From a bacterium (GTDB lineage Bacteria; Patescibacteriota; Saccharimonadia; Saccharimonadales; UBA4665), in NCBI GenBank assembly GCA_021851735.1, contig JAJZCD010000008.1:1-39091 (forward strand): a stretch of 39,091 nt of DNA, written 5' to 3'. Each line of letters begins with the position of its first letter. Position 1 is the first letter of the stretch. The translations under genes and the position numbers were made by a program. Below, piece after piece: positions 1 through 39,091 of the stretch. Below the pieces are notes generated by a model. It saw only the letters and a list, made by a program, of their open reading frames with translations, was not told where the DNA came from and searched no databases.

Positions 1-2
1 CG

Positions 3-230
3 ACAGATGACATTAGAGATATGCGATTTGACGCACGTATTATTGCCGTGGGAGTTCTAACAAGTCATAGCAAAAACCGCGAACTTAGTACGGATGTTTA
101 TGAGATTGACGCATTAGCTGAGTCAATTTTGCAAACCTATATAATGGCCGGGTTGAGTCCAACGGACGTCACTACGGCTGCAACACCATACCAAAACTTT
201 CTGAATAAACAAACAACTTTGCAACAATAA
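3..230 (+). CDS. C-terminal fragment of an unknown protein, cut by the window edge
   Basis: The frame is open from the first bases of the window, so the in-frame ATG at 21 is probably internal and only the last 75 residues are seen. The fragment is polar, has no membrane segment and ends in a Gln/Thr-rich tail. I recognise no family. A strong hairpin with a T-rich tail follows 29 nt after the stop, as expected for the end of a transcription unit. It is the only gene of the left part, besides the transposase, on the plus strand. Confidence 0.5.
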   Translation, partial: TDDIRDMRFDARIIAVGVLTSHSKNRELSTDVYEIDALAESILQTYIMAGLSPTDVTTAATPYQNFLNKQTTLQQ

Positions 231-258
231 GCCGTCTGTAGTAAAATTACAGGCGATT

Positions 259-300
259 AAGACCATCGAGTCCAAGCGATTCGGTGGTCTTTTGCATTTT
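259..300 (+). terminator. Intrinsic terminator of the left-edge gene
   Basis: An 11-bp stem (AAGACCATCGA with TCGGTGGTCTT, one G-T pair) encloses an 11-nt loop and is followed by TTTT, GCA and six T. It sits just after the stop of the left-edge fragment. Confidence 0.8.
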
Positions 301-328
301 TTCAGCCTATAGGTTTTATGCGGAATAT

Positions 329-402
329 GGGGATGTAGTTCAACAGCAGAACGTACGCCTGCGAAGCGTGAAATACGGGGGCAGAACCCGTTATCTCCAC
401 CA
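329..402 (+). tRNA. tRNA-like sequence, anticodon GCG (Arg), atypical D and T loops
   Basis: A full cloverleaf can be drawn: a 7-bp acceptor stem (GGGGATG with TATCTCC, two G-T pairs), T8 and A9, a D stem GTTC/GAAC, a 5-bp anticodon stem with the seven-base loop CTGCGAA, a 4-nt variable region, a T stem ACGGG/CCCGT and an encoded ACCA end. The anticodon would be GCG (Arg, CGC/CGU). The D loop AACAGCA lacks the usual GG, and the T loop GGCAGAA lacks the near-universal TTC. It could be a divergent functional tRNA, a non-translational tRNA, or a decaying copy next to an insertion element. Confidence 0.5.
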
Positions 403-444
403 CCTTGGTGGCCGTACATTAAATATCCGTCCTGTTAGCAGAAG

Positions 445-469
445 CAAAAAGAGACCCGGCCGGGTCTCT
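445..469 (-). terminator. Palindromic hairpin with T5 tract on the minus strand
   Basis: The perfect 20-nt palindrome at 450-469 (AGAGACCCGG and its complement) is followed on the minus strand by TTTTT, the form of a minus-strand terminator. The only upstream minus-strand gene is the Ntn hydrolase at 1526, now separated from it by the transposase. The insertion element may have landed between that gene and its terminator; this is inference. Confidence 0.55.
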
Positions 470-596
470 GAGTGCCTGCGAAGCGTATGTCTTCATTTTA
501 GCATATGCGAGCCGACAGGAGAACTATGCCTTCTAACCACGAAAGGTCTTTTAAATGCGTCCTCAATATACTTGCTGCACAGGGAATAATAACATC

Positions 597-625
597 TTGC
601 ATTGTGTACTTCTATGGTGTATAAT
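597..625 (+). promoter_or_regulatory. Promoter of the IS1595-type transposase
   Basis: TTGCAT at 597-602 and TATAAT at 620-625 are separated by 17 nt. The ATG at 636 lies 10 nt after the -10 box with no Shine-Dalgarno sequence, so the mRNA would be leaderless or nearly so. Confidence 0.7.
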
Positions 626-1530
626 AAAACACAAGATGCGATACACATTTGCCCAATTCAAAGCCGAATACCCCGATGATGCCGCCTGTTTACGGGCAGT
701 CTTAGAAAACCGCTATGGCGACACTTGTCCTCGCTGTGGTGTAGTAGGCGTAAAGTGGCACCCGATTACTGGGCGCAAGGGCTTTGTCTGCTCAGAATGC
801 GACCGCCACGTCTACCCGTTGGCTGATACTATCTTCCGTAAGTCTGAAACGTCCTTATGGAACTGGTTTTATGCTATTTTCCAATTCTCAGTTGCTAAGA
901 ACGGTGTATCAGCTAAGGAGCTAGAGCGTACACTGGGAGTAACGTACAAGACAGCATGGCGAATGGCCAAGCAGATACGCTTGCTTATGGAGCAGGACAG
1001 CTTTACGCTGGGCGGCCCAGATAGTCCGGTTGAGATAGACGAAACCTATGCCCCCAGCCGCAAGCACCAGCGTAAGTACGGTAATAGTCTAAAGCAATCT
1101 ATTTTCGGTGCAGTTGAGCGCGACGGTATGGTACAGGCTATGCACGTTCGGAGTACGGGCGCCCGCGTACTACTACCAGAGATAGAACAACGTATCGTTA
1201 AAGGCACGTTAGTCTACAGTGACGAATACGGTGTGTACCGAACGCTTGCAAGGCGTGGCTACTCACACACCACCGTCAACCACTCCAACCTTGAGTATGT
1301 CCGGGGTGACGCCCACACGAACACCATAGAGGGGTTCTGGGGTAACATGAAGAACAGCTTACAGGGTACATTCCATGCGGTATCACCAAAGTACCTGCAG
1401 CAGTACGTGAACCAATTCGTCTTTATGTATAACTACAGGACTATTCCTGTTTGCCCTGTTCTTTTGGAACGGGCTGCGAAGCTTTTTTGATTAGTTTCTT
1501 GAAGAGTTTCTTGCTCATAGTTTTATTATA
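620..1530 (+). mobile_element. IS1595/ISXO2-type insertion element, ends uncertain
   Basis: The element consists of one transposase gene. An 11-nt inverted repeat (TATAATAAAAC at 620-630, complement at 1520-1530) brackets it, but the left copy is also the -10 box, so these may not be the true terminal repeats. I see no clear 8-bp target duplication. The real ends probably lie between 470 and 620 on the left and near 1500-1530 on the right. Confidence 0.45.
636..1490 (+). CDS. IS1595-family (ISXO2-like) DDE transposase
   Basis: This 284-residue transposase has an N-terminal zinc ribbon (CPRC near residue 31 and CSEC about 20 residues later), a helical DNA-binding stretch, and an ISXO2-like catalytic core. 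The core motifs are VEIDETY, LVYSDEYG, and HTNTIEGFWGNMK followed by the family-typical VSPKYLQQYVNQFVFMYNYR. The ATG at 636 matches the family N-terminus (MRYTFAQF) and sits just after a good promoter; the frame extends upstream to 555, but those codons overlap the promoter. The protein looks intact, so the element may be active. It keeps zinc-binding cysteines, unlike several host core proteins here. Confidence 0.9.
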   Translation: MRYTFAQFKAEYPDDAACLRAVLENRYGDTCPRCGVVGVKWHPITGRKGFVCSECDRHVYPLADTIFRKSETSLWNWFYAIFQFSVAKNGVSAKELERTLGVTYKTAWRMAKQIRLLMEQDSFTLGGPDSPVEIDETYAPSRKHQRKYGNSLKQSIFGAVERDGMVQAMHVRSTGARVLLPEIEQRIVKGTLVYSDEYGVYRTLARRGYSHTTVNHSNLEYVRGDAHTNTIEGFWGNMKNSLQGTFHAVSPKYLQQYVNQFVFMYNYRTIPVCPVLLERAAKLF

Positions 1531-2098
1531 TGACAGGAGTAAGTATCTCGACTGTCATGTCACCGCCGACTTCATTCGGGAACTCACCGCTTGCATCGAG
1601 TAAGACCTGGTTTACTGCCAACTCCAACTCATCTGTTGGTGTGCTTTCATCTATACCTATACTCTCGCAAAGTTGGTATGCAAACTGGTCTTTTCCAGCC
1701 GCCAAGTAAGACCTTTTCACGCTGGCAAAATTAAAAGAGGGGTGTTGAATGTATTTAACTACGGGCGTCGTTTCATTAAAGCCAGCTATCAGAAATACTA
1801 GGTCACCCGTAAATCCGCCACCAATGAGAACACGTGCGCGACGCTGTAGCTCTTCGGCTATATCGGTAAAACTAACAAGATTTAGTACTTCGTTTACCTC
1901 GTATGTAAAGTCTCGCAAAAACTGGTCTACTGCCCCTGAGTTGAAGCGATTGCCAGCAACAAGAACTGCTAAGTTATCGGTAATTTTGTATAGCTTTCTA
2001 GCATTGTAAAAGATTTCACCAGTACCAGCATCTCCCCGCAAAGAGTCTGCGCCAACTACTATCTCCGAGTTGTTATGGATAGCAATAACTAGTGTCAT
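1526..2098 (-). CDS. Proteasome-like Ntn hydrolase (20S beta fold), stand-alone
   Basis: The sequence starts M-T-L-V-I-A-I and then VVGADS, giving Thr1 and Asp17 at exactly proteasome-beta/HslV spacing once Met is removed. ARKLYKI supplies a Lys at about position 34 (the catalytic Lys33 equivalent), followed by a VAGN segment, a YLAAGKDQFAY segment like the beta-subunit GSG region, and a C-terminal GGDMTVEILTP that matches the last beta strand. The start at 2098 is preferred because it exposes Thr by Met removal; the frame continues to an ATG at 2155, which would add 19 residues. There is no neighbouring ATPase such as HslU, and the protein is neither a clear HslV nor Anbu. A peptidase role is inferred from the conserved catalytic residues. 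Confidence 0.7.
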   Translation of the reverse strand: MTLVIAIHNNSEIVVGADSLRGDAGTGEIFYNARKLYKITDNLAVLVAGNRFNSGAVDQFLRDFTYEVNEVLNLVSFTDIAEELQRRARVLIGGGFTGDLVFLIAGFNETTPVVKYIQHPSFNFASVKRSYLAAGKDQFAYQLCESIGIDESTPTDELELAVNQVLLDASGEFPNEVGGDMTVEILTPVI

Positions 2099-2272
2099 AT
2101 TAGTGTTAATAATATCATTGAAAGTTGTCATCATGTCGAAGCTGAGGTTTCCCATAACTTACCTACCCTACCTACTTGCTGTCATGGGATAGTCGCCGTT
2201 CAAAATGATTGTGTAATTGGGCTGATGAGGGTGTTTGTGCGGCGTAGACTTGTTTATGGTACGCGTATAACT

Positions 2273-2301
2273 AAAAACTTCCCAAATTTTGGGAAGTTTT
2301 T
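2273..2301 (-). terminator. Terminator of the infA-to-rpsI operon
   Basis: The stem AAAAACTTCCC/GGGAAGTTTTT has a central AAATTTT that pairs further, making a near-perfect palindrome with A- and T-runs on both sides. It lies 24 nt past the rpsI stop and could act in both directions. Confidence 0.9.
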
Positions 2302-2324
2302 ATGCCACGCACGAGCCCACAAGC

Positions 2325-2735
2325 TTAACGCTTAGTGAACTGCCGTTGTTTTCGAGCGCCTTTCAAGCCAAACTTCTTGCGTTCTCGTTCGCGTGGGTCT
2401 CGACTTAGGAGATTAGCCCGCTTAAGTGTCGCCTTGTAGTCGGCATTGAATTCTACTAGTGCTTTAGCAATCCCTAAGCGAATTGCGTCAACCTGGCCGC
2501 TATGGCCACCGCCGCTTACGACGACCGATACATCAAAGTCTTTTGTTGGGACCTCGAGTGTTGTAAACGGTCGTTCAAGTTCTGTTATCAACGTCTTGCT
2601 TCCGGCAAGGTACTCATGGGCGGGAGTACCATTGACAACGATATTCCCTGTTCCCTTTTGAACTCGCACGCGAGCAGTAGCGCTCTTGCGGCGTCCCAGA
2701 GCGTAGTAGTAGTGCTTCTGTGTCGCGTCAGCCAT
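2325..2735 (-). CDS. rpsI: 30S ribosomal protein S9
   Basis: S9 is a head-domain protein of the small subunit whose C-terminal tail reaches the P-site tRNA. The 136-residue product has the family N-terminus (YYYALGRRKSATARV), the central GGGHSGQ loop (residues 75-81) and the basic end GARKQRQFTKR with terminal Lys-Arg. Its ATG overlaps the rplM stop (TAATG), with AAAGGGAG inside the rplM end as ribosome binding site, so the pair is translationally coupled. It is the last gene of the operon. Confidence 0.97.
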   Translation of the reverse strand: MADATQKHYYYALGRRKSATARVRVQKGTGNIVVNGTPAHEYLAGSKTLITELERPFTTLEVPTKDFDVSVVVSGGGHSGQVDAIRLGIAKALVEFNADYKATLKRANLLSRDPRERERKKFGLKGARKQRQFTKR

Positions 2736-3202
2736 TATTTACTCCCTTTCGTTCCGAGTTTTGCGGAAGAATCGAGTGAGATTACTTCCGGCTTTTGCGC
2801 TTCGTGGTTATGTTCGGCTCCCATGTAAATCTTGAGACGGGCCAGACGCATATCACGTAATTTGTTTACGGGTAGCATGCCCCGTACGGCGTGATATAAC
2901 ACGCGCTCCGGAGTATTGCCATCTAGCACATCCCGCATGGTAGTCTCTTTGAGACCGCCTGGATATCCACTGTGGCGGTAGTACATCTTGTCTTCCATTT
3001 TGTTGCCAGTTATTTGTACATTTCTGGCGTTGACTACTATGACATAGTCGCCGCAGTCAATGTGTGGGGTGAACTGAGGCTTACCCTTACCAGTTAGTAA
3101 CGTTGCAACCTGAGTTGCAACGCGGCCCAGTGTATTCTGGCTCGCATCTATGACATACCACTTGCGTGTTACATCACTAGGTTTTGCGCTATACGTTTTC
3201 AT
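2735..3202 (-). CDS. rplM: 50S ribosomal protein L13
   Basis: L13 is an early 23S rRNA-binding assembly protein. The 155-residue sequence shows the family blocks KWYVIDA, LGRVATQVATLLTGK, GDYVIVVNA, YRHSGYPGG and GMLPVNKLRD. It is slightly longer than the E. coli protein through a C-terminal tail of about 15 residues ending GTKGSK. The start overlaps the rplQ stop (TAATG) and has AAGGAGG upstream. Confidence 0.97.
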   Translation of the reverse strand: MKTYSAKPSDVTRKWYVIDASQNTLGRVATQVATLLTGKGKPQFTPHIDCGDYVIVVNARNVQITGNKMEDKMYYRHSGYPGGLKETTMRDVLDGNTPERVLYHAVRGMLPVNKLRDMRLARLKIYMGAEHNHEAQKPEVISLDSSAKLGTKGSK

Positions 3203-3654
3203 TATTCGGCCTCCTTCTTCGAAGTGGCAGTCTTAGCGACAGGGGATTTCTCCGTTTGTGGCTTAGCGGCCGCCTTTGCAACAGGTGCTTCGTTCAGGTT
3301 GTCAACAAAACTAACGCGTGCAAGTTGTGCGTTGTCTCCGCGCCGCAATCGTGTTTTAACGATCCGCACATGGCCACTGCTACGTCCTTGTAATTTTGGT
3401 GCAATGTCATCGACAAGCTTGTGTGCACTCTCAAGTGTATGTAGCTTGCTAATGACCTGTCGACGGTTGTGAAGGTCGCCTTTCTTGGCCTTTGTAATGA
3501 GCTTCTCAACATACGGTACCACTTCTTTGGCTTTCGGTAATGTAGTTTCTACCGACTGGTACTTGATGAGCGAATCAGCCAGGCCACTCACGAGGGCTCG
3601 TCGTTGATCCCGCTCGCGATGGAACTTTCTTCCTTGATATCCGTGACGATGCAT
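3202..3654 (-). CDS. rplQ: 50S ribosomal protein L17
   Basis: L17 lies near the peptide exit tunnel. The 150-residue protein has the typical opening MHRHGYQGRKFHRERDQRRAL and the SLIKYQSVETTLPKAKEV block. Residues about 121-150 form a Lys/Ala/Glu-rich, low-complexity tail that most L17 proteins lack. The gene starts 2 nt after the rpoA stop, with a GGAG-type site inside the rpoA end, the conserved alpha-operon order. Confidence 0.96.
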   Translation of the reverse strand: MHRHGYQGRKFHRERDQRRALVSGLADSLIKYQSVETTLPKAKEVVPYVEKLITKAKKGDLHNRRQVISKLHTLESAHKLVDDIAPKLQGRSSGHVRIVKTRLRRGDNAQLARVSFVDNLNEAPVAKAAAKPQTEKSPVAKTATSKKEAE

Positions 3655-3656
3655 AC

Positions 3657-4598
3657 CTATAGCTCCAGCTCCGCTAGTTTATCTTTAACTTCATCAAGCG
3701 CCTTGCTACCAAAACCTTTGAGGTCTCGCAGCTCTGCATCGCTTAGTGAAAATAGATCCTGAATGGTGTGGATGTCGTTATTCACCAGAGCATTGGTCGT
3801 GCGAGCCGTCAGATTTAAGTCTTCAATGGACGTGTTCAACAGACCGTTGTCGTCAGATGGTGCACCAAGCATAGCACCAGTGCCGCTTTCTGCAGGTTCT
3901 TGTGCTGCAACACGAGTTTTGCCAGCGAGTGCTGTGTACTGGTTGACAAGAATAGCCGAAGCTTCCTCGAACGCATCTCGAGGTGTAATGGTACCGTCAG
4001 TGTCTACGGTAATACTTAGTCGATCCAAATCAGTGACTTGGCCGACACGCGTTTTCTCCACCTTGTAGCGTACGCGCTGTACTGGGCTGAATATGGCATC
4101 AAGCGCTATGAAGTCGCTCTGCTTTGTAGCGGTGCTTTCTTCGATGGGTCGGTATCCACGACCGGTCTCAACGACTAAGTCCATAGTTAGCGTTGCCTTG
4201 TCGTCATCTATAGTGGCAATAACTTGATCAGTATTGACGACTTCGACATCAGCATTCCCTTGTATGTCTTTGCCGGATACAACACCTGAGCCCTTTTTGA
4301 CGATACGCAACGTTTGTGGTTCATCGCTATATACACGGAAACGCAATCGCTTAAGGTTCTGCATGATTTCAACGATGTCTTCTTTGACACCTTTAACGAC
4401 TGTGAACTCATGTGTGGCGCCTTCAATTTTGAAACTAGTTACGCCGGCGCCGGCGATACTGCTGAGAAGCACACGGCGAATACTGTTACCGAGTGTCATG
4501 CCGTAGCCGCTCTGTAAGGGTTCTATCACAAAGCTGCTGCTAGTGCTGCTCTGGTCGTCAACCGATACGAGTCCTGGGGTATGAATCATTTTTGACAT
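3657..4598 (-). CDS. rpoA: RNA polymerase subunit alpha
   Basis: This subunit dimerises to scaffold the polymerase, and its C-terminal domain contacts UP elements and activators. At 313 residues it has the N-terminal dimerisation domain (GYGMTLGNSIRRVLLSSIAG around 32-51; KGVKEDIVEIMQNLK), a linker of about 20 residues, and an intact C-terminal domain (residues about 255-313) with two helix-hairpin-helix-like stretches ending LKGFGSKALDEVKDKLAELEL. It follows rpsD by 22 nt with an AAGGAAGGA region upstream. Confidence 0.97.
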   Translation of the reverse strand: MSKMIHTPGLVSVDDQSSTSSSFVIEPLQSGYGMTLGNSIRRVLLSSIAGAGVTSFKIEGATHEFTVVKGVKEDIVEIMQNLKRLRFRVYSDEPQTLRIVKKGSGVVSGKDIQGNADVEVVNTDQVIATIDDDKATLTMDLVVETGRGYRPIEESTATKQSDFIALDAIFSPVQRVRYKVEKTRVGQVTDLDRLSITVDTDGTITPRDAFEEASAILVNQYTALAGKTRVAAQEPAESGTGAMLGAPSDDNGLLNTSIEDLNLTARTTNALVNNDIHTIQDLFSLSDAELRDLKGFGSKALDEVKDKLAELEL

Positions 4599-4620
4599 AG
4601 TGTTCTCGCTTTGTCCTTCC

Positions 4621-5238
4621 TTACCGTGAGTAGTACTCGACGATTAGTTGCTCATTAATTTCTGGCTCAGCGTCGTCGCGCAGAGGCAGGTTTGTAACCT
4701 TTATAGCAAACTTCTTACGATCAACCGTTAGCCACGCGGGAGTTGTAGAAGGGGCTGGGCTTACGTCGTCTAACTTCTTAAAATATTCGCTACCTTTGCT
4801 GTGCTCGCGCAGAGAAATTTGGTCGCCAACCCGTAATCGGATTGAGGGGATGTCTACGCGACGGCCATTTAACATAAAATGTCCGTGTGATACAAGCTGG
4901 CGTGCAGCTCGGCGGCTTGGCGCAAAGCCAGCTCGGTACACAGAGTTGTCCAGGCGTTGTTCTAAGTACTGTAGCAACATTGCTCCGGACTGACCTTTTG
5001 TACGGTTGGCCTCTGTCATCAGGTTACTAAATTGTTTTTCTAGCAATCCATACAGGCGCTTGACTTTCTGCTTTTCACGAAGTTGCAACGCGTACTGGCT
5101 CGGTTTGTTGCGCATACGTGAATTAGCTGCTTGTCCTGGAGCGGTCGTACGCTTTGCTAGCGCCTTGTGGGCCTTGGGATGCAGTGCATAGCCTTCGCGG
5201 CGGGACAGCTTCACTATAGAACGGGTATCACGTGCCAT
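4621..5238 (-). CDS. rpsD: 30S ribosomal protein S4, zinc-free form
   Basis: S4 nucleates 30S assembly and, in other bacteria, represses the alpha operon. The 205-residue protein carries the RNA-binding S4 domain (RLDNSVYRAGFAPSRRAARQLVSHGHFMLNG, about 92-122). Its N-terminus reads IVKLSRREG where zinc-binding S4 proteins have CxxC, so it is the cysteine-less form. The ATG overlaps the stop of a hidden 41-codon ORF (TAATG), whose last codons provide AAAGGAG. A perfect 6-bp hairpin about 80-95 nt upstream (5318-5332) could be a regulatory site. Confidence 0.97.
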   Translation of the reverse strand: MARDTRSIVKLSRREGYALHPKAHKALAKRTTAPGQAANSRMRNKPSQYALQLREKQKVKRLYGLLEKQFSNLMTEANRTKGQSGAMLLQYLEQRLDNSVYRAGFAPSRRAARQLVSHGHFMLNGRRVDIPSIRLRVGDQISLREHSKGSEYFKKLDDVSPAPSTTPAWLTVDRKKFAIKVTNLPLRDDAEPEINEQLIVEYYSR

Positions 5239-5363
5239 TATGCAGCTCCTTTCAAACTAGTCATCGTTAACTCGTGGTTTTTGACACCTAATGCGTCATG
5301 TTCTTTTACGGTAGATGGCGACTGATAGTCGCTATTTGAAGTATATGTACCAAAACGTAACAT
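5238..5363 (-). CDS. Hidden small ORF between rpsK and rpsD (41 aa)
   Basis: An ATG lies 1 nt after the rpsK stop with AGAGG immediately upstream. The frame stays open for 41 codons and ends in a TAA that overlaps the rpsD ATG. The product is polar and Ser/Thr-rich (MLRFGTYTS start, SLKGAA end), with no membrane segment, cysteine or known motif. The final AAA-GGA-G codons double as the rpsD ribosome binding site. The mRNA also contains a perfect hairpin, GCGACT-ATC-AGTCGC. It may encode a microprotein or serve mainly as a translated spacer coupling rpsK to rpsD. Confidence 0.65.
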   Translation of the reverse strand: MLRFGTYTSNSDYQSPSTVKEHDALGVKNHELTMTSLKGAA

Positions 5364-5364
5364 C

Positions 5365-5760
5365 TTAACCTCTTCGTGCCTTTTTAGGGCGAACACCACC
5401 ATGCGGTATACCCGTTACGTCAGTTATACTCTCAACTGTAATACCAGCAGTTTGCATTGAACGAATAGCAACGTCTCGGCCGAGACCAACACCTCGTACA
5501 AAAGCTGCTACTTTGCTTAATCCGTATGTTTGCTTCGCTACGGCAGCAGCCTTTTCTGCCGCTACTTGTGCGGCATATGCCGTTCCTTTTTTGCTGCCAC
5601 GGAAGCCACATGCGCCAGCACTACTTGCTGCAAGCGCGCCACCTTGAGCATCTGTAAACGTTACAATGGTGTTATTAAATGAGGCCTGAATGTGTAATTG
5701 GCCAACGGTAACTGACCGCTTTGATTTCTTTCTCTTAGTTGATGCAGGTGTATATGCCAT
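5365..5760 (-). CDS. rpsK: 30S ribosomal protein S11
   Basis: S11 forms part of the platform at the mRNA exit. The 131-residue sequence has the core FNNTIVTFTDAQGGALAASSAG, GFRGSKKGTAYAAQ, VRGVGLGRDVAIRSM, and the conserved end TGIPHGGVRPKKARRG. AAAGGAG lies about 10 nt before the ATG, inside the end of the hidden ORF at 5763. S13, S11 and S4 keep their usual order, but each junction carries an extra small ORF. Confidence 0.97.
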   Translation of the reverse strand: MAYTPASTKRKKSKRSVTVGQLHIQASFNNTIVTFTDAQGGALAASSAGACGFRGSKKGTAYAAQVAAEKAAAVAKQTYGLSKVAAFVRGVGLGRDVAIRSMQTAGITVESITDVTGIPHGGVRPKKARRG

Positions 5761-5762
5761 TA

Positions 5763-5867
5763 TTACGCCTCTCCTTTCGGAGTCGTGCTATCCAATGCGT
5801 TCTGAGCATCGATACCCGCCACTTGACACTGATTACTTTTATCTTGATATATAGCAAGCCGGCTCAT
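5763..5867 (-). CDS. Hidden small ORF between rpsM and rpsK (34 aa)
   Basis: The ATG overlaps the rpsM stop as ATGA, and the frame runs 34 codons to a TAA 2 nt before the rpsK ATG. The last codons, AAA-GGA-GAG, are the rpsK Shine-Dalgarno sequence. The product begins MSRLAIYQDKSNQCQ and ends TPKGEA; it is hydrophilic, has one Cys and matches no family I know. The exact fit between the two flanking genes is the evidence for translation; a function cannot be assigned. Confidence 0.65.
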   Translation of the reverse strand: MSRLAIYQDKSNQCQVAGIDAQNALDSTTPKGEA

Positions 5868-6250
5868 GTCTTACTCGCTACTTTCTTGGCGGTTCCACCG
5901 ACCGTTACTTTCTTGCCGCGTCGCGTGCGGGCGTTTGTCTTGGTCCGCTGTCCCCGGCTAGGCAGTTGCTGGCTGTGTCGTAAACCACGATATGACTTGA
6001 TATCCTTTAGTCGTTTGATGTTGCCGCTTACTATACGTTGCAGCTCACCTTCAACTGTGTAATTCTCGTTGATGTGGTCTTGGATACGGGCTATTTCTGC
6101 GTCGGTAAGGTCTTTAGTACGCACGGTACGTTCGACATTTGCCGTACGTAGGATATCGTCAGCGGTCTTAGGACCAATACCGTAGACATACGTCAGAGCG
6201 ACCCATATTTGCTTGTCATTCGGAATCGTAACTCCAGATATACGCGCCAT
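5864..6250 (-). CDS. rpsM: 30S ribosomal protein S13
   Basis: S13 is a head protein bridging to the large subunit and contacting P-site tRNA. The 128-residue product has the opening MARISGVTIPNDKQIWVALT, the helix-hairpin-helix YGIGPKTADDIL, and the C-terminal SYRGLRHSQQLPSRGQRTKTNARTRRG typical of the family, with a Lys-rich tail. It starts 3 nt after the rpmJ stop and ends in TGA, which supports standard stop use. Confidence 0.97.
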   Translation of the reverse strand: MARISGVTIPNDKQIWVALTYVYGIGPKTADDILRTANVERTVRTKDLTDAEIARIQDHINENYTVEGELQRIVSGNIKRLKDIKSYRGLRHSQQLPSRGQRTKTNARTRRGKKVTVGGTAKKVASKT

Positions 6251-6253
6251 ATG

Positions 6254-6370
6254 CTATCCCTGCCTCTGCTTGTGCTTTGGCTTAAATTTATTAATAACGT
6301 ATAAACGCCCCTTACGACGGACTAACTTATCGTCGGGGCTCATTTTTTTGACACTTGCACGCACTTTCAT
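6254..6370 (-). CDS. rpmJ: 50S ribosomal protein L36, cysteine-free form
   Basis: The 38-residue frame begins MKVRASVKK and ends KPKHKQRQG, the hallmark ends of L36. The zinc ligands are missing: positions 11, 14 and 27 are Ser, Asp and Asn instead of Cys. AAAGGAG stands upstream of the ATG. It lies between infA and rpsM, the conserved place for rpmJ. A 145-nt gap to infA holds no ORF; it contains a 10-nt direct repeat (cggatgaact at 6430 and 6492). Confidence 0.93.
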
Positions 6371-6515
6371 GCGGATCACTTGCTCCTTTCTTCGCAAAGT
6401 AACACACTGCATTTAATTTAATACGGTTTCGGATGAACTTTCTTGGGATTGGCCCGTACTTCGATTGATTAACGTTATAAACAAATCAGTCCGGATGAAC
6501 TAATCCCAGGCAAGT

Positions 6516-6737
6516 TCAGCCCTTTCGATACGTGATACGACCCTTAGAGAGGTCGTACGGCGTTAATTCGACTGTAACGCCATCACCTGGCACAATACGG
6601 ATAAAATGTTTCCGCATCTTGCCTGCGACATGAGCTATAATCTGATGACCATTTTCAAGCTCTACTCGAAACTGAGTACCTGGTAAGGTCTCAACGACAG
6701 TTCCCGTCAGTTCGATTACTTCTTTACTCCCAGCCAT
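6516..6737 (-). CDS. infA: Translation initiation factor IF-1
   Basis: IF-1 is a single OB-fold protein that blocks the A site during initiation. From the ATG at 6737 the product is 73 residues, the usual size, with [41 protein letters not shown] and [27 protein letters not shown]. The frame could be extended to 6824, but that extension covers the transcription start region. A strong promoter at 6824-6853 makes infA the first gene of the alpha-type operon, with an untranslated leader of about 80 nt. Confidence 0.96.
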
Positions 6738-7050
6738 AGATTCATCTCTGATATATCGACTACTGTGCAGTATTAGAATAGATTTACCTATTTTTTGCTG
6801 CGCAAAGCGTATAACAGGGATCAATTATAGCAGTATTTACCACATCCTGTAAAGTAAAAAACTGTGACACTTAATTACGGCTTGTGTATTACTAATGATA
6901 GCCTGTCGGTTCTATGGTCTTTACCGTCCCAATCTCCGTCTTTGCTATGTGTAGCGCCCTCCTAGGAACTACTGCATGACGGTACTCCGCACAATGCGTC
7001 AGGATGGTGTACCTAACCACTCAAACGAGTTATGTTGCTGCAAGGCTTAA
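6738..7050. other. 313-nt region between the 7.05 kb gene and infA
   Basis: It holds the infA promoter and leader. In the remaining stretch (6854-7050) I see no ORF, RNA gene or clear terminator for the upstream gene. Confidence 0.6.
6824..6853 (-). promoter_or_regulatory. Promoter of infA and the downstream ribosomal genes
   Basis: Read on the minus strand: TTTACA, 18 nt, TATAAT. Transcription should start near 6818, leaving about 80 nt before the infA ATG. Confidence 0.8.
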
Positions 7051-7557
7051 TCACGAGCAAACACCCAATGAGCTTGGTATAGCGTATTTATTGGCTATAT
7101 TGCTAGGTATACACCCCTGCCCAACCCAAATTACAGTCCATGACGAGCCTTCTGCCTTTGCTACCCCCCAACCATTTGTAGACATCTCGCGGCCATAAAA
7201 AATTCCGGACATTTGTAGCCCCGTTTTGACGAAGCCAGGAGCTATGCTGTCCGTATTCGGGATAAGTGTACAATTTGTATCTTGTCTCAAATCATTGCGA
7301 CAGTACTTTTGTACGATCGCATTAGCTTGTGTTGTTTCGCTAGTGGTAGGCAGCGACGTCGTAGCCGGGCTACTGGCTGAATTACTTGTCGTTCCGGCCG
7401 TTGTGTTGATTGGGTTCGGGTTAGCGACCGGATGGCTATTCGCATGTATTGCGAAACCGACGATCGCAGCAAGCGCAAACGGTAACAAAAAGCCAATCAA
7501 TGCAGGCCGGGTAAAGCCACGCGAACGAGCGGCACTGCAATAGTGAGTACGATCCAT
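7051..7557 (-). CDS. Membrane-anchored extracellular protein with Ser/Thr-rich stalk, unknown
   Basis: The 168-residue product has a short basic N-terminus, one hydrophobic helix (about 18-39), a low-complexity Thr/Ser/Ala/Pro stalk (about 45-77) and a small ectodomain (about 80-168) with four cysteines (86, 96, 149, 167) that could form two disulfides. This suggests an N-in, C-out surface protein. It occupies the place between secY and infA where many bacteria keep adk and map. A promoter (TTGCAC, 18 nt, TATGCT) ends 6 nt before the ATG, so the mRNA appears leaderless; a TTG start at 7593 is possible but overlaps the -35 box. I do not recognise the ectodomain. Confidence 0.65.
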   Translation of the reverse strand: MDRTHYCSAARSRGFTRPALIGFLLPFALAAIVGFAIHANSHPVANPNPINTTAGTTSNSASSPATTSLPTTSETTQANAIVQKYCRNDLRQDTNCTLIPNTDSIAPGFVKTGLQMSGIFYGREMSTNGWGVAKAEGSSWTVIWVGQGCIPSNIANKYAIPSSLGVCS

Positions 7558-7563
7558 ACATGT

Positions 7564-7593
7564 AGCATAAGGAAAACTATCCCGTCTGTGCAA
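7564..7593 (-). promoter_or_regulatory. Promoter for the anchored surface protein
   Basis: On the minus strand TTGCAC and TATGCT are 18 nt apart; only six bases (acatgt) separate the -10 box from the ATG at 7557. Confidence 0.6.
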
Positions 7594-7760
7594 CTACTAA
7601 AGGGTTGCTACGCTGTTACATTGTTCAAAACACTGCACTCCTAGCGCTGTAATGGATTGCGTCCGACAATTCCAAGAGCAGAACAACGGGTGCACATAGG
7701 TGGCTTGTAGTTGACTCATAGCTTTGGGTCTCGTGTGTGTATTGACGAGGTGTATGGCTA

Positions 7761-9275
7761 TTACCTGTTTGCGGTAGCGTTAGCCTTGTGATTAGTGAGC
7801 ATTCGCAAGCCACGTTTCTTACGTTCTGGCTGCTTGCCGGATGCCGTGTCGCTGCCGCTGTCATAAAAGAAATCGTCACTTTCATATTGATCGTACGTTA
7901 CCATGAGTGCCCGCGACTCAACTGCACGGAGTGTCTCAAGTGATACGGATACCAAGATCAGTACGCTGGTTCCTCCAATAGCAACATTAGTAGCTAAAAA
8001 TATCTGGGCAATGATAGGCAGTAGCGCTAATAAACCAAGTGCAAGGGCGCCAAACAACGTGAGCCGATTGACTGTACGGCTCAGATGCTTTTCGGTTGTT
8101 AAGCCGCTGCGTACACCTTCAATGAAACCACCCTGCTTCTGGAGGTTTTCGGCAATTTCCTTGCTGTTAAAGGTCACGCTGGTATAGAAGAACGTGAAGA
8201 TGAACACGAGTAAGAAATATGTTGTTGGGTAAATGTATGCTTGCCAACCGCCGGTTGCGAACGTTGATGCCGATGGGCTTTGGAACCATGCTACTAAATT
8301 TGAACCTAGATGCTGTAGGTGTACGTTATGATTACTGGTAAGTATTTGTCCTACAAAACTTGGGACGCTCAAGAATGCAACCGCAAAGATGATCGGTACA
8401 ACGCCGGCAGTAATAAGTTTAACCGGTAAAACGGTTGTCACTCCGCCGTATGCTCGGTTGCCCTGTACGCGTTTAGCGTAGTTCACTGTAATGCGCCTGG
8501 CTGCTTCGTTAAGCATAACTACGATCCACGTTACGATTAAGACTGATACAAGTATAATGAGCGCATACCAAAAGGAGCGTTCGTTAATGGGTAGTGCATA
8601 ACCAAAAATGTGCCACCTGTTAGTTTTATCGTACACACTGCCCGCAATGCTACTAACCGTAGTTGGCAATTGGCTCACGATACCAACTGTAATAATCAGC
8701 GATATACCGTTACCGACTGATTTCTCCGTAACCAATTCGCCCAGCCACATTAATAGCATTGAGCCGCCCGTTAGTGCAGCTATCATGAGCACCCACTGCA
8801 TAATAGATGTGTTGGCGGTTATGTTCCCAATACCACCGATCTGTTCAGCTTGTTGTCGCACTAAATAGATTGCTCCAACGGATTGTATGATGGCTAATGG
8901 CAATGTCAGCAGGCGTGTGTACTGATTGATCTTCTTTTGGCCGGATTCGCCCTCGTTATGCAATGCCTCGAGCTTTGGTATTGCCTTGGTGAGCAGTTGC
9001 ATGATAATACTAGCGTTAATGTAAGGGCCCAACCCCGCAATCATAATTGAAAAGTTCGCCAGGGCGCCTCCTGAGAGTATGTTAATAAAATTGAGCAGCT
9101 GAGGGCTGTTATTAGTAAACAAGTTTTGTAGAACTTGTTTTAATGTCTCAGGATTGCTGAGTGGTATCGGGATGTGTGCCAATATGCGGAACACTAATAG
9201 TATGCCAAGTACTGCCAAGATGCGGTTACGCATATCTGGCTGTGCCAAACTGCGCGCAATGATTTTCCAATTCAC
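7761..9275 (-). CDS. secY: Protein translocase subunit SecY
   Basis: SecY forms the protein-conducting channel of the cell membrane. The 504-residue protein has ten predicted membrane helices, the plug-region signature SGGALANFSIMIAGLGPYINASIIMQLL, and conserved cytoplasmic loops including the GQKKINQYTR segment and the EIAENLQKQGGFIEGVRSG loop. It is about 60 residues longer than E. coli SecY, partly through a hydrophilic tail (last 45 residues, Asp/Ser then Lys/Arg-rich). The start is GTG. It is separated from rplO by a terminator and has its own promoter, so it is not simply part of the spc operon. Confidence 0.96.
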   Translation of the reverse strand: MNWKIIARSLAQPDMRNRILAVLGILLVFRILAHIPIPLSNPETLKQVLQNLFTNNSPQLLNFINILSGGALANFSIMIAGLGPYINASIIMQLLTKAIPKLEALHNEGESGQKKINQYTRLLTLPLAIIQSVGAIYLVRQQAEQIGGIGNITANTSIMQWVLMIAALTGGSMLLMWLGELVTEKSVGNGISLIITVGIVSQLPTTVSSIAGSVYDKTNRWHIFGYALPINERSFWYALIILVSVLIVTWIVVMLNEAARRITVNYAKRVQGNRAYGGVTTVLPVKLITAGVVPIIFAVAFLSVPSFVGQILTSNHNVHLQHLGSNLVAWFQSPSASTFATGGWQAYIYPTTYFLLVFIFTFFYTSVTFNSKEIAENLQKQGGFIEGVRSGLTTEKHLSRTVNRLTLFGALALGLLALLPIIAQIFLATNVAIGGTSVLILVSVSLETLRAVESRALMVTYDQYESDDFFYDSGSDTASGKQPERKKRGLRMLTNHKANATANR

Positions 9276-9312
9276 CTTATTTCCCTTTTCATGAAGTTCA
9301 AATCTGCATATG

Positions 9313-9341
9313 AGTATACAGGGGCGACTATAGTTCGTAAA
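9313..9341 (-). promoter_or_regulatory. secY promoter
   Basis: Minus strand TTTACG, 17 nt, TATACT, about 38 nt before the GTG start. The -35 box lies within the left part of an inverted repeat at 9332-9353. Confidence 0.7.
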
Positions 9342-9353
9342 GTAGCACGAACT
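9332..9353. promoter_or_regulatory. Inverted repeat over the secY -35 box (possible operator)
   Basis: AGTTCGT and ACGAACT are perfect 7-bp arms 8 nt apart, overlapping the -35 hexamer. A second repeat, ACGATT/AATCGT, is at 9384-9403. Either could bind a regulator; no known operator consensus fits. Confidence 0.4.
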
Positions 9354-9502
9354 GCATGATGCATTCTACGAGTCTATGTGACTACGATTTTCCGCAGAAT
9401 CGTTTGTAATTTTGGGTTGTTCGTCGCAAACACATATGACCTTATAGTTTACAACCATAGCAATTTACGCGCAGTATCACGCTTACCCGTTACTAAAATA
9501 TA

Positions 9503-9530
9503 CTAAAAGCCCCTGGAATGGGGCCTTTAG
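9503..9530 (-). terminator. Terminator after rplO
   Basis: An 11-bp stem (CTAAAGGCCCC with GGGGCTTTTAG) with a 6-nt loop lies 18 nt beyond the rplO stop. It closes the rplC-to-rplO unit before secY. Confidence 0.85.
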
Positions 9531-9547
9531 TTGCGGAAATATCTCTG

Positions 9548-10012
9548 CTACGCTTCAGTTTTTGTAGCAGGTCGCATAGCTCGTGGAACAACTTTAAAAT
9601 CACCACCTGCCTTCTGGACTGCTTCTATAGCGGTTGCGCTGGCTGCTTGCAGCTCTACAGCCACCTTCTTGGTAACGTCGCCGCGCTTAAGCAGCTTAAC
9701 CCGCACGTAGGGGCTGCTTACCAGGCCACTATCTGCCAGAGTCTGATTGTTGACCTTGGCACCAACTTGGTCAAGCTGATCAGTAAAGACATTCTCAGCT
9801 TTGACACGTAAAGAGCGAAAGCCGTGTAGCTTTGGCAAACGTTGCATAAGTGGGTTCTGACCGCCTTCGAACCCGGGACGTTTGCGTGAACCGGTGCGAG
9901 CGCCTTGACCTTTGGTACCACGCCCAGCAGTCTTACCTCTACCCGCCGCAATACCACGTCCCACGCGCTTGCGGTTTTTAGATGCAACCGGTTGTAACTC
10001 GTGATACTTCAT
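9548..10012 (-). CDS. rplO: 50S ribosomal protein L15
   Basis: L15 is a late-assembly large-subunit protein. The 154-residue product has the glycine-rich N-terminus (RVGRGIAAGRGKTAGRGTKGQ; GSRKRPGFEGGQNPLMQRLPK) and the C-terminal beta domain. Its start overlaps the rpsE stop, leaving no room for rpmD (L30), which normally sits here. It is the last gene before a terminator. Confidence 0.97.
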   Translation of the reverse strand: MKYHELQPVASKNRKRVGRGIAAGRGKTAGRGTKGQGARTGSRKRPGFEGGQNPLMQRLPKLHGFRSLRVKAENVFTDQLDQVGAKVNNQTLADSGLVSSPYVRVKLLKRGDVTKKVAVELQAASATAIEAVQKAGGDFKVVPRAMRPATKTEA

Positions 10013-10605
10013 TACTTCTTCTCCTTGTTGGCTGGAGTTTTCTTACTCTGCGTTTTTGTGGTCTCATGCTTTGTGGTTATCCACTCTTTACTAGGTCGTA
10101 GGCTCTCAAGTGCTTGTATAGTAGCGTAGGCTGTATTTGCCTTATTGGTCGACCCAAGTGACTTAGATAATACGTTACTGACGCCGGCGACTTCCAATAT
10201 AGTCCGCACTACGCCGCCAGCGATCAAGCCGGTGCCTGCGCTAGCAGGCTTGATGAAGATGTGAGCACCACCAACCTTACCCTCAGCATCGTGGGGTAAC
10301 GTTCCTTTATATAGGCTAATGTCGGTCATGTGCTTTTTAGCGACTTCCGTGGCTTTTGTGACGGCCGTTGTAACATCAGCACCTTTGGCGATGCCAATGC
10401 CGATCTTACCTTTGTGATTACCTGCGACAACTAGTGCGCGGAAGCGAAAGCGTCGGCCGCCTTTTACGACACGAGCGACACGATCGATGTGGACAATGCG
10501 CTCGTCAAACTCCTTCTTTTCTTCTGGAGCAGAGGCGCGTCCATCACGAGGTCGACGTGATGCGCGAGCATTAGCTGGAGCTGCCTGAGTGTTTGCTTGA
10601 GCCAT
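10012..10605 (-). CDS. rpsE: 30S ribosomal protein S5
   Basis: S5 lies at the mRNA entry channel and helps decoding fidelity. The 197-residue protein has the double-stranded RNA-binding-like domain (ERIVHIDRVARVVKGGRRFRF, ALVVAGNHKGKIGIGIAKG) and the C-terminal VFIKPASAGTGLIAGGVVRTILEVAGV region. It is longer than the E. coli form, with about 30 extra residues at the N-terminus and a Lys/Thr-rich tail. It starts 2 nt after the rplR stop. Confidence 0.97.
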   Translation of the reverse strand: MAQANTQAAPANARASRRPRDGRASAPEEKKEFDERIVHIDRVARVVKGGRRFRFRALVVAGNHKGKIGIGIAKGADVTTAVTKATEVAKKHMTDISLYKGTLPHDAEGKVGGAHIFIKPASAGTGLIAGGVVRTILEVAGVSNVLSKSLGSTNKANTAYATIQALESLRPSKEWITTKHETTKTQSKKTPANKEKK

Positions 10606-10607
10606 AT

Positions 10608-10964
10608 CTAAAACTTAAGTCCTTTCTCGCGGGCAGCCTCGGCCAGCGCCTTAATACGGCCATGGTATTTACGACCACCACGATCAAATACGACCGTGTT
10701 TACCTTTATATTCTTCGCCTTGCTGGCAATCTCAGAACCTGCCCAAGCGGCCTTTTCGGTCAATGGACCAACAGCCGCTTTCTGTCCAATAGTAGATACG
10801 GCTGCCAGCGTTTTATGTGTCGTATCGTCGATGAGTTGCGCGCTAACGTGGCGGCCACTCACGAACACGCTTAGACGAGGGCGCTCAGGAGTGCCAGATA
10901 CAACGCTGCGGATGCGCTTCTTACGTTGTAGGCGATTCTTGAGTTTCAGTGTTAGACCACTCAT
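10608..10964 (-). CDS. rplR: 50S ribosomal protein L18
   Basis: L18 binds 5S rRNA and joins it to the large subunit. From the ATG at 10964 (MSGLTLKLKNRLQRKKRIR) it is 118 residues, the normal length, with the PERPRLSVFVSGRHVSAQLIDD block and the terminal FDRGGRKYHGRIKALAEAAREKGLKF. The AAGGATAAG upstream lies inside the rplF end. An extension to 11018 would overlap rplF and is rejected. Confidence 0.96.
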   Translation of the reverse strand: MSGLTLKLKNRLQRKKRIRSVVSGTPERPRLSVFVSGRHVSAQLIDDTTHKTLAAVSTIGQKAAVGPLTEKAAWAGSEIASKAKNIKVNTVVFDRGGRKYHGRIKALAEAAREKGLKF

Positions 10965-10965
10965 A

Positions 10966-11505
10966 CTACTTATCCTTTCCTGACTTGCCGGCCTTACGGA
11001 TAATGCGCTCGCCAGCATATTTAATACCCTTGCCCTTGTATGGTTCTGGCTTTTTCAGAGAACGAATTTCGGCAGCAACCTGGCCTACCTGTTGCTTGTC
11101 AATGCCGGCAACGGTAATTTTAGTCTGCTCGACCGTAGCAGTAATGCCCTGCGGTACGTGATAGATAACTTCATGGCTGAAACCCAGGTTCATCTTTAGA
11201 TCCTGACCGGCAAGTGCAACACGAAAACCAACGCCGTTAATCTCCAGTTGTTTACTAAAGCCAGTGCTGACGCCCGTAACCATATTATTTACTAGCGCAC
11301 GCATCAGTCCATGCTTGGCACGTACTTTTGGTTCGTCGCTACTTCGAGAAACCATAACTTGGGTACCTTCTTGAGTTACGGTGATCTCCGGCATCGTAAA
11401 CTGTGTGAGTGTTCCTTTGGGCCCTGCGACCGTTATAGTGTCAGGGTCGACAGTGATTGTCACGCCGTTTGGGATGTCAATTGGCAGTTTTCCTACTCGA
11501 CTCAT
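10966..11505 (-). CDS. rplF: 50S ribosomal protein L6
   Basis: L6 sits near the factor-binding stalk. The 179-residue protein shows the duplicated L6 fold: MSRVGKLPIDIPNGVTITV at the start and the signature PEPYKGKGIKYAGERIIRKAGK at the end. A 106-nt gap separates it from rpsH. Unlike other gaps in this cluster, that gap contains no spanning ORF; it has a GCACG/CGTGC hairpin and an orphan AAAGGAG after the rpsH stop. Confidence 0.97.
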   Translation of the reverse strand: MSRVGKLPIDIPNGVTITVDPDTITVAGPKGTLTQFTMPEITVTQEGTQVMVSRSSDEPKVRAKHGLMRALVNNMVTGVSTGFSKQLEINGVGFRVALAGQDLKMNLGFSHEVIYHVPQGITATVEQTKITVAGIDKQQVGQVAAEIRSLKKPEPYKGKGIKYAGERIIRKAGKSGKDK

Positions 11506-11611
11506 ATGTTCCTTTCAGTCACAAAGTTACAAACTGTGAATTAAGGTGATTTGCACGATGTACCGTGCATTCTTCCTTGATTCGTGTCTCTAACTCGTGA
11601 CGCTCCTTTCT

Positions 11612-12013
11612 TTAATATACGCTTGCGATTAGTTCACCGCCAAGGCCTGCAGACTTGGCTTCTTTACCAGTCATTAGTCCTTTGCTCGTTGAAACTATCA
11701 CCATACCGCGGCCGCGCTTAATAGTTGGTATGTCTTTGGCGGCGCTGTAATAGCGACGGCCCGGTTTGCTTAAGCGCTTGATTTCGGTAATGTGGGCATT
11801 GGCGTTTTCTGCGTTAATGACAATGTGTAATTGCTTTCCAACGCTCAACTCAGTGACGCTTACCGCGTCAATAAAGCCATTAGCCTGTAGTGAACGTGCA
11901 ACTGCTTCTTTGATGTTACTGTGTGGCAGGCTGATCTCATGTTTTCGTACATTTATAGCGTTACGGATACGGGTCAGCATGTCTGCTATTGGATCGGTTG
12001 TAGTTACGCTCAT
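11612..12013 (-). CDS. rpsH: 30S ribosomal protein S8
   Basis: S8 binds 16S rRNA helix 21 and is the spc-operon repressor in E. coli. The 133-residue product has DPIADMLTRIRNAINVRKHEISLPHSNIKEAVA at the N-terminus and the conserved STSKGLMTGKEAKSAGLGGELIASVY end. It begins 4 nt after the rpsN stop. Confidence 0.97.
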   Translation of the reverse strand: MSVTTTDPIADMLTRIRNAINVRKHEISLPHSNIKEAVARSLQANGFIDAVSVTELSVGKQLHIVINAENANAHITEIKRLSKPGRRYYSAAKDIPTIKRGRGMVIVSTSKGLMTGKEAKSAGLGGELIASVY

Positions 12014-12017
12014 CTTC

Positions 12018-12287
12018 TTACCAGCTCGCTTTCGTTACACCGGGTATTTCACCCTTACTTGCATGTTCGCGGAATGAGATACGGTTGAGGCCGAATTGAC
12101 GCATGTAAGCGCGCGGACGGCCAGTTTCTACGCATCGATTCTTCCAACGTGTCGGCGATGAGTTGCGTGGCAACTTCGCTAGACCTTCGTAATCACCAAG
12201 CTCTTTTAGCTCTGCGCGCTTTGCTGCATATTTTTGAATCATTTTTTGTCGCTTTAAATCGCGAGCGACAGCTGATTTCTTAGCCAT
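12018..12287 (-). CDS. rpsN: 30S ribosomal protein S14, zinc-free long form
   Basis: The 89-residue S14 is of the long, cysteine-poor type ([52 protein letters not shown]) and lacks the paired CxxC of zinc S14. The start at 12287 has AAAGGAG upstream and matches the family; an upstream ATG at 12317 overlaps a hidden ORF and is rejected. The ATG overlaps the stop of that 30-codon ORF. Confidence 0.96.
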
Positions 12288-12379
12288 TAGGCAACTCCTT
12301 TCTGGGATACCGCGCAATCACCATATGCCATGTTTGCACGTCGGTTACTAGCACTCTTACCGGCCACTACCTCGATCAT
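12287..12379 (-). CDS. Hidden small ORF between rplE and rpsN (30 aa)
   Basis: Its ATG overlaps the rplE stop (TAATG) with AAGGAG upstream, and its TAA overlaps the rpsN ATG (TAATG). Thirty codons fill the gap exactly. The product starts [16 protein letters not shown] and ends SQKGVA; AAA-GGA-GTT at the end is also the rpsN ribosome binding site. No known domain is visible. Confidence 0.65.
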
Positions 12380-12957
12380 TATTTGTGCTCCTTTTCGAAC
12401 GGCATACCAAGCTTTGCTAGTAGTGCCTTACTGTGCTCGCGGCTTTGGCTCCTCACGACAAATACTGCTTGCATACCGTGCGGTGTAGTGGTTTCTTCAA
12501 AAGTTAATTCTGGGAATACAGACTGGTCAGTTAACCCGATACTGTAGTTGCCTTGTTTGTCGAAGGCTTTGAGTGATACACCATGGAAGTCGCGTAGACG
12601 TGGTAGCACGATATTAAGCAATCGGTCCATGAATTCATACATACGATCACCTCGTAATGTCAACTTCAGGCCTATCATGTTACCTTCACGTAGTTTAAAC
12701 CCCGCAATCGAGTTCTTGGCGACCGTCTCAACTGGTTCTTGTCCGGTTATTTTCCGTAGCGTATTCTTAGCGGTCTCAATAGTCTTCTTATCGTCTTTAG
12801 CACGTCCAAGACCGACGTTGACAACGATTTTCTCTAATCGAGGTACCTGGTGTACGTTTTCCAGACCTAACTCTTGTTGCAGCTCGGCAGTGAACTTGGT
12901 GGTGTAAGCGCTGCGGAGACGGGCGACATATGTAGGCTCATTCTTAACGGCGGCCAT
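12379..12957 (-). CDS. rplE: 50S ribosomal protein L5
   Basis: L5 binds 5S rRNA and forms a bridge to the small-subunit head. The 192-residue protein includes VHQVPRLEKIVVNVGLG, the TGQEPVETVAKNSIAGFKLREG segment, LRGDRMYEFMDRLLNIVLPRLRDFHG and NYSIGLTDQSVFPE, all standard. Its ATG overlaps the rplX stop. Confidence 0.97.
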   Translation of the reverse strand: MAAVKNEPTYVARLRSAYTTKFTAELQQELGLENVHQVPRLEKIVVNVGLGRAKDDKKTIETAKNTLRKITGQEPVETVAKNSIAGFKLREGNMIGLKLTLRGDRMYEFMDRLLNIVLPRLRDFHGVSLKAFDKQGNYSIGLTDQSVFPELTFEETTTPHGMQAVFVVRSQSREHSKALLAKLGMPFEKEHK

Positions 12958-13307
12958 TATTTTATCTCCTTTCCGCTCGCTTTGTAGATGCGCGTTTTGT
13001 TACCATCGCTATCAAGCTTGTATCCGATACGAGTCGGTCGTTTGCTCGTTGGGTCGACAATAGCAACTTTACTGACCCAAATTGGTTTGGTCATCTCAAT
13101 GATGCCGCCTTGAGGGTATGTACGGTTAGGCTTGACGTGTTTCTTAACTATGTTAATACCTTCGACAGTGACCTTGTTCTCTTGTGGATGAGTTGCGACA
13201 ACCTTACCAGTTTTGCCCTTATACTTACCGGTGGTAACCTGTACGGTGTCGCCTTTCTTTAAACGGATCTTGTATGTCTTATTTGACTTTTGACTACTAA
13301 CGCTCAT
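12957..13307 (-). CDS. rplX: 50S ribosomal protein L24
   Basis: L24 initiates large-subunit assembly. The 116-residue product has the KOW motif (KKGDTVQVTTGKYKGKTGKV, about 17-36), EGINIVKKHVKPNRTYPQGGI and the C-terminal VDPTSKRPTRIGYKLDSDGNKTRI. It overlaps rplN by one base at its start. Confidence 0.97.
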   Translation of the reverse strand: MSVSSQKSNKTYKIRLKKGDTVQVTTGKYKGKTGKVVATHPQENKVTVEGINIVKKHVKPNRTYPQGGIIEMTKPIWVSKVAIVDPTSKRPTRIGYKLDSDGNKTRIYKASGKEIK

Positions 13308-13675
13308 TATAGTACCTCCGGTGCAAGGCTGACGATCTTCGCATAACCTAGGTCGCGCAGTTCACGAGGAACGGGACCGAAGATACGAGTTGCGCGCGGT
13401 TGCTTATCGTCGCCAATAATAACCGCTGCATTATCGTCAAACTTAATGGTGCTGCCGTCCGGTCGAGCGATCTCCTTTTGGGTACGGACAACCACCGCCT
13501 TGACTACACTTTTCTTCTTTACCGTGCCAGTTGGGCTGGCCTCTTTGACCGTAGCAACGATAATATCGCCAACCTTAGCATAGCGACGACGTGTGCCGCC
13601 AAGTACACGTATACACAATATCTCCTTGGCGCCGCTGTTGTCACACACGTTTAACCGGGTTTCTTGTTGTATCAT
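13307..13675 (-). CDS. rplN: 50S ribosomal protein L14
   Basis: L14 contacts the small subunit and is the docking site of silencing factor RsfS. At 122 residues it matches the family length, with [40 protein letters not shown], and the ending [26 protein letters not shown]. It overlaps the rpsQ end by 4 nt (ATGA type). Confidence 0.98.
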
Positions 13676-13974
13676 TGCTTAGGCTCCTTTTCGGCAGTGC
13701 CAGGTGCCTCTGGATCAGCTTCAACATGCTTAACGCCAGCTCGCTCCACAATCTGTGTTAGCTTGTGACTCTTGCGTTTGCTGATTGGGCGGGTCTCCGT
13801 GATAACAACTGTATCACCGACGTTCGCTTCATTGCTTTCATCGTGGGCAATGAATTTCTTACTAACCGTATACTGTTTACGATATAACGGGTGGGTCTTG
13901 CGTTCACGTACAAGCACGACGATGGTCTTGTCGGCCTTGTCGCTCGCAACGATGCCCGTAATTGACTTTGCCAT
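13672..13974 (-). CDS. rpsQ: 30S ribosomal protein S17
   Basis: S17 is a primary 16S-binding OB-fold protein. From the ATG at 13974 ([20 protein letters not shown]) it has 100 residues, with [43 protein letters not shown] and an extra acidic tail of about 15 residues. The start overlaps the stop of a hidden 45-codon ORF, with GGAGGTG upstream; the frame extension to 14055 lies inside that ORF and is rejected. Confidence 0.96.
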
Positions 13975-14111
13975 TACTGTACACCTCCGGCCTTTGCTAG
14001 CCCATGACCTGAAACCTGCACTACTGCTGTAGCTCGTGACATGCAGCGGCTGCATGCTACAGGATAATGGCTAGTAACAGGTGACAGGGTAATGGATGAT
14101 AGGTTACTCAT
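13974..14111 (-). CDS. Hidden small ORF between rpmC and rpsQ (45 aa), CxxC motif
   Basis: The ATG overlaps the rpmC stop (TAATG) behind AAAGGAG, and the TAA overlaps the rpsQ ATG. All 138 nt of the gap are one open frame. The product is Ser/Ala/Val-rich, starts [12 protein letters not shown], has a C-S-R-C motif at 20-23 and ends [15 protein letters not shown] near the end is the rpsQ binding site. The mRNA includes a perfect palindromic hairpin (CATGCA-GCGGC-TGCATG, 14040-14056). It is the longest hidden ORF of the set. Confidence 0.65.
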
Positions 14112-14311
14112 TACTTTGTCTCCTTTACAAGTTGTTCACTGAGTACGGTGAGCATCCGTGCCAAATCCTTACGCTTGTTACGTACAGCTCGCAAGTTTTG
14201 GTGATCGCCCATGTAGATGTGGCGTTTTAGCTCTGCAATTTCGTCACGAAGTTTCGTGGTTTCTTCGGCTAGCTCTGCAGTTGAAAGCTTCCGGATATCT
14301 GTAATCTTCAT
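14111..14311 (-). CDS. rpmC: 50S ribosomal protein L29
   Basis: L29 is a two-helix protein at the tunnel exit. The 66-residue sequence starts [29 protein letters not shown] and contains [19 protein letters not shown], a full-length L29. It overlaps the rplP stop by 4 nt. Confidence 0.96.
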
Positions 14312-14724
14312 CGTGCCTCCTCCCTAACCAGGAATTTGGTTTTGACTGGTAGCTTGTGGCTTGCTAGACGCATGGCCTCACGAGCTACCTCTTCACTTAC
14401 GCCCTGCATTTCAAACATGATGGTGCCTGGTCGAACCTTGGCTGCAAAGAATTCTGGTGACCCCTTACCGCTTCCCATCTTGACGTCCAACGGCTTACGA
14501 GTTACGGGCGTGTGTGGGAAAATGCGAATCCAAATTTTACCGCCACGTTTGATGTATCTTGTCATCGCCTGTCGAGCTGCTTCTATCTGGCGGCTTGTAA
14601 TACGTTCGCGTCCTTGGGCTTGCAGTGCATAATCGCCGAAAGCAATATAGTTACCACTGGTAGCTACGCCACGAATCTTACCCTTACGGACTTTGCGGAA
14701 TTTCGTACGTTTCGGAAGTAACAT
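14308..14724 (-). CDS. rplP: 50S ribosomal protein L16
   Basis: L16 organises the tRNA-binding region of the large subunit. From [19 protein letters not shown] it is 138 residues, the normal size, with [38 protein letters not shown] and [18 protein letters not shown]. The start at 14724 has GGGG upstream inside rpsC; the frame extension to 14877 would overlap rpsC by about 150 nt and is rejected. Confidence 0.97.
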
Positions 14725-14725
14725 G

Positions 14726-15355
14726 TTAGTTTTCCCCCTTGTAGATCCACACCTTGATGCCAATGATGCCGGCGCCCGGGAATAGTGCACGTGCTGCAGC
14801 GTAGTCAATGTTGGCACGGATAGTGTGTAATGGAACACTACCCATAACTTCTTTTTCACGCCGCGACATTTCAGCACCGTTCAGGCGGCCGGATACCTCG
14901 ATACGGATACCTCGAGCACCTGCACGCATAGTAGCGGCGCTAGCGCTTTTTATAGCTCGTCGGAAACTCATGCGACGTTCTATCTGATGGGCAATGTTTT
15001 CTGCGACTAATTTAGCGTAGAGGTCTGGTTTCTTGACTTCTTCAATGTTTACACGAACCGGTACGCCGTATACTTTTTCGACGGCAGCCTTGGTCTCTTG
15101 AGCGCCCTGGCCCCCTCGACCAATAACGACACCAGCCTTAGCGGTCGCGATCGTAACTGTCACCAGATTTGGTGAACGCTCAATGTCGACCTTGTTGATG
15201 GCGCCACGACTTCCAAATTTATCTTGAATCAGTTTGCGTACTTTTAGGTCATCAGCCAAGTACTTTGCGTATTGGTTCTTACCAACGAACCATTTGCTTC
15301 GCCAATCTTTGTTGACTTGCAGGCGCATACTGACAGGGTTTACTTTTTGTCCCAT
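14726..15355 (-). CDS. rpsC: 30S ribosomal protein S3
   Basis: S3 guards the mRNA entry and helps unwind mRNA. The 209-residue product begins [20 protein letters not shown], has a KH type II domain with the GxxG-type loop ([17 protein letters not shown], about 76-92) and the C-terminal domain with [20 protein letters not shown]-like sequence. It overlaps rplV by one base. Confidence 0.97.
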
Positions 15356-15729
15356 TATGCTGTCTCCTTTGCTGTCGTTGGTTTCTTAGTCTTTCGGACC
15401 TCTCCGTCGACAAGAACTCTAATGTGGCTGCTACGCTTTTGATACGGCAGTGCACGACCCATTGCGGCTGGACGATATCGCTTGACGCGTGGTCCATGGT
15501 TAACGGTAATCTCTACAATACGAAGTGTGTCCGCTTTGTAGTTGTGATTATGCGTTGCATTACCAACTGCACTTTTAATCGTCTTAAGTACTGGGGTGGC
15601 GGCACGTCGTGGCGTGTGCTCTAGGATAATAAGAGCGTCTGCTACCGTACGACCCCTAACAAGGTGGGCTACACTACCAACTTTGCGCGGGCTCATGCGA
15701 ACACCTCTTGATTCTGCTTTTACTGCCAT
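15355..15729 (-). CDS. rplV: 50S ribosomal protein L22
   Basis: L22 has a long loop lining the exit tunnel. The 124-residue product has RMSPRKVGSVAHLVRGRTVADAL, the loop NYKADTLRIVEITVNHGPRVKRYRPAAMGRALPY, and RSSHIRVLVDGE. A short hidden ORF overlaps its first codons; AGGAGGG precedes the ATG. Confidence 0.97.
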   Translation of the reverse strand: MAVKAESRGVRMSPRKVGSVAHLVRGRTVADALIILEHTPRRAATPVLKTIKSAVGNATHNHNYKADTLRIVEITVNHGPRVKRYRPAAMGRALPYQKRSSHIRVLVDGEVRKTKKPTTAKETA

Positions 15730-15800
15730 TTTGAGCCCTCCTGCAGAGAAGCTACATGATATGGATTACTTGGATTATTCCTCATCTCTCGACTCTTCAT
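15720..15800 (-). CDS. Hidden small ORF between rpsS and rplV (26 aa)
   Basis: The ATG lies 1 nt after the rpsS stop with AAAGG about 10 nt upstream, and the frame ends 10 nt inside rplV. The product, 26 residues, is polar (MKSREMRNNPSNPYH start) and contains EGS, the in-frame reading of the rplV binding site. It is one of the weaker members because its stop runs into rplV instead of abutting the start codon. Confidence 0.45.
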   Translation of the reverse strand: MKSREMRNNPSNPYHVASLQEGSKWQ

Positions 15801-15801
15801 A

Positions 15802-16074
15802 CTATTTGCCTTTCGCCAATTTGCCACCGTGTGACTTAAATTTGCGGGTAGGACTAAACTCACCAAGTTTGTGACCGACCATGTTCTCGGTTACAAATAC
15901 CGGCACATGGACCTTGCCGTTGTGGACAGCAAATGTTTTTCCTACAAACTCTGGGGCGATTGTACTTGCTCGAGCCCAGGTCTTTATGATGGTGCGATCA
16001 TCGGTACCAAGCGATGCGACTTTCTTCGCAAGCTTGGGGTCGATGAATGGCCCTTTCTTAAGCGAACGACTCAT
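15802..16074 (-). CDS. rpsS: 30S ribosomal protein S19
   Basis: S19 pairs with S13 in the small-subunit head. The 90-residue protein matches the family from [19 protein letters not shown] through [29 protein letters not shown] to [29 protein letters not shown] lies upstream inside a hidden 25-codon ORF whose TGA overlaps this ATG. Confidence 0.97.
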
Positions 16075-16148
16075 ACAGCACTCCCTTCAGTTGTTTCAAT
16101 GCTCGTTGCCATTGATAATCGTAAACTAGGTATTACAACATGAAACAT
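16071..16148 (-). CDS. Hidden small ORF between rplB and rpsS (25 aa)
   Basis: The ATG follows the rplB stop by 5 nt, with GAGGAG reaching back into rplB, and the TGA overlaps the rpsS ATG (ATGA). The 25-residue product is mildly hydrophobic ([16 protein letters not shown]) and ends TTEGSAV, the EGS codons being the rpsS binding site. Function unknown. Confidence 0.6.
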
Positions 16149-16153
16149 GACAG

Positions 16154-16984
16154 TTATCTCCTCTTAGCCGCATGGCGGTCCCGCACAATCATGTTGTCTG
16201 TCTGCTTGCGACGGCGGGTTTTATAACCGAGCGTCTTTTGACCCCACGGAGTACGTGGTGCCTTAGCTGTACCGTGGCGTCCACCGTCACCGCCACCATG
16301 CGGGTGGTCTACCGCATTCATAACCACACCCCTAACAGACGGGCGCTTACCCATGTGCCGTGAGCGTCCAGCTTTACCAGTTTTGACATTTTGGTGTTGT
16401 TCGTTGCCGACAACGCCAATAGTAGCTGTGCAGTTAAGATGTACACGTCGTACTTCACCGCTGGGGAGACGAACTTGGCCATAGTCGCCTTCTTTAGCCA
16501 TCAATTGTGCGCCATTACCGGCAGAACGTACCATCTGTGCACCTTTACCTGGCTGCAGTTCGATGGCATGGATGGAAGCTCCGGCAGGTATATTGCGCAA
16601 TGGCAATCGGTTGCCAGTTTCAATAGCGGCTTCTTGGTGTGCGGCAAGTGTCTGACCGACATACATTCCCTTGGCTGCCAACACATAGTGATATGTGCCG
16701 TTCGATTCTTTGACGCGGGCGATACGTGCACTTCGGTTTGGATCGTACTCAATGTGCTCGATAGTTCCCTCGCCTTTGAAGTTGAAATTAATAAGACGGT
16801 AATGTCTACGAGCGCCGCCTCCCTGATGACGCGTTGTAATACGTCCCTGGTTATTTCGACCGCTACCACGTCTCTTAGTAACTACTAGTGAACGAACAGG
16901 CCTTTTGGTAGTGATACCATCAAAGTCCTGGCTGCTCATACCGCGTCGGCCGGGGGTCGTCGGCTTGTATTGCTTAATGCTCAT
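16154..16984 (-). CDS. rplB: 50S ribosomal protein L2
   Basis: L2 supports subunit joining and the peptidyl transferase centre. The 276-residue protein has the N-terminal YKPTTPGRRGMS, the OB-like and SH3-like domains, and the signature MNAVDHPHGGGDGGRHG (about 223-239) including the conserved histidines. It starts at the rplW stop. Confidence 0.98.
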   Translation of the reverse strand: MSIKQYKPTTPGRRGMSSQDFDGITTKRPVRSLVVTKRRGSGRNNQGRITTRHQGGGARRHYRLINFNFKGEGTIEHIEYDPNRSARIARVKESNGTYHYVLAAKGMYVGQTLAAHQEAAIETGNRLPLRNIPAGASIHAIELQPGKGAQMVRSAGNGAQLMAKEGDYGQVRLPSGEVRRVHLNCTATIGVVGNEQHQNVKTGKAGRSRHMGKRPSVRGVVMNAVDHPHGGGDGGRHGTAKAPRTPWGQKTLGYKTRRRKQTDNMIVRDRHAAKRR

Positions 16985-17430
16985 TATTTATCTCCTGCCT
17001 TCCGATTCCGTAGTAAACCACGGTGACTAGTTTTATTCTCGGCTTTCGGAGTCTTGCTGGTTACGTTAGATATTGTCTTAGTCTTTTCAGCCTTCTTCTC
17101 GTTTGTCTTGGTAGTTTCTTTAGCTTCGGTTTCCTCAGCTGCAAAGAATGGCAGGTGGCTGCCTACTCGTAGACTAATGTAGGCCTTTTTGACGTCAGCC
17201 TGCGTCCCGCTACGATTTGAGTAGCGCTTGCCGGTTGTGTTCATCACACGTTTAGCTTTTCCTTTGTGGTTACTAACTCGTACGCTTGCAACGCTAACTG
17301 CAAACTGCTTTTCTACAACTGCGGCGATCTCGTGCTTGTTCAGCTCTTTTGGAACGTCAATAACGAACGTATTGTTCGCTTGGGCAGTCGCGTAAGCTTT
17401 TTCGCTTAGTCGTGGTTTTAGTACGTACAT
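16984..17430 (-). CDS. rplW: 50S ribosomal protein L23 with extended C-terminus
   Basis: L23 is the tunnel-exit docking site for trigger factor and SRP. From MYVLKPRLSEKAYATAQ the core spans about residues 1-95 (VEKQFAVSVASVRVSNHKGKAKR, GTQADVKKAYISLRVG). A further 50 residues form a Lys/Thr/Glu-rich tail not seen in most L23 proteins. The ATG at 17430 overlaps the rplD stop (TAATG) with GGAGGTG upstream; the frame extends to 17451 without a better start. Confidence 0.95.
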   Translation of the reverse strand: MYVLKPRLSEKAYATAQANNTFVIDVPKELNKHEIAAVVEKQFAVSVASVRVSNHKGKAKRVMNTTGKRYSNRSGTQADVKKAYISLRVGSHLPFFAAEETEAKETTKTNEKKAEKTKTISNVTSKTPKAENKTSHRGLLRNRKAGDK

Positions 17431-18074
17431 TACTTTGCACCTCCGAGCCATGTTTCAATCGTTTTCTGGGCCTCTGAGCTTATCACAATAGCATCAGCAT
17501 TCATGACATCGTATACATTGACGTATGTAGCGGCGACTAACTTAACAGTAGCTAGATTGGCAGTGGCTCGAACCAGCTCTGGAGTTTTCTCGGCCTCAGA
17601 TACAACGATAAGCGTACGGCGCTTTGTGTCAAATTTGGCAAGCAATTTGCTCATTGCTTTTGTCTTGCCATCTTTGCTTGTCAACTTTTCAACGATGATG
17701 ATTTTGTTATCTGCGACAGCTATGCTGAGCGCTTGTCGGGTAGCCAGTCGCTTAGCGGCGACCGGCAGCTTCTTACTGTAGTTTTCAAACCCAGTTGGGC
17801 CAAAGACAATACCGCCACCGCGCCAGATTGGGTTACGCGATGATCCGAAACGTGCCCGGCCAGTGCCCTTCTGTTTCCATGGTTTTTTACCACCACCGCG
17901 TACTAGGCCACGTGTCTTAACAACTGCAAGATTCTCACGCCCATTAGCCTGGTACGTGTCATATGCCTGGCGGACCAACTGGTGGTCGGTTACCTCAACG
18001 CCAAACACTGAAGCATCAAGCTTTGCAGGGGTTGTAGCTTTAGCGCCACTTACCGTATAAGTCGGAACTGACAT
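17430..18074 (-). CDS. rplD: 50S ribosomal protein L4
   Basis: L4 reaches into the exit tunnel and represses the S10 operon in E. coli. The 214-residue product has the tunnel loop TRGLVRGGGKKPWKQKGTGRARFGSSRNPIWRGGG (about 54-88), split only by standard residues, and the C-terminal domain KTPELVRATANLATVKLVAATYVNVYDVMNAD. It starts 2 nt after the rplC stop. The structured leader before rplC is a candidate target for L4 control, by analogy only. Confidence 0.97.
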   Translation of the reverse strand: MSVPTYTVSGAKATTPAKLDASVFGVEVTDHQLVRQAYDTYQANGRENLAVVKTRGLVRGGGKKPWKQKGTGRARFGSSRNPIWRGGGIVFGPTGFENYSKKLPVAAKRLATRQALSIAVADNKIIIVEKLTSKDGKTKAMSKLLAKFDTKRRTLIVVSEAEKTPELVRATANLATVKLVAATYVNVYDVMNADAIVISSEAQKTIETWLGGAK

Positions 18075-18076
18075 AT

Positions 18077-18703
18077 TTACTTCTCCCCCTTGATGATTAC
18101 GATACCCTTATTTGGACCAGGTACGGCACCGACGATACCAATGTATCCCTTGTCATTATCAACGAGAGCTACTTTTAGATTACGGACAGTAACTTGTTCA
18201 TGTCCAAGGTGACCCGCCATCTTTTTTCCTTTCAGAATATGCTGCGGATACATACTTCCAATAGAACCGACTCGGCGGTATGAACCGCCACCGTGCGTCT
18301 TACGACCCCGATGGAAATTGTGTCGGCGAATTGTTCCAGCCCAGCCCTTCCCTTTGCTTGTGCCAGTTACGTGTACGATGTCACCAACTGAAAAGACCTC
18401 GGGGTTGAGCGTAGTGCCTACCTTGAGGTCGTCAGTAATGTCATCGTCATTAGTGAGACGAATCTCACGAATAATCTTTGGCATCTTGCCTGATGCTTTA
18501 AAATGACCGAGTTGCGCCTTAGCGGTCTTACTCTCTTTGGCGTTCTCAAAACCGACTTGCACTGCGGTGTATCCGTCAGTATCAGTGGTCTTAACCTGTG
18601 TAACGACACAGGGACTAGCGGAAAGCAACGTAATAGCTTGAACAGCGCCATCTTCAGCAATGGCGGAAGTCATGCCTACCTTTCTTGTTATAAGAGCTTT
18701 CAT
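18077..18703 (-). CDS. rplC: 50S ribosomal protein L3
   Basis: L3 is an early assembly protein near the A site. From MKALITRKVGMTSAI it is 208 residues, with the signature HNFHRGRKTHGGGSYRRVGSIGSM and KKMAGHLGHEQVTVRNLKV. An in-frame ATG at 18736 also has a good GAGG site and would add 11 residues; 18703 is preferred because it fits the family N-terminus. It is the first gene of its unit, behind a TTGACA promoter and a leader of about 158 nt. Confidence 0.95.
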   Translation of the reverse strand: MKALITRKVGMTSAIAEDGAVQAITLLSASPCVVTQVKTTDTDGYTAVQVGFENAKESKTAKAQLGHFKASGKMPKIIREIRLTNDDDITDDLKVGTTLNPEVFSVGDIVHVTGTSKGKGWAGTIRRHNFHRGRKTHGGGSYRRVGSIGSMYPQHILKGKKMAGHLGHEQVTVRNLKVALVDNDKGYIGIVGAVPGPNKGIVIIKGEK

Positions 18704-18747
18704 AGTTACCTCATGTTTTAGATTCGCTTGCGACATTTTGCCTCACC

Positions 18748-18842
18748 CTGAGTGCTGCAAGACTCAGAGACAAAGCATAAAAAATGCCGGCGGCTGGCGG
18801 TTTCTACCCCTGTTACGGAGTGACCCTTCCAAACTCGCCAAG
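18748..18842 (-). ncRNA. Structured 5' leader of the rplC operon (candidate cis-regulatory RNA)
   Basis: In the transcript, TTGGCG-A-GTTT (18831-18841) pairs with AAAC-CGCCAG (18794-18803) to give a ten-pair stem with a single bulged A. It encloses a second stem, ACTCC/GGGGT, with a GTAACA loop. A run of six U follows about 9 nt after the outer stem, and a separate CTGAGT/ACTCAG hairpin lies at 18748-18767, just before the L3 start region. The position suggests autoregulation of the S10-type operon; the fold is unlike any leader I can name. Confidence 0.5.
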
Positions 18843-18867
18843 GGCGAATAATTTAATATACCAATCT

Positions 18868-18897
18868 AGAGTACCACGTAACACCTACCTCTGTCAA
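18868..18897 (-). promoter_or_regulatory. Promoter of the rplC-to-rplO operon
   Basis: Minus strand TTGACA (perfect -35), 18 nt, TACTCT. It lies between the end of the 89-residue membrane protein gene and rplC; transcription should begin near 18861. Confidence 0.75.
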
Positions 18898-18915
18898 TGT
18901 GTTGCGTATTCTACA

Positions 18916-19185
18916 CTAAATCCCAATGAAAAGACCGTACGGAGCTATCAGCCCGACGAGTGCGGCCAATACGAGCACGGCATATTCTATCTTACGGTCA
19001 ATGCGAAAGTGCTCATGGCTGGTAAATAATAATCCGACCACGAGGCCTACCGGTAGTGGAATGCCTGTCGTTAGATTGGCAGTATGTATCTTGAGCCATA
19101 GTGAACCAAGTAATACGTATAGTACCAACTTAAATATGAACACACCGTCGAGTTCAGTTTGTTGCTGTTTTTTGCTTTTTGTCAC
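18916..19185 (-). CDS. Small membrane protein, unknown
   Basis: With a GTG start at 19185 the product has 89 residues: a basic/Gln N-terminus (TKSKKQQQ) and three hydrophobic stretches (about 14-33, 41-55 and 67-88). A TATACT box lies 9 nt before the GTG, so translation may start on a leaderless mRNA; the frame upstream (to 19233) overlaps that box and the rpsJ terminator. It sits between rpsJ and rplC, where no gene normally lies. I do not recognise a family. Confidence 0.55.
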   Translation of the reverse strand: MTKSKKQQQTELDGVFIFKLVLYVLLGSLWLKIHTANLTTGIPLPVGLVVGLLFTSHEHFRIDRKIEYAVLVLAALVGLIAPYGLFIGI

Positions 19186-19194
19186 TTCGTTTGC

Positions 19195-19200
19195 AGTATA
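19195..19200 (-). promoter_or_regulatory. -10 box of the 89-residue membrane protein gene
   Basis: TATACT on the minus strand, 9 nt before the GTG start; no convincing -35 box is visible. Confidence 0.45.
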
Positions 19201-19215
19201 ACAGACTGTGTCCGC

Positions 19216-19250
19216 AAAATAAAAAAGAACCACCGTACCTCGGTGGTTCT
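19216..19250 (-). terminator. Terminator after rpsJ
   Basis: A perfect 10-bp stem (AGAACCACCG/CGGTGGTTCT), 5-nt loop and a TTTTTTATTTT tract on the minus strand end the rpsJ transcript 34 nt after its stop. This splits rpsJ from rplC. Confidence 0.9.
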
Positions 19251-19283
19251 AGTAGTGCTTACACCGCTATGGGCTTACGCTGC

Positions 19284-19610
19284 TTACATTTTAATTTCGA
19301 CGTCACAACCTGCTGGTAAGCTGAGGTTCATTAGACTGTCTATTGTCTTTGGAGTTGGCTCAAAGACATCAATGAGACGTTTATGAGTGCGCATCTCAAA
19401 CTGCTCACGCCCCTTCTTGTAGACGTGGGGGCTCTTCACTACGGTAAATGTGCTTCTGCGAGTTGGTAGTGGTATTGGCCCAGCCAATGAAGCTCCCGTA
19501 CGAAGCGCAGTATCTACAATCTGTTTGGCCGCCTGATCGATAACTTTATGATCGTATGCTTTTAGACGGATACGAATCCGTTGCTTCTGGTCAGTTTTAC
19601 CATCTGACAT
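19284..19610 (-). CDS. rpsJ: 30S ribosomal protein S10
   Basis: S10 is a head protein that also binds NusB in antitermination in other bacteria. The 108-residue sequence has [64 protein letters not shown] and the C-terminal [17 protein letters not shown] precedes the ATG. It is normally first in the S10 operon; here a terminator directly follows it, so it appears to be its own unit. Confidence 0.97.
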
Positions 19611-19908
19611 AGTAATTACGTCCTTTTACCGGCTCGTCCCGGTTTGAGCGCTGTAACATCTTGACGATTGGCTAAGGCAACCGGCATGACTTTTAATCAG
19701 CACTGCATTAGTTTACAGAAATAGATTGTACAATATTTCTACATAAAACGAAAGAACAAGTATATGGCACACTTCTACGTATTGCAGTCAGATGACACTT
19801 TTCGGTTTTTTTACAACCAGCCTGCTCGGTTTAATTGCAATAGGTTTTAATGCGTAGTGAAGAACCTAAGATGGGACGAGCTGTTAAAGCAATTGGTAAC
19901 GAATGCTA

Positions 19909-20103
19909 TTACACGCCTAACGCATGCATCCCCTTGTACACAAGTATCGCCGGCCAGGCTATCGCCTTAATCACGGCCCAGACATGGCTCCAAAACCCTG
20001 TTGCTTGTATCCAGAAATACACCACAGCACCGATATACGCTAGGAACAACACAAAATCAATTGCACCACCTGTGGTTTTTATTCTTTTTATGCGCTCAGC
20101 CAT
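19909..20103 (-). CDS. Small two-helix membrane protein, unknown
   Basis: The ATG at 20103 has a strong CGGAGGA site 7 nt upstream; the longer frame to 20166 lacks one. The 64-residue product has a basic start (MAERIKRIK) and two aromatic-rich membrane helices (about 16-35 and 39-58). It lies between the tuf terminator and rpsJ, a place usually empty. Family and function are not recognised. The 298 nt to rpsJ (19611-19908) hold no ORF; a TACAAT box at 19725-19730 may be the rpsJ -10 element. Confidence 0.6.
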   Translation of the reverse strand: MAERIKRIKTTGGAIDFVLFLAYIGAVVYFWIQATGFWSHVWAVIKAIAWPAILVYKGMHALGV

Positions 20104-20182
20104 ACGTATGTCCTCCGAGCGTAATTCTAACGATCTTGCTCGTTCCCGCAGTAGCGTTCCCCACATATGTGTATGGACAAAA

Positions 20183-20214
20183 AAAATAAAACGCCCTTGC
20201 GAGCGTTTTATTTT
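20183..20214 (-). terminator. Terminator after tuf
   Basis: A 12-bp stem (AAAATAAAACGC/GCGTTTTATTTT) with an 8-nt loop; on the minus strand it is followed by more T residues. It lies 22 nt past the tuf stop. Confidence 0.9.
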
Positions 20215-20236
20215 AGAGAAAATGGATAGCTATGGA

Positions 20237-21421
20237 TTACTTGTCGATCTTAGTAACCACGCCTGCACCTACCGTGCGACCACCTTCGCGGATTGCAAAG
20301 CGCAATCCCTGCTCCATTGCAATAGGAGCTAGTAGTTTAACTTTGAAAGTTACTGTGTCCCCTGGCATAACCATTTCTTTGTCAGCTGGAAGTTCAACTT
20401 CGCCTGTAACATCCGTAGTACGGAAGTAGAACTGTGGCTTGTAGCCTTTGAAGAATGGTGTGTGTCGACCACCTTCTTCCTTGGTCAGAATGTAAACTTC
20501 TGAGTCAAACTCTGTGTGTGGCGTAATTGTTCCAGGCTTAGCGAGTACCTGACCACGTTCAATGTCGTTACGCTCGATACCGCGCAAAAGCACACCAGCG
20601 TTGTCGCCTGCCTGTCCTTGATCAAGGCTCTTCTTGAATGCCTCAATACCGGTTACGACAGATTTCTTGGTTGGGCGAATACCGACGATTTCGACCTCAT
20701 CGTTAATCTTGACGACACCAGTCTCGATACGACCAGTTGCAACCGTACCGCGTCCCTTAATAGAGAAGACGTCTTCGATGGGCATCAGGAAACTCTTGTC
20801 GAGGTCGCGCTTTGGTTCTGGGATGTAGTCATCCATTGCCTTCACAAGCTCCATGACTGCATCTTCGTTTGCGGCGTCGCCTTCGAGCGCCTTCGTGGCG
20901 GAACCCTTAACGATTGGACAGTCGCGATCAAAACCGTTCTTTTCAAGCAGGTCACGGATTTCTTCCTCAACGAGTTCCACGAGGTCGGCGTCAGCTAGGT
21001 CCATTTTGTTCATGAAGACCAAAATCTTCGGTACGCCTACCTGGCGAGCAAGTAGTACGTGCTCGCGAGTTTGTGGCATAGGTCCGTCAGCAGCTGACAC
21101 AACCAAAATTGCACCATCGATCTGTGCTGCACCAGTAATCATGTTTTTGACGTAGTCGGCGTGGCCCGGCATGTCAACGTGTGCATAGTGACGCTTTTCA
21201 CTCTCATACTCTTGGTGAGACGTCGCAATTGTGATACCCCGAGCGCGCTCTTCTGGTGCGTTGTCAATCTGGTCGTATGCAACCTTCTTGTTAACGTCAC
21301 TAGGCAGTTTCTTAGCTAGAACTGCGGTAATAGCGGCGGTTAAAGTTGTTTTACCGTGGTCGACGTGGCCCATAGTACCAACGTTGACGTGCGGCTTGCT
21401 GCGGTCAAATGTTGCTGCCAT
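20237..21421 (-). CDS. tuf: Elongation factor Tu
   Basis: EF-Tu brings aminoacyl-tRNA to the ribosome. The 394-residue protein has a complete GTPase domain: GHVDHGKT (P-loop, 19-26), RGITI in switch I, DMPGH (a Met replaces the common Cys), NKMD and SATKALEG, followed by domains II and III with [30 protein letters not shown] lies upstream. A consensus promoter places the transcription start about 177 nt before the ATG, a long leader. Unlike EF-G here, its NKxD motif is intact. Confidence 0.98.
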
Positions 21422-21603
21422 TTTTAATGGTTTCTCCTTATATCATGTTATTCATACCCGGTACACTATGCTCTGAATTCCGATGCAGTTATACCTTTTC
21501 ATGCAGAGGTACAAAGCATACCGTACACAGACTGAACAACTCGATAGATTGTTAATTTAATGTTGCATGAGGATAGTAAAACTCACACGAGTTACGTAGC
21601 TTG

Positions 21604-21632
21604 ATTATAAGGAACCCAAAGAAGTTTGTAAA
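21604..21632 (-). promoter_or_regulatory. tuf promoter
   Basis: Minus strand TTTACA, 17 nt, TATAAT. The resulting leader (about 21598 to 21422) can form a TATGCT/AGCATA long-range stem. Confidence 0.8.
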
Positions 21633-21673
21633 GAGGCGTGCGCCCATGCAGAGCAGTCTGTCTCAGCCATACT

Positions 21674-21958
21674 TTAGCGCGGGCTATTACTGCGCTCTCG
21701 GATCTGTATCTCACGGCAAGCAGTGATAATCGTGGCAAATATCTCTTCCACGGCGCCCTTATCGAGCGGTCCTTTATTTAAATCGTCTATCTGTTCTAGG
21801 ATAAAGCGCTCGCGAGTTGGGTCATACGTCTTTCCGCCAATGCGGTTCTTGACGTCGCCAATTTCAATCGCCAGTGACGCCCGCTCGTTTATAAGTGAGA
21901 GTAGTTGTTCATCGATTGTATCTATCTGCTTCCGTAAGGTTGTAATATCATTTTGCAT
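21674..21958 (-). CDS. Monofunctional chorismate mutase, AroQ type
   Basis: The 94-residue all-helical protein matches the AroQ fold from LRKQIDTIDEQLLSLINERASLAIEIGDVK to YDPTRERFILEQI and NKGPL...IFATIITACREIQ. Predicted active-site residues are present: Arg9, Arg26, Lys37, Asp46, Arg49, Glu50 and Gln85. The family converts chorismate to prephenate. No other shikimate or aromatic gene is in the window, and CPR genomes usually lack that pathway, so the substrate in this cell is unclear. It follows the 185-residue gene by 56 nt and is probably co-transcribed with it. Confidence 0.88.
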   Translation of the reverse strand: MQNDITTLRKQIDTIDEQLLSLINERASLAIEIGDVKNRIGGKTYDPTRERFILEQIDDLNKGPLDKGAVEEIFATIITACREIQIRERSNSPR

Positions 21959-22014
21959 ATTTATTATGATACCACCTTATTTGTGTAGCCTTGCAGTGAT
22001 ATACCACACAGATA

Positions 22015-22572
22015 TTAAGTCGTCACTGCGTAACGTTTTAACAGACTACCCTCGACGAGACCTTCTATATAGTCGTAAATTTTTTCAACACGGGTAGCGT
22101 ATTGCTGTCGTTGAGTCTCATCCTGTGGCGGGACGCGACAGATCATAGTATGTAGCATCGCATTAAGTGGGTTTTGGTCCTGCTTACTCGCTTCGCGCGA
22201 CTCTTGCACATATGAGTGCATGCGTTCAAGTACCATGTCGGCTCGAACTTGATTAAGCTGCTTAGAGACAAAGTAATGACGTAAGGCCCGTAAGAATACA
22301 GCCTGATTTACGCTGCTACGCGTCTGGTCTTCAAAGCCGGGCATTGCCTGGTCACGGATGAGTGCCTGTGGCACTTGTTCTTCGCCGATAAGCAGTAAGA
22401 TGGCGAGGCCTAAGCAGCGCTGTTCAACCAAAAATCGTTCGTGATACTTTGATACCGCACGTTCTAGTTCCCAGGGCGCTCGTTCAATAAGCCGCTCTAT
22501 ACCAAGCGCGTAGAATTCGTACAACGAGATACTTGTCTTACTAGAACTAGCCGCTCTCTTTCCCTCTGTCAT
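22015..22572 (-). CDS. Conserved-looking helical protein, unknown
   Basis: The 185-residue product is rich in Glu, Arg, Gln and Leu and looks mostly helical and soluble (SLYEFYALGIERLIERAPWE; FLRALRHYFVSKQLNQ; RVEKIYDYIEGLVEGSLLKRY). I recognise no domain. A promoter (TTTACG, 17 nt, TATGCT at 22584-22612) ends 11 nt before the ATG and there is no Shine-Dalgarno sequence, suggesting a near-leaderless mRNA. It sits between fusA and tuf, genes normally adjacent, and is followed by the chorismate mutase. Confidence 0.7.
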   Translation of the reverse strand: MTEGKRAASSSKTSISLYEFYALGIERLIERAPWELERAVSKYHERFLVEQRCLGLAILLLIGEEQVPQALIRDQAMPGFEDQTRSSVNQAVFLRALRHYFVSKQLNQVRADMVLERMHSYVQESREASKQDQNPLNAMLHTMICRVPPQDETQRQQYATRVEKIYDYIEGLVEGSLLKRYAVTT

Positions 22573-22583
22573 AGCTATTTCTA

Positions 22584-22612
22584 AGCATACTACTAACAGA
22601 GGTCATCGTAAA
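22584..22612 (-). promoter_or_regulatory. Promoter of the 185-residue gene and chorismate mutase
   Basis: Minus strand TTTACG, 17 nt, TATGCT, 11 nt before the ATG at 22572. Confidence 0.65.
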
Positions 22613-22666
22613 GCCGTCCGTGCAGTGTGGTCTATAGCTTACGGCGTTAGACGAGTCATAGCCTAT

Positions 22667-22707
22667 ACAAATAACCTGCAAGTATCATGAGCCTGCAAGT
22701 TATTTGT
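22667..22707 (-). terminator. Hairpin after fusA
   Basis: The arms ACAAATAAC and GTTATTTGT (9 bp, perfect) are 23 nt apart, 19 nt past the fusA stop, and a T-rich stretch ends the stem. The loop contains two copies of ctgcaag. Confidence 0.6.
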
Positions 22708-22725
22708 GCCTAGGACTAGCAGTAG

Positions 22726-24813
22726 CTACTTGGCGTTCTTGGCAATGATTGCTGCCGCAACATTTGGCGGTACATCTGCGTAATGAGCGAGCTCCATACT
22801 TGAGCTAGCTCGACCTTGCGTCATTGAACGCAGATTTGTCGTGTAACCAAACATTTCGCCGAGTGGTACGAAGGCAGTAATTTCTTTAATACCGGCTTGC
22901 AGGTCCTCCATGCTTTCGATGCGACCACGCTTACTGTTGAGATCGCCAATAACGTCACCCATGAAGTCCTCTGGCGTTACGACAACGACTTTCATGATAG
23001 GCTCAAGTAGGGTCGGGTTTGCTTTCTTAACGCCCTCCTGTAGTGCCATTGAACCAGCAATACTGAATGCCATCTCACTCGAGTCAACTTCGTGGTAGCT
23101 CCCATCATATAGTTCAGCCTTAACGTCGACTACTGGATACCCGGCGATTACGCCGTTAGCCATAGCTTCTACGATACCCTTGCGAACGGCGGGGATATAC
23201 TCATTCGGTACGACGCCACCCTTAATAGCGTTAATGAACTCGAAGCCTGCTCCGGTTTCATTTTGGCTTATGCGCAGCCAGACATCACCGTATTGACCGC
23301 GCCCTCCGCTCTGACGAACAAACTTGCCCTGAACCTCAACGGCGTCCTTGCGAACCGTTTCACGGTATGCTACCTGCGGTTGGCCGATATTTGCCTCAAC
23401 ATTAAACTCGCGTTTCATGCGGTCGACGATTATCTCTAGGTGCAGCTCGCCCATGCCACGAATAATAGTCTGGCCAGTTTCCTCGTCGCTATTAACGCGG
23501 AAAGTCGGGTCTTCCTCGGCTAATCTTTGCAATGCTAGGCTCATCTTTTCCTGGTCGGCTTTCGTTTTTGGCTCAATAGCGATTGATACCGGCGGGTCAG
23601 GGAAATCGATACTTTCGAGAATGATTGGATGAGCCTGATCACACAGTGTATTGCCAGTAGTAGTTCCCTTTAGACCTACTATGGCAGCAATGTCACCGGT
23701 GCCGACTTCGCTTACCTCTTCTCGTTTATCTGCCTGTAGACGGACAATACGTCCTACGCGCTCCTTTTCTCCCGTTGAGCTGTTCAAGACGTAGCTGCCT
23801 GCAGTAACTTTCCCTGAATACACACGGAAGTACGCTAATTTACCGACAAATGGATCGCTGGTAATTTTAAACGCTAGCGCTGACATTGGATCGGTCTCTA
23901 GATGTTTACGTTCAACCTCTTCGCCAGTTTTAGGATGTGTACCCCAAGTAGTGGGGCGGTTGTCAGGCGCAGGCAATAAATCAGTTACCAAGTCGAGCAA
24001 CTTCTCTACAATGACACCGCGGCCGTCACCACCGGTCACTACGTAAAACTTACCTGTTAGGACTGCGGTGCGAATGGCATGACGAATTTCATCTTCTGTT
24101 AAACCCTCTTCGCCTACTTCAAGATACTTCTCAAGCATAGCTTCGTCTTCAGCAACAGCATTTTCAATCAGCAAACTACGGTACTTTATTGCATGGTCCT
24201 GCATATCTGCCGGAATCTCGCCCTCTACTAGCTCGTGATCCGTGAAGTCTTTGTAGGTGTACGCTTTCATGCTTACTAGGTCTACAATACCGTTAACACT
24301 CTGCTCAAAGCCAATCGGCAGGTGAATTGGAAACGCACGTTTACTGAGCCGGTTATGGATACTCTCCAAGCTCTTGTAGAAGTCGCCACCGGTCTGGTTG
24401 ATCTTGTTAATAAAGCAGATGCGTGGTGTACCGTACTTGTCTGCTTGGCGCCACACAGTTTCTGACTGACTTTCTACGCCCATCTTGCCATCAAAGACAA
24501 CTACTGCACCGTCCAATACACGCAAAGAACGCTCAACTTCGGCAGTAAAGTCGATATGTCCGGGTGTGTCAATAATGTTGATTTGGTGGTTTTTCCAAAA
24601 GCACGTTACAGAAGCGGCTACAATTGTAATGCCGCGTTCACGCTCCTGCGCCATCCAGTCGGTCGTTGTCTCACCCTCATGTACGGCACCTATCTTATGC
24701 TTCAAGCCGGTGCGATACAGTATGCCTTCAGTTGTTGTGGTCTTACCGGCATCAATGTGCGCAATAATACCAAGGTTACGAATCTTTCCTATTGGATATT
24801 TCTTATCTGCCAT
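22726..24813 (-). CDS. fusA: Elongation factor G with altered guanine-recognition motifs
   Basis: EF-G drives translocation. The 695-residue protein has all five domains, including the P-loop [12 protein letters not shown] (18-29), RGITI in switch I, DTPGHIDF (82-89), domain II and the domain IV region [16 protein letters not shown]. The G4 motif reads NKIN (136-139) in place of NKxD, and the G5 segment reads [10 protein letters not shown] (about 258-267) where EF-G normally has GSAFKNKG. The rest is canonical and AAAGGAAC precedes the ATG. Its own promoter likely lies at 24910-24937, so it is not strictly cotranscribed with rpsG. Confidence 0.97.
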
Positions 24814-25120
24814 ATGTTCCTTTCAAGGTAGCGTTAAGCGTTTTTTCTACGGGGTGTATTTCGTTAGTTAGCCCAGCGAAAATTAATGTATCTCATGTCT
24901 GCTTATCCTAGTGTACCGTAGAGTACTCCCCGCACAAACTCCGATATGCACGCACCGCCAAGCTACGTATGGACTCCACAACAAGCAGGGCAACGTGTGC
25001 AGGACTAGTTCGCAATGACTTATGGATGTCTGTAGGGAAGTTTTTTAAAGGTCAAGGATGTAGGCGCTAATTGCACGTAAATCGCACAATATGTTAGAAC
25101 TGTCTCATCCCGACCTGAGG
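24814..25120. other. 307-nt region between rpsG and fusA
   Basis: No gene is seen. It contains the probable fusA promoter and leader; the part next to rpsG (24940-25120) has T-rich runs (a TTTTTTAA stretch near 25041) but no clear terminator. Confidence 0.55.
24910..24937 (-). promoter_or_regulatory. Probable fusA promoter
   Basis: Minus strand TTGTGC, 16 nt, TACACT. The spacer contains the palindrome GAGTACTC. Confidence 0.45.
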
Positions 25121-25600
25121 CTAGCTATGAGCAAAATGTGCGAAGGCACGGTTGGCCTCGGCCATGCGGTGTGTGTCTTCGCGTTTCTTAACAGCAGAAC
25201 CCTGGTTATTGTAGGCATCGACTAGCTCCAGAGCTATTCTATTAGCCATACTCATACCGCGATGTGCGCGAGCTGCCTGCACGAACCACATGATTGTCAG
25301 ATGCATTTGTCTCTGGCCTTTAACTTCAAATGGAATCTGATAGTTAGCACCGCCAACTCGGCGAGAACGAGTCTCAAGATGTGGCTTGATATTCGCAAAC
25401 GCCTGTTCAAACACATCATGAGGGTTTTCTACCTTAAGTTTGTCGGCGGCAATTTGCATACCGCTATACACGAGTCTTTCTGCTACTTGTTTTTTACCAT
25501 CGCGCATCACGCGGTTAATCAACCGCTGCACCGTTGGATCGCCGTATATGCGATCGGCAGGAATATCGCGTACGAGGGTTTTGGTAACTTTGCGTGGCAT
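25121..25600 (-). CDS. rpsG: 30S ribosomal protein S7
   Basis: S7 nucleates head assembly and contacts E-site tRNA. The 159-residue product has [32 protein letters not shown]-type N-terminus, KPHLETRSRRVGGANYQIPFEV and the C-terminal GSAVKKREDTHRMAEANRAFAHF. It starts at the rpsL stop (overlap of one base). Confidence 0.97.
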   Translation of the reverse strand: MPRKVTKTLVRDIPADRIYGDPTVQRLINRVMRDGKKQVAERLVYSGMQIAADKLKVENPHDVFEQAFANIKPHLETRSRRVGGANYQIPFEVKGQRQMHLTIMWFVQAARAHRGMSMANRIALELVDAYNNQGSAVKKREDTHRMAEANRAFAHFAHS

Positions 25601-26013
25601 TATTTGGTCTCCTTCTTGGACCCGTACTTAGAACGGCCTTGCTTTCGATTATTAACGCCCTGGAGATCCAGTGCGCCACGAACGATGTGGTAGCGTACAC
25701 CCGGAAGGTCTTTTACGCGACCACCACGGACCAATACGACTGCGTGCTCCTGTAGGTTATGACCTTCGCCACCAATGTAAGCCCAAACTTCGTATCCGTT
25801 TCCTAGCCGCACACGTGCAACTTTACGCAATGCTGAGTTTGGTTTCTTCGGAGTTTTAGTTGTTACTTTAACGCAGACCCCGCGTTTAAAAGGGGCTGCC
25901 TTTTCGTAGTTTTTGGTCTTTAAGTTGTTCACGACGCGTTGCAACGCGGGTGACTTGCTCTTATCAGTTACCTTGGTGCGCGGCTTGCGTACTAACTGAT
26001 TAATTGTAGGCAT
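25600..26013 (-). CDS. rpsL: 30S ribosomal protein S12
   Basis: S12 monitors decoding. The 137-residue protein begins [12 protein letters not shown] and carries [24 protein letters not shown], including the Lys of the streptomycin-site TPKKPNSA loop, [30 protein letters not shown] with the conserved Asp, and a basic tail. It leads the str unit behind a TTGTCA/TAGAAT promoter and a structured leader of about 196 nt. Confidence 0.97.
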
Positions 26014-26080
26014 TCAGACTTCCTCTCTCTAGGCTTAACCTAACTGTACGATACGTACGAACACGCATGATAGGACAGCG

Positions 26081-26135
26081 TAAGGCGTATCATTATGTGT
26101 TCAGTACTATCAACGTACTGAAGGTTTATGCCTTA
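26081..26135 (-). ncRNA. Structured leader of rpsL-rpsG (candidate regulatory RNA)
   Basis: In the transcript TAAGGC (26130-26135) pairs with GCCTTA (26081-26086), enclosing a perfect 8-bp hairpin TTCAGTAC/GTACTGAA with a 7-nt loop (26100-26122). A further GTACG/CGTAC hairpin is at 26046-26058, near the rpsL start. The position fits autoregulation by S12 or S7, but no known leader family is matched. Confidence 0.45.
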
Positions 26136-26215
26136 AATTACTTCCCGAAGAGATTGCTCTCCTCTACCGCCATGGCTCATTATTGAACCGGCTCGGATTT
26201 GATATATACGTATGT

Positions 26216-26244
26216 ATTCTAACAGAGAATGGACACTATGACAA
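26216..26244 (-). promoter_or_regulatory. rpsL promoter
   Basis: Minus strand TTGTCA, 17 nt, TAGAAT; start predicted near 26209. Confidence 0.75.
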
Positions 26245-26313
26245 TAATTTTGTGACCCCTGTGTCCATGTGGAATTTCGCCAACTCGCAATGGTACGTCA
26301 CGTGTACTCGTTA

Positions 26314-26346
26314 ACAGAGCTGGCTCTATGTAAGAGCCAGCTCTGT
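26314..26346 (-). terminator. Terminator after rpoC
   Basis: A perfect 14-bp stem (ACAGAGCTGGCTCT and complement) with a 5-nt loop lies 23 nt past the rpoC stop. The T-tract is short, so it may need assistance or act from stem strength. Confidence 0.75.
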
Positions 26347-26369
26347 TTCGATGTTATATTGTTTGTTCG

Positions 26370-29300
26370 CTATGCAGCAGTTCTACTCGCTTCAATAGCG
26401 GCATCATAGTCTTCCGCTTCATCAAGCGCATTTGACGCTCCGAAACCAGTTCCAACCGGTATCTTTCGCCCTAAGATGACATTTTCTTTGAGCCCAAACA
26501 ACTTGTCGATCTTACCGCTCGTAGCAGCGCTGATGAGGACACGCGTGGTATCCTGGAAGCTTGCGGCGCTTAAGAAGGAATCGGTACTCAATGACGCTTT
26601 AGTGATGCCGAGCAGCAACTGGGTTACCTTCGCAGGTTGCTTACCCTCACTCACAAGTTGCTCATTAGCTTCGACAACGGCAAGTTTACTCGCTACGTCA
26701 CCCGTAACAAATTCACTGTCACCTGCCTCTTCTATCTGCACTCGGCTAAACATCTGTCGAACGATGATTTCCAGGTGCTTGTCCGCGATATTTTGACCTT
26801 GTCCGGCAAAAATACCAAGGATCTCGTTCATGATATAGCGTTGTGTCGCTTCGACACCTTGCAGACGCATGAGTTCATGCAGATTAATCGAACCAGCGGT
26901 TAAGCGTTGGCCGGCTACCACAATATCACCGTCATTGACGAGCAGTTGCTTAAATCCAGGGATCTCATAGCGTACCGTACTTTGGCTAGCCGGTGTCAGC
27001 ACGACTTGCGTAGCAGTTACCGCGACTTTACCTGCCATCGGCGCAACTAGCGGCTCTGAACCGTCGTCATTTGCCGCAAATACATCACCAATAGCGACGT
27101 CGCTTCCATCGGCAACCATTGCCTTACGACCCGTAAGGTCGAATGTTATAGCATCTCCGTCACTAGCGTTAATCTGTACAACGTAGTGGTCAGACTCTTC
27201 CCAGGCAGTAACCGTACCTGCAATCTCGCTGAGGTAGGCTTGGCCCTTCGGAGTGCGTACCTCAAATAGTTCCTCAATGCGGTTTAAACCTTGCGCTGTA
27301 TCGTCGCCGACTACGACACCTGAACGGTGTTTAGAGTCTAGGCTTAGCTGCGTGCCAGGCTCGCCAATTGACTGTGCCGCAATGACACCAATTGGGTTGT
27401 GAGGTGCAACTAGCTGACCAGTAGCTGGATCAATACCGTAGCTCTTCTGTGGCACTCCGCGAACACTGGAGGCGCTTAATGCGCTCATTATCTTCACGCC
27501 ATCAATTGCTTCGTCGCCATCAATTGCTTCGGCAATTTCTTTCGTAAACAGCTCGCCTGCTTTTAGGTATCCCGCAACATCTGTCGCTGCATATCGGCCC
27601 TCTAAACGCGAAGCATACGTTACGCCGATTGCTTTCGCATCATCACGTAACATGGCGAAGCCAGGGTCAGTCGCATCGTCTTCTTCGCCAAATGTAAACA
27701 CGTCTTGGGATACGTCGACTAAACGACGTGTCAAATAACCAGCGTCAGCAGTCTTTAGTGCAATGTCAATAACTGCTTTACGAGTACCGCGAGTACCCGT
27801 AAAGTACTCAAGCGGCGTTAACCCCTTCACGTAGCCAGATTTTACTGGTAGTTCTATGGCATTACCACTGGCATCCTGGAACCCACCAAGCATACCAACT
27901 GAGTTCTTCATCTGTGTAATGTTACCGCGAGCGCCAGACGCAATTGCGATAGCCATTGAGCCATCCTGATCCTGCATCTGTTCGGCCAACATACTCTGGA
28001 CCTGAGAGTCAATCTTTGCCCAGTTCTCAACAATGAGGCGGTGTCGTTCATCGTCAGTAATGAACCCTTGGTCGTACTGATCAGATATGCCCGCACTGCG
28101 AGTCTCCCCGCTTTCAATAGCCTCTTCGAGTCCCTTGATTGGTTCAAAGTCGTCCATACCCATACTGAGGCCTGACAGTGTTGCAAACTGGAAGCCTAGG
28201 TCCTTCAGTGCATCTGCGATCTCGGCAGTTTTTGCTTGGCCGTATTGTTTGTAGACTTCGGCCATAACCTTTTGTAGACGCTTTTTAGTCATAGGTTCAT
28301 CTTGGTATGGGAAGTCTTCCGGGAACGTTTCGTTAAAGTACAGACGACCTAGCGTCGTTTCACGTACTTCTCCGCGGAAGGGGACTCGTAGTCGATCCTG
28401 CAAGTCAATCATACCCGCATCGAATGCCATTGTTGCCTCATCCAATCCACTGTAAGTGGTTGCGGCTTGATCTGCACCGGGTCGCTCGTATGTTAGGTAG
28501 TAACAACCGAGGACAATATCCTGTTCAATATGCAGGATCGGAGAACCATCTGCGGGTTTTAGCAGGTTATTGTTGGCAGCCATTATCTCACGTGCCTCAG
28601 CTTGGGCGGCGTCACTAAGTGGCAAGTGAACGGCCATCTGGTCACCATCAAAGTCAGCGTTAAATCCTTTACATACCAGTGGGTGTAACTGAATAGCACG
28701 TCCTTCAATAAGTACCGGCTGGAATGCCTGGATACTTAGGCGATGCAGTGATGGTGCACGGTTAAGTAGTACGTATTTGCCTTGAATGACCGTGTCAAGT
28801 GCATCCCACACGGCTGTCTCTCCAGTTTCAATCATACGGGTTGCACTACGAATATTGTGTGCTTCCTCACGAGCAATGAGCTCACCAATAACAAACGGCT
28901 TGAAAAGCTCGAGTGCCATCATCTTTGGCAGGCCACATTGGCTAATCTTTAGCTCCGGTCCGGCTACAATAACTGAACGACCGGAATAGTCGACTCTCTT
29001 GCCGAGCAAGTTTTGACGGAAACGACCCTGCTTACCTTTTAACATGTCACTCAAAGACTTCAAACGGCGTCGTTGGCCAGTCGCGGCTACAGCGCGACCG
29101 CTACGTGCATTATTGTTATCAATCAGCGCGTCAACGGCCTCTTGTAGCATACGTTGCTCATTACGACGTATTACTTCTGGAGCATTGAGCTCGATAAGTT
29201 TCTTAAGCCGGTTATTTCGGTTAATAACGCGGCGGTATAGGTCGTTCAAGTCGCTCGTTGCAAAACGTCCACCGGTTAGCTGAACCATAGGTCGCAAATC

Positions 29301-30209
29301 GGGTGGGATTACCGGCAGTACGCTTAGGCACATGCTTGATGGCTTAATGCCGGCTCGCTCCATACTTTCGAGTAAGCGCAGACGTTTCATGAGTTTCTTC
29401 TTACGCTGGCCCTTAGCCTCTTCGGCTTCAGCAGTTAGATCGGCGATTAACTGGCTAAGGTCAATGTCGTCGAGCAGTTCCTTCAGCGCAGTGCCGCCCA
29501 TGCCTACCGTTATCATCTTCCGCAGCTCGTCCGGCAAGTTACGGTAATCTGTCTCATTCATGAGATTCAATTTAACGAGCTGATCAAGCTGGCTCTTAAG
29601 TGTGTCAAAGCCAGTCGTAAGCTGTTCAATTTCCTTGGTCTGCGCCTCAGCCAACGCCTTAACGTCTGCATTCTCTTCCTTGGCTTGGTGCTCATATCGG
29701 AGCTTGATCGCTTCGGTAGCGGCCTTAAACTCGGCTTCCTTGTCAGCACGATACTGATCTCGCACCGCTTCGTCGACTGAAGTCACAACGTAACTGGCAA
29801 AATACGCAACGCGTTCTAGATTCTTGACAGTAAGCCCTAATAGCAAACCGACTGCACTTGGTGTCCCACGAAGGAACCAAACGTGCGTTACGGGCACTGC
29901 TAGGCTAATGTGCCCCATACGCTCACGTCGGACGATGCTACGCGTGACAAGCTCGCCGTTCTTGTCAACGGCAGCCTCACGGCTTCGTACTCCCTTGTAC
30001 TTAGCGTCATGTGGATTAATGTCTTTTACAGGACCAAAAATACGCTCACAGAATAGGCCATCGCGCTCTGGCTTTTGCGTACGATAGTTAATCGTTTCCG
30101 GCTTTGTTACTTCGCCATGCGACCATTCGCTAATATCTTTGCCGCTTGCAACAGCTAACCGAACAGCATCAAAATCTGCAATATCTGTTCCATATGAATA
30201 ACGTCGCAT
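26370..30209 (-). CDS. rpoC: RNA polymerase subunit beta-prime lacking Cys ligands at both zinc sites
   Basis: The 1279-residue catalytic subunit has the active-site motif NADFDGDQ, the switch/rudder region [20 protein letters not shown], the bridge helix and trigger loop ([42 protein letters not shown]) and [16 protein letters not shown]. At the N-terminal zinc-ribbon site the four Cys of E. coli (70, 72, 85, 88) align without gaps to Pro66, Asp68, Val81 and Asn84. At the second zinc site GVCAHCYG is replaced by [16 protein letters not shown] precedes the ATG, inside a hidden 32-codon ORF. Confidence 0.97.
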
Positions 30210-30307
30210 TACAAACTCCCTTCGGTCATCATTGACCTTTTACCGTTGGCTATTAGCCGTAAGCCTACAACTTTAACATTGAAAAACGAGAGAAGTGATA
30301 CTTGCAC
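30209..30307 (-). CDS. Hidden small ORF between rpoB and rpoC (32 aa)
   Basis: A GTG lies 2 nt after the rpoB stop with GGAGG just upstream, and the 33-codon frame ends in a TAA overlapping the rpoC ATG (TAATG). The product has a hydrophobic first half (QVSLLSFFNVKVVGLRLIA) and ends MMTEGSL, the EGS codons being the rpoC binding site. It has the same architecture as the hidden ORFs in the ribosomal cluster. Confidence 0.6.
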   Translation of the reverse strand: MQVSLLSFFNVKVVGLRLIANGKRSMMTEGSL

Positions 30308-30309
30308 GA

Positions 30310-33300
30310 TTACGCCTCCCCTTCATCATCAGTCGTATTGTCACTATCGTCATCGCTTGATGCGGCAATAATGGGCACGCCATCACTGTCAGTCTCTTCT
30401 AGTATGAATTCCTCACCAGGCATATCCTCACCAGTTACGTCGATGTCTGAAATAGCTGGCGCAGGAACCTTAACGTCGGACGGATGAGCAGCTTCTTCGT
30501 GAATGTTCGTAGCCAGAATGGCTTCAGCGTCCACTATCTCGCTCTGTCGTATCAGGTCAACTTTTAGTCCGAGCCCTTGTAGCTCTTTGACAAGCACGTT
30601 AAAGCTTTCTGGAACCTTTGGACCAACGATTTCAGTCCGTTTGATGATGCTTTCGTATGCTTTCGATCGACCATAAACGTCGTCAGATTTGATAGTGAGC
30701 ATCTCTTGCAACGTATTAGCAGCGCCATACGCCTCCAGTGCCCACACCTCCATTTCTCCAAAGCGCTGGCCGCCATTTTGCGCCTTACCACCAAGTGGCT
30801 GCTGTGTGACCATAGTGTACGGGCCAGTTGAACGTGCGTGGATCTTATCGGCAACCATATGGTTAAGCTTAATCATGTACATGCTGCCAACTGTAGTACG
30901 TTCCTTGAACGCATCACCTGTTCGCCCATCGTACAGTTGTTGCTTGCCGTCTTCCGGGAACCCTGCTTCCTTAAGTAGCTCGCGAATCTTTTCAACGGGC
31001 ACGCCATTAAATGACGGGCTAGCTACTTTCATACCAAGCGCTCGTGCTGCCATACCTAGGTGCGCTTCGAACAGCTGTCCAATGTTCATACGTGATGGCA
31101 CACCGAGCGGGTTCAGTACTATGTCTATTGGCGTACCGTCCTCCATAAATGGCATGTCTTCGACAGGCAATATCCGAGCGATAACGCCCTTGTTACCGTG
31201 CCGTCCACCCAACTTATCGCCAACACTGACTTTACGCATTTGGGCTACAAAGACCTGAATCTGCATCAATACACCAGCCTTAAGCTCATGTCCACCTTCA
31301 CGCGTAAATATCTTTACACCTACGACCTTGCCGTGTTTTCCATTGCTCATTCGCTGTGAGGTGTCTCGGACCTCTTTTGCTTTTTCACCAAAAATAGCTC
31401 TCAGTAAGCGCTCTTCACTTGACAATTCTTGCTCGCCCTTTGGAGTAATTTTACCGACCAGGATATCCCCGGGGTGCACTTCAGCCCCAATGCGTACGAT
31501 ACCTTCGTCGTCCAAGTGGCGCAGCGCATCCTCGGAAACATTTGGAATATCTCGAGTAACGATCTCCGGTCCAAGCTTAGTTTCGCGTACCTCGATCATG
31601 TAGTCTACGATGTGGACGCTGGTAAGCGTGTCGTCCTCAACAAGTTTTCGGCTGATGATGATAGCGTCTTCGAAGTTATATCCAGCCCACGGCATGAACG
31701 CAACCACTAGGTCTTTTCCGAGTGCAAGTTCACCGTTCTGGATCGACATACCTTCGATAAGAATGTCTCCTTCGTGGACCTTGTCTCCGGCATTCACCGC
31801 GACGCGCTGATTAATGCTCGTACCTTCATTACTGCGTACAAAATGCTGTGGTTCGTACGTGACCGTCCCGCTGTCATACTTTACGACGACTTCGTTACCG
31901 CTAGCACGAACAACCTCGCCGTCCGCTTCAGCGACAATAATCTGGCCAGTATTACGTGCTGCCGCAGCTTCTACGCCGGTGCCTACGATCGGGCTTTGCG
32001 GCTGAATAAGCGGAACCGCCTGGCGTTGCTGGTTACTACCCATGAGCGCACGGTACACGTAGTCTTTCTCGATGAACGGAATGAGCCCTGCGCTTGAACC
32101 TATAATCTGGTTTTGAGCTGCGTCAATGTGTGTGACGTCATTGCTGTCAGTTTCGCCAGACTTGAGGTTGATTCGAGCACTTAGCCGTTCGTCTACAAAG
32201 TAGCCATTCTCGTCTAGAGCAACTCCCGCACCGGCAATCACGGCTGACTCTTCATCAGCAGAATCGAGATATACAATTTGACTAGTAGCTTTTGCTTTAA
32301 CGGGCCATGTAATTTGTCCTTTTACAGCAGCTAACTTTTCAGCGTCAGCTTTAGTAATCGTTTTGCCCGCCTCAACGATGACAGTGCCATCAGTATCCTC
32401 TAAGTTGAAACGCGCTATGTGGCCAGCTGCGTCACTGGCAGCTACGGCGTTTACAACTTTTCGATACGGCGTTTCAATGAAACCGTATTCGTTAACACGC
32501 GCAAAGTTCGCCAGGTTCAATACCAAGCCAACGTTAGCACCCTCAGGAGTCTCAACGGCGCAAATGCGGCCATAGTGCGTTGCGTGAGCATCACGCACTT
32601 CAAAGCCTGCACGTTCGCGACTGAGGCCTCCAGGACCCATTGAGCTCAGGCGACGTTTGTGTGCCAGCTCTGACAATGGGTTAATCTGGTCCATAAACTG
32701 ACTTAGCTGCGATGACGCGAAGAACTCACGAACGGCAGCTACGACAGGACGTGCGTTAATAAGCTGTCCTGGCTGTACGGTTTCAATCTCACACATAGAC
32801 ATGCGGTCTTGGGTGTTGCGTACCATACGCAACAAACCTATTCGGAACTGACGCTGCACCAGTTCACCAACCATCTTTATGCGGCGGTTCGCTAGGCTGT
32901 CAATGTCATCGCCTGAGTCCTGTGTAACATTCATGCGGATCAGCTCGGCTACAATTGCCACCAAGTCATCCAATCGCATGATACGGTTTTCTTGGGTGTT
33001 TGGGACATCCAAGTTCAACCGTTTGTTTAGCTTATATCGCCCAACGCGGCTGAAATCGAACCGCTTAAAGTTGTAAAACATGTTTTCAAGCAAGCTACGA
33101 GCGTTATCAACGGTAGCTAAATCGCCCGGGCGTAACCGGCGGTACACCTCGATAAGTGCTTCACTATGTCCTTTGGTCGGATCTTTTTCGAGCGTTGTCT
33201 CCAAGTGCCCGTTCTTTGCTAAATCAACATGTTTGAACGCATCTCTCATTTGAGCTTCAGTCATGCCGAGCGCCCGCAGTAACGTGGTGACCGGGATCTT

Positions 33301-33876
33301 GCGTTTGCGGTCAATTTTTACATATAGCGCGCCATTAGCGGCAGTCTCAAATTCAAGCCAAGCACCACGGCCGGGTATAACTTTAGCGCTGTAGAGGTAC
33401 TGTGTACCATGTAACTCGCCCGTATAAAATACACCAGCTGAACGAATTAGCTGGCTTACTACTACGCGCTCCGCACCATTAATAATAAATGTGCCTCGCT
33501 TTGTCATCCACGGGAAGTCCCCCAGATAAATTTCCTGTTCTTTGACCTCGCCGGTTACCTTATTAGTAAGCTCTACAACGGCCTTGAGTGGCGCTTCATA
33601 GCTTACATTGTTTTCTCGAGCCTCGCTCTCAGTCATTTTTGGTTCATCAAAGTGATAATCTTTGAATCGCAGTGATAGCTTGGTCCCTGTGTAGTCGTCG
33701 ATTGGGCTAATTTCAGCCAAAAGTTCTCCAAGCCCTTCGTCGACAAGCCATTGGAATGATTTATTTTGGTGATCTACCAAGTTTGGTAATGCCATGTTGT
33801 CACTTGCGTCTGTAAAAAAGACACGAGTGCCTGAATTTGACTTATGTGCTACTGCTTGCGCTTTTGCCACGTGCAC
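30310..33876 (-). CDS. rpoB: RNA polymerase subunit beta
   Basis: The 1188-residue subunit shows the family blocks from [10 protein letters not shown] to [15 protein letters not shown] and [25 protein letters not shown]. The rifampicin-site region reads [22 protein letters not shown], with Ile where E. coli has Asn518. The C-terminus ends in an acidic Asp/Glu/Ser tail of about 40 residues. The first GTG (33876) is used here; a second GTG two codons on (33870) has better spacing from GAGGGGA. The promoter lies about 210 nt upstream. Confidence 0.97.
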   Translation of the reverse strand: [1188 protein letters not shown]

Positions 33877-34265
33877 TGTCCCCTCATTTAGATTAATAAC
33901 AATTGTGTTCCAGCAGAAGTCTCGCCTTATACCTCATACAAGCGCGTACTATGCCACGCTTAAGATGTAAGTACACTGTTCTACATATCGCTTTTGTTGT
34001 TTCGCTCGGAAGAAAACTAAGTGGGATTTTGGTGCCGATCTGGTTGGCCACGCCAGCACGACCCAACTTACACTACTTCTTAGATAGCATTATACGCAGT
34101 AGAATTTACTACGTCAACCCTAAATAACGGTAAGGACTCTACGGGTTTACCTCATACGAAAAAACCGATATGGCGCTCTTACATCTGCGTGGACTATGGG
34201 CATGCGTGGTATTTACTGTGCTTAATACGGGTCTATCGCTAGAACTGCATATCAAGTTTTCCTAA
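33877..34265. other. 389-nt region between clpP and rpoB
   Basis: It contains the rpoB promoter and its leader of about 210 nt, in which GTTGG and CCAAC arms can pair. No ORF or RNA gene is supported, and no clear clpP terminator is seen. Confidence 0.6.
34089..34117 (-). promoter_or_regulatory. rpoB promoter
   Basis: Minus strand TTGACG, 17 nt, TATAAT, close to consensus. The spacer includes an inverted repeat GTAG/CTAC. Confidence 0.85.
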
Positions 34266-34871
34266 TTACTCAGCCTTTTGTGAAATCTTAATATCATTGA
34301 TAACTTTGTCAACAATGCCATATTTCTTAGCTTCGTCAGCTGTCATCCAGCGATCACGCTCCATGTCTTCGTGGATACGCTCAGCCGTTTGGCCGGTGTT
34401 TCGAGCCATAATGTCCTCGAGGAGTTTCTTGATGCGTAAGCTCTCGCGTAAGTCAATTTCTTGATCTGTAACTTTTCCGCGCGTACCGCTACTGGGCTGA
34501 TGGATCATCACTGTGCTGTTGGGCAACAAGAAGCGCTTACCTTTTGTTCCACTACTCAATAAAAATGCCGCTGCGCTTGCTTGCACCCCGATCCCTACGG
34601 TCTGTACATCATTAGTCACATACTGCATTGTGTCGTAAATCGCCAACGCGTCATATACGCTGCCGCCCGGGCTATTAATGTACATGTAGATATCTTTTTT
34701 AGGGTCTTCAGCCTGAAGAAACAGCAGTTGCGCAACTACGACATTAGCACTAGCCTCATTCACGTCGCTACCCAAAAATATAATGCGGTCTTTCAGTAGG
34801 CGGCTATATATATCATAGGCACGTTCGTAGCGGCCCTCACTCTCAACTACAGTTGGAACTAATACGCTCAT
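34266..34871 (-). CDS. clpP: ATP-dependent Clp protease proteolytic subunit
   Basis: ClpP forms the tetradecameric protease chamber used with ClpX or ClpA/C. From the ATG at 34871 (GTGAGGT site upstream) the product is 201 residues. The catalytic triad is visible: Ser99 in [12 protein letters not shown], His124 in MIHQP and Asp173 in the ERDRWM segment. [17 protein letters not shown] and the Arg-Gly-Lys-x-x-D heptamer-contact loop are also present. The frame extends to 34985 through the promoter and is rejected. A CIRCE element overlaps the promoter, indicating HrcA-controlled stress expression. It follows tig, the common order. Confidence 0.96.
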
Positions 34872-34967
34872 GGTGTGAACCTCACTTTCTTTTATAGGAC
34901 ACCGAAACGCGACGAAGGTTAGGTGCGTCGGATGAATGTCCGTAGTCCGGTACTCTGTACGGTATCT

Positions 34968-34996
34968 ATAATAAGAAATTGGCACTCGATAGTCAA
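34968..34996 (-). promoter_or_regulatory. clpP promoter
   Basis: Minus strand TTGACT, 17 nt, TATTAT. The -35 hexamer lies inside the CIRCE spacer; the leader is about 90 nt. Confidence 0.75.
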
Positions 34997-35005
34997 GAGT
35001 GCTAA
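34979..35005 (-). promoter_or_regulatory. CIRCE element (HrcA operator) before clpP
   Basis: Minus strand TTAGCACTC-N9-GAGTGCCAA matches the CIRCE consensus TTAGCACTC-N9-GAGTGCTAA with one change. It spans the clpP -35 box, so HrcA binding would block transcription until heat or unfolded-protein stress. Confidence 0.9.
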
Positions 35006-35043
35006 TTTCGTATTATGTGCAACCTTTGCTAGTAAGGGGGCGC

Positions 35044-36330
35044 CTACGCTTTTTGAGCGAAGTGAGTTAGCCTTGCAATGGTTTTTTCTGTAAGCAGACG
35101 GCTGGCAAGCTCACGGTGATTCTCTGGTTTGTCAAGTTCGGCTTGCATTTGTTTATCTTGGTACTTTTTCTTGAGTTGGGCAATATGCTCATCCAATTCA
35201 GCATCGCTGACAGTAATGTTTTCCGCTTCGGCAATTTCGCCGAGTACTAACCCTGCCTTCACGCGCGATTCTGCTTGTTCGCGCATGTTAGCCTTATGCT
35301 GTTCCTCAGTTATTCCTTCCAGTTCCAAATGTTCTTTCCATGTCTGGCCGCGATACACTAGATTGCGTTTCTCTTCGGCCTCCATACGATCGGCTTCTTC
35401 GTCGATTAATACATCTGGGATGTTTGCCTCAGCCTTTTCGGCGATAGACGTCAACAGCTCATTTTCGAATACGCGTTGCGCTTGATTGTCCTTCTCAACT
35501 TCCAACTGTTTTTTTATATCAGCTTTGAGCTCAGCAACTGTTTTAAACGGACCAACTTTTCCGGCAAACTCACCATCAAGCTTGGGCAGTTTGACTTCAC
35601 GGACTGCCTTAACTTCAACGGTAAAAGAAACCTGTTTGCTTTGTAACTCCGTGGCTCCGTAATTTTTTGGGAACGTAATAGGAAATGTTTTTTTGTCGCC
35701 AGTCTTTAAGCCGATAAGTTCTGGCTCGAAGCCCGGTATAAATGTGTTAGTCCCGAGCGTTAGAGGGTAGCTCGTCCCAGTAGCACCGGCAATCGCAGCT
35801 TTAGTCTTGGCGTCAACTCCACTAAAATCAATAACAACCTCATCACCATCTTTTGCTGCACGCTTAACGTCAGTTTTCTTGGCGTCACGACGACGCAAGT
35901 CATCAAGCACTGCGTTAATGTCTTTGTCAGTAGTTGGCTCGACCTGTTTGGCAACTTTAATTTTTTTGTAATCTGGCAGCGTGATTGCACCTACTACTTC
36001 CACCTCGGCCCTAAATTCTAACTCGGTAAATGGCACAAACTTAGTCACCTCAATTTGAGACTGTGAAACTGGGCGAAGTTTCTCGCGTACAGCCGCCTCC
36101 ATGTAGAGAGCATTTACAGCACGATCAAGAAATCGCGATTGTAACGTTGCCGGGTCGACACTCTTTTCAATGAGCGCTTTCGGTGCGTGTCCTTTTCGGA
36201 ACCCAGACATGTCAATGTCCTTAGCTAACTCACTAAGCACATGGTCTTTAGTGGCGTCCAGCACATCTTGGCTAGCAGTAATAGTCATTTCGACTTTAGT
36301 AGGTGTGATATCTTTACGAGTAACTTGCAT
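35044..36330 (-). CDS. tig: Trigger factor
   Basis: This is the ribosome-bound chaperone and prolyl isomerase. The 428-residue protein has the ribosome-binding GFRKGHAPK signature (about 42-50), a FKBP-type domain (about 145-235; VVIDFSGVDAKTKAAIAGATG, LIGLKTGDKKTFPITFPKNYG) and a long helical C-terminal arm domain. A promoter (TTGTAT, 18 nt, TATAGT) ends 8 nt before the ATG, with no Shine-Dalgarno sequence, pointing to a leaderless mRNA. The next gene downstream is clpP. Confidence 0.96.
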   Translation of the reverse strand: MQVTRKDITPTKVEMTITASQDVLDATKDHVLSELAKDIDMSGFRKGHAPKALIEKSVDPATLQSRFLDRAVNALYMEAAVREKLRPVSQSQIEVTKFVPFTELEFRAEVEVVGAITLPDYKKIKVAKQVEPTTDKDINAVLDDLRRRDAKKTDVKRAAKDGDEVVIDFSGVDAKTKAAIAGATGTSYPLTLGTNTFIPGFEPELIGLKTGDKKTFPITFPKNYGATELQSKQVSFTVEVKAVREVKLPKLDGEFAGKVGPFKTVAELKADIKKQLEVEKDNQAQRVFENELLTSIAEKAEANIPDVLIDEEADRMEAEEKRNLVYRGQTWKEHLELEGITEEQHKANMREQAESRVKAGLVLGEIAEAENITVSDAELDEHIAQLKKKYQDKQMQAELDKPENHRELASRLLTEKTIARLTHFAQKA

Positions 36331-36338
36331 AAGTCGGT

Positions 36339-36368
36339 ACTATAACAGATAAGCGGACACCTATACAA
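36339..36368 (-). promoter_or_regulatory. tig promoter
   Basis: Minus strand TTGTAT, 18 nt, TATAGT, ending 8 nt before the start codon. Confidence 0.65.
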
Positions 36369-36427
36369 GTAGAGCCATTACTTATTGCCGGTAACCGTAG
36401 CAGTATAAGCGCATAGGACGGTACGTA

Positions 36428-36892
36428 TCAAAGACTGTGTATTAAAAGCGTACCGAATACAAAGAACCAAACTGCTTCAACCCAAATGAGCTTTTCCCCC
36501 GTCTTCCACTGCACCCATGCATGTAACCGTAAAAACCAGTTCCGAGTAGGACGCTCCGTGCCTTTGGATCGGGCTTGTATAAATCGCGGGATCCAAAACA
36601 AATCAGGACTCGTCGCCAGAAAAGCGCATAGCGCAGCAGTAAACCAGTGCTGCGGCCTTGCAACAGCCAAGAGGAGTACGATGCCTAAGCACAATACGGC
36701 GCCCACGACTAAAAACTCATACAAAAAACGCCTGGAGCTCAACCGAGCAACGCCATCAGGTCCTGGCGGGTCATAGTGGGGGATTGCGTCACACATAAAA
36801 TGTGACAAGAACGCTAACCCTGCGGCAGCCAGCGGATTCGCCACTGCGAGGCCAATCACTGCTCCTGTAAGTGCATGGTTTGGTGCTGTCAT
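36428..36892 (-). CDS. Integral membrane protein with His/Asp motifs, unknown
   Basis: The 154-residue product has about four membrane helices. The N-terminus PNHALTGAVIGL and the following FLSHFMCDAIPHYDPPGPDG carry spaced His and Asp residues, and a later segment has ATSPDLFW. This resembles small membrane metal-dependent hydrolase-like proteins, but I cannot name a family with confidence. Its ATG overlaps the hisS stop by 4 nt, so it is coupled to hisS. Confidence 0.7.
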   Translation of the reverse strand: MTAPNHALTGAVIGLAVANPLAAAGLAFLSHFMCDAIPHYDPPGPDGVARLSSRRFLYEFLVVGAVLCLGIVLLLAVARPQHWFTAALCAFLATSPDLFWIPRFIQARSKGTERPTRNWFLRLHAWVQWKTGEKLIWVEAVWFFVFGTLLIHSL

Positions 36893-38235
36893 AGATCTAT
36901 GTCATTAGGGTCAAGCACTGGATCGCTAGTGTGTCGATGATCCTTTACTATGCTTAGTATACGCTGCAAACTATGCGCCTCTTCAGTGCCGTCGGCCAGG
37001 TTACGCAAGCGGAATTGATCACTTGCAAGTTCGGCTTCACCTATGAATATAGCGTACTGTATGCCCTTTTTGACCGCTGTCTTAATCTGCTTCTCGAGCT
37101 TTCTTCCCGAACTGTCAACGGCTACATGTAACCCCATATCACGCATATCAGCCAGTACGCGTTGTGCCTTCTCGTAGGTGTTCGTTCCTGCTAGCACAAC
37201 ATAAACATCCGTTTCAGTTACTAAGTCTGGCAACAAACCATGACTTTCTAAAAAGTTCTGCAATGTCACATCACCCATTGCAAAGCCAACTGTAGGCACT
37301 GGCTCAACACCAAAAAGTCCGACTAGACCGTCGTAACGACCACCACCAAACATACTGCGATTGTTTTCAGGGTTAGTGTCGATTACCTCAAATACCATAT
37401 CAGTGTAGTAATCAAATCCTCGCATAAGTGTAATGTCAAATATGACGTTACTAATACGGCTACTGTCAAGCATATCCATAAGTTGCCGTAGACGTAACAC
37501 CGTGGGCTTGTTTGTATAGCTGGATGGCAAATCGTCCAGCCGTTGTATCTTTAGAAGCTGGAGCAGGCTATCCAGCGTGCCATTGTCGCGCTGGGTTGGT
37601 GTTAGGATTGCGTCTGCTTGGGCTACAAAGCTTTCATACGGCATCTTCTTCATTCGGTCAATCAGTCTTATAAGCATATCCGACTGCGTTTGATCAAGCT
37701 CCAAGTATGCGCCAAATAGGTCGTCTATGAGTTTGCGGCTGCTCAGCTGTATGGTATACATTTCCGGTTTAGCACCATAGCCTTTCATAATCTGATCTGC
37801 TAGCAGGATTGCCTCATGCTCAGCCTCAACGCCCTCTACGCCAAAAATATCAGCATTATATTGCCAAAACTCGCGCAGGCGCCCCCGTTGGGTACGCTCA
37901 TATCTCCATAGATTCGGTATGCTGTACCAGCGTACTGGATAGGCTAACTCCTGGCGCTTGCCTGCTACCATACGACTGACTGTGGGTGTCATCTCAGTGC
38001 GTATTGTTACGCTACGACCACCACGATCTGTAAATGTGTAGGTCTGTTCGTCGATAATCTCCTGATTACCCTTGCTTAGATAAAGTTCTGTTGGCTCGAG
38101 AATTGGAGCATCATATTCCTCGTAACCAAACCGCTCGCTTATTTCCCGCATTTTGGCAAACATATATTTTTGCAAACGTTTATTCTCGGGGTAAAAATCC
38201 CGGGCACCCTTATAGGGCTGTGTACTTAATGACAT
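36889..38235 (-). CDS. hisS: Histidyl-tRNA synthetase
   Basis: This class II synthetase charges tRNA-His. From the ATG at 38235 it has 448 residues: motif 1 region YKGARDFYPE and PILEPTELY, motif 2 TIRTEMTPTVSRMVAG and WRYERTQRGRLREFWQYNADIFG, the His-A signature LMRGFDYYTDMVFEV, motif 3 VGFAMGDVTLQNFL, and the anticodon-binding domain (about 340-430). AAGGGG lies 8 nt before this ATG; the upstream ATG at 38241 is too close to it. An extended -10 (TGTTACAAT) lies just upstream. Confidence 0.96.
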   Translation of the reverse strand: MSLSTQPYKGARDFYPENKRLQKYMFAKMREISERFGYEEYDAPILEPTELYLSKGNQEIIDEQTYTFTDRGGRSVTIRTEMTPTVSRMVAGKRQELAYPVRWYSIPNLWRYERTQRGRLREFWQYNADIFGVEGVEAEHEAILLADQIMKGYGAKPEMYTIQLSSRKLIDDLFGAYLELDQTQSDMLIRLIDRMKKMPYESFVAQADAILTPTQRDNGTLDSLLQLLKIQRLDDLPSSYTNKPTVLRLRQLMDMLDSSRISNVIFDITLMRGFDYYTDMVFEVIDTNPENNRSMFGGGRYDGLVGLFGVEPVPTVGFAMGDVTLQNFLESHGLLPDLVTETDVYVVLAGTNTYEKAQRVLADMRDMGLHVAVDSSGRKLEKQIKTAVKKGIQYAIFIGEAELASDQFRLRNLADGTEEAHSLQRILSIVKDHRHTSDPVLDPNDIDL

Positions 38236-38257
38236 GTTCATGTCCCCTTATGTAAAA

Positions 38258-38315
38258 GATTGTAACAGATAATCTAAAACGCCGAAGCATTGTCCGGCGT
38301 TTAGTGATTGTAACA
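38258..38315 (-). promoter_or_regulatory. hisS promoter region with duplicated -10-like box and hairpin
   Basis: TGTTACAATC occurs twice on the minus strand (38258-38267 and 38306-38315), flanking an 8-bp hairpin AAACGCCG/CGGCGTTT (38277-38302). The inner copy is an extended -10 placed about 23 nt before the hisS ATG. The hairpin with a TTTT tail may terminate minus-strand transcripts arriving from the IS200 element. Confidence 0.5.
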
Positions 38316-38445
38316 AAAAAACATAAACTATCCGGTACACTTCGGCAGTGTATGCGCAATATGGAGATACTTTGTGATTTTGATGAACATAACTATATAT
38401 TGACCCGTATTGGTATCTTTGTCAAACTAACTGATCAATGAACCT

Positions 38446-38465
38446 CCCCGAGCTTCCACTCGGGG
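38446..38465 (-). repeat. Right-end hairpin of the IS200/IS605-type element
   Basis: A perfect 7-bp stem CCCCGAG/CTCGGGG with a 6-nt loop follows the transposase gene, then AGGTTCATTGATC on the minus strand, typical of IS200/IS605 right ends. A second 10-bp hairpin (38478-38500) covers the transposase stop. TCAAACTAAC is repeated at 38422 and 38477. Confidence 0.7.
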
Positions 38466-38476
38466 TATCCCTAAGC

Positions 38477-38911
38477 TCAAACTAACGTTACGTTAGTTTG
38501 CCCCGCATCCTCCAAACCTTGATTCTCTATGTATCGCCGAATGACCTCTTCGTTAATGCCAACGGTACTGACGAAGTAACCTGCCGACCAAATACTGTCA
38601 GTGCCCCAATATACCTTCTTGAGATGCGGAAACTTTTCATTCAGGGCTTTTGCTGTCACGCTTTTCAAGGCTCTGACGACCATCCCGACTGACTTAGTGG
38701 GCGGGATGGAAACCAACAGATGTACATGGTTCTGGTCAGTATTGATAGTTTTGATGATAACGTCGGGATGATACTCCGGCCACGACTTCAGAAATTCCTT
38801 GAGATAGCCCTGAACCCCATCGTTGAAGATACTCTTTCGGTATTTCGTCGGCCACACCAGGTGGAAGTCACAGGCAAAGACACAGTGGCTCATTCGTCGA
38901 TACACGGGCAT
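38477..38911 (-). CDS. tnpA: IS200/IS605-family Y1 transposase TnpA
   Basis: The 144-residue HUH single-strand transposase has the metal-binding HUH motif His62-Val-His64 (NHVHLLVSIPP) and the catalytic Tyr127 (VIRRYIENQG), with HLVWPTKYRKSIF near the N-terminus. It appears full length. A TATACT box ends 6 nt before the ATG and there is no Shine-Dalgarno sequence. No TnpB/IscB-type partner gene is in the window. The stop codon is embedded in a perfect hairpin that may also be part of the element's end. Confidence 0.92.
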   Translation of the reverse strand: MPVYRRMSHCVFACDFHLVWPTKYRKSIFNDGVQGYLKEFLKSWPEYHPDVIIKTINTDQNHVHLLVSIPPTKSVGMVVRALKSVTAKALNEKFPHLKKVYWGTDSIWSAGYFVSTVGINEEVIRRYIENQGLEDAGQTNVTLV

Positions 38912-39091
38912 ATGTACAGTATATGTCAGTCTGGGAACGCCCGGACGCCCTCAGATGCGGGGAGGTACTACATCCCACGACCTGCCGGTCTAATCCTTAC
39001 CCACATCTAGCACATCCAGCTACACTGCCAGGGCAGGAACGTAAAAACGCAGTAAAAATAAAAAGGACCAAACATGCAACCGCACGCAGAT

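What the first reader, a model, noticed from the sequence alone, without database searches (positions are those of the whole stretch)
1526..2155. Stand-alone bacterial proteasome-like Ntn hydrolase
Thr1, Asp17 and a Lys near 33-34 keep proteasome spacing, and the C-terminal strand motif is present, but no HslU, Mpa or partner subunit lies nearby. It differs from HslV in length and detail. It might be a self-compartmentalising peptidase specific to this lineage.
Basis: partly seen in the sequence, partly recalled or inferred. Interest (0 to 1): 0.6.

Follow-up and report, generated by a model that had tools for sequence, protein, structure and literature searches.

The report
Proteasome-like enzyme carried by a transposon
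A small bacterial enzyme related to the cutting subunit of the proteasome turns out to be a passenger gene inside a jumping DNA element, and at least two other elements of the same type carry distant relatives of it, so a protein-cutting fold best known from large cell machines is being moved around as mobile cargo.

Summary
The gene is real: a PF00227 (proteasome-fold) Ntn hydrolase with Thr1, Asp17, Lys34 and the oxyanion Gly48. The likelier start is 2098 (190 aa, Thr right after Met), not 2155. It is the genome's only PF00227 protein; no HslU, ClpX, Mpa or PAN was found. It is not HslV. It is also not a fixed gene of the lineage: neither of two congeners has it, and only one clear relative (36% identity) turned up in the family. 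Gene and neighbouring IS1595/ISXO2-type transposase lie in one 2,250-bp element with 25-bp inverted repeats and an 8-bp target duplication (GTTCAAAA), inserted between rpsI and trpS; its first 53 bp are on an overlapping contig. Two further complete elements in other genera, each with its own target duplication, carry divergent Ntn hydrolases in the same slot; a fourth is tentative. Elements with the closest transposases hold other cargo, so the slot swaps genes. Cargo-bearing IS1595 elements and stand-alone proteasome homologues are both known; I found no report combining them. Activity, oligomeric state and target are untested. Best guess: an ATP-independent threonine peptidase acting as an accessory effector.

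The parts
1526..2098 (-). Proteasome-like Ntn hydrolase, preferred start (190 aa); Thr1 codon 2093-2095, Asp17 2045-2047, Lys34 1994-1996, Gly48 1952-1954
   Evidence: PF00227 above cut-off; invariant active-site columns among five proteins; start evidence
2099..2155 (-). Optional 19-residue N-terminal extension if the upstream ATG is used
   Evidence: ORF list; weak purine-rich site upstream
636..1490 (+). IS1595/ISXO2-type transposase, convergent with the Ntn gene
   Evidence: PF12762 E 4.8e-36 and PF12760 E 1.8e-6
1..230 (+). Small left ORF of the element (about 79 aa), starting 10 bp left of the window on contig C44; no function assigned
   Evidence: Contig overlap; ATG at L130:2811; TAA at 228-230
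2173..2197 (-). Right terminal inverted repeat GGCGACTATCCCATGACAGCAAGTA, identical to the left repeat on C44 at 9267
2198..2205 (.). 8-bp target-site duplication GTTCAAAA (right copy; left copy precedes the left repeat on C44)
1..2197 (.). The part of the 2,250-bp element that lies in the window (the first 53 bp are on contig C44)
2272..2302 (.). Perfect inverted repeat between the element and rpsI, read as the rpsI terminator
   Evidence: (inverted repeat I2)
2325..2735 (-). rpsI, the right-hand neighbour of the insertion

Best explanation
Shown: the gene encodes a compact proteasome-fold N-terminal-nucleophile hydrolase and is the passenger gene of a 2,250-bp IS1595-family transposon that inserted between rpsI and trpS. 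The element's conserved backbone is the transposase plus 25-bp inverted repeats; the slot behind the transposase, read in the opposite direction, holds exchangeable genes. Inferred: Met is removed by methionine aminopeptidase, exposing Thr1, which Lys34/Asp17 activate. The enzyme works without a dedicated ATPase, alone or as a small homo-oligomer or ring, on a narrow set of peptides or unfolded proteins, and spreads as an accessory effector, most likely for cell-level competition or defence. Rough confidence: fold and active site 0.95, transposon cargo 0.95, active hydrolase 0.7, defence or competition role 0.35.
For: Fold: PF00227; all 50 listed Foldseek PDB hits of a single-sequence model are 20S subunits, though E > 0.001; profiles match 20S beta chains from Thr1 on. 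Active site invariant. Cargo: exact 25-bp repeat at 2173-2197; its only other exact copy in the genome is at C44:9267, 183 bp from that contig's end, whose sequence overlaps window 1-126 exactly; GTTCAAAA flanks both repeats; trpS, which directly or closely follows rpsI in several relatives, lies beyond the left repeat. Complete elements in two other genera carry Ntn genes in the same place, with target duplications CTTTTGGC (L100) and GCGCAGAA (L101). DNA similarity to sibling elements covers only the transposase and the repeats. No partner ATPase.
Against: No activity data. Read by eye from the alignments, the second 20S triad (Ser129, Asp166, Ser169) is missing in the window protein, L047 and L046; in the 20S proteasome Asp166 and Ser129 are needed for efficient proteolysis (PMC4792962), so the enzyme could be slow, a ligase or a binder. 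The AlphaFold model is weak (pLDDT 55). The last 4 bases of C44 differ from the window, so the contig join rests on the overlap, the repeats and the duplication. No PADLOC model matches the protein, and the one close relative lies beside hsdR on a 4-kb contig without element ends, so the defence role rests on thin context.
Confidence: 0.75

Rival explanations
1. A resident, lineage-specific self-compartmentalising peptidase; the transposase next door is a coincidence.
For: Compact architecture compatible with a ring; no partner ATPase.
Against: Element ends and target duplication enclose both genes; same arrangement in L100 and L101 with their own duplications; absent from both congeners.
Confidence: 0.03
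2. The cargo serves the element: it degrades the transposase or a host factor and so controls transposition.
For: Fixed position convergent with the transposase; present in elements with different transposase subtypes.
Against: Elements with the closest transposases do without it and carry unrelated genes; its closest relative lies outside any visible element.
Confidence: 0.17
3. Not a protease: a ligase or processing enzyme like the monomeric archaeal connectase, or an inactive binder.
For: Loss of the Ser129/Asp166/Ser169 positions; the proteasome-like family includes a ligase (PMC8665760).
Against: The predicted helices after S4 (residues 54-72 and 77-93) correspond to H1/H2, which connectase lacks (low confidence); catalytic triad and oxyanion Gly are invariant.
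Confidence: 0.2
4. A proteolytic core fed by a general unfoldase of the cell (ClpC or FtsH).
For: ClpC and FtsH are present in the genome.
Against: The genome has its own ClpP for ClpC (window 34266-34985); a mobile gene is unlikely to rely on a co-adapted docking site.
Confidence: 0.04

Closest known systems
Stand-alone proteasome-like homologues (22 subfamilies; Fuchs, Alva and Lupas 2021, PMC8665760)
   Same: Proteasome-beta fold, Thr1/Asp17/Lys/Gly47, no co-occurring AAA+ partner, sporadic distribution; some subfamilies (PPH, AAH) travel with phages.
   Different: Carried by an insertion-sequence-type transposon; the paper reports no genomic context suggestive of a specific function. Which of the 22, if any, it belongs to was not resolved, because their alignments were not at hand.
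IS1595-family elements with passenger genes (transporter IS, tIS; Siguier et al. 2009, as cited in PMC11891212)
   Same: IS1595-type transposase, terminal inverted repeats, 8-bp target duplication, passenger gene inside.
   Different: Passengers named in that review for tIS are regulators, methyltransferases and resistance genes; here it is a proteasome-fold hydrolase in an exchangeable slot. No held paper contains both 'IS1595' and 'proteasome'.
HslV
   Same: Fold and Thr1/Asp17/Lys triad.
   Different: No HslV model reports it; no HslU in the genome.
Anbu, BPH and connectase
   Same: Stand-alone proteasome-like family members.
   Different: Lacks Anbu's long C-terminal helix; not compared directly with BPH; has helices at the H1/H2 positions that connectase lacks (low-confidence model).

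Membership tests
Proteasome-like family (PF00227, Ntn clan) | Profile match over the domain | tested here: met
   25.4 bits vs cut-off 22.4
Proteasome-like family (PF00227, Ntn clan) | N-terminal Thr/Ser, Asp17, Lys33, oxyanion Gly47 | tested here: met
   Thr1, Asp17, Lys34, Gly48 invariant in five proteins
Proteasome-like family (PF00227, Ntn clan) | Fold | tested here: inconclusive
   Model pLDDT 55; all listed PDB hits are 20S subunits but E > 0.001
HslV | NCBIfam HslV equivalog score and a genomic hslU | tested here: not met
   No HslV model up to E = 10; AAA+ inventory is ClpC, a Clp-like membrane protein, FtsH, RuvB, RarA, DnaX and HolB-like
20S proteasome beta subunit | Alpha partner subunit; Ser129/Asp166/Ser169 | tested here: not met
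   Only one PF00227 protein in the genome; positions not conserved by eye
Anbu | C-terminal H5 coiled-coil extension | tested here: not met
   Protein ends just after the last core strand
Connectase | No H1/H2, helical insertion between S3 and S4 | tested here: not met
   Helices predicted at 54-72 and 77-93, no S3/S4 insertion (low confidence)
BPH and the 22 subfamilies of Fuchs et al. | Cluster membership by sequence | not tested
   Their alignments are not among the libraries here
IS1595-family transposon with passenger gene (tIS) | IS1595-type DDE transposase | tested here: met
   PF12762 E 4.8e-36
IS1595-family transposon with passenger gene (tIS) | Terminal inverted repeats and 8-bp target duplication enclosing the passenger | tested here: met
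   Exact repeats and GTTCAAAA on both sides
IS1595-family transposon with passenger gene (tIS) | Mobility | not testable with these tools
   Transposition not observed; occupied and unoccupied rpsI-trpS sites among relatives are consistent with it
Self-compartmentalising peptidase | Ring assembly and peptidase activity | not testable with these tools
   No multimer prediction or assay available

The most novel reading that the evidence does not exclude
In these small-genome bacteria a group of IS1595-family transposons carries an exchangeable slot stocked with small hydrolases (proteasome-fold threonine hydrolases, retropepsin-like and nuclease-like proteins) that act as mobile effectors, for example in defence or competition, making the proteasome fold a repeatedly captured transposon weapon.
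Probability: 0.3. Interest if true: 0.85.

Novelty: new variant of a known kind. Interest (0 to 1): 0.62.

Why it matters
Stand-alone proteasome homologues have no known context or partner. Here is a defined genetic context: one gene in a complete transposon with exact ends, repeated in at least two other elements with only the active site strictly conserved. That gives a testable setting (element with and without cargo, active versus Thr1 mutant), suggests why such homologues are so patchily distributed, and adds a hydrolase class to the passenger genes of insertion sequences.

Tried and rejected
tblastn of the window protein and of L047 against phages and plasmids found nothing. I suspected a defence-island protein: in 14 loci of varied PF00227 proteins, restriction-modification genes lie within four ORFs in four (L052, L062, L063, L064), against none seen among 20 control stretches. 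But only the top 25 families were shown, the window was three ORFs in controls against four in tests, and these loci are mostly other subfamilies, so it is only suggestive. I first read the 209-aa start as a propeptide and dropped that for the leaderless start. L110/L128 as a fourth Ntn cargo stays tentative: no Pfam hit, hhalign probability 5%. The alpha partner suspected in L003 has no Pfam match.

Full report
Observation. The ORF at 1526-2155 (-) is open over 209 codons and matches Pfam PF00227 above its curated cut-off. No NCBIfam HslV, PrcB or archaeal proteasome equivalog reports it even at E = 10. Counting from the Thr that follows the internal Met, the residues are Thr1, Asp17, Lys34 and Gly48, matching the proteasome triad and oxyanion glycine with one extra residue before the Lys. 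In an alignment with four relatives, only 18-36% identical to it, the invariant columns are Met, Thr1, Asp17, Lys, Gly48 and one further Gly, so the active site is under selection.

Start site. Most genes in the window have a clear Shine-Dalgarno sequence. The ATG at 2098 has none but has TATTAT 10 nt upstream; several homologues show a -10-like box 6-10 nt before their ATG. The simplest reading is a leaderless mRNA and a Met-Thr N-terminus. The upstream ATG at 2155 has a weak purine-rich site, so a 19-residue propeptide remains possible; PMC8665760 says propeptides occur in proteasome beta and HslV subunits only.

Partners. The 1.13-Mb genome (97.7% complete) has one PF00227 protein. Its AAA+ proteins are ClpC, a Clp-like membrane protein, FtsH, RuvB, RarA, DnaX and a HolB-like protein (names from my reading of the sequences). 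No HslU, ClpX, Mpa/ARC or PAN was found; ClpP is in the window. Small genomes throughout the phylum suggest Patescibacteria, but the taxon was not named by any tool.

Structure. AlphaFold2 without an alignment gave pLDDT 55 and pTM 0.61. Foldseek's 50 listed PDB matches are all 20S proteasome subunits, at E between 0.004 and 0.014 with TM-scores of about 0.25-0.42. Profile searches of PDB sequences also return 20S subunits. I treat the fold as settled by sequence and the model as supportive only. By eye, Ser129, Asp166 and Ser169 of the 20S enzyme are not conserved in the window protein, L047 and L046; Asp166 and Ser129 are described as a second triad needed for efficient proteolysis (PMC4792962).

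Relatives. The protein was not found in 59 relatives, 380 phylum genomes, phages, plasmids, viral contigs or genome contigs. A PF00227 search of 393 genomes of the order found 7 positives, including L047 (genome G511; 36% identity over 205 aa) and L046. A profile of the three then found L090 (genome G027), whose Ntn-like gene is convergent with an IS1595-type transposase, exactly as in the window.

The element. Family-wide, 29 of 93 genomes have the transposase. Elements L096, L097, L100, L101 and L104 are bounded by inverted repeats close to GGCGACTATCCCATGACAGCAAGTA and by perfect 8-bp target duplications: GAAGCATA, TAGCTGGT, CTTTTGGC, GCGCAGAA and AATGTTGC. The repeat scan (up to 6 mismatches) gave no hit in 270 kb of control sequence. 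In the window the exact repeat lies at 2173-2197, between the Ntn gene and rpsI. The only other exact copy in the genome is at contig C44:9267. The end of C44 matches window positions 1-126 exactly apart from its own last four bases; GTTCAAAA precedes the left repeat and follows the right one. The element is therefore 53 + 2,197 = 2,250 bp. Beyond its left end lies trpS (named from its sequence, as in the relatives); rpsI is followed directly or closely by trpS in several relatives. So the element sits between rpsI and trpS.

Cargo. L100 and L101 carry Ntn-like proteins (32% identical to each other) that Pfam does not recognise but that align with the window protein at every active-site position (hhalign 88%, E 3.5e-6). 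L128 (TSD GATATTTT) carries a Ser1 protein with Asp at position 17 that may be a fourth, unproven. Other elements carry a retropepsin-like protein (L096, by eye, plus a weak PADLOC peptidase hit), a PBECR-nuclease-like protein (L098, below the Pfam cut-off) or membrane proteins (L097, L104, by eye). The transposase tree puts the window element with L096-L098 (ultrafast bootstrap/SH-aLRT 99/97) and L100/L101 in a separate clade with L099 (100/99). DNA similarity between siblings covers the transposase to about 40 bp past its stop, and the repeats, not the cargo. The slot has therefore been refilled, and Ntn genes entered it, or were exchanged, more than once.

Prior art. PMC8665760 describes 22 stand-alone subfamilies with no telling context, some of them phage-borne. 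PMC11891212, citing Siguier et al. 2009, describes IS1595-family and other IS with passenger genes (regulators, methyltransferases, resistance). No held paper contains both IS1595 and proteasome. The combination appears unreported in this library; subscription papers and ISfinder were not searchable.

Function. Shown: intact active site, no dedicated ATPase, mobile cargo position. Inferred: an ATP-independent threonine hydrolase. The role is open. Small-hydrolase cargo in the same slot and hsdR beside the closest relative hint at an effector or defence role, but PADLOC has no model for it and the context statistics are weak.

Noticed in passing
L003/L057 (genome G160): 263-aa and 279-aa overlapping ORFs: A more canonical proteasome-beta-like protein (GTT motif; TIGR03690 E 9e-12, below cut-off) overlaps a second gene in prcB-prcA order; the second has no Pfam match.
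   Followed up: partly
L008/L061, L009/L062, L011/L064: A 320-aa Ser1 proteasome-like protein follows directly on a small DNA-binding-type gene (LexA-type domain by Pfam in L009), with restriction-modification or DUF2779 genes next door in three genomes.
   Followed up: partly
L099 and L100: Closely related transposases (88% DNA identity) but with unrelated cargo, a recent-looking cargo exchange.
   Followed up: partly
L128:1190-3625 (genome G022): IS1595-type element with TSD GATATTTT carrying a Ser1 protein with Asp17-like spacing and a membrane protein; possible fourth Ntn cargo.
   Followed up: partly
L127 (G000:C30:2083): A related inverted repeat (3 mismatches) with an opposing repeat-like sequence about 300 bp away, perhaps a small non-autonomous relative of the element.
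   Followed up: no
L094 (G000:C23:15825-16265): A second IS1595-type transposase in the same genome, interrupted by a stop.
   Followed up: no
window 38477-38911 (-): IS200-like Y1 transposase near the right end of the contig (PF01797 E 1.7e-33).
   Followed up: partly
G000:C8:46185-46673 (L017): 787-aa Clp-like AAA+ protein with an apparent membrane segment and an altered first ATPase domain, besides a normal ClpC.
   Followed up: no
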